A stretch of DNA of 64,000 nucleotides, from positions 1 through 64,000 of the forward strand of contig JAAUSZ010000002.1 in NCBI GenBank assembly GCA_012031875.1, in the 5' to 3' direction. Shown here piece after piece: positions 1-64,000 of the stretch (positions are counted from its first letter, which is position 1; every line of letters begins with the position of its first letter). This DNA is from Desulfobacula sp. (GTDB lineage Bacteria > Desulfobacterota > Desulfobacteria > Desulfobacterales > Desulfobacteraceae). Position numbers and translations under genes: made by a program. The notes under the pieces are model-generated. The model saw only the letters and a list, made by a program, of their open reading frames with translations, searched no databases and was not told the DNA's origin.

Positions 1-207
1 CTGTATACAATTATCCCGTGTCAAGAATATATTTTGAGGGCCTGTCGCCCCATGGCTGATTTTTAACCATGAAGCACAGGAAGGACATGAAATGTTATTC
101 CCCGCATCATAGTGGCAACCTTTAGAAAAAGACTTGATTATTTTTTGCTATGTGCATATTTTTGTAATGATAATGTCAATACATAACTAGGTATGCAGGA
201 GAAAATT

Positions 208-468
208 ATGGCAAAAACAGCAATCATCCAAACCCGTGTCGACCCAAAAACAAAAAAAAATGCCCAAACGATATTGAAGAAATTAAATATATCAATGTCA
301 GAGGCTATATCAATGTACCTTTCACAAATAGCATTACATAACGGAATCCCTTTTGAGCTAAAGATACCAAGTGAACTTACCGCTAAAACACTCAGAGACT
401 CCGAGAATGGGGACAACCTTCATGAAACCGACTCCGTTGATGCGTTATTTGAGGAGCTTGATAGTTGA
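208..468 (+). CDS. dinJ: Type II toxin-antitoxin antitoxin, RelB/DinJ family
   Basis: ORF MAKTAIIQTRVDPKTKKNAQTILKKLNISMSEAISMYL... typical RHH DinJ/RelB; AGGAG at 197-201 precedes ATG 208; immediately followed by YafQ-like toxin. Confidence 0.9.
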   Translation: MAKTAIIQTRVDPKTKKNAQTILKKLNISMSEAISMYLSQIALHNGIPFELKIPSELTAKTLRDSENGDNLHETDSVDALFEELDS

Positions 469-734
469 ATCTTCATTATACAACCCAATTCAAAAAGGAC
501 TATAAAAGGATTAAGAAACAAAACAAGGATGTCGTTAAATTAAAAATTGTCGTTGAGAGTCTGGTTAAGGGGACACTACTAGAACCAAGATATAGGGATC
601 ATCAATTATTCGGAAATTGGGAAGGGCATCGCGACTGTCACATAGAACCCGACTGGCTATTGATCTATAGAATCACTGCCGATAGTTTATATTTAGAAAG
701 AACCGGTTCACATTCCGAACTATTCAAGAAATAA
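465..734 (+). CDS. yafQ: Type II toxin-antitoxin mRNA interferase, YafQ family
   Basis: 89 aa with YRDHQLFGNWEGHRDCHIEPDWLLIYRI...ERTGSHSELF signature; TTG start overlapping antitoxin stop (TTGA). Confidence 0.9.
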   Translation: MNLHYTTQFKKDYKRIKKQNKDVVKLKIVVESLVKGTLLEPRYRDHQLFGNWEGHRDCHIEPDWLLIYRITADSLYLERTGSHSELFKK

Positions 735-757
735 AAACAGCAGATGGCGAAACGTCA

Positions 758-3031
758 TCAAGGACTCAGTTTCAGCCCCTTGAGAACTGCTTCCGGAGTC
801 ATGCACAAATCCGTGAGCCGGACGCCAGCGGCATGGTAGACCGCATTGGCGATTGCCGAGGCCACATTGACCATGGACCCCTCACCGATGCCCTTGGCTC
901 CAAAGGGGCCGGTGGGCTCGCCTGATTCCACGATAATGGCTTCCACGGGCGGGGCATCGCAGGATCTTAGAAGCTGGTAATCGGTAAATCCGGGATTCAC
1001 GATATGCCCGTTTTTTTGGATGAGGCCTTCGGTGAGAGCAAAGCCGATGCCCATGACCCCGCCGCCCACAATCTGGCCCCGGACCAATTCCGGGTTCAGG
1101 GCCTTTCCCACATCAAAGGCGCTGGTGAGCTTGACTACCTTGATAGCCCCTGTGTTTGTGTCAACTTCCACCTCTGCGAACACGGCCCCGTAATAGCCGG
1201 GCATGGCAGGTGCGATGCCGCTTGCATATCCCGTGATCTGGGTACAAAGGCCCATATCCTGAATCTGGAGCCGCTGCATGAGATCTTTAAGGGTAATCGC
1301 ATGGGCGGGATTGGCGGTTTCAAAGATCAGGCCTTTTTCAATCTTTAAAGTTTCAGGTCCGGCCTTGAGAACATTTCCGGCATGGGCCAGTATCTTATTT
1401 TTCGCATCCAGGGCCGCATTCCTGACCGTGAGGCCTCCGACATAAGCCTGGCGGCTGCCGTGGGTGCCGCAATCCAGGGGGGTGATATCGGTGTCGGTGT
1501 CGGACACGGAAATGTCGTGAAAATCGATACCGAGAACTTCCGCAGCCACCTGGGCCAGGACGGTCCGGTTCCCCTGGCCTTCGTCCGCGGCCGCGGTCAT
1601 GAGGTTTACGGTTCCGTCGGAATTGATCATGAGGGCCGCGGAGCAGGGGTCGGGCAGGGCCCGGGCCGCTCCTGTGCCGTGGAGCATGGCGGAAAGGCCG
1701 ATGCCTGTTTTAATGGGACCTGTTTTCCGGGACGCCTCCCGGACTCTTTTTTCTTTCCATCCCGAGGCATCGGCTCCTTTTTCAAGGCACTGGGCAAGGC
1801 CGTTGCTCAGGATGGGCTCCTTCAGCACCGGGTCCGTTTCCCCGGCCTTTCTGTAATTTTTCATGCGGAAGGCCAGGGGGTCTATGCCCAGTTTATCGGC
1901 AAGGATGTCCATCTGGGATTCCTGGGCAAAATTCATCTGGGGATTTCCATATCCCCGGAAGGCCCCGCACAGGGAGGTATTGGTATGGACCACCGTTCCT
2001 GAAAATTTATAATTGGGAAAGGCGTAAAGACCGGCCCCCGTGGACAGGCAGTCGGCCATGACCCCGATATAATGGGTGCCGTAGGCCCCGGTGTCCGAGA
2101 GGATTTCCGCCTTATTGGCCATAAGAAGGCCCTCTCTGCTTACCCCGGTCTTCATGCGGATGATCATGGGATGGCGGCTTTCCGTGGCCAGAAAATCTTC
2201 CTCCCGGCTAAAGGACATGCGGACCGGGCGCAGGGTTTTTTTGGAAAGCACGCTGCACATGGCTTCAAGCCCGTGGATGAGGCCGCACCGTCCTCCGAAG
2301 GCCCCTCCGGTATAGGGCTTGATGACCCGGACCCGGTTCAGGGGCAGGCCCATGACCTCGGCCAGGTAGTGCCGGGCCCAGTGGGGAAGCTGGGTGGAGG
2401 AATGGACCGTGAGCCTGCCGCCGGCATCAAAATCCGCAATACAGGTGCCGATGGGTTCCAGGCCGGCGTGCTTCTGCTTTGAGGTATGGTAGGTGTTTTC
2501 AACAATGACGGCCGAAGCCTTGAATCCTTCTTCAACATTGCCGAATTCCTTTTGGACCCTTAAGGCGATATTGCCTTTTTTATGGATGCTCACCCCGGTT
2601 TCCGTCAGGGCCTGCCTGGGGTCATGGATGGCTTTCAAGGGTTCATAGTCCACCCTGACAAGGGAAAGGGCCTTTTCAAGGGTTTTTTTATCCCTGGCGG
2701 CAAGGGCCATCACCGGGTCTCCCACGAAACGGACAATGTCATCCCGGAGAAAGATTTCCTTTTTCTTTTTCTCCGTCCTGAGAAAAAACCAGTATTGGAT
2801 GACCCTGGGGACTTCCAATATGGTGGCCGCGGCTTTGACGCCGGGCAGTTTCAGGGCCTCTTCGGCATGGATACGGACCACTCTGGCATGGGCGTGGGGG
2901 CTGCGGACGAGGCCTGCATACAGCAGGTTTTCCATCTTCAAATCAGGAGCAAATTTGGCCCTGCCCGTGACCTTGTCCACCCCGTCTATGCGCTGAACGG
3001 ATTTTCCAATGACGCTAAGGGCATCAGTCAT
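758..3031 (-). CDS. Xanthine dehydrogenase-family molybdopterin-binding (large) subunit
   Basis: MTDALSVIGKSVQRIDGVDKVTGRAKFAPDL..., GGAFGGR, CGAFRGYGNPQ, GAKGIGEGSMV motifs; start chosen at MTDALSV inside the longer ORF; follows 2Fe-2S and FAD subunits. Confidence 0.92.
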   Translation of the reverse strand: MTDALSVIGKSVQRIDGVDKVTGRAKFAPDLKMENLLYAGLVRSPHAHARVVRIHAEEALKLPGVKAAATILEVPRVIQYWFFLRTEKKKKEIFLRDDIVRFVGDPVMALAARDKKTLEKALSLVRVDYEPLKAIHDPRQALTETGVSIHKKGNIALRVQKEFGNVEEGFKASAVIVENTYHTSKQKHAGLEPIGTCIADFDAGGRLTVHSSTQLPHWARHYLAEVMGLPLNRVRVIKPYTGGAFGGRCGLIHGLEAMCSVLSKKTLRPVRMSFSREEDFLATESRHPMIIRMKTGVSREGLLMANKAEILSDTGAYGTHYIGVMADCLSTGAGLYAFPNYKFSGTVVHTNTSLCGAFRGYGNPQMNFAQESQMDILADKLGIDPLAFRMKNYRKAGETDPVLKEPILSNGLAQCLEKGADASGWKEKRVREASRKTGPIKTGIGLSAMLHGTGAARALPDPCSAALMINSDGTVNLMTAAADEGQGNRTVLAQVAAEVLGIDFHDISVSDTDTDITPLDCGTHGSRQAYVGGLTVRNAALDAKNKILAHAGNVLKAGPETLKIEKGLIFETANPAHAITLKDLMQRLQIQDMGLCTQITGYASGIAPAMPGYYGAVFAEVEVDTNTGAIKVVKLTSAFDVGKALNPELVRGQIVGGGVMGIGFALTEGLIQKNGHIVNPGFTDYQLLRSCDAPPVEAIIVESGEPTGPFGAKGIGEGSMVNVASAIANAVYHAAGVRLTDLCMTPEAVLKGLKLSP

Positions 3032-3503
3032 GGCGGTCCTCCTGCATTTTTTCCGCGGCCTTGAGGATGGCCCGGGCCGGTTTCTCATAGCCGGTGCAGC
3101 GGCAAAGATTGTTGGCAAGACAGGCTTTCACACGGGTTTCGTCCGGGTCGGGATGATCCTTAATCAGGGCGTGGCCGGCCATGATCATGCCGGGTGTGCA
3201 ATAGCCGCACTGGACGGCGGCTTCGTCCAGAAAGGCGGTTTGAAGGGGGTGGAGGTCAAGCCCGGTTCGGAGCCCTTCAATGGTCAGGACCCGGCCGCGG
3301 TCGGCCTGGACCGTCAGCATGAGGCAGGAGAGTACGGCCTTTCCATTGAGGTTGACGGTGCAGGCCCCGCATTGGCCTTCACCGCAGCCCTCCTTGGTTC
3401 CGGTGAGGCCGAACCGGTCCCGGAGGGTGTCCGTGAGACGTTCTCCCGGCTCCACCAGGATATCATGCGGCTCTCCATTGATATGGATAGTGACGGGAAT
3501 CAT
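3024..3503 (-). CDS. (2Fe-2S)-binding subunit of molybdenum hydroxylase
   Basis: 159 aa with CGEGQCGACTV and CGYCTPGMIM...CRCTGY 2Fe-2S cysteine motifs. Confidence 0.95.
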   Translation of the reverse strand: MIPVTIHINGEPHDILVEPGERLTDTLRDRFGLTGTKEGCGEGQCGACTVNLNGKAVLSCLMLTVQADRGRVLTIEGLRTGLDLHPLQTAFLDEAAVQCGYCTPGMIMAGHALIKDHPDPDETRVKACLANNLCRCTGYEKPARAILKAAEKMQEDRHD

Positions 3504-4390
3504 TCTGCCCTCCTTTTCAGGCTTTTGGCCAGGCTTTTTTCCAGGGAGTCCCGGACCAGAACGGGAATCATCTTTTTTCTGTAGGCCGCGGTGGCCCGGA
3601 TATCGTCCAGGGGGGAGGCTTCCCCGGCTGCCATAAGCGCCGCGGCCGTCAGGGCCTCCCGGTCCAAGGCCCTGGTTTCAAGCAGGGCCTCGGCCTTTTT
3701 CGCCCGGAAGGGAACAGGCCCCACAGACCCCAGGGCAATCCTCGCCGAGGTGCAGATGCCGTCTTTTATGGAAATACGGGTGGCCACGTTGACGACAGCC
3801 ATATCAACGGCCGTGTGCTGGCGGGTCAGTTTGGTGAAATGGGCTCCGCAGTCTTCCCCTATCCGGGGGATCCGGATTTCCACCAGGAGTTCCGAGGGTT
3901 CCAAGGCAGTGCAATGGGGGCCCAGGAAAAACTCCGCCAGGTCCAGGGTTCTTGGTCCCCTGGGGCCTTCAATCCCCGCCAGGGCGTCCAGGGCCAGGAG
4001 GGGCAGGGCCAGGTCGGCATGGGGGGAGGCATTGCAGAGGTTCCCGCCAAGGGTGGCCCGGTTTCTCAGGGTCAGGGTGGAATGGGCCAGGGCCGCTTGA
4101 GCCATGATATTGTATGGGCTTGACGAAAAAACCGGGCATGAGACCAGCGCGTTCACCTCTGTGGCGGCGCCCAGGAGGATCTCGTCTTGGGTTTCCCGGA
4201 TATTATTCAGGCCGAGACCTGTGATATCCACCAGGGTTTTTCCTGCTGCGCCGGTCCGGCCTCCCTGGCGCCGGGGCAGAAGATCGGTGCCGCCGGCAAT
4301 GGGCGCGGCGAGGCTTTCCGACAAAAGCCGGACCGCTTCCCCAAGAGTCCCCGGCCGAAGGAATCCGGCGATGTCAGGAGGCGGATGCAT
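3500..4390 (-). CDS. FAD-binding (medium) subunit of molybdenum hydroxylase
   Basis: 296 aa; PIAGGTDLLP and TLGGNLCNASPHADLALPLLALDA flavin-binding motifs; ATG overlap with next subunit. Confidence 0.93.
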   Translation of the reverse strand: MHPPPDIAGFLRPGTLGEAVRLLSESLAAPIAGGTDLLPRRQGGRTGAAGKTLVDITGLGLNNIRETQDEILLGAATEVNALVSCPVFSSSPYNIMAQAALAHSTLTLRNRATLGGNLCNASPHADLALPLLALDALAGIEGPRGPRTLDLAEFFLGPHCTALEPSELLVEIRIPRIGEDCGAHFTKLTRQHTAVDMAVVNVATRISIKDGICTSARIALGSVGPVPFRAKKAEALLETRALDREALTAAALMAAGEASPLDDIRATAAYRKKMIPVLVRDSLEKSLAKSLKRRAE

Positions 4391-4589
4391 GGTCGGCCTC
4401 CACTTTCAGGGTCAGGCCCGTCATGGGGCATTTCAGGGGGCGGCCCTGCCAGGCCGTCTGGGACTGGGCCGCTTTGATCATATTGCGCCAGCCGAAACAT
4501 CCCCGGCATTGCTGAAAGGTCTTGAGACAGAAGGGCGGGCTGCCTTTCGTGATAATCTCGGTGCGGACGGTGTATTTTAAGGGGCTCAT
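4374..4589 (-). CDS. Small cysteine-containing protein of unknown function in molybdenum hydroxylase operon
   Basis: 71 aa; ATG overlaps the stop of the frame-corrected GntR gene (ATGA) and its end overlaps the start of the FAD subunit, consistent with translational coupling. Confidence 0.55.
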   Translation of the reverse strand: MSPLKYTVRTEIITKGSPPFCLKTFQQCRGCFGWRNMIKAAQSQTAWQGRPLKCPMTGLTLKVEADHASAS

Positions 4590-5286
4590 TTTTTTATCAT
4601 TTCTTCCAGGGTATCAAAGTGTTTTTCCATTACCAGGGCGGCCTTTTCCCCATCCCTTTGCCGGATGCATTGGAAAACAACCGGTTGTATTCAAGGTCTT
4701 TCTTTTCCAGTTTCACCGTGGGTGCCTTGGCCAAAACTTTTTGAAATACGCCCACCATGGCGCTCATGAGACTGCTGATAAAAGGGTTGTGGCAGGCATC
4801 TGCAATCAGGGTGTGGAAACCGATGGCTTTTGTCTGATCCAGGCGCCCCTCTTTAATGGAGGCTTCAATGTCCTGGAGGGCCTGCTCCATGGCAGCCAGA
4901 TCTTCATCCGTCCGCCTTTGGGCCGCGAGCCTTACCAGTGCGGGTTCAAGAATCCGCCGGAATTCAGCCAGGTCTGCAGCGGTGATGCCGCCGAAAAGAT
5001 AGGAATTGATGACCGCATCCGCCATCTTTTCCGAACCGGGCTCAGCAACAAAGCTTCCGCCGAAGATTCCCCTTTTTTTCAGGATCAGGCCCTCGGTTTC
5101 CATTTCCCGCAAGGCTTCCCTGGCAGAGACCTTGCTGACGTTGTATTTTTGGGCGATTTCAATTTCAGGCGGGAATTTGTCCCCCGGTTTAAAATGTCCG
5201 TCCAGGATGGCCTGTTTTAAAATGGTCTTAATCTGGTCTGAAATTCGCTCTTTGCGGATGATACTGTTTTGCAATGCCGTTTCCAT
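4586..5286 (-). CDS. GntR/FadR family transcriptional regulator (FCD domain), frameshifted near 4674-4677
   Basis: N-term wHTH (DQIKTILKQAILDGHFKPGDKFPPEIEIAQKYNVSKVSAREALREMETEGLI) plus FCD; ORF 4630-5286 ends in SNASGKGMGKRPPW, but the next frame gives the canonical FCD end ...IRQRDGEKAALVMEKHFDTLEEMIKK*. Confidence 0.85.
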
Positions 5287-5307
5287 ATTTTCTCCTTGGT
5301 CTGGATT

Positions 5308-5351
5308 AAAATATAGTTTTTTAAAAGTCAGTTTTTAAAAAACTATATTTT
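5308..5351. repeat. Perfect 19-bp AT-rich inverted repeat with 6-nt spacer (candidate operator/cruciform)
   Basis: aaaatatagttttttaaaa-gtcagt-ttttaaaaaactatatttt; both arms checked base by base; lies between divergent GntR and NtrC-like genes. Confidence 0.9.
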
Positions 5352-5533
5352 CAAAACTGAATCCCCTTGTCAAGGGTTTTTTCGGGAAATCGGATTTCTG
5401 TGCCGCAAGCAGCCGGGACCCCGTCATATCCGAAAAAAAACAGGAAAAAAAGGATTTGCCTTGGCAGGCGGGATATTGTAGAGTCTCTTTGAATTCATTT
5501 TCCCTGGGATTAAACAAAACAAGAAAAGTCGGC

Positions 5534-6937
5534 ATGGCAGGAGCGGAAAAAGCAAAAATACTGGTCATTGATGATGATGAAGGGGTTGTCCACACCCTTT
5601 CCCGGATCATTGAAAGCCTCGGGTTTGAGGTGGATCATGCCCTGACCCTGGCCGCGGGCATGGGAAAAATCAATGCCCTGGATGTGGATCTGGTTCTTTT
5701 GGATGTGAATCTTCCCGACGGCAGCGGCCTTGATGTCATAGGGGAGGTTTCGGCCATGCCCGACGCGCCCCAGGTGATTATCCTGACGGCCTATTCAGAT
5801 CCGGACGGGGCTGAACTGGCCATTGAGAGCGGGGCCTGGGATTATATCCAGAAGCCGGCCTCGCCCAAGGCCATTAAACTCCAGATTTTAAGGGCCATGG
5901 AATACCGGGAGCAGAAAAGGCGGTCAGCGCCCCCCCTTTTTCTGAAATCCCATGCCATTATCGGATCCAGCAAGGTCCTCCAGGATTGTCTGAAAAAAGT
6001 GGCCAGGATAGCCGGAACCGATGCCCACGTTCTTCTGACCGGGGAAACGGGAACGGGAAAAGAGATTTTTGCCAAGGCCATCCATGAAAACAGCGCCCGG
6101 TCCAAGGGCAGTTTCATTGTGGTGGATTGCAGCATATTGTCGGAAAATTTTATCGAAAGCGTGCTTTTCGGCCATGAGAAAGGCGCGTTCACCGGGGCCG
6201 ACCGGAAAAGAAGCGGACTGGCCCTCCTGGCCAACGGCGGAACCCTCTTCCTGGACGAGGTGGGGGAATTGCCCGAATCCATCCAGGGCTCTTTTTTAAG
6301 GGTGCTTCAGGAAAAAAAATTCAGGCCTGTGGGCAGTGAAGAGGAAATCCACAGCGATTTCCGGGTCATCTCCGCCACCAACAAGAATATCGAACAGATG
6401 GTCCTGGACCGTCAATTCCGGAGCGATCTCTTGTACCGCTTGAAATCCTTTTCCCTGGAATTGCCGCCTTTGAGGCACCGGAAAGGGGATATCGGCGAGA
6501 TCGCCTCCCATTATGCCGAAATCTTCTGCCGGCAGCAGAAAACCGATTTAAAGGAATTGTCCGACGATTTCATGGAGACCCTGGAGAAATATGACTGGCC
6601 CGGTAATGTCAGGGAACTGGTCAATACCATGGAAACCTGCATTGCCTCCACCCCGTCGGAAAAAATTCTTTTTGCCTATCATCTGCCCTCAAAAATCCGG
6701 GCCAGGGTCACCCGGGCTTCCTTTACGAAAAGTCCCCCGGAAAAGGAAGCCCTGCCTCCCCTGTCAGACCTCCATCAGCCCCTTCCGAGCTTCCGGCAGG
6801 CCATGGCGGAAAGGGAAAGGCAATATCTCTCGGCTCTCTATGCCCGGACCGGCGGGGAGATCGAAGCCATGTGCAGGATGTCGGGCATATCCCGGGCCGT
6901 CCTGTACCGGAAATTAAAAACCCTTTCCCTTTCCTGA
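5534..6937 (+). CDS. Sigma54-dependent NtrC-family response regulator (REC-AAA-Fis HTH)
   Basis: REC ([20 protein letters not shown]), [23 protein letters not shown] (GAFTGA), [11 protein letters not shown]-terminal HTH. Confidence 0.95.
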
Positions 6938-6963
6938 GAACCCCTGCAAAACCGTATCAATTC

Positions 6964-6987
6964 AGAGACTTGTCTCTAAAACGAGAC
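6964..6987. promoter_or_regulatory. Candidate activator-binding site (GAGAC-TT-GTCTC-TAAAAC-GAGAC), flanked by direct repeats CCGTATCAATTC at 6952-6963 and 6993-7004
   Basis: AGAGACTTGTCTCT palindrome plus third half-site; located about 145 bp upstream of a sigma54-like -24/-12 element. Confidence 0.5.
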
Positions 6988-7102
6988 AAAGGCCGTATCA
7001 ATTCCGGGATTTTCTTTTCAGCCGGAATGGCCCTGCCCATCCCTGCCAAAAATATCCTATTGATATTATTATAAAAATTAAAGCGCCTGCCTGGTTTTCC
7101 CC

Positions 7103-7119
7103 CAGGCACGCAATTTGTA
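7103..7119 (+). promoter_or_regulatory. Candidate sigma54 (RpoN) promoter
   Basis: cAGGCACG-CAAT-TTGTA, close to YTGGCACG-N4-TTGCW with two mismatches; GG/GT spacing 12. Confidence 0.45.
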
Positions 7120-7171
7120 ATACCCTTTTTGAGCAATATTTCAGCATTCAACATTATATAAGTGAAACAAG

Positions 7172-7591
7172 ATGAAAGAAAAACCCGGAATCAGATTTAT
7201 ATTTTTTTCTGCACAAGAGGGACAGCAGTATGAAAAGATTCTTGGATTTGCAAAGAGATTGTTCCTTCCGGCCCAGATCAGCATCCATTCAAAGCCCAAG
7301 TCCTTTTCAAAGGCTGTCCTGGAACCGGGCTTTGATCACCGGATCATCCTGATCCTGGCCGCCTCTCCCGGCGATCTGGCCCGGATCCTTTCTCTCCGGA
7401 ATCTTCTGGAAAATCGCTCCGTGATCCTTATCCTGCCGGATTCGGAGGAAGACACCATGACCCAGGCCCTATCCCTTTATCCCCGGTATATCGATTATGT
7501 CCAGAATGATCTGAAGGATGTTTATCCGGTTCTGAAAAAAATGGTTGAAAAGCTTTACGGGCAGACAGACGAAGAGAAAAAATCCCGTTAA
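7172..7591 (+). CDS. Conserved-looking protein of unknown function upstream of cheW (possible receiver-like fold)
   Basis: 139 aa ORF after candidate sigma54 promoter; alternating beta/alpha pattern; no clear phospho-acceptor motif. Confidence 0.6.
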   Translation: MKEKPGIRFIFFSAQEGQQYEKILGFAKRLFLPAQISIHSKPKSFSKAVLEPGFDHRIILILAASPGDLARILSLRNLLENRSVILILPDSEEDTMTQALSLYPRYIDYVQNDLKDVYPVLKKMVEKLYGQTDEEKKSR

Positions 7592-7616
7592 TAATTTATC
7601 AAGGAGGAAAAGAAAA

Positions 7617-8129
7617 ATGGCAGATGAACTGAAAACCATGGCCCAGGCCATCAAGGCCACGACCATCAAGACCGGCAAGTATCTGACCTTTTCGCTGGAA
7701 AAGGAGGAATACGGGATCGGTATCCTCAAGGTCAAGGAAATCATCGGCATGATGCCCATCACCTCAGTCCCCCGGACCCCGGCCTTTGTAAAAGGCGTGG
7801 TGAACCTTCGGGGCAAGGTCATCCCGGTCCTGGATCTGAGAACCAAATTTGAGATGGAAGCCATTCCCTATACGGAAAGAACCTGTATCATCGTGGTGGA
7901 AATTGATTCCGAGGCCGCCACCATCCTCATCGGCATCGTGGTGGATTCCGTGTCCGAGGTCCTGAACATCCGGGAAGAAGAGATCGAAGAAACTCCTAAA
8001 TTCGGGACCAAACTGAAACACGATTATATCCTGGGCATGGCCAAACGGGACGGCGGGGTCAAGATCCTGCTCAATATCGACCGGGTCCTGTCCGGCGAAG
8101 AAATTACGGAAATCGAGCAAGCGTCATAA
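7617..8129 (+). CDS. cheW: Chemotaxis protein CheW
   Basis: [53 protein letters not shown]. Confidence 0.95.
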
Positions 8130-8160
8130 ATTTTTTATATATAAAGAAAAAGGAGAACAC

Positions 8161-9981
8161 ATGAAAAGTTTAAGTCTGGGAATGAAGATTTCTTTGGGAT
8201 TCGCCTGCCTCATCATCATTGCCTGCGCCCTTGGCCTCATGTCCATCTTCCGCATGGGCGGGGTGGAGGTGGAGAGCAAGATGCTGGCGAACGAATACGT
8301 GCCTGAGGTGGAAGTGGCCAATGAGATCCGGGGCGGGGTCAACCGGATGATGTATGAGATGCGGGGATACGGGTATACCAGGGATGAAAAATTCTTCCAG
8401 AATGCCCAGAAGGAAATCGAAGGCTTAGAGGGCTCCCTTGAAAAGGCCAGGAAACTGGAGGCGGCTTCCCCCAATCTGAAGGCCCTGAAAGGCCAGCTCG
8501 AAAAAGCCACCAAGTCCTTCATCGACTATAAGGCGATTTCCCAGCAGACCAAGGCCAGCATTTTGAAAATGGATGAGGAAATGAAGGCCATGACCGCTGC
8601 CGCCGAAACCTATATGAAAAACAGCATGGACTTTCTGGAAACCCAGGAGGAAGCCTTGAAAAAAGTCATCAAGGAAAGCAATGACATGGGCAAGCGCGAA
8701 GAGATGATGGAGCGGGTTGCCAAGGTCTCCATGCTCAATGAGGTCATTTCCCTGGGGACCCAGGCCAGGATGGGGAATTTCCGGTCCCAGGCCCTGCGCA
8801 GCCCGGAAATCATGAAGGAGGCCATGCAGCTTTTTCCCAAAATTGATGAAAAGCTCAATGAAATCCAGAAAATCACCCATGCCGCAGCCAACCTGAAACA
8901 GATCGACGAGATCCGGAAGGCCGGAAACCAATATAAGGCCAGTATGACGGATTTCCTGGAGGCCTGGCTGGAAAATGAGGCCGTTGCCACAAAGCGCCGT
9001 GAAATCGGGACCCAGATGGTTGCGGTGGCCAAGGAAACCGCGGACGCCGGGGCCGAGGCTGCGGATCGGATCGCTAAGGACGCCGTGTCCGCCCTTTCCA
9101 CGGCATCCACCGTCATGATCGTAGGTCTTATTGCGGCCCTGATCATCGGGGTTCTTTTGGCGGTGTTTATCACCCGGAGCATCACCGGACCGGTGAACCG
9201 GATCATTGCAGGCCTCAACGAAGGGGCGGGCCAGGTGGCCTCGGCCTCGGGCCAGGTATCCTCCTCCAGCCAGTCCATGGCCGAAGGGGCGTCCGAGCAG
9301 GCCGCGTCCATTGAAGAGACCTCATCCTCCATGGAAGAAATGAGTTCCATGACCAAGCGGAATGCCGAAAACGCGGGGAACGCGGACGGGCTCATGAGGG
9401 AGGCCAACCACGTGGTGACCACGGCCAATGCCTCCATGGGCCAGTTGACCGAGTCCATGCGGGAAATTTCCAAGGCCAGCGAAGAAACCTCCAAGATCAT
9501 TAAAACCATAGATGAAATCGCCTTCCAGACCAATCTTCTGGCCTTGAACGCCGCGGTTGAAGCGGCCCGGGCCGGAGAAGCCGGGGCCGGGTTCGCTGTC
9601 GTCGCGGATGAGGTAAGAAACCTGGCCATGCGGGCTGCCACCGCGGCCAAAGACACGGCCCAGCTCATTGAGGGCACGGTGAAAAAAGTCACAGACGGAT
9701 CCAGTCTGGTATCCACCACCAATGAGGCCTTTACGAAGGTGGCGGAGAGTTCGGGCAAGGTGGGCTCACTGGTGGCGGAAATCGCCCAGGCCTCCAAGGA
9801 ACAGTCCGACGGCATTGACCAGGTGAATATTGCCATTGCCCAGATGGACAAGGTGGTCCAGCAGAATGCGGCCAATGCCGAAGAATCCGCATCCGCGGCC
9901 GAAGAAATGAGCGCCCAGGCCGAACAGTTGAAGGAATTTGTGGATGAGCTGGTCATGCTGGTGACGGGCAAAAAAAAATGA
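8161..9981 (+). CDS. Methyl-accepting chemotaxis protein (MCP 1)
   Basis: N-terminal TM + helical sensor + TM; hairpin tip [38 protein letters not shown]; a conserved-looking C-terminal tail lies out of frame downstream to 10153 (see findings). Confidence 0.95.
9223..9966 (+). repeat. MCP signalling-domain duplication, copy 1 (copy 2 at about 11215-11958)
   Basis: Long stretches of near-identical nucleotide sequence between the two adjacent mcp genes. Confidence 0.85.
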
Positions 9982-10162
9982 AACCAGCCGGAGTTCCGCG
10001 GTTCACAGCCTCCATCACCCCATGAAGACAATATCCTCAAAACCCAAGGCGGTCTCAAAGGCCAAAAAGCCTCTCCTGGCCCACAAAGCCAGTGAGGTCC
10101 GTCCGGACCAGGTCATCCCCTTTGACGAAGATGACAGTTTCAAGGATTTTTAAAGGAGAAGA

Positions 10163-11997
10163 ATGATGTTGCAACGTATAAAACTGGGAACCCGCTTGGT
10201 TCTGGGATTTCTGGCGGTGGCCTTGATCACCCTGGTATTGGGAGTCATCGGATATTACGGGGCAGTGAAAGGTGAAAAATCGGTGCAGGAGATCGGGGCG
10301 GTCAGGCTGCCCGGGATCAACAGCCTCCTTACGATCAAGGGGGAGGCTGAAAAAATCCGGGGGAGCCTGAGGACCCTGGCCATCCCCGGATTAACCGGGG
10401 AGTTGAGGGAGCGCCAGTACAAAAACCTGGCCGAATCCAGGAAAGCCTATGAAGAATCCTGGAAGGACTATGAGAGCCTTCCCCGGAGCCCGGAAGAAGC
10501 AGAGGCCTGGAAAGATTTTGTCCCGGCCTGGGGTATTTTGAAGACGGAAAACAGTAAGCTCGTGGACATCATGCGGCAATGGGACCAGACCGGGATCAGC
10601 GATCCCACGGCCCTGGGCCGCCGGATCGAGTCCTTTACCAAGGATCATTACCAGCGGGTCCAGCAGGTCCTGACCCTCATGAGCATGAACAGGATGTTTG
10701 AGGGCGGCGAAGACCATACCGCGTGCGCGGCGGGAAAATGGATGGCTTCTTTTAAGAGCGACAACCCGGCCATCATGGCCGATATCAAGGCCATGCAGGG
10801 CCCCCACCAGAGGTTCCATGAGGCGATTGGGAAGATTAAGAAGGCCTATGAAAAAGCCGGCGGCGAAGAACAGTTGATTTACACCACGGAAATGGTTCCG
10901 GCCATGGAGCAGGTATTCCGGTATTTTTCCTCCATTACCCGGATCATCGGCGAGGGCATCCTGCTCTCGGACCAGGCCAGGGAGCAGTTGCTGGGGCCCA
11001 TGACCGAGGCCCAGAGAACCGCGCTGGGCCTTCTGGATAAGATGGTCGAGGTCAGCCGGGCCGCGGCCCTTGAAGAAGTGAGGTCCGCCGTGTTCCAATC
11101 GGGATTTCTCAGGGTGTTCTCGGCGGGTGCAGCCGTTGCCGGGGTGGCGCTGGCCATGGGCCTGGGGATTCTCATCGCCCGGGGCGTCAGCCGGACCCTG
11201 ACCGGATCTCCGGGGGCATGGGCGAAGGGGCGAACCAGGTGGCTTCGGCCTCGGCCCAGGTGTCTTCGGCCGGCCAGTCCATGGCCGAAGGGGCGTCCGA
11301 GCAGGCTGCGTCCATTGAAGAGACCTCGTCCTCCATGGAAGAAATGGCCTCCATGACCAGGCGGAATGCCGAAAACGCGGGGAACGCGGACGGGCTCATG
11401 AGGGAGGCCAACCAGGGGGTGACCACGGCCAATGCCGCCATGGGCCGGTTGACCGAGTCCATGCGGGAAATTTCCAAGGCGGGTGAAGAAACCTCCAGGA
11501 TCATCAAAACCATAGATGAAATCGCCTTCCAGACCAACCTTCTGGCCTTGAACGCCGCGGTTGAAGCGGCCCGGGCCGGGGAGGCCGGGGCCGGGTTCGC
11601 CGTCGTCGCGGATGAGGTGAGAAACCTGGCCATGCGGGCTGCGGCTGCGGCCGGAGACACGGCCCGGCTCATCGAGGGGATGGTGAAAAAGGTCACCGAC
11701 GGGTCCGGTCTGGTGTCCACCACCAGTGAGGCCTTTGGCAAAGTCGCGGAAAGCACGGGCAAGGCGGGCGCCCTGGTGACGGAAATCGCCCAGGCCTCCA
11801 GGGAACAGTCCGGCGGTATTGACCAGGTGAATATTGCCATGGCCCAGATGGACAAGGTGGTCCAGCAGAATGCGGCCAATGCCGAAGAATCCGCGTCCGC
11901 GGCCGAAGAAATGAGCGCCCAGGCCGAACAGTTGAAGGAATTTGTGGACGAGCTGGTCATGCTGGTAACGGGCCGGAGAACCGGTAAAGATTTTTAA
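10163..11997 (+). CDS. Methyl-accepting chemotaxis protein (MCP 2) with periplasmic CZB-like motif; frameshifted near 11205
   Basis: ORF 10163-11356 (sensor) continues in another frame as 11218-11997 (signalling domain); 13-nt deletion relative to MCP 1. Confidence 0.88.
11215..11958 (+). repeat. MCP signalling-domain duplication, copy 2
   Basis: Near-identical to about 9223-9966, e.g. gaagaaatgagcgcccaggccgaacagttgaaggaatttgtgga. Confidence 0.85.
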
Positions 11998-12091
11998 AGG
12001 TGGCGGGTTTTATCAAAATCGGGTATGAAAGAGCTTAAGATCTGATATGAATGGTGGCAGTATATGGTGGCAATATAATGAGGATATAATG

Positions 12092-14603
12092 ATGGCTTCT
12101 CAAGAGATGCACAATTTGATTGAAAAGCTGGCCTGCGATTTCATGATGGCGAATCCGGAAGAACCCGAAACCCTGTCCGGACTGTTGCCGGTATTAAAGC
12201 GGATTCATGACCAGTGCCGGGACCTGAAGCTGGAGCCCGAGGCCAAAAGCACCAAAAAGGCCAGGAAAATGATTAAGGGCCTGCTGGGCCGCCCTGATGA
12301 ACCTGAGGCAAGGATGACGGCCCTGGGGGATTTGATCACCTCCCTGTCCTTTTCCCTGAGGGAGGGGGAAGAACAAAAAGAAACGGCTGAAGAACCGGAG
12401 CCCCTGTCCCCGGCAGAGGGTCCGGACCCCGGGGAGGATGATTTCCAGGCCATTGAGGAAAGCCTTGAGACCTTTTCCTGTCTCATTAATTTTCTGTGTC
12501 CGGGAGAAATTCCCGACCTGGGCGCCCTGATCCGCCAACTGGATGTTCTGATAAAGGCTTCGGAAAATGACGGGCTTCGCACCTTTCATGAGGTGGCCCA
12601 CGCGTGCAGGCGCTATGTGGAAAACATGACCCTGGAAAATATCTGTCATGTCAAGCCCATTGAGGAAGGGGTCCTGCTGTTAAAATCCATCTTTTTCCAT
12701 CGCAAAAAGGAAAGGCCTTCCTTTTGATTATTCCGATATCCTGGAGCTTTTAACGGCCGGGTTTGAAACCGCGGGGACCCGCAAGGCAGAGGAGGCGGAG
12801 GAAAAGGTGGCCGGGCCCCTGCCCCAGGCCGGGCCCGAGAAGATATCCCTGGATGACATGGAGATCCTGGCGGATTTTGTTTCCGAGGCCTTTGAAAATC
12901 TGGAGACCATAGAGATCAAGCTCATCGACCTGGAACAGGACCCCGACAACAAGGATATCATCAATGATATCTTCCGGCCTTTTCATACCATCAAGGGGGT
13001 ATCCGGTTTCCTGTCCCTGACCAAGATCAATAAACTGTCCCATGCCACAGAAAATCTTTTGGACAGCGCCAGGAGCGGGGATTTCGCCATGAACCGCACG
13101 GCCATTGACGCCATCCTTGAATCCGTGGATGTCCTCAAGGCCCTCATCGAAAGGGTCAGGGACGGCTACCAGACCGGGTTTCTCCAGCCCGATGACGACA
13201 TTGACACAGAGGCCCTGAGAAAGAAATTTCAGCGCCTCCAGTCCTCCCCGGCCCATGGGGAAAACGAACTCCTGGGGGAAATCCTGGTCCGGGAAAAGGC
13301 TGTGGACCGGGAGAGCATCGAAAAAGCCCTGGAAATCCAGAAAGAATTTCCGGATAAAAAAATCGGGGAAATCCTGGTGGAAGCGAAAAAGGCTGATCCG
13401 GTCCGGGTTGCCTCGGCCCTGGCCGAGCAGAATTCCCTCCGGAACAAACCCGATACCCAGGTCAAGGTCAGCACCCAGAAACTGGACGATTTGGTGGATT
13501 TTGCCGGGGAACTGGTCATTGCCCAGGCCATGCTTCGCCAGAAAACCTCCCATGATCCGGCCTTAAACCAGAGCGTGGCCCATCTGGGCCAGATCGTCAC
13601 CAATATGCAGAATATCGCCATGTCCATGCGGATGATTCCCATCAAGGCCACCTTCATGAAAATGATCCGGCTGGTCCGGGATCTTTCCCGGAAGGTGGGA
13701 AAGGACGTGAACCTGTCCATGGCCGGAGAAGATACGGAGATCGACCGGAATGTGGTGGATGCCCTGTATGAACCCATGGTGCACATGATCCGGAATTCCC
13801 TGGACCACGGCATCGAGCCCGCAACGGAACGCAGGGCCAAGGGGAAGGCTTCCCAGGGCAATATCTTCCTTAGGGCCTATCACAAGGGCGGCCATATTAT
13901 TATTGAAATCGAAGACGACGGCCGGGGCCTGGACCGGGAGAAAATCCTTAAAAAAGCCGTGGACACGGGCCTTATCACGGGCCATGAGCAGATGACCGAC
14001 GCCCGGATTTATGACCTCATCATGGAACCGGGGTTTTCAACCGCGGAAAAAATCACCGATGTATCGGGCCGGGGCGTGGGCATGGATGTGGTCAAGGCCG
14101 GCATTGAAAAATTCAGGGGGCATCTGGCCATTGCTTCCAAAAAAGACAACGGCACCAAATTCACCATCAGTCTTCCCCTGACCCTGGCCATCATCGACGG
14201 CATGCTCATCCGGATTGAGACGGAAAAATACGTCATCCCCACCACAGCCGTGCAGAAAGCCTTTAAACCGGGGCCGGAGGATTATTTCACCGTGGAAGGC
14301 AAGGGCGAAATGGTCAAAGACAGGGGGAGCCTGATCCCCCTCATCCGGCTGACCGATATTTATCCGCGCGGCAGCGCAAAAAAGCCGGTCCAGGACTGCC
14401 TGGTGGTGGTGGTGGAATCCAAGGACGAAAAAAGGGCCCTTCTTATTGATGAGCTGCTCGGCAAGGATGAATACGTGATCAAAAGCCTCGGGTCCAGCCT
14501 TGAAAACATCAAGGGCATCGCGGGCGGGGCCATCCTGTCCGACGGCCGGGTGGGACTGATCCTGGATATCCACGGGATTTTTTCCATTGCCCAGGAAGGA
14601 TGA
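12092..14603 (+). CDS. cheA: Chemotaxis histidine kinase CheA with extended N-terminus; frameshifted near 12704-12708
   Basis: ORF 12047-12727 and CheA ORF 12807-14603 join as ...GVLLLKSIFFHRK/...PFDYSDILELLTAGFETAG...; FHTIKGVSGFL HPt, H-kinase dimerisation, MVHMIRNSLDHGIEP, CheW-like C-term. Confidence 0.88.
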
Positions 14604-14658
14604 TGCAGAAATCGTGTTGAAGCTGAACCCAAGACAGGGAAGGTAAGGGGAAATATCC

Positions 14659-15129
14659 ATGAAGCAGATTGTGGGCGTGGCAGACATGAAACTGAGCAAT
14701 AATCCGGCTGAGTCCGTGATCACCTATTCCCTGGGCTCCTGCATCGGGCTTGTGGTCTATGATCCGGCTGTCCGGGTGGGCGGAATCCTGCACTATATGC
14801 TGCCGGAATCTTCCATAGACAGGGACAAGGCCGTTGCAAGGCCCCTTATGTTTGCCGATACCGGTATCCCCATCCTGTTCAAGAGCGCCTATCAACTGGG
14901 CGCGGTCAAGTCCCGGATGCAGATCTATGTGGCCGGGGGCGCGGAAATCCTGGACCAGAAGGGATTTTTCAATATCGGCAAAAGAAATTACCTGGCCTTG
15001 AAAAAGATGTTTTTTAAAAACAATGTCCTCATCCACAGGCAGGATGTGGGCGGGAATATCAACCGCACCGTCAGACTTGAAATCGGGACCGGAGATATTT
15101 ATGTCAAGACCTCCGGCGGCCGGAGGTGA
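14659..15129 (+). CDS. cheD: Chemoreceptor glutamine deamidase CheD
   Basis: YSLGSCIGLVVYDPAVRVGGILHYMLPES. Confidence 0.95.
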   Translation: MKQIVGVADMKLSNNPAESVITYSLGSCIGLVVYDPAVRVGGILHYMLPESSIDRDKAVARPLMFADTGIPILFKSAYQLGAVKSRMQIYVAGGAEILDQKGFFNIGKRNYLALKKMFFKNNVLIHRQDVGGNINRTVRLEIGTGDIYVKTSGGRR

Positions 15130-15133
15130 AAAT

Positions 15134-15982
15134 ATGATTGCCCTTCAGGCGCTTCTATCTGAAATCCGGAATCTGAAACCCATCCCTGCCGTGGCGAACC
15201 AGCTCCTGGCCCTGGTGGATGATCCCGGCAGTTCCATGGAAGATATCGCAGCGGTCATCCAGTATGATCCGGTCATGACGGCCAATGTCCTTCGGACCTG
15301 CAACTCAGCCTATTTCGGGCTCAAGCATCCCGCGGAATCCATTAAGGACGCCGTCAGTATGCTGGGTATGGACCAGGTCATCGAGCTGGTCCTGATCAAA
15401 TCCATGTCCGGCAGCCTGTCCGGCCGGCAGAACGGTTACGGCCTGGAAGAAGGGGAGATGTGGCGGTATTCCGTGTCCTCGGCCGTGATCGCCAGGCAGA
15501 TCGCGGCAAAGCTGGGCCTGGGCAATCAGAGTACGATTTTTACCGCCTGCCTGGTCAAGGATATCGGCAAGCTCATCCTGGAAAAATATGTGGCAAAGCA
15601 ACGGGATCAGATCCTGGCCCTGATGGAAGAAGAAGGCTTAAGTTTCCGGGAAGCAGAAAAACAGGCCCTGGGAATCGACCATGCCGAACTGGGGGCCATG
15701 ATCGCCAAAACCTGGAAATTCAGTCCCAGGATGGTGAAAATCATCCGGCACCACCATCTGGCCGACGAAACCATGATCAGGGACAGGGAGGTCGCGGTGG
15801 TGTACCTGGCCGATTGTATCGCCATGATGATCGGCATGGGGGTGGGCTCTGACGGGCTCGCCTACCGGTTCAGGGATGAGGCCGTGCGGGAACTGGGCCT
15901 TAATGCCGATGATACGGCGTTGATCATCGCGGATTTTGCCGGTCACATGCAGGAAATCGAAAATTTATTAAATATGGTTTAG
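15134..15982 (+). CDS. HDOD domain-containing protein
   Basis: IPAVANQLLALVDDPGSSMEDIAAVIQYDPVMTANVLRTCNSAYFG; HHHLADE. Confidence 0.92.
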   Translation: MIALQALLSEIRNLKPIPAVANQLLALVDDPGSSMEDIAAVIQYDPVMTANVLRTCNSAYFGLKHPAESIKDAVSMLGMDQVIELVLIKSMSGSLSGRQNGYGLEEGEMWRYSVSSAVIARQIAAKLGLGNQSTIFTACLVKDIGKLILEKYVAKQRDQILALMEEEGLSFREAEKQALGIDHAELGAMIAKTWKFSPRMVKIIRHHHLADETMIRDREVAVVYLADCIAMMIGMGVGSDGLAYRFRDEAVRELGLNADDTALIIADFAGHMQEIENLLNMV

Positions 15983-15998
15983 AACCAGGGGAAAACTC

Positions 15999-16424
15999 AT
16001 GTCATACTCAATACTCATTGTCGATGATTCCATGCCCATGCGGTCCGTCATAAAGAAAACCATCCGGGCCGCGGGGTATTCAAATTCCGAATTCCTGGAC
16101 GCGGCCAATGGAAAAGAAGCCCTGAACCTGATGAAAAACAACTGGGTGGACATGGTTCTGACCGACCATAACATGCCGGTCATGAACGGCCTGGATTTTA
16201 TCCGGGCCGTCAAGGCCGACGATCTTTTAAAGACCATTCCCATGGTGGTGATCACCACAGAGGGAAATGAACTCAGGATCAGGGAATTTATGGAATGCGG
16301 CGCCGCGGGCTACCTTGCAAAACCTTTTGCGGCAGAGGATATCAGGGATTTAATAGTGAAATTTCTCGGGGAGGCAAGCTATGATGAAGACGATTCTGAC
16401 GGCAATGAAAACCTCGATTTCTGA
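15999..16424 (+). CDS. CheY-like response regulator
   Basis: SILIVDDSMPMRSVIKKT; VLTDHNMPVMNGLDFI; LAKPF. Confidence 0.95.
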   Translation: MSYSILIVDDSMPMRSVIKKTIRAAGYSNSEFLDAANGKEALNLMKNNWVDMVLTDHNMPVMNGLDFIRAVKADDLLKTIPMVVITTEGNELRIREFMECGAAGYLAKPFAAEDIRDLIVKFLGEASYDEDDSDGNENLDF

Positions 16425-16830
16425 GGTCATGGAGACCATGTTTTTCCTGCCGGTCGAATTTTTGGAAAATCCGTCCCAAAAACAGATAAAGGCGCTTAAG
16501 GGAAGGCGGAACAAGGCCTGTTGCCTTGATTTTTCCGGGGAGTATTCCGGCAGTGTGTTTCTCCTGGTTCCTGAACCCCTTCTCCTGGAAATGGCTGAGA
16601 ATTTCATGGGGGAGGCAGGGGAGTCCCTGGGGCTTGAACTTCTGGAAGGCACCCTGACGGAAACCGTGAATATGGTGGCCGGCAACGCCCTGAGAAAGGT
16701 CAAGGCCGGGATCCCGTTTGAACTGAGTATCCCCAGGCTGATCCCGGGACCGGAATTTCCCGAAACCGGGGAAACCCTGATCATTAACACCCCGGGGCCG
16801 GAAATGGCCGTTCACATCGCTCTCCGGTGA
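16381..16830 (+). CDS. CheX/CheC-like chemotaxis phosphatase family protein
   Basis: 149 aa; ETVNMVAGNALRKV matches the CheX ExxNxxxG helix; sits between cheY and cheB. Confidence 0.75.
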   Translation: MMKTILTAMKTSISEVMETMFFLPVEFLENPSQKQIKALKGRRNKACCLDFSGEYSGSVFLLVPEPLLLEMAENFMGEAGESLGLELLEGTLTETVNMVAGNALRKVKAGIPFELSIPRLIPGPEFPETGETLIINTPGPEMAVHIALR

Positions 16831-19666
<2,836 letters not shown>

Positions 19667-19711
19667 CCCTGGTTCAGGCCCGGGATGGGGTTAAGAAGGA
19701 CAATAGGGAGC

Positions 19712-20074
19712 ATGAAAAAAATTCTGGTGATGGATGACGAAGCATCGATCCGGTCAATGCTGAAAAAGTTTCTTGAACGGGAAGGATATTTTGTCCTTAC
19801 CGCGGCCGATGGAAAAGAAGGCATGGCACTCTTTGACAGATACGTGGACCTGGTGGTCACCGATCTTATCATGCCGGAAAAGGAAGGGATGGAGGTCATC
19901 ATGGAGTTAAGGAAAAAATTTCCGGAGGTGCCGGTGATCGCCATGTCCGGGGGGGGACGGAATTCTCCGGAAAGCTACCTGAATACGGCCAGATTATTGG
20001 GCGCCGGGACCGTCCTTGAAAAGCCCGTCCAGACGGGCATCCTTCTGGATGCCGTGAAAAGGGCGCTGAAATGA
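19712..20074 (+). CDS. Response regulator (single REC domain)
   Basis: MKKILVMDDEASIRSMLKKFL, LVVTDLIMPEKEG, EKPV. Confidence 0.93.
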   Translation: MKKILVMDDEASIRSMLKKFLEREGYFVLTAADGKEGMALFDRYVDLVVTDLIMPEKEGMEVIMELRKKFPEVPVIAMSGGGRNSPESYLNTARLLGAGTVLEKPVQTGILLDAVKRALK

Positions 20075-20102
20075 TCACCCGGCATGTTTTGGAGGGGATA
20101 AG

Positions 20103-20837
20103 ATGACGGGTTCCGTTTATACCAAAGCCGGTCTTTTAAACATCATTGATGCCCTGCCGCTGGCCATTGCCGTGATGGACAAGGACCGGCGGGTGGTCCT
20201 GGCCAACCGGAAAATCCTTCTGGTGGTAAACAAGGAGGAAGACCGGCTCATCGGGTACGTGGGCGGCGAGGCCTTTGGCTGTATCCACCACAATGACGCA
20301 CCCCGGGGCTGCGGGTATGGCAAAGACTGCCTGAAGTGTAAGATAAGGGAGGCTCTTCTTGAAACATTGGAGAAAAAGAAGACACTGAACGGGGTGGAGG
20401 CCGTCATGGAGTTCAAGGATCTGGGTGAACGGTGCCTCCGGGTCTCCACCTCCCCCATGGTGCTGAACCATGAAGAGGTCGCGCTTCTTTCCGTCGAGGA
20501 TATCACCGAGGCAAAAATCCATGAGCAGACCCGTCTTGAAAAAGAGAAACTGTCCGCGGCCTTGAAAACCGCGGGCGCGGTCTGCCATGAATTAAACCAG
20601 CCCCTGATGGTCATCCTGGGGTTTTCGGAAATCCTGCTGGAGGATCTGCCCAAGGACGCGGCCCAGAGGCGGAATATCCTGTCGATCAAAGAACAGGCGG
20701 ACCGGCTGGGAAGCATCACCCATAAGCTCATGTCCATGACCCGGTTTAAAACCAAAACCTATCTCAGTGGTGAGATAATAGATATTGATGCCGCTTCAGA
20801 AGGAAATGATGAACCGGATAAAGGGAGGGAACCATGA
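20103..20837 (+). CDS. PAS domain protein with HisKA-like H-box but no HATPase_c domain
   Basis: PAS with C-x9-C...C-x2-C cluster; H-box GAVCHELNQPLMVILGFSEILLEDL; ends before N/G boxes; stop overlaps next ATG. Confidence 0.8.
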   Translation: MTGSVYTKAGLLNIIDALPLAIAVMDKDRRVVLANRKILLVVNKEEDRLIGYVGGEAFGCIHHNDAPRGCGYGKDCLKCKIREALLETLEKKKTLNGVEAVMEFKDLGERCLRVSTSPMVLNHEEVALLSVEDITEAKIHEQTRLEKEKLSAALKTAGAVCHELNQPLMVILGFSEILLEDLPKDAAQRRNILSIKEQADRLGSITHKLMSMTRFKTKTYLSGEIIDIDAASEGNDEPDKGREP

Positions 20838-21222
20838 TATCTGAAAAAAAATTCTGGTGGTTGATGATGAAAAGGCCGTTATCAGCCTTTTAAAACAGGC
20901 CTTTACAAGGGCCGGCTTTGCCGTCGTCACCGCGGAAAGCGCGGAAGAGGCCCTGGTGCTGCTGGAGCAGGAAGAAATGTTTGTCATGTTCCTGGACCTG
21001 AACCTGCCGGAGATGAACGGCATTGACCTGTGCCGGCAGATCAAAAAGGATAACCCCCTGTCCGTTGTCTTTGCAGTGACCGGATATGCCTCCCTTTTTG
21101 AACTGGTGAACTGCCGGGAGGCCGGGTTTGACGACTATTTTAAAAAACCGGTGGATATGAGAACCCTGGTGAAATCGGCCACCGACGCGTTTGAACGGAT
21201 CGGGCGCTGGAGAAAAAAGTAA
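20834..21222 (+). CDS. Response regulator (single REC domain), frameshifted in A8 tract 20844-20851
   Basis: MISEKKILVVDDEKAVISLL with one added A; FLDLNLPEMNG; KKPV. Confidence 0.85.
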
Positions 21223-21256
21223 CCAGGGAAACAGCAGTATGAAAAAAGGATAAATC

Positions 21257-23794
21257 ATGTCTTGGCTGGTCCCGTCGATTACCGCCACAATGGTTGGAAC
21301 TGCAATCCTTGCGGCCTGTTATCTTTATGTCTATTCCCTGGATCGCCAACCCTATCTGAAGGTATGGGCCATAAGCTGGGCTGTTTATTTTATCCGGTAT
21401 GCACTCCTGCTGGTGATGCCGGCCCGGCAGAAAAGTCCCTTTCTGCTCATCGGCAACCAGCTTGCATGTCTTTTAAGCGGGATTCTGCTCCTGTACGGGT
21501 CCTATCTGTTCATAGGTAAAAAATTCCCCCGGATCTTTCTCTATTTATCCGTGCCGGGCGCCCTGTGGATTTTTATCAGCATTTTGAACCGGTATTCCTT
21601 TCTGGCCATGTCCCTGCCGACCTTTGGGTTTCTGGCCTATATCTATATATGGACAGGCGTGATTTTCATAAAAGCCTTCCCGTCGGAAAAAAAAGAAGCT
21701 GCGGTTGTGGGGGCGGGATTCATTGTCTGGGGGATTCATAAGGCAGGGTATCCCTTTCTCCAGCCCGTGGTCTGGTTTGCCCCTGGGGTATCTTTTTCCG
21801 CATTTATCGAATTTGTCGTGGCCCTGGGCCTGCTTCTGGTTTATTTCCGGAAACCAGGAATGATTTACAGGCCAGCAATGAAAAATTCCGGGCGGCCTTT
21901 TTTACAAGCCCGGATTCCATCAACCTCAACAGACTCGAGGATGGAAGGTATATAGAGATAAACGAGGGCTTTACAAAGATCATGGGGTATTCCCGGAAAG
22001 ACGTGATGGGGAAATCTTCTCTGGACTTTAATATCTGGAATAATCCGGAAGACAGGAACCGTCTGGTTTCCGGGCTGAAAAAATCCGGGGTGGTGGAGAA
22101 CCTGGAAGCGGATTTTCTCGGAAAAGACGGACAAATCAGAACCGGCCTCATGTCGGCCCGGATACTGAAAACCGGAGACGAAAGCCTTATTCTTTCCATC
22201 ACCCGGGACATCACGGACAGAAAACGGATGGAAGCGGATCACAAACGGTTGCTGACCGCCATTGAACAGGTCGCCGAGGGCATTATCATCACCGACGTGA
22301 ACGGCATCATTGAATATGTGAACCCGTCCTTTGAAACGCTTACCGGCTATTCCCACGAGGAATTCATGGGGCAGACCCCGAGGATCCTGAAAAGCGGGGA
22401 GCAGGATGCGTCCTTTTACCGCCGCATGTGGGAGACCATCACCTCCGGGGCCACCTGGAACGGCCGGATCATCAATAAAAAAAGGACGGTTCTTTTTATA
22501 CGGAAGACACCACCATTTCTCCGGTCTTTGACCCCTCCGGCAAAATCATCAATTTTGTGGCGGTGAAACGGGATGTCACCCATGATCTCAGGATAGAGGA
22601 AAAGCTGAGGCAGTCCCAGAAGATGGAGGCCATCGGCACCCTGGCCGGCGGGATCGCCCATGATTTTAATAATATTCTTTTCCCCATTGTGGGCCATACC
22701 GAAATGCTCATGGAGGATATTCCCGAAGACGGCCCCGTCCGGAGCAGCCTGGCCGAGATTTATGCCGGGGCCTTGAGGGCCAGGGATCTGGTCCATCAGA
22801 TCCTGGCCTTTGCCCGGCAGGAGAAAAATGAGGCCAAACTCATGAAGATGCAGCCCATTATCAAAGAGGCCCTGAAGCTGATAAGGTCCACCATCCCCAC
22901 CACCATTTCCATGCGCCAGAACCTCCAGGCCGACTGCGGGGCCGTAACGGCAGACCCGACGCAAATCCACCAGATCATCATGAACCTGGCCACCAATGCG
23001 TACCACGCCATGGAAAAGACCGGCGGGGAACTCTTTGTCGGCTTAAAAGAAATCCGGCTGGGCCGGGAGGACCGCTTCAGCCCGGACCTGACCCCCGGAA
23101 CCTTTGCCTGCCTCACCGTGGCCGATACCGGCGAGGGCATGAATAAGGAGGTCATGGAAAAAATTTTTGACCCGTTTTTTACCACCAAGGAAAACGGGAA
23201 AGGAACCGGGATGGGCTTGTCCGTGGTTCACGGGATAGTCTCGGGCATGAACGGCGCGGTCCAGGTCTATAGCGAGCCCGGAAAAGGGACGGAATTCCAT
23301 GTCTACCTGCCCACGGCCGGGACCCTTTCGGAAAACCGGGAGCAAAGGGCGGCCGAACCCATACCGGGCGGCAAAGAACGCATCCTCCTGGTGGATGATG
23401 AAAAAGCCATCATCACCATGGAACAACAGAAGCTGGAACGGTTGGGGTACCGGGTGGCGTCCCGCACCAGCAGCCTTGAAGCCCTGGAAGCCTTTAAGGC
23501 CGGCCCGGACCGGTTCGATCTCGTGATCACGGACCTGGCCATGCCCGCCATGCCCGGGGACCGGCTGGCCGGGGAATTGCTCCGGATCCTCCGGACATCC
23601 CCATTCTCATCTGTACCGGATTCAGCGAGACCCTGACCGAGGAGACCATCAAAAGCCTCGGGATCAGGGGGCTTGTATTAAAACCGGTGATTGTCGCGGA
23701 CCTTGCCAAGAAAATACGGGAGGTCCTGGACGGAGAAAGAAACGATACGGCGATAGATAAAAGGATGACGGATGGCCCGAAAACCAACCTATGA
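21257..23794 (+). CDS. Membrane PAS-PAS hybrid histidine kinase with C-terminal REC, split by three frameshifts
   Basis: TM region (21257-), PAS (21982-22500), [30 protein letters not shown] + HATPase (22557-), REC whose end continues in another frame to 23794; junctions near 21851, 22477-22483, 23590. Confidence 0.85.
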
Positions 23795-25328
23795 AGCACT
23801 CGAAAAACGGGTCCGGGAACTGGAAAGGGCCGGGAAAGAGCACCAACAAATGGCGGCTCGGTACGAAACCCTTGTCCAAACCACCTTCAGCGGGTTCTGG
23901 ATAGTGGGTGCGGACGGAAGGATACTGGAGGCCAATGAGGCCTGTTGCAGTATGTACGGTTATACCCAAAACGAATTGCCGGGCATGCACATTTCAGACA
24001 TTGAGGCCGCCGAAAGCGCCGATGAAACGGAGCGCCATATTCAAACCATCATCGAACAGGGATCGGACCGTTTTTTGACCCGGCACCGGAGGAAAGACGG
24101 CTCTCTCATCGATGTCGAGATCAGCACCACTTATCTCAGGGAAGATCCGGGACGGTTTTATTCATTTCTGGAAGACGTGACCCAGCGCCTGAGAAACGAA
24201 AAACGGTTCAAGGAACTGGCGGAAATGATGCCGGAAACCATTTTCGAAATTGATTTGCAGGGCCGCCTGACTTTTATCAACCAAAGGGCCTTTGATCTGT
24301 TCGGCGCCGGCCGGGAAGAATTTGAAAAAGGCATTCATGTAATGGATTTTGTTCATGAGAAAGACAGGGAACGGGTCCTTGCCAATATGGGGAAGATTCT
24401 GAACGGTGAAAACCCCGGGGTGACGGAATATGAAATGTGCAAAAAGAACGGCGGCTCTTTTCCGGCCCTGTTTCATTCTTCGGTTATCCTTCATGATGGT
24501 AAACCTGACGGATTCAGAGGGTTTCTGATTGATATGACGGAAAAAAAGCGCACCCAGGAGATTCTTATCCAAAATGAAAAAATGATGTCCATCGGCGGCC
24601 TGGCCGCCGGCATGGCCCATGAAATCAACAATCCCCTGGCCGGCATGATCCAGAACGCCCAGGTGGTCATGAACCGGTTGTCCATGGATCTGCCGGCCAA
24701 TGAAAAAGCCGCGGCTGCATCCGGGACCAATCTGAAGGCCGTAAAAACCTATATGGAAAAAAGGGAAATCCTTCAAATGCTCGGCCATATTCATTCCGCC
24801 GGCCGCCAGGCCGCGGAAATCGTTCAGAACATGCTGAGTTTTTCAAAAATGAAGGCCCCGGTCAAAAGCCTCCGGGCTTTACCGGAACTCGTTGAAAACA
24901 CGATTGATATATTGCAGAAAGGGTATGACCTCAAGAAAGTGAAGATCATCCGGGACTTTGACCCGGACCTGCCCGGGGTCCCCTGTGAAGGCAATAAGAT
25001 TCAGCAGGTCATCCTGAATATTGTTAAAAACAGCATGGAGGCGGCCGCCGGGCCTACAGGGCGGCCAAAGGACCTGACCCTGCGGTTCCGGTTGAAAAAT
25101 GAAATCAATTGGGTGCGCCTGGAGATTGAGGATAATGGGCCGGGAATGGATGCCGGGATCCGCAAGCGGATCTTTGAACCGTTTTTTACAACCAAGAGCG
25201 TTGATCAAGGAACCGGTCTCGGCTTGTCCATCTCTTATTTTATCATCGTGGAGGATCATAAGGGCGAAATGGAAGTGGAATCGTCTCCGGGAAAGGGGAC
25301 GACATTCATCATCAGGCTTCCGGTCTGA
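23772..25328 (+). CDS. PAS-PAS sensor histidine kinase
   Basis: MSIGGLAAGMAHEINNPLAGMIQNAQVV H-box; EIEDNGPGM...[20 protein letters not shown]. Confidence 0.95.
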   Translation: MARKPTYEALEKRVRELERAGKEHQQMAARYETLVQTTFSGFWIVGADGRILEANEACCSMYGYTQNELPGMHISDIEAAESADETERHIQTIIEQGSDRFLTRHRRKDGSLIDVEISTTYLREDPGRFYSFLEDVTQRLRNEKRFKELAEMMPETIFEIDLQGRLTFINQRAFDLFGAGREEFEKGIHVMDFVHEKDRERVLANMGKILNGENPGVTEYEMCKKNGGSFPALFHSSVILHDGKPDGFRGFLIDMTEKKRTQEILIQNEKMMSIGGLAAGMAHEINNPLAGMIQNAQVVMNRLSMDLPANEKAAAASGTNLKAVKTYMEKREILQMLGHIHSAGRQAAEIVQNMLSFSKMKAPVKSLRALPELVENTIDILQKGYDLKKVKIIRDFDPDLPGVPCEGNKIQQVILNIVKNSMEAAAGPTGRPKDLTLRFRLKNEINWVRLEIEDNGPGMDAGIRKRIFEPFFTTKSVDQGTGLGLSISYFIIVEDHKGEMEVESSPGKGTTFIIRLPV

Positions 25329-25358
25329 CCTTTTATTTATCATGTAAAGGGGAGCAAT

Positions 25359-26249
25359 ATGTCTGAGAATTTGGTGCAGAGAATCGCAGAACTTGAAACT
25401 GAGCGAAAAAAGCACCTTCTGGCGAAAAAACGGCTGAAGGCCCACCTGGAAAAGGCCAGGTCCACACTTCAGAATTATTTGAACGAATCCAGAATCCGGG
25501 AAAACGAGATCAGGGGATTTTTAAAGGGCGCCAGGGCTGTTCTGGCGGCCGCGGATTTTAAAACAACGGCCCGGCAAGTGTTTGATATCTGTTCCGAGAT
25601 CATTGGGGCCACCTCGGGTTATATTGCCCTGCTGTCCGAGGCCGGGGACGAAAACGAAGTCTTGTTTCTGGAGGCCGGAAACCTGCCCTGCACGGTTGAT
25701 CCGGAACTGCCCATGCCCATCCGGGGATTGAGGGAAACCGCTTACCGGACCAGTTCCACCGTTTATGACAATGATTTTATGAATTCCGACTGGGTCAAAT
25801 TCATGCCCGAAGGCCATGTATGGCTCGGCAATGTCATGTTCGCACCCCTGGTGATAGAGGGAAAAACCGTGGGCATCATGGGCCTTGCCAATAAGAGCAC
25901 GGATTTTACGGAAAATGACGCCCGGATCGCCGGCGGATTCGGCGAGCTGGCCGCCATCGCCCTTCAGAACAGCCGAAATTTGGATCTGCGGGATATGGCT
26001 GAAAAGCGGAATGCCGATCTGATCCGGGAACTCCGCCAGGCCCTGGCCAATGTAAAACAGTTGAGCGGGCTTCTGCCCATCTGCTCCCACTGCAAAAAAA
26101 TCCGGGATGACAAAGGATACTGGAACCAGATTGAGGATTATATTGACCAGCATTCTGAAGCCAGTTTCAGCCATGGCATCTGCCGGGACTGCGCCAAAAA
26201 GTATTATCCGGATTTTGATTTATACGGGGATACAAACAATGAGACATAA
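25359..26249 (+). CDS. GAF domain protein with C-terminal CxxC...CxxC module
   Basis: GAF central region; C-term LLPICSHCKKIRDDKGYWNQIEDYI...FSHGICRDCAKKYYPDF. Confidence 0.88.
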   Translation: MSENLVQRIAELETERKKHLLAKKRLKAHLEKARSTLQNYLNESRIRENEIRGFLKGARAVLAAADFKTTARQVFDICSEIIGATSGYIALLSEAGDENEVLFLEAGNLPCTVDPELPMPIRGLRETAYRTSSTVYDNDFMNSDWVKFMPEGHVWLGNVMFAPLVIEGKTVGIMGLANKSTDFTENDARIAGGFGELAAIALQNSRNLDLRDMAEKRNADLIRELRQALANVKQLSGLLPICSHCKKIRDDKGYWNQIEDYIDQHSEASFSHGICRDCAKKYYPDFDLYGDTNNET

Positions 26250-29200
26250 GGCCCGGGGAAGATCTGTAACGCTTCACATTTTAAATGCCGGCAGGGGCCT
26301 TATAGGAATTATGACGGCTGTTCTGGTCTTGGTCGTTTTTTATCCATACCGAACCGGCCTCATCCGGGGACACCCTTCAGGAAGTCAAGGTGGGTGTCTA
26401 TGATTTCAAACCCTTATCCTTTCAGGATACGGATGGAAAGGCCAGGGGATTTTTCATCGACATCCTGGAGGATATGGCAAAAAAGGAAAAATGGTCGCTC
26501 ACCTATGTTTTCGGCGGTTTTAACCAATGCCTGTCCCGGTTGAAAAACGGAGACATCGACCTGATTGCAGGCATTGCCTATTCAGATGAACGGGCCACAG
26601 CCTTTGAGTTTACCCGGGAACACCTTTTTGTCATTTGGGGGGAAATTTACACGTCCCCCAAAAGCCCGGTCAAGACCATCCTGGATCTGGAAGGCAAAAG
26701 TATCGGCCTGGTGAAAGGGGCCCTGGTCAACAATGAGCTGAAAACCCTTCTGGAAGGCTTCGGAATATCGGCCCGGTTCCAGGAATATGAAGACTATGAA
26801 GCGGTTTTGCAGTCTTTGGATGCTTCTGCCGCCGATGCCGGGGTATTCACCAATCTCTATGGCTCCCGGTTTCTCGGCGCCCATCCCGTGGCCCGGACCC
26901 AGATTTTCTTTGCCCCCACCCCATTGCGGTTTGCCGCCGGAAAGAACACCGGTTCAAACCCGATTTCAGGAATTGCCGCCGTGGAAACCCTGGACCGTTA
27001 TTTTTCCGGATACCGGGCAGACGTCCATTCGGTTTACCACCGAGCCTATGATTTGTGGATAGAGCCGGCAGGCATGCCCGTGCCTGTCCCAAAAGTATTC
27101 ATGCCAACCTGGGCCTATGGATTATTTTTTGCCCTCGCGGTTCTTTCTCTTCTTTTGATGGGGTTTAACCGGCTGTCAAAACGGCGGGTAAACATCAAAA
27201 CCCGTGAATTGAAACAAAGCCGTGACCTGCTCCGGATTCAGACAACGGCCCTGCGGACCGGCGAAGCCGCCTTGAAAAGGCAGGCCTATTTTCTGCAAAA
27301 AGCCCAGGAGATTGGATGTATCGGGACCTGGGAACTGGATATCCGGAAAAATGAACTGACCTGGACCCAAGAGAATTATAAGATTTTCGGGCTGTCCCCG
27401 GGAACGCCGCTTACCTATGAAACCTTTCTGAACTGTGTCCACCCCGATGACAGAGCGTATGTGGACCGGAAATGGAAGGCGGCATTTCTCAAGAAACCCT
27501 ATGATATCGAGCACCGGCTGATGGTGGACGGCAGGGTGAAATGGGTGAGGGAAAAGGCGGAGCTTGAATTCAACGAGGCGGATGAATGTGTCCGGGGGAT
27601 CGGGTTTACCCAGGATATTACCGAGCGCAAAATTTCGGAGATCCAGGTCCGGGAGGCCGTTGACCGGTTTAAAAAAGTATTTGACAGCCAGTTTGATGCG
27701 ATTTTCGTGTTGACCGCGGACGTCCCGGCCATGGTCCTGGAGTGTAACCAGGCCGCCGTTGATATTTTCGGTTATGCTCCCTCGGACCTGATCGGGAAGC
27801 CGGTGGACCAACTGCATGTGGACAGGTCCCATCTGGAGCGGTTCCAGATCCAATTGCATTCATCGATTCAACAGCAAGGCTATCTCAAGCAGTTTGAATT
27901 TTCAATGAAGCGAAAGGACGGTGCTATTTTCCCTTCGGAGCACACGGTGGTGGAAATGAAAGCGGATTCCGGCGAGCGGACCGGCTGGATCAGTATGGTC
28001 CGGGATCTTTCGCATATCAAAAAGACGGAATCGGCCCTCATCGAGAGCGAGCGCATCCACCGCGCCCTGATCCAAAGCCTGCCCGACGTGGTGATGCGTT
28101 TTGACCGGGAAGGGCGGCATCTGTTTGTCTCTGAAAACGTCGGCCGGGTGGTGGATCTTCAGGCGGAAGACTTCATCGGCAAGACCCATCGGGAACTGGG
28201 ATTTCCCGAGAAGCAGTGCAGGTTCTGGGAAGAGACCATCCAGAAGGTGTTTGACAGCGGTACCCCCCTTGAGACGGAATTCATGTTTGAGGGAAAATCA
28301 GGGCCTGCAATCCACAACTGGCGTCTTGTGCCCGAAGGGCAACGGCCGGAAAAGATTGAGTCCGTTCTGTCGCTCAGCCGTGATATCACCGGCCAGCGCC
28401 GGGCAGAGCGGAATTACAGGACATTATTTCAGGAAATGCTGGACGGTTTTGCCCTGCACGAGATCCTCTGCAACCCGGCCGGAGAGCCGGTGGACTATCG
28501 CTTTCTATCCGTCAACCCGGCCTTTGAGCGGATGACCGGCCTCAGGGCGGAAGAAATTGCAGGCCGGACGGTCCTGGAGGTTCTGCCCGGCACCGAGCCC
28601 CACTGGATTCAGACTTACGGCAAGGTTGCCCTTACCGGAGAACCGGTATTGTTCGAAAACTATTCTGCTGATTTGAACAAGTATTTTGAGGTGAGGGCCT
28701 TTCAGCCTTTCTCCAATCAATTTGCCTGCATTTTTCAGGACATTACCGCGCGCAAACACGCGGAAGCAGAGCAGACAAACCTCCAGGACCGGCTGAACCA
28801 GGCCCAGAAGATGGAATCCATCGGCACCCTGGCCGGCGGTATTGCCCATGATTTTAACAATATCCTGTTTCCCATTGTGGGCCATACCGAGATGCTGATG
28901 GAGGATATTCCGGACAACGGCCCCATCCGCGACAGCCTGAATGAGATCTATGCCGGCGCCCTGCGGGCCAGGGATCTGGTGCATCAGATCCTTTCCTTTT
29001 CCCGGCAGGGAAAGACGGAATTGCAGATGATGAAGATTCAGCCCATCGTTAAAGAGGCCCTGAAACTGATTCGATCCACCATCCCAGCCGGCATCGCCAT
29101 GGTTCAGGACATCCAACCCGGCTGCGGTGCGGTTACGGCGGATCCCACCCAGATCCACCAGATCGTCATGAACCTGGCCACCAATGCCTACCATGCCATG

Positions 29201-29935
29201 GAAGAGAGCGGCGGGGAACTGAAGGTCAGTCTCGCACAAATTCAATGGGACCGGCCGGACCCGGCCTATCCGGATATGGCCCCCGGGCCCTATGCCTGTT
29301 TGAGTGTGGCCGATACCGGCCCGGGAATTCCCCGGGAAATCCGGGATCGGATCTTTGAGCCGTTTTTTACCACCAAGGAAAAGGGAAAAGGAACGGGAAT
29401 GGGACTGTCCGTGGTTCACGGGATTGTGAAGGCCATGAACGGGGCGGTTCAGGTGTTGAGTGAGCCGGGGCGGGGGACTGAATTCCGGATTTATCTGCCG
29501 GTGGTCGGCAAGGATGCTGAAAAAAAAGAATCGCTGACGCGTGAAGCCCTGCCGGGCGGATCGGAAAAGGTGCTGCTGGTGGATGATGAGGAAGCCATCA
29601 TTGCCATGGAACGGCAGATGCTGGAGCGCCTCGGCTATGAGGTCACCCCCTGTTCCGGCAGCATGGAAGCTCTGGAAATTTTTAAGGCTCATCCGGACCA
29701 ATTTGACATAGTCATTTCAGACATGGCCATGCCCAACCTGTCCGGCGATAAACTGGCCGCCGAATTGACCTGCATCCGCCCGTCCATTCCGGTCCTTTTG
29801 TGTACCGGATTCAGCGAAACCCTGACCGAAGATCGAATAGAATCCCTGGGCATCAGGGGCCTGGTATTAAAACCGGTCATCATGAAGGACCTGGCCTTGA
29901 AAATACGGGAAGTCCTGGGGAAGGGGAGGGGATAG
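26239..29935 (+). CDS. SBP_bac_3 (periplasmic binding)-TM-multi-PAS hybrid histidine kinase with REC; frameshift in T6 tract 26336-26341
   Basis: Signal-peptide segment in frame of ORF 26107-26403 joins ORF 26390-29935 by removing one [32 protein letters not shown]-terminal REC. Confidence 0.92.
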
Positions 29936-29937
29936 GC

Positions 29938-32454
29938 ATGTCTTCCATTCTGATCGAGATGCTGAACAATGCGGCGCTTTTAATCATGTTGAGTCTCTTG
30001 TACGATATGCCGGGAATCAGGGCCAGAGATCCGGAAACCGCCTTTTCCAGGCAGGTTTTCATCGGCTTTTTAACGGGCCTTGCCGGTATCGCCGTCATGC
30101 TCAATCCCATGCATTTCGGAGAGGGCATTGTTTTTGATACCCGGTCCGTCCTTTTGAGCATATCCGGGCTTTTTTTCGGAACCGTCCCTGTCATTTTCGC
30201 CGTGATCATGACCGCGGCTTTTCGCCTGTTCATGGGCGGCGCCGGGGCATGGACCGGTGTGGCCGTCATTGCCACATCCGGGGGTATCGGACTCGTGTGG
30301 CGGTATCTGGGCCGCGACAGAAAAGAGAGGATTACCACAGGCGGTTTGTATCTGATGGGGCTTGCCGTTCACGGGGCCATGCTGCTCTGGATGCTGTCCC
30401 TGCCCTTTCAGACGGCCAAAAAGGTGCTTTCCGCCATCAGCCTTCCGGTGTTACTGATATTTCCCACGGCAACCGTAATGCTGGGCTGGATCATGAAAAA
30501 CCGGGGGTCCCGCCAACGGTCGGAAGAGGATTTGAGGCAGAGCCGGACCAGATACGAGAAGGCTCAGAAAATGGGAAAGGTCGGCAACTGGGAATATAAT
30601 ATCCAAACCACTGAATTCTGGGGGTCTGATGAGGCCAAACGGATTTATGGGTTTGATCCGGATCAGGACGGGTTTACCACCGAGGAAGTGGAGACCTGTA
30701 TCCCGGAAAGAGAGCGGGTTCATCAGGCCCTGGTGGACCTGCTGGAAAAGGGCAAGGATTACCATCTGGAATTTGATATCATCACCAAAGATGCCCGGAA
30801 AAGAAAGACCATCGTCTCCATTGCCGAACTGGAAAAAGACAAAGAGGGAAAACCGCTGAAGATTTCCGGCGTCATCCAGGATATCACCATCTCGAAAAAG
30901 GCTGCCGAAGCCCTTCAAAAAAGTGAGGAAAGACTCCGGGCCATTTTCCAGGCCGCCCGGAATGTGTCCTTTATTATTACGGATATTGATGGGCCGGAAC
31001 CCCATATTCTGGAATTCAGTCCCGGGGCTGAGAAAATATTCGGGTATGAGAAGGCCGAGGTCATCGGAAAACCGGTATCCATGCTTCATCTGAAAAGTGA
31101 TGTGGTAAAATTTCCCGAAGCCCAAAAAAGAATGAGAGAAGGAAAAACCGGCTTTTCAGGAGAAACAACCCTGGTCCGGAAATCCGGTGAGCAATTTCCC
31201 GCCCTGTTTTCCACCTATCCCTTGTTTGACAGCCACGGGGAGGTCTATGCCGCACTGGGGGTCAGTTTAGATATCAGTGAAAAGCAGAAGCTTGAGGCCC
31301 AGCTCCTCCAGGCCCGGAAAATGGAGTCTATCGGACGGCTGGCCGGCGGGGTAGCCCATGATTTCAACAATATGCTGAGCATTATCCTGGGCAATACGGA
31401 AATGATCCTGGAAGATATGGGGCCGGACCATCCCCTTGCCGTGAACCTGCGGGAAGTCCATCATGCGGCGCAGCGGTCCGCCAATCTGACCAAACAATTG
31501 CTGGGCTTTGCCCGCAAACAGACGGTTGCGCCCCGGGTGCTGGATCTCAATGATACGGTGGGGGCCATGCTGAATATGCTGAAACGGTTGATCGGGGAGG
31601 ATATTGAACTGGTATGGCGGCCCATGGACAAGCTCTGGCCGGTTTTCATGGATCCGTCCCAGGCGGATCAGATTCTGGTCAATCTGTGTGTCAATGCGCG
31701 GGATGCCATCCAGGGAACCGGCAGGGTGACCATTGAAACGGCCAATATCCGTTTTGATGAAGCCTGGTGCCGCGAGAATCCAGGGTTCAGTCCGGGCGCA
31801 TTCGTCATGATCGCCTTGAGTGACACCGGCTGCGGCATGGACCAAACAACCCTTGACCATTTATTTGAACCCTTTTTTACCACAAAGGCCATGGGCCGGG
31901 GAACAGGTCTCGGCCTGGCCAATGTCTACGGCATTGTAAAGCAGAACAAAGGGTTCATCAAAGTCCACAGCGAATTGGATCAGGGAACAAATTTCAGAAT
32001 CTATCTTCCCTGCCACAGCCAAACGGATTTTCCGGCGGAAAGGCCGGCGCCGGTTCAGGAGACGGACAGGGGCGGGGAAATGATATTGCTGGTGGAGGAC
32101 GAAGAAGCCCTGTTGACGATGACGACCCGGATACTGGAACATCTGGGCTATGCCGTCCTGGCGGCCGCCGGGCCCAAAGAGGCCATCCGCATAGCCCAGG
32201 GCCACGGCCATGACATCCGCCTGCTCATCACCGATGTCATCATGCCGGAAATGAGCGGCCGGGATCTGGCCGATCATTTATCAGCGCTCTACCCGGATCT
32301 CAAATGCCTGTTCATGTCCGGCTATACCGCCGATGTCGTTTCCGACCACGGCATTCTGGATAAGGAGATTGAATTTATTCATAAACCGTTTTCAAAACAG
32401 GAATTATCAGCCAAAATCAGGAAGATTCTGGATGGAGATAAAAATGCAAAATAA
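29938..32454 (+). CDS. LytS-like 5TM receptor / PAS hybrid histidine kinase with REC
   Basis: N-terminal 5TM-LYT-like domain; [35 protein letters not shown]-terminal REC. Confidence 0.92.
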   Translation: MSSILIEMLNNAALLIMLSLLYDMPGIRARDPETAFSRQVFIGFLTGLAGIAVMLNPMHFGEGIVFDTRSVLLSISGLFFGTVPVIFAVIMTAAFRLFMGGAGAWTGVAVIATSGGIGLVWRYLGRDRKERITTGGLYLMGLAVHGAMLLWMLSLPFQTAKKVLSAISLPVLLIFPTATVMLGWIMKNRGSRQRSEEDLRQSRTRYEKAQKMGKVGNWEYNIQTTEFWGSDEAKRIYGFDPDQDGFTTEEVETCIPERERVHQALVDLLEKGKDYHLEFDIITKDARKRKTIVSIAELEKDKEGKPLKISGVIQDITISKKAAEALQKSEERLRAIFQAARNVSFIITDIDGPEPHILEFSPGAEKIFGYEKAEVIGKPVSMLHLKSDVVKFPEAQKRMREGKTGFSGETTLVRKSGEQFPALFSTYPLFDSHGEVYAALGVSLDISEKQKLEAQLLQARKMESIGRLAGGVAHDFNNMLSIILGNTEMILEDMGPDHPLAVNLREVHHAAQRSANLTKQLLGFARKQTVAPRVLDLNDTVGAMLNMLKRLIGEDIELVWRPMDKLWPVFMDPSQADQILVNLCVNARDAIQGTGRVTIETANIRFDEAWCRENPGFSPGAFVMIALSDTGCGMDQTTLDHLFEPFFTTKAMGRGTGLGLANVYGIVKQNKGFIKVHSELDQGTNFRIYLPCHSQTDFPAERPAPVQETDRGGEMILLVEDEEALLTMTTRILEHLGYAVLAAAGPKEAIRIAQGHGHDIRLLITDVIMPEMSGRDLADHLSALYPDLKCLFMSGYTADVVSDHGILDKEIEFIHKPFSKQELSAKIRKILDGDKNAK

Positions 32455-34860
32455 AATTCAGATTCAGGTGCCGGATGCCAAACTGGAAGACTGGCAGGAG
32501 ATGGTTGATATCCTGGCCCGGATTTTTGAGATACCCGCCGCCCTGGTGATGCAGCTCCAGGAGCCGTATATTGAGGTGTTTGTATCCAGCCGCAGCAACG
32601 GCAACCCCTATCATACCGGAGACAGGGAACCGGTTTGGGGATCGGGCCTGTATTGCGAGAGAGTCATTAAGAGCCGGAGCAAGCTTTTGGTGCCCAATGC
32701 CCTGAAGGATGAACACTGGAAAGAGAATCCCGATATCAAATTGAATATGATTTCCTATCTCGGGTTTCCCATTCTTTTGCCCGACGGAAACCCCTTCGGC
32801 ACCATCTGTGTTCTGGACAATAAGGAGAATGCCTATTCTGATGCCTTTGAACAGTTGATGCAGAAATTTCAGCGGTTGATTCAGTCCGACCTTGAAATTT
32901 TATATACAAATCAGAGGTTGGGGGAGAAAAACCGGGAGCTGATGCATGATCTGTCGGAAACCTCTGTGAATATTTATAAAACCATTGTATCTTCCATTTC
33001 GGAACCCATGGCCGTCATTGATGAGAACAACACCTATGTGATGGTCAATTCCGGTTTTGAAAAATTCTGGAATCTGGATAAAACCGAGATCATCGGAAAG
33101 CATGTGCAGGATATTATCGGAACACAAGAATTCAGGGAAATCGTAAAGGAGAGGGCGGACCGCTGCTTAAAAGGAGAGTCTGTCTCCTATGGCATCTGGC
33201 TTCATTCACCAGGTCTGGGCAGGCGATTCGTTCAGCTCCATTACCATCCCTATGGAATCGTTCTGGGTGAAATCTCCGGGCGCATTGCCATCGGCTATGA
33301 TATGACCGAACAAAAGCGGATTGAGCAGGCTTTGCGGGACAAGGAGGAACGGTTCCGGCGGATTATTGAAAATACTAGCGCCGGTTATTTTTTTATTGAT
33401 AAACAGGGAAATTTTCAGCAGGTGAACCAGGCCTGGTTGAAAATCCACGGCTATGATTCCCCGGACGAGGTCATTGGACAGCCTTATACTTTGACCCAGG
33501 TGATCTCCGACCTCCAGGCTGCCGGGCAGAACATGGAAAGGCTTCTCAGCGGAAAGGCCATCGCCACCGGAGAGTTTACCCGAAGGTGTAAGGACGGTTC
33601 CATCGGATATCATAGCTTTTCCGCCCATCCTGTCGTGCAGGGGGGCGATGTCATCGGCCTGGAAGGGTTCATCATTGATATCAATGAGCGAAAACGGGCC
33701 GATGAACAATCCCACCAATTGCGAAAGGCGGAAAGCCTGTCCCGGATGGCCGGCGCCGTGGCCCATCATTTCAATAACCAGCTTACGGTGGTTCTGGGCA
33801 ATCTGGAGATTGCACTGGAGGATCTGCACGAGGACCCCGGAATCCGTAATTGCCTTTTGGCGGCCCTGAAGGCGGCCAAAAGGTCATCGGAGATCAGCGG
33901 GCTCATGTTGACCTATATCGGCCAGGGAATCGATAAAAGCGAGGCCCTGGACCTTTCCAGGCTTGTCCGCCGGCATCTGCCGATAGTCCAGGCCCTCATC
34001 CCCAAAGGCATTGTCCTGGAAACGGATTTCATGTCTTCGGGCCCCATGGTCTTTGCCAATGCCAACCAGGTCCGGATGGCTTTGAATCATTTGATCACCA
34101 ACAGTGTGGAAGCCTTGGGCGGCTGTAAGGGCAGGGTCAGGCTCTCCGTAAGAACCCTCCCGGCAACGGACATCCCCGGGGGCTTGATTGCGCCTACGAC
34201 CTGGAAACCGGTTGACGACACCTATGCCTGCCTGACAGTGGCGGACACGGGATGCGGCATCCCTCAACCGGAAATGCCCAAGCTGTTTGATCCTTTTTTA
34301 CGACCAAATTCACGGGCCGGGGCCTTGGCCTGTCCGTGGTTCTGGGGCTTGTCAAGGTATGGCGGGGAGCCGTCCAGGTGGAGAGCATCAAGGATCAGGG
34401 GAGCACCTTTCGCATCTTGCTGCCGGTTTTTAGCAATGAGGCGCCGGATGCATCTGACAAAGCAGCCAAAATCAAGGAGGCTGAATACAGCGGCCTTATC
34501 CTCATGGTGGATGACCAGGAATCGGTCCGGAAAATGGGGGAGACCCTGCTGAAACGCCTGGGTTTTTCAATCCTGTCTGCGGCCGGCGGAGCCGAGGCCC
34601 TGGATCTCTTCCGCCAACACCAGGGCAAGGTCTGTTGTGCGATCACAGATCTGACCATGCCGGGGTTGGATGGATGGGAAACCCTTGCCGCCTTGCGAAC
34701 GATTCAACCCGGTTTACCGGTTATCCTGGCCAGCGGGTATGAAGAAGCGTTGGCCATGGGCCGGGATGCACCTGAGCAGCCCAATGCATTTTTGCACAAA
34801 CCTTATTCAAAGGCTGAACTGAAGAATGCATTGAGCCGGGCCCTGGAGGAAGAGAAATAA
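32444..34860 (+). CDS. GAF-PAS-PAS hybrid histidine kinase with REC; frameshift in T6 tract 34294-34299
   Basis: GAF, PAS, H-box RMAGAVAHHFNNQLTVVLGNLEIAL; with one T added reads DPFFTTKFTGRGLGLSVV...; ORF 34336-34860 supplies REC. Confidence 0.9.
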
Positions 34861-34861
34861 A

Positions 34862-37800
34862 ATGAAAAAAACGATTCTGTCGGCCGTCGGCATCCTTCTT
34901 GTCCTTTTGGGCGGGATCTCCCTGGAAGCTGCCGAACCCAGGCTTATCCGGGTCGGGGCCTTTAATTATTATCCGGGCATCTTCAAAGATACCGACGGGG
35001 TTGTAAAAGGATTTTATGTGGATGCCCTGGCTGATATCGGCCGGCGGGAAAACATCCGGTTTGAATATGTCTACGGCTCCTGGGCCGAGGGCCTGGAGCG
35101 GATACAATCCGGGGAGGTGGATGTCCTGACGAGCGTTGCCTATACCGAGGAACGGGCAGGGTTTCTGGACTATACGGTGACCCCGCTTCTGACGGTGTGG
35201 GCCGAACTGTATACCACGGCAGGCTCCGGAATTGACGGGATACTTGACGTGCAGGGGAAAAAATCGCCGTCATGCAGGGAGATCACAATGCCGGGAATTT
35301 TATCAATTTGGTAAAGAATTTTCATATCACCTGCGATGTGGTTGAGAAACCCGGCTTTGATGAGGTTTTCAAGGCCGTCGCATCAAAAGAGGCCGACGCG
35401 GGGGTGGTCAACAGCACCTTCGGCATTGCCAAGCATAGAGAATATGGCCTCCGCTCTACAGGCCTTGTTTTTAATCCCTTTGACATTTTCTTTGCCGTGG
35501 CCAAAGGTAAAAACCGGGATTTGCTGGCCATCCTGGAAACCCATCTGGCCCATTGGCGGATTCAACCCGATTCACCCTATGAAAAGGCCCGTCGAAAATG
35601 GCTGCACCGGGCTGATACGATTACCGTTATTCCCCGCTGGCTGGTCCCCGTATTGATAGTCGCCGGTCTCTTTGCACTGGTTGCCCTGGCCTTTGTTTTT
35701 GCCCTCAAACAGCAGGTAAAAAGAAAGACCCTCTCCCTCACGGAGTCCTCAGACCGGTATCAGATTCTGGCGGCCCGGCAAGCCAAAATGGTGGCCAATA
35801 TCGGGGATGTCATCGTCATCATTGATAAGGGCGGGATCATCCGCTATAAAAGCCCGAATGTCGAAAAACGCTTCGGCTGGAAACCCGAAGCACTCATCGG
35901 CACCAGCGCCTGGGATAAGATCCATCCCGATGACCTGGCCTCTGCCCGGACATTTTTTGATAAGATTATGCAGGAACCGGATGCCGTCGGAACCATGGCA
36001 TTCCGTTATAAACACGGGGCCGGCGGTTACCGGTGGATAGAATTTACAGGAACCGGTCTGTTTCATGATCCGGATATCGGGGGGCTGCTGGGGAATTATC
36101 AGGACATCACCGAGCGTAAACAAGAGGAGGATGTGCTGTTGTTTCTGGCCCAAAGCAGCAGCAGCAGGGCTGATGAGCCGTTTTTTGATCTGCTGGCCCG
36201 GTACCTGGCCCAAACCCTGGGTATGGATTTTGTCTGCATTGACCGCCTTGAGGGGGCCGGCCTGAGGGCCCGGACGGTGTCCGTATGGTGTGACGGCCAT
36301 TTTGAGGACAATGTGAGTTATGAACTGAAGGACACGCCCTGCGGGGATGTGGTGGGAAAGACGGTCTGCTGTTTTGCCGCCGGTGTCAGGCGGTCCTTTC
36401 CCCGGGATCAGGTACTCCAGGATCTCTGCGCAGAGAGCTATGCGGGCGTGACCCTCTTTGACCATACCGGCGCGCCCATCGGCCTCATCGCCGTCATCGG
36501 GCGGAAGCCGCTGACAAACCGTACCCTGGCCGAGAATGTCCTGAAACTGGTGGCGGTGCGCGCGGCCGGGGAAATGGAACGGCTGGATGCCGAACAGGCG
36601 CTGAAGGAAAGCGAGGCCCGCTTCCGGCTGCTCTATGAAAAAGCCCCCCTCGGGTACCAGTCCCTGGATGAAAACGGCCGGTTTATCCAGGTGAACCAAA
36701 CCTGGCTGGATACCCTTGGCTATACCTGGGAAGACGTCATCGGAAAATCTTTTGCCGATTTTCTGCATCCGGACTGGCAGGATCATTTCAAGCAAAATTT
36801 TCCGCGCTTCAAGGCCATCGGTGAAATTATGGGCGTTGAATTCGAGATGATGAAAAAAGACGGGGCCTTTATTCAGGTCTCCTTCAATGGCAAGATCGCC
36901 AGGGACCAAAACGGCAATTTTCAGCAGACCCATTGTATTTTACACGATATCACGGCCCGTAAACAGGCTGAGGCGGAAAAAGAAAAACTCCAGGACCAGC
37001 TCCTCCAGGCCCAGAAAATGGAATCCGTGGGACGGCTGGCCGGGGGAGTGGCCCATGATTTCAACAATATGCTGGGAGTGATCCTGGGCCATGCGGAGAT
37101 GGCATTGGAAGAGGTCAAGGAAAATCATCCCCTGTATGCAGACCTGAAAGAAATCCAGGCCGCGGCCCAACGGTCCGCGGACCTGACCCGCCAGTTGTTG
37201 ACCTTTGCCAGGAAACAGATGATCAGCCCCAAGATTCTCCACCTGAACCGGACCGTCCAGCAGATGATCACCATGCTGCACCGGCTCATCGGCGAAGACA
37301 TCGATCTGATCTGGAAACCGGCTGAGGATCTGTGGCCCGTTAAGATGGACCCATCCCAAATCGACCAGATCCTGGCCAATCTCTGCGTCAATGCAAGGGA
37401 TGCCATCACGGGCGTGGGAAAGATCACCATCGAAACCGGCATGAAGACCTTTGATCCGGCCTACTGCGCCGAACACACAGGATTTGTGCCGGGCGATTTT
37501 GTTCTCCTGGCGCTCAGCGACAACGGCTGCGGCATGGATAGAAAAACCCTGGACAGCCTGTTTGAACCTTTTTTCACCACCAAGGACCTGGGCAAGGGCA
37601 CCGGCCTCGGCCTTGCCATGGTATACGGCATTGTCCGGCAGAATAACGGGTTTATCAATGTCTACAGCGAGCCGGGAAAAGGGACGGTTTTCAGGATCTA
37701 TCTGCCCCGGTACCTGTCCGGCGATGAGGCTGCCGGGATCAGCCCACCCGCGGAACCTGCTCCCGGAGGAAATGAAACCATACTGCTGGTGGAAGATGAA

Positions 37801-38160
37801 GCCGCCATCCTGGGGCTGGCCCGGGTGATGCTGGAACGGATGGGGTATGGGGTCCTGGCCGCATCAAGCCCGGCGGAAGCCTTGCGGCAGGCCCGGGCCC
37901 ATACCGGGAAAATTGATTTGCTCATGACCGATGTGGTCATGCCGGAAATGAACGGCCGGGACCTGGCCGTACAATTGGCAAAGCTGTATCCGGACCTGAA
38001 ACTCCTGTTCATGTCCGGGTACACGGCCAATGTCATTGCCCATCACGGCGTCCTGGATGAAGGGGTGTGTTTTATCCAGAAACCCTTTTCAAAAAACGAT
38101 CTGGCCCTGAAATTGCGGGAGGCCCTGAATGCCGCAACAGGGCATCCGGATTCAATTTGA
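34862..38160 (+). CDS. SBP_bac_3-PAS-GAF-PAS hybrid histidine kinase with REC; frameshift in A6 tract 35258-35263
   Basis: [41 protein letters not shown] signal peptide + [35 protein letters not shown]-terminal REC. Confidence 0.92.
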
Positions 38161-40791
38161 CGCGCCGGCTGTTTTTTTCTTTTTTTGAGCATGTCGCTGA
38201 TCTTCAATAACAGGCTGTCCTGGTCCACATCCCCTTTCTGCACAAGCTGCTGGATATGATTGGCGCTGAGTCGCCTGAAATCCTCCGGCGTCAGGTCCTT
38301 GGCCGTGAGGATCAGGACCGGGATGGCTTTTGTGGCCGATCGGCTTCGGATTTTTTCAAGGACTTCAAAGCCGTCCATGCCCGGCATCATCAGATCCAGG
38401 ACAATGCCGTCGGGAATGGTGCGGGAGACGTATTCAAAGGCTTCCCGCCCGCCGCGGGTCACATCCACAATGTACCCGGCCCTTTCCAGGACCGACCGGA
38501 TCTGAATGATGGCGGCCTCGTTGTCTTCCACCAGGAGAATCCGGGGCTCGGCAGGGAAGATATCCCGGCCTGCCGCAGCCTCGGAGAGTTCTTCCCTGAA
38601 AGGGCAGGGTCCGGACAGGGAAGTTGCCGCTTCAGGGTGTCCGGTATGGGCCGGACCACCGGTCAGGGCCCCCTGCCAGGCAAGGGGCAGGGTCAGGGTA
38701 AAGGCGGAGCCCTTGCCCAGGGTACTGGCCGCGGTGATGTCTCCGCCCAGCATCCGGGCTGCATGCCGGGCAATGGCCAGCCCCAGCCCCGTGCCCTCAT
38801 ACCGTCTGGATGAAGAGCCGTCCACCTGTCTGAATTCATCAAAAATAGCGGGAAGATCTTTTTTCGCAATCCCGATCCCGGTGTCTGAGACCCGGATGGA
38901 GATTTTTTCCCCCTCCCTGGCGGCCGAGATGGTCACATTCCCCTGGTCTGTAAATTTAACGGCATTGGCCGTCAGGTTTTGCAGGATCTGGGCCACCCGG
39001 ATCTCATCACTTTCGAGCAACGGAAGATCAGCAGGGATTTCCCGGCGGATCTCAATGTTTTTTCCTGGCCAGGGGCTCAATGCTTTCCACAATATTTCCC
39101 AGGGTCAGGACAAGAGAAAAGGATTTCGGGTGGACATCCATCCTGCCGGCCTCGATTTTGGAGAGGTCCAGAATATCGTTGATCAGGGCCAGCAGATTTT
39201 TTCCGTTGCGTTCAATGATGGCCAGATAATTGACCTCCTCATCACTGAGTTTTGCCCCGGCCTGCATCATCAGGACCCGGGAAAGGGCCATGACGGAATT
39301 GAGGGGGGTCCGCAGCTCATGGCTCATATTGGAAAGGAACTGGCTTTTCAGGCGGCTGGCCTCTTCCACAGTCAGCCGCTGCTGCTCCAGTTCCACATTC
39401 TGGGCCTGCAATTCTTCCGATTGTTTCAGCAATTCTTCTGCCTGGGCCTGCAATTCTTCCTGCTGGGCCTGGAGTTCCTGGTTGCTGTCCCGGAGTTTTT
39501 CGGCCAGTTGCCGGGTCCTGTCATTGGCCAGGAGGTTGGCAAAGACCGTATGGACCAGGGTGGCCCAGGGCTGGTTCAGAATGGCCAGGGCCTTTTCGGA
39601 ATAGGGCCGGATGCTTGCCAGGGAGGCGACGGCCGGCACGGTACCTTCAATCACAATGGGAAAATGGAGGATCTCCCTGGGCTTGAGGGCGCCGGTGAAG
39701 GTTTTAAAATGGAAGGTCGTGTCATTGGGGATGTCTCTCAGGCAGGTTATTTTTTTTGTGGCCAGGACGCTTGCCAGTTCACCTTCCCGGGCGGCCGCAT
39801 CAAAGGAGGACAGGCGTTTCGGGTCAACGCCCATGGAATAGGCAGGTTCATAGACCTTATCCGTCCGGTTCAGGAGAAAATAGACCCCCATCTGGGAATC
39901 GGTGATGTCGGCCAGTTTCTCCAGGAGAGTTTTTCTGAAGGCGGAAAGATCATTGGCTCGAAGAAAGGAATCGGATATTTTTTCGTTGATATCCCGTATT
40001 TCCATCTGGGAAGCAATGGCCTGAGCCATCCGGTTGAAGGAACCCGAGAGAACCCCGAACTCATTGGCGGAGACATACCGGCTGCGGGCCTGAAGATTGC
40101 CTTTCCGGAATTCTTCCGTCACTGCGGTCAGTTCCTTGAGGGGCCGCCTGATCCATGAATACAGAAAATAACCGATCCCGGCCGTCAAAAGGATAATGAA
40201 AATGACCATAAGGGCGAGCCGGAGCTTGAGGGAATTGTGTTTCAGGGTGGCATCCTGAAAGAATCGGTCTCCCCTGACTTTAGAAAAATCGCTGATTTCC
40301 CTGATATGTTCCATGGCATTTTTCGCGTGGGTGCCGTCGGCTCCGGATGCTGCCGTTCGGTGCATGGCCTCTTCGGCTCTGCCCTCCCGGAACAGCCGGA
40401 GGGTTTCCTCTCTTGTGGTTTTCCACTGCACAAAGGCATGATAGGCCTTTTCCACATCTTCCCCGGGGCCCAGATACCGGTCAAACACCGTGTCAAACTG
40501 CCGGCGGGCGTCGGCTTCAAAGATGTCCATTTCCCGGAAGAGCCTTTGCCGGTCTTCTTCATCTTGTGTCAGGAAGAGATCTTTCATGTCCCGCTGGATG
40601 GCCAGGATATCGGCCTTGATTTCGCCGACGGCCCTTCTGACTGTGAGCGGATGATCATAAAGCCCCCGGGTTTCCTCCCACAAAAGGCCGGTCTGGATCC
40701 AGGCCATGGCGCCCAGGAGGGCGGTCAGCACCAGGATGATGCTCAGGGCGGTTTTCAGTTGGGTGTCGATCCTAAGATCTTTGAATGTCAT
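38152..40791 (-). CDS. 4HB/HAMP-GAF hybrid histidine kinase with REC; frameshift in T6 tract 39058-39063, probable second indel near the stop
   Basis: TM-sensor-TM, HAMP, GAF, coiled coil, FLSNMSHELRTPLNSVMALS H-box; ORF 38043-39092 supplies HATPase and REC; stop TGA at 38152 with one added base in an A7 run. Confidence 0.87.
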
Positions 40792-41636
40792 GGGGCTTCT
40801 CCTGTTTTTTCCTGTAGATGGGGCCAAACTCCATGATCCGGCTGAAAGAATGCTGATATTTCAGGGTCGGGGCTTCCGCATCCCCTAAGATGAGAATGCC
40901 GTTGGGTGCAAGGGCGTGATGCAGCTTGGCAAAGAGGGTGTCCTGGTAGTCGGTATTGAAATAGATCAAAAGGTTCCGGCAGAGCACCAGATCGAAATTT
41001 CCGAAGATGCTTTCCGGAGGGACCATATGTTTTTGTCCAGCATGTCATAGAGAGAGAAGGCGACCTGGTCCCGGATTTCCGGGACCAGCCAAAAGCAGTC
41101 TCCGGCCGGTGTAAAATACCGGTTCAGGAGCCTGTATTTGATATTTTCGATGCTGGAGAGGGGGTAGGCGGCCTTTTTAGCGCCTTCCAGAATTTTTGCA
41201 TCAATGTCCGTGGCAAACATGTGCAGGTTCATCATGAGTCCTTCCTTGCGGAGCAGTTCATGAATCAGGATGGCCACGGAATAGGGTTCCTCGCCCATGG
41301 CGCATCCCGCGGACCAGATCCGGAGGGAAGGGTCCCGCCGGCGGCCTTTTCCAGGACCAGGGCCGGAAGAATCCGGTCGGCCAGGAGTTCAAAGGTCAAG
41401 GTATCCCGGAAAAACCGGCTCACATTGATGGTGATCACGTCCAGGAGGCGGTCTATTTCAGCCGGATTGTCTTTGACATGGATGAGGTAGTCCTTGAAAT
41501 CCTTGCCGTTTAGAGCCGTCACCCGGTTTCCGATGCGGCGGGCCAGCATGGCCGGATGATACCCGGAAAAATCAAAGCCCCTTTTTTCCATCAGGTAATC
41601 AAGGATGGATTTGAGGCTGCTAGGGATTTCCGGCAT
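40772..41636 (-). CDS. cheR: Chemotaxis protein methyltransferase CheR, split by two frameshifts
   Basis: ORFs 41265-41636, 40966-41298 and 40772-41026 join as ...VSRFFRDTLTFELL...IWSAGCAMGEEPYSVAIL...FDLVLCRNLLIYFN...; junctions at 41334-41336 and 41030-41034. Confidence 0.9.
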
Positions 41637-43637
41637 GGGGGTCCCCGTTCACATTTTGTCCGGTTCCGCCCAGGGCCTCATGCACCTTGGCGGCCAGGGC
41701 GTTTTTGGAAAAAGGCTTTTGGATGAAATTCATGCCCTTGCCCAGAACGCCCTGGTGCTCAATGACATTGGCCGTGTATCCGGACATGAAGAGCAGTTTC
41801 AGGTCCGGGCAAATCCCTGTCAATTGTCTGGCCAGGTCCCGGCCGTTCATTTCAGGCATGACCACGTCGGTCATGAGCAGGCGGATTCTGTCCATATTGG
41901 TTCTTGCCAGTTGAAGGGCTTCTGTGGGCGTGGCCGCGGTGAGTACGGCATAGCCCAGCCGTTCCAGCATGAGTTTGCACAAGTCCAGGATGACGGTCTC
42001 GTCCTCCACGATCAAGATGGTCTCGCCCCGGCCCAGCGGAATTTCTCCGGTTTTTCCCCCGGCAGGCTCCGCGGCCCGGCCTGCACGGCAGGGCAGGTAA
42101 ATCCTGAAAACGGTATGTTGGCCCGGCTCGCTGGATACATGGATAAAGCCGTTGTTCTGTTTGACAATCCCGTATACCGTGGCAAGACCCAGGCCGGTTC
42201 CCTTGCCCAGGTCCTTGGTGGTGAAGAAGGGCTCAAACAGGTGGTCCAGGGTCTCCTTATCCATGCCGCATCCGTTGTCGCCCACGGCCATCATGACAAA
42301 GTCGCCGGGGATAAAATCCGCATGCCCTGTGCAATCGTCCTTGTCAAAGGTTGCCGGCCCGGTTTCAATGGTGATCCTGCCCGTATCCGGGACCGCATCC
42401 CGGGCATTGATACATAAATTGGCCAGGATCTGATCGATCTGGGACGGGTCCATCATGACGGGCCAAAGGTTTTCCCCGGGTTTCCAGACCAGGTCGATGT
42501 CCTCGCCGATGAGCCGGCGGAGCATCTTGAGCATTCCCTCAACGGTCCGGTTCAGATCCAGCACCTGGGGCGAAATGGTCTGTTTTCTGGCAAAGGCCAG
42601 CAACTGACGGGTCATGTCCGCGGAGCGCCCCGCGGCATTGAGGATTTCCCTCAGATTGGGATAAAGCGGGGCCGAGGGGTCGGTCTCATCCATGGCCGCC
42701 TGGGTATAGCCGAGGATCACGGTGAGCATATTGTTGAAATCATGGGCCACGCCGCCGGCAAGCCTTCCTATGGATTCCATTTTCCGGGCCTGGGTGAGCT
42801 GGGCCTGGAGCTTTTCCCGTTCCGCCTCCCCCTGTTTCTGCCCGGTGATGTCCCGGCCCGCGCCGATGATCTCCGTGATGAGTCCCCGGCCGTCGAGGAC
42901 TGCGGTGTAAAGCCATGAAAGCCACAGCTCCCCTTTTGGGTCAGGGCCCGGTGCTCCACGCACGCGGTATGGGGCGGGGCATAAAGGATTTTGACGGCTT
43001 CAAGGGCCCGGCCCCGGTCCTCCTGGTGAACAAAGGCGCTGAATGTTTGGCCCAGGAGGTCTTTTTCCGTCCTGCCGAGGGTTCTGCAATAGGAAGGGCT
43101 GACAAAGAGCAACCGGCCCTCCGTATCCATTTTGACCACCATATCCGTCTGGTTCTCCACCAGGAGCCGGTATTTTGCTTCACTTTCCCTTAGCACGGCC
43201 GTGCGTTCTTCAACCAGGTCTTCCAAAGAATCCCTTTCCCTGCGAAGGGCGTCTTCCGCCTTTTTAATCCGGAGCGCGACCTTGATCTGGGAAACCAGTT
43301 CATATTCGTCAATGGGTTTGGCCAGGAAGGTGTTTGCTCCGATCTCCAGGCCCTTGATCCGGCTCCGGGAATCGGTTTTGATGGCTGTGACCATGATCAC
43401 CGGGATGTGCCGGGTGGTTTCATCGGCGGTCAGGCGCCGGCAGGTTTCAAAACCGTCCATGTCCGGCATCTTGACATCCAGCAGGATCACATCGGGCTGC
43501 CCGGCCTTTGCTTCTCTAAGGCCCTCCATGCCGGACTGGGCCGTTGCCACCGTGCAGCCGGGCATCATGTTTTTCAGCAGCGCGGACAGGGTGACCAGGT
43601 TGTCCGGTTTGTCGTCAATGGCCAGTATTTTCGGCAT
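41620..43637 (-). CDS. REC-PAS-HisKA-HATPase-REC hybrid histidine kinase; frameshift in C4 tract 42930-42933
   Basis: N-terminal REC (ILAIDDKPDNL, LLDVKMPDMDG), [32 protein letters not shown]-terminal REC. Confidence 0.92.
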
Positions 43638-43719
43638 GGGTCCTCTCTTTGGATAGGTTTATGATGAAAGTTCTTTGTAGAGAGGAAAATAGTTTTTGTC
43701 AACCTTTCTATAGACACCC

Positions 43720-45762
43720 TCATTCCGGGTTTTGGCTGTGGTCCAGGGCCTTTCTGACCATGACGGCCAGATCTTTGACGGAAAAGGGTTTTTGCAGAAA
43801 AAAAAGGCCGGGCTCCAATACCTGGTGATGGGTGACGGCATTGGCGGTATAGCCCGACATGAACAGGATCCTGATTTCCGGGTAAAGGGATTGAACCTGC
43901 CGGGCCAGGTCCCTGCCGTTCATTTCAGGCAGGATCATATCCGTTATCAGAAGACGGATTTTGTCCTTAAAGGTTTTTGCCGCGTCCAGGGCCTTGAGGG
44001 GGGAGGCGGCAGACAGGACCGTATACCCGAGGTCCCGGAGAATCTTTTCCGTCAGTTTCAGGATGGCGGCCTCGTCCTCCACCACCAAGATGGTTTCACC
44101 CCGGCTTAAGGGAATCTCCCGGATCTCTTCGCGGCAGGGGTCAACCGCGGGACCCGAATGGCGGGCCAGATAGATATTGAAGGCTGTCCCTTTTCCCGGT
44201 TCGCTGTAGACATTGATGAATCCGTTATTCTGTTTGACAATCCCGTAAACCGTTGAAAGCCCCAAGCCGGTTCCTTCGCCGATTCCCTTGGTGGTGAAAA
44301 ACGGTTCGAAAATCCGGTCCCGGGTTTCCTTATCCATACCCGAGCCGTTGTCGCTTACGGCCAGCATGATAAAATCCCCGGGAATGAAACCCGCGTGGCT
44401 GTCGCAGTAAGCGTTGTCAAACCGGACCGCCCTGGTTTCAATGGTGATCTTGCCCACGCCCGTGATGGCGTCCCTTGCATTGACGCAGAGATTGGCCAGG
44501 ATCTGATCGATCTGGGAGGGATCTATTTTGATTTTTCCAATTTCGGTTCCGGGCAGCCAGTTCAGTTGAATATCTTCTCCAATGAGCCGTTTCAACATTT
44601 TAAGCATATATTTGATGGCCTGGTTGAGGTCGATGATTTTAGGGGCAATGGTCTGCTGTCGTGCAAAGGCCAGCAATTGGCGGGTAATGTCGGCGGAGCG
44701 CCGGGCCGCGGTGAGGATTTCGGTCAGGTCCTCATGGACCTGGTCCCGAGGGTTCACCTTGTCCAGGGCCAGTTCTGCATACCCTATGATCACGCTCAGC
44801 ATATTGTTGTAATCATGGGCCACCCCCCCGGCCAGGCGGCCCACGGATTCCATTTTCTGGGCCTGGGTCAACTGGTCCTGAAGTTTTTTCCATTCCGCCT
44901 CGGCCTGCTTTCTCTGGGTGATATCCGTCAGTACGATAAAATCCAGGGTCCCATTGGTGGACATCCTGAATTCGATGTCAAGGACCCTGCCGTTCTTGCA
45001 TGTCACAGGGTATTCCAGGGGCCGGATTTCAGACAGGGTGGCCCTGGCCGCATCCACCTCGGCCTGCCATTCCCGGCGAACCCGGTCTCTCAATCCTTCG
45101 TCCGGATAGGCAAGGGTAAGCCAGGCCTCGATATTGGGAATATCGTCCAGGGTATAGCCGAAAAGGTCAATGCATTTTGGGCTGATATAGACGGCTTTTT
45201 GCTCCTGATTGACAATGATGACGCCCACGGGTGCGGTTTCCGCAAACAGCCGGAACCGGGATTCGCTCTCTTTCCGGGCCTGGATCTCTTTTTCGGCTTC
45301 CAGCATCTTTTGTTCAAGCTTCCGGATCAGCCTCTCGCTGTAGAGCCTGAGCGCCTCTTCCTCCTTTACCGGGACCGGGATATCCGGGGGCCGGGCCGCA
45401 GAGGCCGTGACCTCATTGACCGCTACCATGAAAAGGTCCGGTTCGCAGGGTTTTTCGATAAACCGGTCCGCACCGATGGTCATGGCAAAGGCCTGGTCCT
45501 GGGGACCCGTATAGGTGGCCGTGTAAATGATAAAGGGAATGGCGCGCAGCCGCTGGTCGGTCTTGACCTTCCGGCACAATTGAAATCCGTCCATGACCGG
45601 CATGAGGATATCGCTGATGATGAGGTCGATTCCTTCGGACTCAAGGATTGCCCAGGCCTCGGCCCCGTTGGCAGCCGGGCGGATCTGGTGTCCGCCGGCC
45701 TTGAGCAGGGTTTCCAGCAGATACAGGTTCTCTTCATGGTCATCCACGATCAGAACTTTCAT
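43720..45762 (-). CDS. REC-PAS-HisKA-HATPase-REC hybrid histidine kinase
   Basis: Intact 680 aa; [64 protein letters not shown]-terminal REC. Confidence 0.96.
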
Positions 45763-46145
45763 GAGGGCTCCTCCTGCTTTTGTAGGTATTGCAGAATTTC
45801 CGAAACAAAGGTATCCGGGTTGATGGGTTTTTCAATATAGCCGGTGGCCCCGGCATCCATGATTTTTTCCCTGTCTCCCACCATGGCGTAGGAGGTGACG
45901 GCAATGATGGGCACCGGGTCCAGTTCAGGATGCTTTTTAAGTTCCCGGGCCACGGCATATCCATCCATCTCCGGCAGTTGAATATCCAGCAGGATGGCTT
46001 TGGGGTTGCATTGCAGGGCCTTATCAATGCCTTCCCGGCCGTATTCGGCCCCGATAACGCTAAACCCGTTTTTTTCCAGTAAAAAGCGCATCATATAAAA
46101 ATTCTGGGCATTATCTTCAATAATCAGTAAGGGCTTGTTCATCAT
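45759..46145 (-). CDS. Response regulator, DivK-like single REC
   Basis: LLIIEDNAQNFYMMRFLLEKNG, LLDIQLPEMDG, IEKPINP. Confidence 0.95.
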   Translation of the reverse strand: MMNKPLLIIEDNAQNFYMMRFLLEKNGFSVIGAEYGREGIDKALQCNPKAILLDIQLPEMDGYAVARELKKHPELDPVPIIAVTSYAMVGDREKIMDAGATGYIEKPINPDTFVSEILQYLQKQEEPS

Positions 46146-47826
46146 GATTCTCCTCTATTTTTCAGAAACCGGACGGTAAAGGTGCTGCCCTCGCCCCATC
46201 GGCTTTGAACCTCTATGGCCCCGCCCATCATCCCGATCAGCTTTTTGCAGATGGAAAGCCCGAGGCCCGTTCCCTCGTGTTTGCGGGACAGGCCTGTGTC
46301 GATCTGGTGGAAGGGCTGGAAAAGACCGGGGATTTCCTCGGCCCGGATGCCCATGCCGGTATCCGACACCGACAGGAGGTAGCTGTCTTTGTCGGCCCGG
46401 CAGACCAGGCTGACCCGGCCTTTTTCAGTGAATTTAACGGCATTGTTGAGCAAATTAAGGATGATCTGTTCCAGCCGGCGCTGATCCGTGGTCACGCCGC
46501 CCACGTCCGGCGCGATTTCCATGGCCAGTTCAAGGCCTTTTTTCTCGGCCAGGGGACCCACCAGTTTGACGGTTTTTTCGATGGACGGCCGCAGCTCAAA
46601 GGTGCTGAAGGAAAGGGACAACTGGTCGGCCTCGATTTTGGAAATATCCAGCACATCGTTGATCAGGGCCAGAAGGTGACGGGAGCTGTTCTGCACCATA
46701 AGGAGCTGTTTTTTTTGTTCTTCGTTCAAGGGCCCGGCCAGCCCTTGGAGCAGGATACCGGTGAACCCGATGATGGAATTCAAGGGCGTTCTCAATTCGT
46801 GGCTCATGGAGGCCAAAAAGGCGGACTTGAGATGATCCGCGGCCTGGGCCTTTTGCATGGCCACGGCCAGCTCCGCGGTCCGCTGCCGGATCCGGGTTTC
46901 CATGTCTCGGTTGATCTCCTGCAATTCCCGGGTCCGGTGGTCCACCTGGCGCTTGAGCACAAGGCTGCCCAAAAGGCTCATGATCAGGGCTACGCCGATG
47001 ATGAGGCCTGTGACCCGGACCCAGGCCGGCAGGGTAAAGCTTACCTTTTCCGAGGTCCATCGCGTGAGGGAAGTATAATAGACGGATTGGGGATCCTGTT
47101 TAAACTGGTCCAGGCGGGTGTCAATGGATGTCAGCAGGGGGCTGCCGGCCTGCTGCAAAGGGGCTGCAAAAAAGAGCCGGGTCGGGTTGAAAATAATGGC
47201 GGTGTCTTCCAGTCCGTATTTTGCGGCGTGAGCCATCCCGTAAAACCGGTTGGTAATGGCTGCATCAGCCTCGCCTGCCGCAATCTTTTCGAAAATGGCC
47301 TTGTAATCCGGCAGGCCGGTGAGGACGGAATTGATTCCGAATCCCTGGACCATCTGTCCAAAGGAGGATTGCTGGACCGACCGGTCCAGGACAAGGACCC
47401 TTTTGCCGTCCAGATCCACAATGGATTTGATCCCGCTGCCTTTTTCGGCATAGACCTGGAACCAGTCCGAGAGCACCGGCGCCTTGTGAAAGGCATAGGC
47501 TTTTTCCCTGGCAGTAGTATAGGCCACATCGGGCATGAGATCGATTTCTCCTTTTCCAGGCGGTCCAGGCCCTCGGTCCAGGTCCCGTGGACAAATTGCA
47601 GGTCCCATCCCTCAAGCTCCGCAATCCCTTGAATGATATCAATAAAGATCCCGGCCGGTCCCCCTGTTCCGAGGTAAAGACCTTGGGGGGATTCTCGTAG
47701 ACCCCCACCCGAACAACGGTTTCCCCGGCTGTTGCAGAAAGGCCCGAAAGGAAGATGAGCATGAGGAAAAAAAGGCCGGCGCCGGGAAAAATATCCGTGA
47801 GAAGACCTACGGTTTGGGCTTATCAT
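46142..47826 (-). CDS. SBP_bac_3-TM sensor histidine kinase, N-terminal half split by three frameshifts
   Basis: Signal peptide (47826-), RVGVYENPPKVFTSEQG (frame a), GPAGIFIDIIQGIAELEGWDLQFVHGTWTEGLDRL (frame b), GEIDLMPDVAYT... (frame c, ORF 46142-47608); SHELRTPLNSIIGFT H-box. Confidence 0.88.
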
Positions 47827-47949
47827 TACACTACTCCTTAATACGGGTAAGGCTTTTTCCAATTCCGGGGATGACGGCTTCATTTTCCTGTCCTGTGTGT
47901 TGACAAAAAGGGAGACGGATTTTTTGTATGAGGCCCAGATTACACCTTT

Positions 47950-48417
47950 TTACCGGCTGATGTCAAGGAATACGGCCCGGGTCAGCAGCGCCAGGTCCTC
48001 CGGCGATATTTCAATCTGCAGGCCCCGGCGGCCCGCACTGACGAAAATCGTGTCAAAATTTTGAGTTGAGATATCCATGACCGTGGTCAGGGTTTTTTTC
48101 TGGCCCAGGGGGCTGACCCCGCCTAATACATAGCCGGTTATTCGCTCCACATCCTGTTTTTCGGCCATTTTCGCATTTTTCGTACCAGTGGCCCGGGCAA
48201 AGGCCTTCAGGTCAAGCTGCCTCGAAACCGGGACCAGGGCCGTCATAAAGGCCCCATCCTCCACAGACACCACCAGGGTCTTGAAAAGGCGGTCAAAGGA
48301 GATATCCAGCTTTTGGGCCGCGTCCTCGCCATAGGCTTTGGATGTGGGATCATGATCATAGGGATGAAGGGTGTAGCGGATCTTTGCCTTTTTTAAGCAA
48401 TTGACGGCAGGGGTCAT
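47950..48417 (-). CDS. ybaK: Cys-tRNA(Pro)/Cys-tRNA(Cys) deacylase, YbaK/EbsC family
   Basis: YTLHPYDHDP...GEDAAQKLDISFDRLFKTLVV...GYVLGGVSPLGQKK. Confidence 0.92.
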   Translation of the reverse strand: MTPAVNCLKKAKIRYTLHPYDHDPTSKAYGEDAAQKLDISFDRLFKTLVVSVEDGAFMTALVPVSRQLDLKAFARATGTKNAKMAEKQDVERITGYVLGGVSPLGQKKTLTTVMDISTQNFDTIFVSAGRRGLQIEISPEDLALLTRAVFLDISR

Positions 48418-48429
48418 TTGAAATTCGTC

Positions 48430-49536
48430 TCAGTTTTTGAGGGGATAAAAGGTTTGAGAAGACCCAAAGATTTTGGCGGTTTCCATATAGCTTTCAGACA
48501 TGGCCCTGATGTTTTTCCGGGTTTCTTCCGGGTTCTGAAAGGTTTTTTTGACCCGGCCGGGGGACCCTGTGACAAGGCTGTAGGGAGGGATAAGGGTTTT
48601 TTCCAGGACCAGGGTCCCGGCCGCGATGACGGACCCTTGTCCGATAACGGCATGGTTCATGATGATGGAGCCCATGCCGATGAGGCATCCGTCTTCAATG
48701 GTACAGCCGTGCAGGATGCTCCTGTGGCCCACGGTGACCCCGTTTCCGATGGTCAGGGGGATGCCCTCGTCGGCATGGCCCATGCAGAGGTCCTGGATAT
48801 TGGTTCTTTCGCCGATCCTGATTTCGGCCAGATCCCCGCGCAGCACCGTATGAAACCAGACCGAGGAGAGAGGGCCGATGCAGACATCCCCGATGATCTG
48901 GGCCGTGGGCGCAACAAATACCGTGGCATCAAGCCTGGGGGTCAAATGGCGGCAGGAATAGAGGGTCAAGGCCGGCCGCCTTTTAACCGGCCCGGCCCGG
49001 CCTTTTTCAAGCCTCCCGCATTTCTGACCGGAGTCAGCATTTGTTTTCATCCCTCTGGCAGTCGTATTCCTTCTTTTTTCAGACATGCGCAGGGATCTCC
49101 GGGCCAGGGCCTCCCGGTTTCTCCGGAAATCTTCCTCCGTCACCAGGGTCAGGGGCGGGATGGGCACCGGGCGCTTGTCGTCTCCCAGGGCCACAAAGGT
49201 CAGGTAGGCCGAGGCCAGATGGGTTTTAACCCCGGTTAAAAGATCCTCGGTTTCCACCCGGGCCCCGATTTCCATGGAGGTTTTTCCCGTCATATTGATC
49301 CCGGCCTGGATGGTCAGAAGATTGCCGATAAAGGCGGGTTTATGAAAGTCCAGGCGGTCGATGGACGCGGTAACGCATATTTTCCGGGTATGCCTGACCG
49401 CGCAGACCCCTGCGGCATTGTCGATTTCCTTCATGATGACGCCGCCGTGGACAATACCCGCGGCATTGGCATCTTCCGGCAACAGGATCCGTGAGATAAT
49501 CACGCTTGAATCATGGGTGCATTTTTGAATATCCAT
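48430..49536 (-). CDS. Hotdog-fold acyl-CoA thioesterase fused in frame to gamma-carbonic-anhydrase-like left-handed beta-helix protein
   Basis: N-term ILLPEDANAAGIVHGGVIMKEIDNAAG...; C-term VFVAPTAQIIGDVCIGPLSSVWFHTVLRGDLAEIRIGERTNIQDLCMGH; one continuous 368-aa ORF. Confidence 0.85.
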   Translation of the reverse strand: MDIQKCTHDSSVIISRILLPEDANAAGIVHGGVIMKEIDNAAGVCAVRHTRKICVTASIDRLDFHKPAFIGNLLTIQAGINMTGKTSMEIGARVETEDLLTGVKTHLASAYLTFVALGDDKRPVPIPPLTLVTEEDFRRNREALARRSLRMSEKRRNTTARGMKTNADSGQKCGRLEKGRAGPVKRRPALTLYSCRHLTPRLDATVFVAPTAQIIGDVCIGPLSSVWFHTVLRGDLAEIRIGERTNIQDLCMGHADEGIPLTIGNGVTVGHRSILHGCTIEDGCLIGMGSIIMNHAVIGQGSVIAAGTLVLEKTLIPPYSLVTGSPGRVKKTFQNPEETRKNIRAMSESYMETAKIFGSSQTFYPLKN

Positions 49537-49863
49537 TGAACATCTCCCTAGGTAATTCTTTTAAATCAGGAATTTTATAAAATGGAAACACAGGTTTGTC
49601 AATGTTCATAACATGGGGAAGTTTCTGTGTCAAAAATATGGAATTAATTTCCCTGTCCTTGGATGCCGGATCGATCATCCAGGGGCCTTGTATTTTGTCA
49701 AACCCCTCATGGGCAAGGGTTTAATGAAAAATAGAAAAAATGGGCAGCTCCGGCATGAAAATCGCATTAACCGGTGAACATTATTCGTTCGGCTTTCAAA
49801 CATCTCATATCGGCCGGCTCAGAATATTAAAAGATAAAACACCAAGGGAGGAAAATTTTCATA

Positions 49864-50172
49864 ATGAATGATTTTTTACAGGCGCTTCGCACCAACCGCC
49901 CGGAAAGACAGCGTTCGGCCATGACCCGGAAAAATTATGATGCAGCCTATAACACACGGATTCCGGAACCGGTGGATGAGCCTTCGGCATCGCGGTTTCA
50001 AACTGCGGTTGAGGACCTGAACAGCCGTCTGGGCAGGTATGCCGGGAACCGGGAATATTTTATTGATACCCAGGAAAGAATCGCGGACAGCCTGGAACGC
50101 CAGGTGATCGCCCTTGAACGGATACTCGCCCGGCTTACCCCAGGGCCACGTCCAGGATCATCATCACGGTAA
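49864..50172 (+). CDS. Hypothetical protein
   Basis: 102 aa ORF with AGGGAGG upstream; C-terminal end overlaps convergent ZIP gene. Confidence 0.5.
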   Translation: MNDFLQALRTNRPERQRSAMTRKNYDAAYNTRIPEPVDEPSASRFQTAVEDLNSRLGRYAGNREYFIDTQERIADSLERQVIALERILARLTPGPRPGSSSR

Positions 50173-50949
50173 ATCCCAGCATGGTGGCCAGGGTCACAAT
50201 ATCGATATGGCCGGGGGTTTTCTGGGATTCCGGGATGAGTTCCTCCACCACGACAAAAATCATGGCCCCCGCGGCAAAGCAGAGGGCATAGGGCAGGATG
50301 TGCTGCATGTGCAGGACAAACAAGGCGCCCACAACTCCGGCCACGGGTTCCACCAGGCCCGATGCCTGGCCCATGAAAAGCTTTTCCCCTTTGACATGCC
50401 TTCCCGTCTCAGGGGCATGGCCACGGCCGTGCCTTCGGGAAAGTTCTGGAGTCCGATACCGATGGCCAGGGCAATGGCCCCGCCCAGGGTGGCCGAGGGC
50501 AGGTGAGCCGCGACCGCGCCAAAGGCAACGCCCACGGCCAGTCCTTCCGGAATATTGTGCAGGGTGATGGCCAGAACGAGGAGGGTGCTTCTTTGCCAGG
50601 AGGTCTTGATGCCTTCCGACTTATCCCTGCTGAGGCCCGGATGAAGGTGGGGCAGGAATTTATCCGTCACCCGCATGAAGATCCCGCCTCCCATGAACCC
50701 GATGGTGGCCGTCAGCCAGGGAATATGGCCCAGGTTTTCCGCCATTTCGATTCCCGGTGACAAAAGGGACCAGTAACTTGCGGCAATCATGACCCCTGCG
50801 GCAAAGCCCAGGGTGGAGTCCATGAGTTTGGGGTTGACGGTTCTGGTGAAAAAGACCAGGGATGCACCGGCAGCCGTGACGCCGTAAGTGAAGAGAGTGG
50901 CGGCCAGGGCCTGTGCAACGGGATTCAATTGTAAAAAGAATTCAGCCAT
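50135..50949 (-). CDS. ZIP family metal transporter; frameshift at 50376-50379
   Basis: TLHNIPEGLAVGVAFG, GIGLQNFPEGTAVAMPLR; ORF 50135-50374 supplies the last TM helices (LVEPVAGVVGALFV...FVVVEELIPES). Confidence 0.9.
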
Positions 50950-51200
50950 GTTCAGCCTCCCGGTAAAATTGTGTTGTGAACTCATAACAGGATTCAATCC
51001 CCCTGTAAACAATGAGGAAAAAAATATTATCCTTGTGTTTATTGAAAACCGTGCTATACTGCATTTTTTTTGGCGCCATCCGGTCGGCGCGGTGTTGCGG
51101 TTGAATCCTACCTTTTTGGCTCAATCCTTACATTTATTCATTCTTGCCTGGATCGGCATCCTGTAACATGGATGCGGGCGATAACAGGAGTATTATAGTG

Positions 51201-52328
51201 ATGTCATTTGCAAACCTTGGTCTTCGGACCGAACTGCTCCGTGCTGTTGAAGCACAGGGCTATACCACCCCCACCCCCATCCAGGCCCGCGCTGTTCCCG
51301 AAGTTCTCAACGGCAGGGATATCCTTGCCGGGGCCCGCACAGGCACCGGAAAGACCGCGGCCTTTGCCCTGCCGATTCTTCAGCGCTTGAGCGAATCCAC
51401 GGGCAGGACACAGCATCCGAGGGTCCTGGTGCTGACCCCGACCCGGGAACTGGCCGCCCAGGTGGGTGAAAGCTTTGAAACTTACGGCCGGAATCTTCCC
51501 CATCGCACGGCCGTGGTTTTCGGAGGTGTCAGCATCAACCCCCAGAAAAAACAATTCAGAACCGGTGTGGATATTCTGGTGGCCACACCCGGCCGGCTTT
51601 TGGACCATGCCGGCCAGAAAACCGTGGACCTGTCCAGGGTTGAGATCCTGGTCCTGGACGAAGGGGACCGCATGCTGGACATGGGGTTTATCAACGATAT
51701 CCGCAAGGTGATCAAACTTCTGCCCGCAAAACGCCAGAACATGCTTTTTTCCGCCACCTATACCCCGGACATCAAGCGGCTGGCTCAAGGCCTGCTGAAA
51801 AACCCGGTGCTCATTGAAGTGTCGGAGCAAAACACGGCTGCCGAAGGGGTGACCCAACTGGTGTACCCCGTGGCCCAGACCGGCAAACGTCAACTCCTTT
51901 CCAGCCTGATCCGGGAAGGAAAATGGTGCCAGACCCTTGTGTTCACCCGGACCAAACACCGGGCCAACCAATTGACCAAACAGCTTTTGAGCGACGGGGT
52001 CAGCGCGGCCGCCATCCACGGCAATAAGAGTCAGAGCGTCCGGACAAAGGCCCTGGACGATTTTAAAAGAGGGGCCGTCCAAACCCTGGTGGCCACGGAC
52101 ATTGCCGCCCGGGGTCTGGATATCCAGCAATTGCCCCATGTGGTGAATTTTGATCTGCCCCATGTTCCCGAAGATTATATTCACAGGATCGGCCGGACCG
52201 GCCGGGCCGGTTTTTCCGGTGTGGCCCATTCCCTGGTCAGTCCGGAAGAACAAAAGCTTCTTCAGGGAATCCAGCGTCTTTTAAAGCACCGGATCCCTGT
52301 GAAAAACCATCAGCCATCCAGGGGTTAA
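51201..52328 (+). CDS. DEAD/DEAH-box RNA helicase (RhlE-like) with DEGD in motif II
   Basis: [50 protein letters not shown]. Confidence 0.95.
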
Positions 52329-52345
52329 GGGATGGAGAGAGCGTA

Positions 52346-54697
52346 TCAGCTCATGAGATAAAATCCAAGGTCCTTTGAATAGGGAGGAGGGTTGTAAAAG
52401 TCCGCCAGGATATATGTTGCTTGTCTTTCCCGGACCACAACCCGCCTTTCCACCACTGATTTTTTCAAATCATCCAGGCTGAACCGGAGGTCCAGAAAAT
52501 CATTGACTTCGATGCGGTTGGATTTGGGCACCCTGAACCGGACAGCGGTCATGGAAAGCCTTTCCACCTGGATCTGGCCGAATTCCCGGGTTTTCAGCCG
52601 GATAAATTCTCCGCCCAGGGCCACGGCTTTTCCAAAGGTTGAAGATTTATCCGTATCCGGTTCATTCTTCTGGGTCTCATTTTCCACAAGGGGCTGGAGG
52701 TTGTCTTCAATCTCCTTGACCCTGTCTTCATTGACGAGGAGTTTGGCCTTTGGAAGAACTCCCCTGACCAGGGTTTTCAAATGGACGGAATCCTCCGCAC
52801 TCACGGTATAGGCCTGGATCTGCAACTGGGGGGACCGGGTATCGGAAGGAAATGCGCCTGAGGCGGCTTTTAAAATCCTGTATTTGGCTGTCTCCGCATC
52901 CTCTGCATAGGTCAGGGGCAAGAGCAGGATAAAGGTGTCTTCCCCATACCGGAAAATATCATCCCGGCGCCGTTTGACGGCATTGAGAATTTCGGCAACC
53001 TGTTTGAGGATATCGTCATTCCGGGCATCGTCCTCATCTTTTAAGCCGTTCACCACGGCAATGAGCATGGAAAAAACCGTCCCATACCGTTTCATGACCT
53101 CGTCCTTGCTGCCGACGGCCCGCTCAAAACTCCACCGGTTCTTAAGGCCGGTCAAGGCGTCTTTTGTGGCAAGGGCCGTTAAGGCCTGGTTGTAATAGGC
53201 CCGTTCAATGGCGATGGCCGCGTATTCGGCAATGGAGGAAAGAATTTTCAGATCCTTGGGCGTGAACCGGTCCTCGTTGATCTTATTGATGAGTTCAATG
53301 ACGCCAAAGACCTTGTCCTCGGTTTTCAGGGGGGTTCCGATGATGGAGCGGGTTTTAAACCCGGTGTACCGGTCTGCCCGGCTGCTGAACCGGGGATCTT
53401 TTTCAACGTCTTCGATAATCAGGGAGTCCCCGCTTTCCATGATGGCCCCTGCAATGCCTTCCCCCTTGGGCAGCCTTGTCCCCGTGAGCTTATCCCTGCC
53501 GGTTCCCACCACAACGGAAAAGACCATGTCTTCGGTTTTGGGGTCCTTGAGAAGGATGGACCAGTGGAGGGGTTCAAACACCAGGCCCACCTGGTACATG
53601 ACAATATCCAGGACTTCTTTTATGCTTTTTGCCCGGGCCAGGGGTTTGCCGAATTCAAGTTCCATGTCGGAGGAGATGCGGGATGCGGCCGGGGTGTCTT
53701 CCCGGACCCGGGCCAGGGGGTCTTCCTGGTAATAATACCGGGTATTGGCCTTGGAAAGCTTGAGGTTGGTCCAGAGCAGGTTTTCCCTGAGCTGGTTCGC
53801 GGACGGGAAGACAAAATGATAGAATTTTGAGATATGGTCCACGTCCTGGTTCATCTTTTGAATGCAGGCCATGAGGTTGATGCGGTCCAGATCGATGATC
53901 TTTTCCACTTCCGGGGCAAGGATGGGGGGACGGATGAGGTCCAATGATCCGATACCCTGGGTCCAGCAGAGAAAATCCGCCACCGAGACAATGGAAATCA
54001 GGAGTTTTTCATCCCGGTTGAGGCCCAGGTGCTCAAAGGGCTGGTGGTGATATTTGACGGCCAGGGCCAGGTTCTCAGGCAGCTTCCACCGGGAACAGAA
54101 AAACGCCCCCACATCGTCGTGGCCCAGCCCCAGGACACTGCGTTCCTTTTCAATGATAAGATCGGCAGAGGTTTCAAGCTCTGCGATGAAATCGCCGTAA
54201 TTCACCCGGCCCCGGACATCCAGGAGAACCTTTCCGATATCATGGAGAAGGCCTGCAATATAAGCTTCTTCCGGGTCAGGATACCGGGTTTCCTTTGCGA
54301 TTTCCATGCTCAATACCGCGGTGGAAATGCAGTGGCGCCAGAAGAGCAGCCGGTCGAATTTTTCAGTCCGGCCGGATTTGAACAATTTCTCAAACACCGT
54401 CATGCCCAGGGCCAGTTTTTTGATCTCATTGAGGCCCAGAAAGACCACGGCTTCGGAGAGGGCCGTGACCCTGCGTTTGAGGCCGTACATGGCGGAATTC
54501 ACAATTTCAAGCACCCGGATGGAAATCCCGGGATCGGTTTCCACGATTATTGAGAGATCGGCCAGGGAAGACTTTTCATCCTTTGATGCTTCCAGCAGCT
54601 TGGCCGCGGCCTGGGGGAAACTGGGCAGCTTCCCGTCTTCCAGGCTCAGCGTTTTTTTAATATCTCCCGAAGAGGGCAGATTCAGTCTATCCTTCAT
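52346..54697 (-). CDS. HDOD-GAF-degenerate GGDEF protein with possible C-terminal PilZ-like domain
   Basis: HDOD (LPSFPQAAAKLLEASKDEKSSLADLSIIVETDPGIS), GAF (IIGTPLKTEDKVFGVIELINK), GGDEF-like (DALTGLKNRWSFERAV...DIFRYGEDTFILLLP), C-terminal beta-rich region. Confidence 0.88.
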   Translation of the reverse strand: MKDRLNLPSSGDIKKTLSLEDGKLPSFPQAAAKLLEASKDEKSSLADLSIIVETDPGISIRVLEIVNSAMYGLKRRVTALSEAVVFLGLNEIKKLALGMTVFEKLFKSGRTEKFDRLLFWRHCISTAVLSMEIAKETRYPDPEEAYIAGLLHDIGKVLLDVRGRVNYGDFIAELETSADLIIEKERSVLGLGHDDVGAFFCSRWKLPENLALAVKYHHQPFEHLGLNRDEKLLISIVSVADFLCWTQGIGSLDLIRPPILAPEVEKIIDLDRINLMACIQKMNQDVDHISKFYHFVFPSANQLRENLLWTNLKLSKANTRYYYQEDPLARVREDTPAASRISSDMELEFGKPLARAKSIKEVLDIVMYQVGLVFEPLHWSILLKDPKTEDMVFSVVVGTGRDKLTGTRLPKGEGIAGAIMESGDSLIIEDVEKDPRFSSRADRYTGFKTRSIIGTPLKTEDKVFGVIELINKINEDRFTPKDLKILSSIAEYAAIAIERAYYNQALTALATKDALTGLKNRWSFERAVGSKDEVMKRYGTVFSMLIAVVNGLKDEDDARNDDILKQVAEILNAVKRRRDDIFRYGEDTFILLLPLTYAEDAETAKYRILKAASGAFPSDTRSPQLQIQAYTVSAEDSVHLKTLVRGVLPKAKLLVNEDRVKEIEDNLQPLVENETQKNEPDTDKSSTFGKAVALGGEFIRLKTREFGQIQVERLSMTAVRFRVPKSNRIEVNDFLDLRFSLDDLKKSVVERRVVVRERQATYILADFYNPPPYSKDLGFYLMS

Positions 54698-54936
54698 TTT
54701 GTCCCCCTGTTTTTTTTACCCATACCATATGCAGTTTATTCCCAAGTTTCAACAAAATTCAAAAGAAAGATGGGATTTCCGGCTTTTTGCCCGATTGCCG
54801 TTTATTCTCCAGCTCTTTTTTGACGCGTTGAAGGCCCTGCCGGTTGAGTTCGCTCAAGATGATTTTTTCCAATGGAGTTTTTCAGAAAAGGATGATATTT
54901 TCAGATCATTTTGAATGCGGAAGATAAAATATTGCC

Positions 54937-56466
54937 ATGATCAAATCCATGAATATTGCCTGGTGGGTCCAGCGCTGGGCTGAGCTGGCCCCGGAAAAAA
55001 CGGCCATCCTGTTTGAGGGCCGGACCCTTTCCTATGCCGAACTCTGTTGCCGGGCCGACCGGACCAGTTGCTGGCTCCAGTCCATCGGCATTGAAAAGGG
55101 AGACCGGGTGGCCGTGATGCTGGGCAACGGCCTGGAATTTTTCGACCTGTTTCTGGCCTGCGCCCGGCTGGGCGCCATCTTTGTTCCCATTAATTTCAGG
55201 ATTACGCCGGTGGAACTGGATTATTTCATCAAAAACTGCCGCCCCCGGCTCTTTGTCCATGGGGAAGAGGTGGCTGAGGTGGTCAACGCTCTTGAACTGT
55301 CCAGTTACCTGCCGCCCCTCATGGTGGCGGCGACGGGCGGGGCAAAATTCGGTTCCAAAGTGTTTGATTTTACCTGGGAAACGGAGCGGTTCGACGGCCA
55401 GCGGGCCTTTCTGACCCGGTCCCTGGGGCCTGCCGACCCTGAAGAACCCCAGGTCATCATGTACACTTCCGGCACCACGGGCCTGCCCAAGGGGGCTGTG
55501 CTGTCCTACCGGAAAACCTTTTTCAACTGTCTCAATGCCGATATCTTTTTTAAATTGCATTCCAGCGATATCATGCTGATTTTTTTGCCCCTCTTTCATT
55601 CGGGCGGGCTTTTTATCCAGGCGGCCCCGATTTTTTACAAGGGCGCCACCCTGATCCTGCACAAAAAATTCGATCCGGTCCGGATCTACCGGGATATCGA
55701 GGCCCACAGGGTGACCAAATTCCTGGGGGTTCCCACGGTGTACCGGGAACTGCTCAAGGTCCCCCCGGATCAAAGAAGCGATATTTCATCCTTAAGGGTC
55801 TGCGCCGGGGGCGGGGAAAAACTGACCGAAGACCTGATCAAAAAATGCCGGGAGGCGGGCCTTGGCTTCAGGCAGATCATGGGCCAGACAGAGACCTCCA
55901 TCCTGCTCTGGGCCTCGGAGGATGACCCCTTGAAAAAACCCGGAACCGTGGGCCGGCCCGTTTTCCATGCCGAGGTGTGCATCCTGGACGAGAGGGGGAA
56001 AAAGGCCAAACCCGGTGAAATCGGGGAGATCGTGGTCCAGGGGTCCATCATGATGAAGGAATACTGGCAGGACCCGGTCAAGACCGAGGAAACCATTAAA
56101 AACGGCTATCTGCATACCGGGGACCTGGCCCGCATGGATGAGGACGGGTTCTTCTATCTCGTGGGCAGGGCCGGGGACATGTATATTTCCGGCGGGGAAA
56201 ACGTATACCCGGCCGAGGTGGAAAAGGTGTTAAAGCTTCACCCGGATATCGAGGATGTGGCCGTGAAGGGGGAGCCCGATGAGACCTGGGGCGAAAGCGG
56301 CCATGCCTTTGTGATCCCGGTCCCCGGCGCCGCCCTCACCGAAGCGGATGTTATTGAACAGTGCCGGGGCAGGTTGGCCAAATACAAATGGCCCAAAAAG
56401 GTGACCTTTAAAACCGAATTTCCCCGGACCTCCCTGGGCAAGGTCAGAAAACCCGACCTTTCCTGA
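54937..56466 (+). CDS. AMP-dependent acyl-CoA synthetase/ligase
   Basis: MYTSGTTGLPKGAVLS; MGQTETSI; YLHTGDLARMDEDGFFYLVGRAGDMYISGGENVYPAEVE. Confidence 0.96.
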   Translation: MIKSMNIAWWVQRWAELAPEKTAILFEGRTLSYAELCCRADRTSCWLQSIGIEKGDRVAVMLGNGLEFFDLFLACARLGAIFVPINFRITPVELDYFIKNCRPRLFVHGEEVAEVVNALELSSYLPPLMVAATGGAKFGSKVFDFTWETERFDGQRAFLTRSLGPADPEEPQVIMYTSGTTGLPKGAVLSYRKTFFNCLNADIFFKLHSSDIMLIFLPLFHSGGLFIQAAPIFYKGATLILHKKFDPVRIYRDIEAHRVTKFLGVPTVYRELLKVPPDQRSDISSLRVCAGGGEKLTEDLIKKCREAGLGFRQIMGQTETSILLWASEDDPLKKPGTVGRPVFHAEVCILDERGKKAKPGEIGEIVVQGSIMMKEYWQDPVKTEETIKNGYLHTGDLARMDEDGFFYLVGRAGDMYISGGENVYPAEVEKVLKLHPDIEDVAVKGEPDETWGESGHAFVIPVPGAALTEADVIEQCRGRLAKYKWPKKVTFKTEFPRTSLGKVRKPDLS

Positions 56467-56604
56467 TCCTTAAGAAAAACCCGGCATCATCGCCCGGTCA
56501 TGATGAGGACCTTCAGGTATTCCGGTTCGGGGGATATTAATACTTGATAACCGGAAAATTTTTTTGTAAAATTACCGGGTTTTGATTACACATCCGGAGA
56601 CATT

Positions 56605-57486
56605 ATGAACCAATTCAGCGAACACATCGATATTCTCATTAATGCTTATAAATCAAGCATCGAGCAGATGACCCATCTGAAAGTGACAGCCACGGAAATC
56701 AGGCAGGTTTTAAAGGAAAACAATGTCCTGCAATTTGCTCATATCATATCCTATACCGACTATGACAAAAAGGTCGACGGGAAATTTGTCCTGACATTCA
56801 ACAGCGTTTCCGACGCCTTGACGCTTGCTTCCGCCATAGCAAAAAGGCTTGGAATGGGAAAATTTAAAGAAATCAGCGATGATTCCATCGACCTGTTGAA
56901 TGAATTTCTAAACGTTGTGGTGGGACGAACCATATCCGACTGGGACAACATCGGCCTGAAGGTCAAATTTGACACGCCTGTTTTCAAAAAAAGCTACAGA
57001 AGTGATATTTCAAACACCATGCGCGGATATATGATCTGCCTGGATATTGAAGACCCGGAAGCAAAAGGGACCACAGAGCAGATTATCCTGAGAATTGATT
57101 TCGGTGAGAAATCCGAGAGCAGGATCAGGGGCAGGAAAATAATGCTTGTGGATGATTCAAGGGTCATGAGAAATATCATCGGCCAGACGCTCAAGGAAGA
57201 GGGAGCCGAAATCAAAGAGGCGGAGAACGGCGAAGAGGCCATCAGAATCCACCGGACATTTAATCCCGACCTGACCCTCATGGATATTAATATGCCCAAA
57301 ATGGGGGGATTTGAAGCCATTGCGAAAATCAGGGAATACAATGCCGCTTCAAAATTCATCATCCTGTCGTCAAGCTCCAGAAAAGATGAAATCATCAAAG
57401 CAAAAGAATTGAGGGTATCCGGCTATCTGGTCAAGCCGGTTGAGTCGGCCCAGCTCCTGGACAGGGTTTCCTCGGTGCTGGGCTGA
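56605..57486 (+). CDS. CheX-like phosphatase domain fused to receiver domain
   Basis: N-terminal CheX-like with LLNEFLNVVVGRTISDW (ExxN...G); C-terminal REC KIMLVDDSRVMRNII, LMDINMPKMGG. Confidence 0.85.
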   Translation: MNQFSEHIDILINAYKSSIEQMTHLKVTATEIRQVLKENNVLQFAHIISYTDYDKKVDGKFVLTFNSVSDALTLASAIAKRLGMGKFKEISDDSIDLLNEFLNVVVGRTISDWDNIGLKVKFDTPVFKKSYRSDISNTMRGYMICLDIEDPEAKGTTEQIILRIDFGEKSESRIRGRKIMLVDDSRVMRNIIGQTLKEEGAEIKEAENGEEAIRIHRTFNPDLTLMDINMPKMGGFEAIAKIREYNAASKFIILSSSSRKDEIIKAKELRVSGYLVKPVESAQLLDRVSSVLG

Positions 57487-57530
57487 TAGGCCGGGAAATC
57501 AAACGGACCGCCGTTGAATTCGTTAGCCGG

Positions 57531-58361
57531 CTATCCCGGCCGATGGTCCGGAATATAATAGGCAATCCCGTTATATTCCACTCTCTTTAATTGCTCGCTG
57601 ATATCAAACAGCGACTCCGTGGCCCCGATGATCAGGGCGCCTTTGTCGCTCAGGCAGGCGGACAGGTTTTGAAACAGGCTCCGGCGGTCTGTTTTGCTGA
57701 AATAGATGGCCACATTGCGGCAGAAAATGATATCAAACTGGTGATATTCGATTTTGGGCTGCAAAAGGTTCATTTTTTCAAAATAGGCCATGCTCCGGAG
57801 GTCATCCCGTATTTTCCAGTATCCGCCTTCCCAGGTAAAATAGTTCTTCAGTCGGGCCTCGTCCAGGCCCCGGCCGGCCTCAAATTCTGAATACCGGCCC
57901 CGGCTGGCGGTGGCTATGGCTGAATCCGAGATATCGGTGGCCTTGATCCGGATATGATGGTTAAAGGGTTTTTCTTTGAAATACTCCATCAGGGTGATGG
58001 CAATGGAATACACTTCCTGGCCGGTTGAGCACGCACAGCTCCAGATATTCAGGCTGCCGGGCGTCCGTCCCCGGCCGGCCTGCCAGTCCGGCAGTAATTT
58101 TTCCCTTAGCAGGTCATAGGGCTTTTTATCCCGGAAAAAGGAGGTTTCGTTGGTGGTTATCCGGTCAACGATATGGTCGGTCATCTGCGGAGAGTTCTTT
58201 GCCCCGGCCACCAGTTCTTCAAAGGAAGAAAGGCCGTATCCCCGGATGAGCGGCTCAAGCTTGTCTTCTATCAGATAGGCCTTGTTTTTGGACAGAACGA
58301 TACCGCACTGTTTGTGGACGATGACCGCTAATTCCATAAGCGCCTTGACGGTTATCTTCAT
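57531..58361 (-). CDS. cheR: Chemotaxis protein methyltransferase CheR
   Basis: ITTNETSFFRDKKPYDLL, IWSCACSTGQEVYSIAI, FDIIFCRNVAIYF. Confidence 0.96.
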   Translation of the reverse strand: MKITVKALMELAVIVHKQCGIVLSKNKAYLIEDKLEPLIRGYGLSSFEELVAGAKNSPQMTDHIVDRITTNETSFFRDKKPYDLLREKLLPDWQAGRGRTPGSLNIWSCACSTGQEVYSIAITLMEYFKEKPFNHHIRIKATDISDSAIATASRGRYSEFEAGRGLDEARLKNYFTWEGGYWKIRDDLRSMAYFEKMNLLQPKIEYHQFDIIFCRNVAIYFSKTDRRSLFQNLSACLSDKGALIIGATESLFDISEQLKRVEYNGIAYYIPDHRPG

Positions 58362-59443
58362 ATCCCGACCCTACGCACAATCTCGGCGGCAATCTGGTTG
58401 AGGGGAATGATATGATCCACCACCCCGGCATGGATGGCCTCACCCGGCATACCGAAAACCACGCAGGTCTGCCTGTCCTGGGCGATCACTTGGGCGCCCA
58501 GCCGCTTCATCAGCCGAAGGCCCAGAACCCCGTCGGAGCCCATGCCGGTCATGATGACGCCAAGGGCGTGTTTCCCGTACACCCTGGATACGGACCGGAA
58601 CAAATAGTCTACCGAGGGCTGGCAGTGGTTTTCCGGCGGGTCGTCATTGATTTCAATCCGGTATTTTCCCGAATCCTGTACGACTTTCATCTGCCTGCCG
58701 CCCGGTGCGATAAACACCATGCCGCGCTTGAGTTCCATGCCGTCCCCGGCCTCTACAACCGTTAACGCGCTTTTCTGGTCAAGGGATTCCGCGAGAGCGG
58801 CGGTAAACTCCGACGGCATGTGCTGGACAATGACAACAGGCACCCGAAGCTCTCCGGGAAGACAGGGGATAAGCTCGGCCAGGGCCTTGGGGCCGCCGGT
58901 GGAGATACCGACGGCAACGATCTGGATCCGGCCCGGTCCCGGTAAGGGGGCAGCTTTTTCCGGGGCAGGGTCCCGGACATCGTCCCGGGGGATCTCCCGT
59001 TCTTTGCCGTCCGGTTGGGGTGATGGCCGGATCTGCGCCACGATCTCACATAAAATGGGAGAAAGCTGGCCGAAAAGCGCATTCCTGCTTTCCAGGGGAT
59101 TGTCGGTTCCGGGTTTGGTGACAAAGGTCAGGGCGCCCAGTTCAAGGGCCTTTAATGTGACGGCCGCTCCTTCCCGGGTATGGGACGAGACCATGACCAC
59201 CTTCAGCTCAGGATGGTCGGCCCTGAGCTGTTGCAGCACCTCAAGCCCGTCCAGGTCAGGCATGTCAAAGTCCAGGGTCAGCAGGTCCGGCCTGAGCTGG
59301 GGGATTTTTGCCAGCGCCACTCGGCCGTCGGTGGCGGTCCCGGCCACCTCAACGCCTGGGATGGTTGAAAGGACATCCGACAGGACTTTTCTGTACAGGA
59401 CGGAATCGTCAACCACCAGAACTCGTAACAGGCGCTTAGGCAT
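58358..59443 (-). CDS. cheB: Protein-glutamate methylesterase CheB
   Basis: REC + GISTGGPKALAELI, VVQHMPSEFT, MTGMGSDGVLGL. Confidence 0.96.
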   Translation of the reverse strand: MPKRLLRVLVVDDSVLYRKVLSDVLSTIPGVEVAGTATDGRVALAKIPQLRPDLLTLDFDMPDLDGLEVLQQLRADHPELKVVMVSSHTREGAAVTLKALELGALTFVTKPGTDNPLESRNALFGQLSPILCEIVAQIRPSPQPDGKEREIPRDDVRDPAPEKAAPLPGPGRIQIVAVGISTGGPKALAELIPCLPGELRVPVVIVQHMPSEFTAALAESLDQKSALTVVEAGDGMELKRGMVFIAPGGRQMKVVQDSGKYRIEINDDPPENHCQPSVDYLFRSVSRVYGKHALGVIMTGMGSDGVLGLRLMKRLGAQVIAQDRQTCVVFGMPGEAIHAGVVDHIIPLNQIAAEIVRRVGI

Positions 59444-59885
59444 TATTTCCTGAGCAGTTCATCCAGGTCAAGAATGATCACCAGGTCCTTTTCCATACAA
59501 TAGACGCCTTTGACAAAGCGCCGCTGATTCCGTCAACATTCGACGGGGGCGCTGAAATATCGGCGTGGTGTGCATTGATCACATCATAAATATTATCCAC
59601 CAGCAGGGCGATGAGTTCCTCCTCATACCAGACCACCACCACCTGGGTGTCATCCCGGACTTCATCGGGGGGCAAACCGAATTTTTGGTGCAGATCAATG
59701 ACCGTGATAATTTCACCCCTCAGGTTGATGACGCCCCGGACATAATCAGGCGCCCGGTGAACCGGGGTAATTTCAAAATTATGGTTGATTTCCTGTACGT
59801 GACGGGTGTGGAGTCCGCAGAGCATGTCTCCGATCTGGAAAATGGCTAACTCCACGTCCGTGCCTTTGTTGGATAGATTCATCAT
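59443..59885 (-). CDS. cheW: Chemotaxis protein CheW; frameshift near 59522
   Basis: LAIFQIGDMLCGLHTRHVQEI...YVRGVINLRGEIITVIDLHQKFG; the next frame completes ...RFVKGVYCMEKDLVIILDLDELLRK*. Confidence 0.9.
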
Positions 59886-59924
59886 GGCCTTTTCTCTGCT
59901 AAAATAGTCTGTTGTCCACCCGCC

Positions 59925-62900
59925 TTAGAGAAGATATTTCCTGACGCAGGCAATTATTTTCTCGCGGTCCAGTTTGATCAGGTAATCATTAATCCCCGCA
60001 TTCCTGCCCTGCTTTTCCGCGGCGTCTCCGGCCAGGCTGGTGACGGCGATAATGGGCAGATTTTTGAACCGCTCATCCCCGCGGATCCGTTTGGCCATCT
60101 CCAGTCCGTTCATATGGGGCATTTCAATATCGGTCAGCACGATATCAATTCTTTCCCGGTTCAGTACTTCCAGTCCTTCCAGACCATTTGTCGCCGTCAG
60201 AGGCTGATAACCGATATCCGAGAGAAAGGATACGATCTGGTTGAGGAAAAACGGGGAATCTTCAACCACCAGGATATTTTCCGTGCGGTCGTTCTTTATC
60301 CCGGATTTTAAGGCCCTGGTCCACTCCGGCATAATGGTGTCCACCACCCCGTAAAGATCCGCCAGCAGGGTAATCTCCCCGTTAATGATGGTTGAGCCCA
60401 TGATCCCCGGCTGCCTGTGGGTCATCTCATCAATCACATAGGCCCCCCGGACGATGTCAATGACCTCGGAGATGATGATGCCGACCTCCTTGCCGCTGAT
60501 GGAGAAGACAATGATATAACAGGTCGGGCGGTCCGTTTCAGGTGAGCCCACATTGGCGGCCTCATCCATACTGAACAGGGGGAGGGGACCGCCGCGGTAC
60601 TGGATATTTTTCCGTCCTCCGGTAATTTTGATGTCTTTGGTCTTGCAGGATTCGATTCTTGAGATCAGGTCCAGCGGGATGGCGATCTGTTCGCCCGGCG
60701 CATTGCAGACCAGCAGGAGGGACTGGGTGTCTTTCACGATTTTGCTTTCGATCCTGCTTTGGGCCTGTTCCTGGACTGATTTTGAAACCGTTCTCAGGTT
60801 CATGATATTGCTGATGCCGATGATATCCAGAATCAGCGCCACCTTGCCGTCTCCCTGGACGGACGCGCCGGCATAGCACTCACAGTCACGCAGGTGGGTT
60901 CCGACCGGTTTGACCACGATCTCTTCAGAGTCCAGCACCTGGTCCACGACCATCCCGTAATGATAGTCTCCCACGGAGACCACCAGGATATTGTAAGCGC
61001 CGGCCGGGCTGCTCCGCCTGTCCCGGATGCTGGACCGTTTCTCTTCCCCGGGGGCCGGGCTTTTCATATCTGCCCGTGACGCGGTTTTCAGGGCCCGGGC
61101 CTGCCGCCGGTCTTCGGTCAGGTCCCGTCTGTCTACGGCCTGGGCGCCCGGATACGGAGAGGTGTAATACCGGTCCCCGATCCCGAGGACATCGGTCAGC
61201 CTGATCAGCGGCAAAAGTTCGCCCCTGAGGCGCATGACAATGGCCGAACCGATTTTTTCAATCCTGTCCCCGACTTTTGCCGCAGGGATTCTGACCAGTT
61301 CCACCATATTGACCTGGGGAACGGCATACCGTTCGTTCTGCACGGTAACGATCAGGCTGGGGATAATGGCCAGGGTCAGGGGCAGCTTGATGGTGATGAT
61401 GGACCCCCGGCCCGGTGTCGAGTCAATATCAACGGTCCCGCCGACTTTGGAAATATTGGTATTGACCACATCCATCCCCACGCCCCGGCCGGAAATATCA
61501 GTGATTTCCTTGGCCGTTGACATGCCGGGCAGGAAGATGAGGTTGGCGATTTCCTTATCGCTCATCTCATCCAGGGCGGCGGCATCGCGCAGCCCCATGG
61601 ACAATACTTTTTCCCTGACCCGCTCGATGTTGATTCCGGCGCCGTCATCTTCAATGGCGATCATGACCTGGCCGCCCTCGTGATAGGCGGTGATCCGCAG
61701 AATACCTGTTTCCGGTTTGTTGGCGGCCACCCGGTTTTCAGGCGTTTCAATCCCGTGGTCCACGGAGTTTCTGACCAGGTGGGTCAGGGGGTCGCCGATG
61801 GATTCAATAATGGTCTTGTCCAGCTCAACCTCGTCGCCTTCGATGATGAGGTTGATTTTTTTGCCGAGATTTTTGGAAAGGTCCCGGACAATCCGCTTGA
61901 ATTTGTTAAAAACATTGCCCACAGGCTGCATCCGGGTACTCATGATGGCTTCCTGAAGCTCGGAGGTGACCAGGTTCAGACGCTGGGAAATATTGTCGAT
62001 GCCCAGGACCTTCCGGGAGGATACGGCCTGGACCAGTTGGTTCCGGGTCAGGACAAGTTCTCCGGCCAGGGTCATGAGGGTGTCCAGCAGCTTGACATTG
62101 ACCCGCAGGTTGTCCGGTTTTTGTTCCGTCCTGGCCGGGGAATCGGCAGGCAGGGCCGGCCCGGCTTTTTCAGATGGTTTCGGGGCTGCCTGCCCGGGAG
62201 CGGCCGGGGCTTCAGCCGGCCGGACATCCTCAACCGGTCCGGCCTGGGCTGCTTCGGCCACAGCCGGTTCGGCTCCAATCGGTTCGGCCCGGTCCAGCTC
62301 AACCGGCCGGGAATCTTTTGCCGGGGCCCGGCCCGCCTGGGCCAAGTCATCGGCAGTGATCTGCCGGATCCGGTTCGGATTGATATCAAAGAAATTGCCC
62401 ATGAGGTCCTTTTCCAGGATGGTCGAAAAAAGGACCCTGAGACTGTTCCCGTTTTGCCTGATCAAATCGTCTGAGGGGACCTGGTCAATATCCATATCGG
62501 CGGCTAAGATATCCCCGGTTTCCTTTAGTTCCCCTATGATTCCGGCGCAGTCCTTTTCCGTTTCACCCGCATCATTTATGAGGGTGTACTGTAAAATATA
62601 AAGAAAGCTTCCCTTTTGAAAGACCGCGGCCATGTCGGAAGGCTCGGCTTTTTGCAGAAGATCTTCCGGGTTTTCTTCAATTTCCGGTTTTTCAACCGTA
62701 AAAATCTCCCGGGGCTCTCCGGGCGATTCAGGGCCGGGCCATGACATGTTCTCCAGATCGCTTTTTTCCGGAAGGGCCTCCCCGAGATAAATGGCGTTTA
62801 GGGCCGTCAGGTTGCCGGAAATATCGGTTTCATTGGATGTTTCACGGCGGTTGATCAGGATTGACAGGGTATCCATGGCATCCAGCAAAACGGAAACAAT

Positions 62901-63167
62901 GCCCGGGGTCGGGACCAGCTCCCGGGCCCGGATTTTCCCCATGACGTTTTCACTGGAATGGGACAGGGCCTCGACATTCTTCAGGCCGAGATAACCGGCC
63001 CCTCCCTTGATGGTATGCACGGCCCTGAATACCTTGTTGACAATCTCTTCGTCAAAATTTTCACCGGCCTTTTCGATGTTCAGGAGGTCATCTTCAATGC
63101 CGTCCAGATGCTCCAGGGACTCCTGGATAAAATCATTGAAAATTTCATTATCTTCAATATTGAACAT
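59925..63167 (-). CDS. cheA: Hybrid chemotaxis histidine kinase CheA (HPt-kinase-CheW-like-CheW-like-REC)
   Basis: [43 protein letters not shown]-terminal [21 protein letters not shown]. Confidence 0.96.
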
Positions 63168-64000
63168 GCTGTTCCTCTTTCCCTGAGCTTGGCCTTATCC
63201 GGGATAAGAATTTTTCAACTTCGTCCTTTAAAACGTCGGCCTGTTTCAACAGCTCGTCGGCGTTTTTGAGCACCTCACCTGCGGCGTGGCCGGTTTCATT
63301 GGCCGCCTGGGCGACAACGGTAATGCTCCGGGTGACCTCCTGGGTGCCGGATGCCGCCTGGTTCGTGCTTTCGGCAATATCAGCGGTGACGGTGGACTGT
63401 TCATCCACGGCCGCGGCAATGATGGCCGAGATTTCATCAATGGTGGTAATGGTCTGGGTGATATCGGTAATGGCGGAAACAGCCCCCTGGGTGGCGCTTT
63501 GGATCCCGTTGATATGCCGGGCGATTTCAGTGGTGGCCGCGGTGGTCTGCTTGGCCAGCTCCTTGACCTCGTTGGCCACCACGGCAAACCCCTTGCCGGC
63601 CTCCCCGGCCCGGGTGGCTTCAATGGTTGCGTTTAAAGCCAGGAGATTGGTCTGTTTTGCAATGTCGGTGATCAACTGGACCACATCGCCGATTTTCTGG
63701 GAGGCGGCGGTCAGGCTTCCCACCATTTCATTGGTATTCTGGGCCTTTTTAACGGCATTTCGTGCAATGGCCGAGGAGCTGGTCACCTGTTCGCTGATTT
63801 CCCCCACTGAGGCGGTTAACTCTTCCGTGGCGGATGCCACGCTCAGAACATTGGTGGAGGTCTGTTTGGAAGCCGCCGCAGCGGATGAAGACTGCTGATG
63901 GGTTTTTTCGGCCGTCTCGTTCATGTTCCGGGCCGAGCCCTGAAGATCGGACGCCGCAGTCAGAATGGCATTGATCACCTTCCCGACACTGGAGTGAAAG
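63154..64000 (-). CDS. Methyl-accepting chemotaxis protein, C-terminal part (5' end beyond window)
   Basis: [40 protein letters not shown]; reading frame open to window edge. Confidence 0.94.

Follow-up and report, generated by a model that had tools for sequence, protein, structure and literature searches.

The enhancer-activator-sigma-54 switch is of a textbook type. Activators of the NtrC family, such as NtrC and AtoC, have the domain order, the GAFTGA motif and the arrangement of enhancer, IHF and sigma-54 in common with the regulator described here (positions 5534-6937), but its operator differs from theirs. In the sigma-54 regulome of Desulfovibrio vulgaris Hildenborough, which includes two chemotaxis operons, -24/-12 boxes (consensus tGGcacg and tTGCt) are likewise accompanied by upstream activator sites, whereas some chemotaxis-linked promoters of that species lack a predicted activator site and the -12 consensus tTGCt differs from the TTGTA found here (PMC4641369). 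CrdA of Myxococcus xanthus, which is under joint control of CrdS and Che3, is another NtrC-like activator of sigma-54 with links to both a histidine kinase and a chemosensory system; it is described as controlling developmental genes (PMC3510030), whereas the evidence given below points to control of the chemosensory (che) operon itself. The type of switch is known, but a literature search conducted mostly without subscription journals turned up no description of the apparent pairing of this regulator with a che operon, which recurs among sulfate reducers and related organisms. Such a pairing would link the chemosensory systems of Desulfobacterota to sigma-54 signalling.

The regulator gene and the adjoining che operon

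The window analysed is a stretch of 64,000 nt on contig C31 of an assembly of 4.95 Mb (357 contigs), and the genome-wide tests were pattern searches over this assembly. As judged from sequence, the region at 6952-7171 is very probably the control region of the che operon, driven by the adjacent regulator, IHF and sigma-54. The genes concerned are as follows:

5534-6937, plus strand: enhancer-binding response regulator, the likely activator (Pfam Response_reg, Sigma54_activat and HTH_8)
7172-7591, plus strand: 139-aa receiver-fold protein, first operon gene (predicted structure)
7545-8129, plus strand: CheW (domain search)
8161-9981, plus strand: chemoreceptor with an MCP signalling domain and a weak 4HB match (domain search)
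12807-14603, plus strand: CheA with Hpt, dimerisation, HATPase and CheW domains (domain search)
14659-17907, plus strand: CheD, HDOD protein, CheY, CheX and CheB, the presumed remainder of the operon (domain search and synteny)

The regulator consists of a receiver domain (Asp57), an AAA+ domain with Walker A at residue 170 and GAFTGA at 217, and a Fis-type HTH, so that the acceptor Asp, the AAA+ domain with GAFTGA and the HTH of NtrC-type response-regulator activators were all found. It is none of NtrC, AtoC, ZraR or FlgR, because its scores fell well short of the NCBIfam equivalog cut-offs for the families shown. Its closest named relatives come from two MAGs, one of Desulfobacula and one of Desulfobacterales, and are 81-82% identical, and the regulator of Desulfospira joergensenii shows 58% identity. 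The stop codon of the regulator gene is separated by 234 bp from the gene at 7172, after which the order is the 139-aa protein, CheW, chemoreceptors, CheA, CheD, HDOD protein, CheY, CheX and CheB. When the 7172 protein was searched over 86 genomes of the family and loci with the same regulator gene directly upstream were collected, the order of regulator, 7172-like gene, CheW and chemoreceptor was found across the family, with gaps of 145-400 bp between regulator and che operon in 34 related loci.

The product of the first operon gene had no match in Pfam or NCBIfam. Its AlphaFold2 model is a receiver-like domain (pLDDT 90, pTM 0.84), and the best Foldseek matches were weak and mostly receiver domains (best E 7e-4, TM about 0.6). 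Because strand 3 of the model ends in LILAAS, without the acceptor Asp, we infer that this product is a pseudo-receiver.

Two further observations concern genes within the operon. The chemoreceptor at 10163-11997 consists of two overlapping frames, one for the 4HB part and one for the signalling part; since the region is a single frame in G016, this split is a frameshift here, either real or from assembly. In CheA, residues 156-208, located between the Hpt and dimerisation domains, scored 40.1 bits (cut-off 38) with NF053729, a model of the MshE-type c-di-GMP-binding motif, and a strict text pattern, which is a weak test, gave 0 matches to this motif in relatives.

The -24/-12 element and the IHF-like site

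Two elements lie between the enhancer and the operon:

7104-7119, plus strand: sigma-54 -24/-12 element AGGCACG-CAAT-TTGTA (consensus, 34-locus conservation and matrix)
7053-7065, minus strand: IHF-like site TATCAATAGGATA, 8/9 to WATCARNNNNTTR, centred 59 bp ahead of the -12 box

The original prediction had named AGGCACG-CAAT-TTGTA as a near-consensus element, and this sequence is indeed present at 7104-7119. The GG at -24, the G at -12 and the spacing fit this description. The -12 box reads TTGTA instead of TTGC and so matches the general consensus only weakly; in addition, the -24 box has A in place of its first T. TTGTA, though weak by this general measure, is the usual -12 form among the related loci, for which the consensus is TGGCACgCAAtTTGTAaTA.

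Because the generic -24/-12 pattern was not enriched in the 64-kb window (77 found versus 88 expected), the case for a promoter rests on conservation. A -24/-12 element was found in 34/34 gaps (9-11 of 12 letters, mean 10.0; dinucleotide shuffles average 3.3), although these loci are not independent, being related and including paralogs. The -12 box is located 38-94 bp ahead of the annotated start in 33 of them and just 5 bp ahead in G067, probably because the start of the latter was misassigned. Among 13 extra loci outside the scored set, 11 contained a match of 9-11 letters at 32-67 bp ahead of the start, and two (G003 and G044) had no such match. With a matrix built from the 33 other loci, this genome left out, positions 7100-7123 scored 24.4 bits, compared with 12.4 bits for the next best position in the 64 kb, and the extended box GGCAYRCAAWTTGTANTA has a single exact match in the assembly. 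The genome contains a single rpoN gene (one PF00309 match, E 3e-16). The marks of a sigma-54 promoter, namely GG and G at fixed spacing, RpoN in the genome and upstream activator sites at looping distance, were all found, and the presence of a strongly conserved sigma-54 promoter within 6952-7171, with a predicted start near 7130, is largely supported. That the operon is instead driven by a sigma-70 promoter is highly improbable: one weak sigma-70-type match was detected at 7043-7072, but it comprises only 9/12 letters, and it is the -24/-12 box that all 34 loci have in common.

The A/T-rich segment that had been proposed as bendable is present at 7047-7080. Minus-strand sites resembling WATCARNNNNTTR, the IHF consensus taken from PMC7962754, were found in most loci near -47 or -60 from the -12 box, two positions about one helical turn apart. 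Their summed best score over the 34 loci was 273, compared with 250 +/- 3.3 in shuffles, and the site in this genome taken alone was not significant (p 0.21). Three HU/IHF-type genes are present in the genome, two of which best match IHF subunits at scores below the curated cut-offs. The proposed enhancer-IHF-sigma-54 layout is supported by the 34-locus conservation, the single rpoN and the gene linkage.

The operators and the regulator predicted to bind them

Three putative operators, with no strand assigned, follow the regulator gene:

6953-6970: operator 1, CGTATCAATTCAGAGACT, 9/12 to TGTCTC-N6-GAGACA, with an equally spaced counterpart in G016, G002 and G084
6971-6988: operator 2, TGTCTCTAAAACGAGACA, perfect palindrome, 12/12, inside the assembly's only perfect TTGTCTC-N6-GAGACAA
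6994-7011: operator 3, CGTATCAATTCCGGGATT, 7/12 here and 8-9/12 in G016, G002 and G084 (comparison)

The GAGAC-TT-GTCTC-TAAAAC-GAGAC half-sites at 6965-6987, on which the original prediction had based its enhancer, are confirmed. The CCGTATCAATTC repeats described as flanking them are also present, 41 bp apart (6952-6963 and 6993-7004, with no other mismatch-free copy in the window), but they are the left parts of the degenerate operator copies 1 and 3 and not separate elements. The distance to the promoter, put at about 145 bp, was approximate, as the centre of the best operator is 138 bp from the -12 box. An enhancer of three tandem 18-bp putative operators, two degenerate and one perfect, is supported: the assembly (4.95 Mb) contains a single mismatch-free TTGTCTC-N6-GAGACAA, at 6970-6989, and the spacings of 18 and 23 bp between operator starts are kept in related species. 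The triple operator with these spacings scored 26-28 of 36 in this genome (G000), G016, G002 and G084, compared with a shuffle mean of about 16, and was weaker in G017 and G060 (23 and 25 of 36); 0/1000 shuffles reached the triple-operator scores. In the wider family the operator takes the form TGTC-N10-GACA.

The palindromes after 6937, together with a GCCTGG/CCAGGC inverted repeat at 7080-7116, could also be taken for RNA hairpins of the regulator gene (terminators or attenuators), which would make the -24/-12 match incidental. TTGTCTC/GAGACAA could pair as a hairpin of 7 bp, and a 15-nt inverted repeat encloses the -24 box. However, neither repeat is followed by a T run, the GCCTGG arm is missing in relatives that keep the -24 box (G002, G016 and G084), and the operator copies hold their 18/23-bp spacing, which is not hairpin logic. 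As the terminator scan and Rfam also gave no support, terminator and riboswitch readings were rejected, and we give hairpins hardly any chance of being the explanation.

Elsewhere in the genome the operator pattern was not enriched (123 matches with up to 3 mismatches versus 162 for the reversed-pattern control), which argues for local control, and the idea of a genome-wide regulon defined by this operator was dropped. On contig C80, an operator-like and a -24/-12-like match, separated by about 87 bp and surrounded by apparent sugar-nucleotide biosynthesis genes, were dropped as a chance pair.

A second, paralogous module was observed in the same genome on contig C124 (L197, G000:C124, 1-1010), comprising the end of a regulator with a QSRLY recognition helix, a TTCCTGGAAACAGGAA operator, a -24/-12 box (TGGCACAGATTCTGCTGTAA) and a 7172-like gene. 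Among the loci compared, the QSRLY helix goes with a TTCCTG-N4-CAGGAA operator (5/5 QSRLY loci versus 0/30 others; Fisher p 3e-6, which is only a guide because the pattern was picked after several loci had been viewed and the loci are related by descent). The loci in which TTCCTG initially drew attention were G022, G025, G067 and G080, and the only held-out locus, the second module of this genome (G000b), had also been seen before the count. Several loci with other helices (G013a, G025c, G038, G055 and G001) had no clear operator.

The operator type tracks the regulator helix while its position stays the same, which speaks for the neighbouring regulator as the direct binder. Sigma-54 activators are very numerous in the class Desulfobacteria (PMC12316311), and some other regulator might in principle occupy the operators of this sigma-54 promoter; we consider this quite unlikely, as regulator and operon are linked in over 30 loci and the operator follows the recognition helix of the adjacent regulator. 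The gene linkage, the operators tracking the helix and the lack of enrichment elsewhere favour the original proposal that the adjacent regulator switches on the che operon, and support direct and local control by the 5534-6937 regulator, apparently insulated from the paralog.

From the elements, their conservation, the gene linkage and the helix-operator match, we infer the following course for control by the adjacent regulator. The phosphorylated regulator would bind the three 18-bp palindromic operators just past its own stop codon, and IHF, at its site near 7059, would bend the A/T-rich segment. By looping, the bound AAA+ regulator could then touch RNA polymerase-sigma-54 at 7104-7119, where ATP hydrolysis would open the promoter. 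Transcription would proceed from near 7130 through the pseudo-receiver gene, cheW, mcp, cheA, cheD, the HDOD gene, cheY, cheX and cheB. Control would stay local, the paralogous module having another recognition helix and another operator. More tentatively, the genome may hold paralogous che modules insulated from one another, with a separate sigma-54 activator, operator and operon for each and with helices and operators that have co-diverged, allowing independent switching and possibly feedback of CheA on its own activator. The locus offers a directly testable regulator-operator-promoter unit, and the paralogs form a natural series that allows changes in the helix to be compared directly with changes in the operator.

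Kinase input and other genes of the window

A hybrid histidine kinase gene precedes the regulator gene in about 50 other loci, in most of them by no more than about 200 bp, whereas the upstream neighbour here is a divergent GntR-type gene. Related hybrid kinases are encoded downstream in the window (22557-23636 and 26390-29935), and the PAS-type one at 26390-29935 is what the neighbouring kinase of the relatives best resembles. Because the GntR-type gene takes the place of the upstream kinase, the candidate phosphodonors are the downstream hybrid kinases or CheA. Phosphorylation of the regulator by the CheA of the operon, a feedback loop related to CrdA/Che3 of Myxococcus, would leave the promoter unchanged and refine the preferred reading. 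This seems possible but rather unlikely: CheA is encoded in the operon under control, the upstream neighbour is no histidine kinase gene and CrdA provides a precedent of joint control by CrdS and Che3, but the upstream hybrid kinase in about 50 loci and the related kinases in this window speak against it. The CrdA case shows that a single regulator of this kind can receive both types of input, kinase and chemosensory (PMC3510030).

The PocR-type hybrid histidine kinase after cheB was rejected as the counterpart of the relatives' kinase, whose best match in the window is the PAS-type kinase. A 550-aa ORF at 38506-40158 matched nothing in Pfam or NCBIfam at the cut-offs applied. A CheR-like gene on the minus strand (40847-41334) is present in two separate pieces and is possibly disrupted. 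The PocR-type kinase gene itself (17904-19666) consists of two overlapping ORFs with the break within the HATPase domain, an apparent frameshift.
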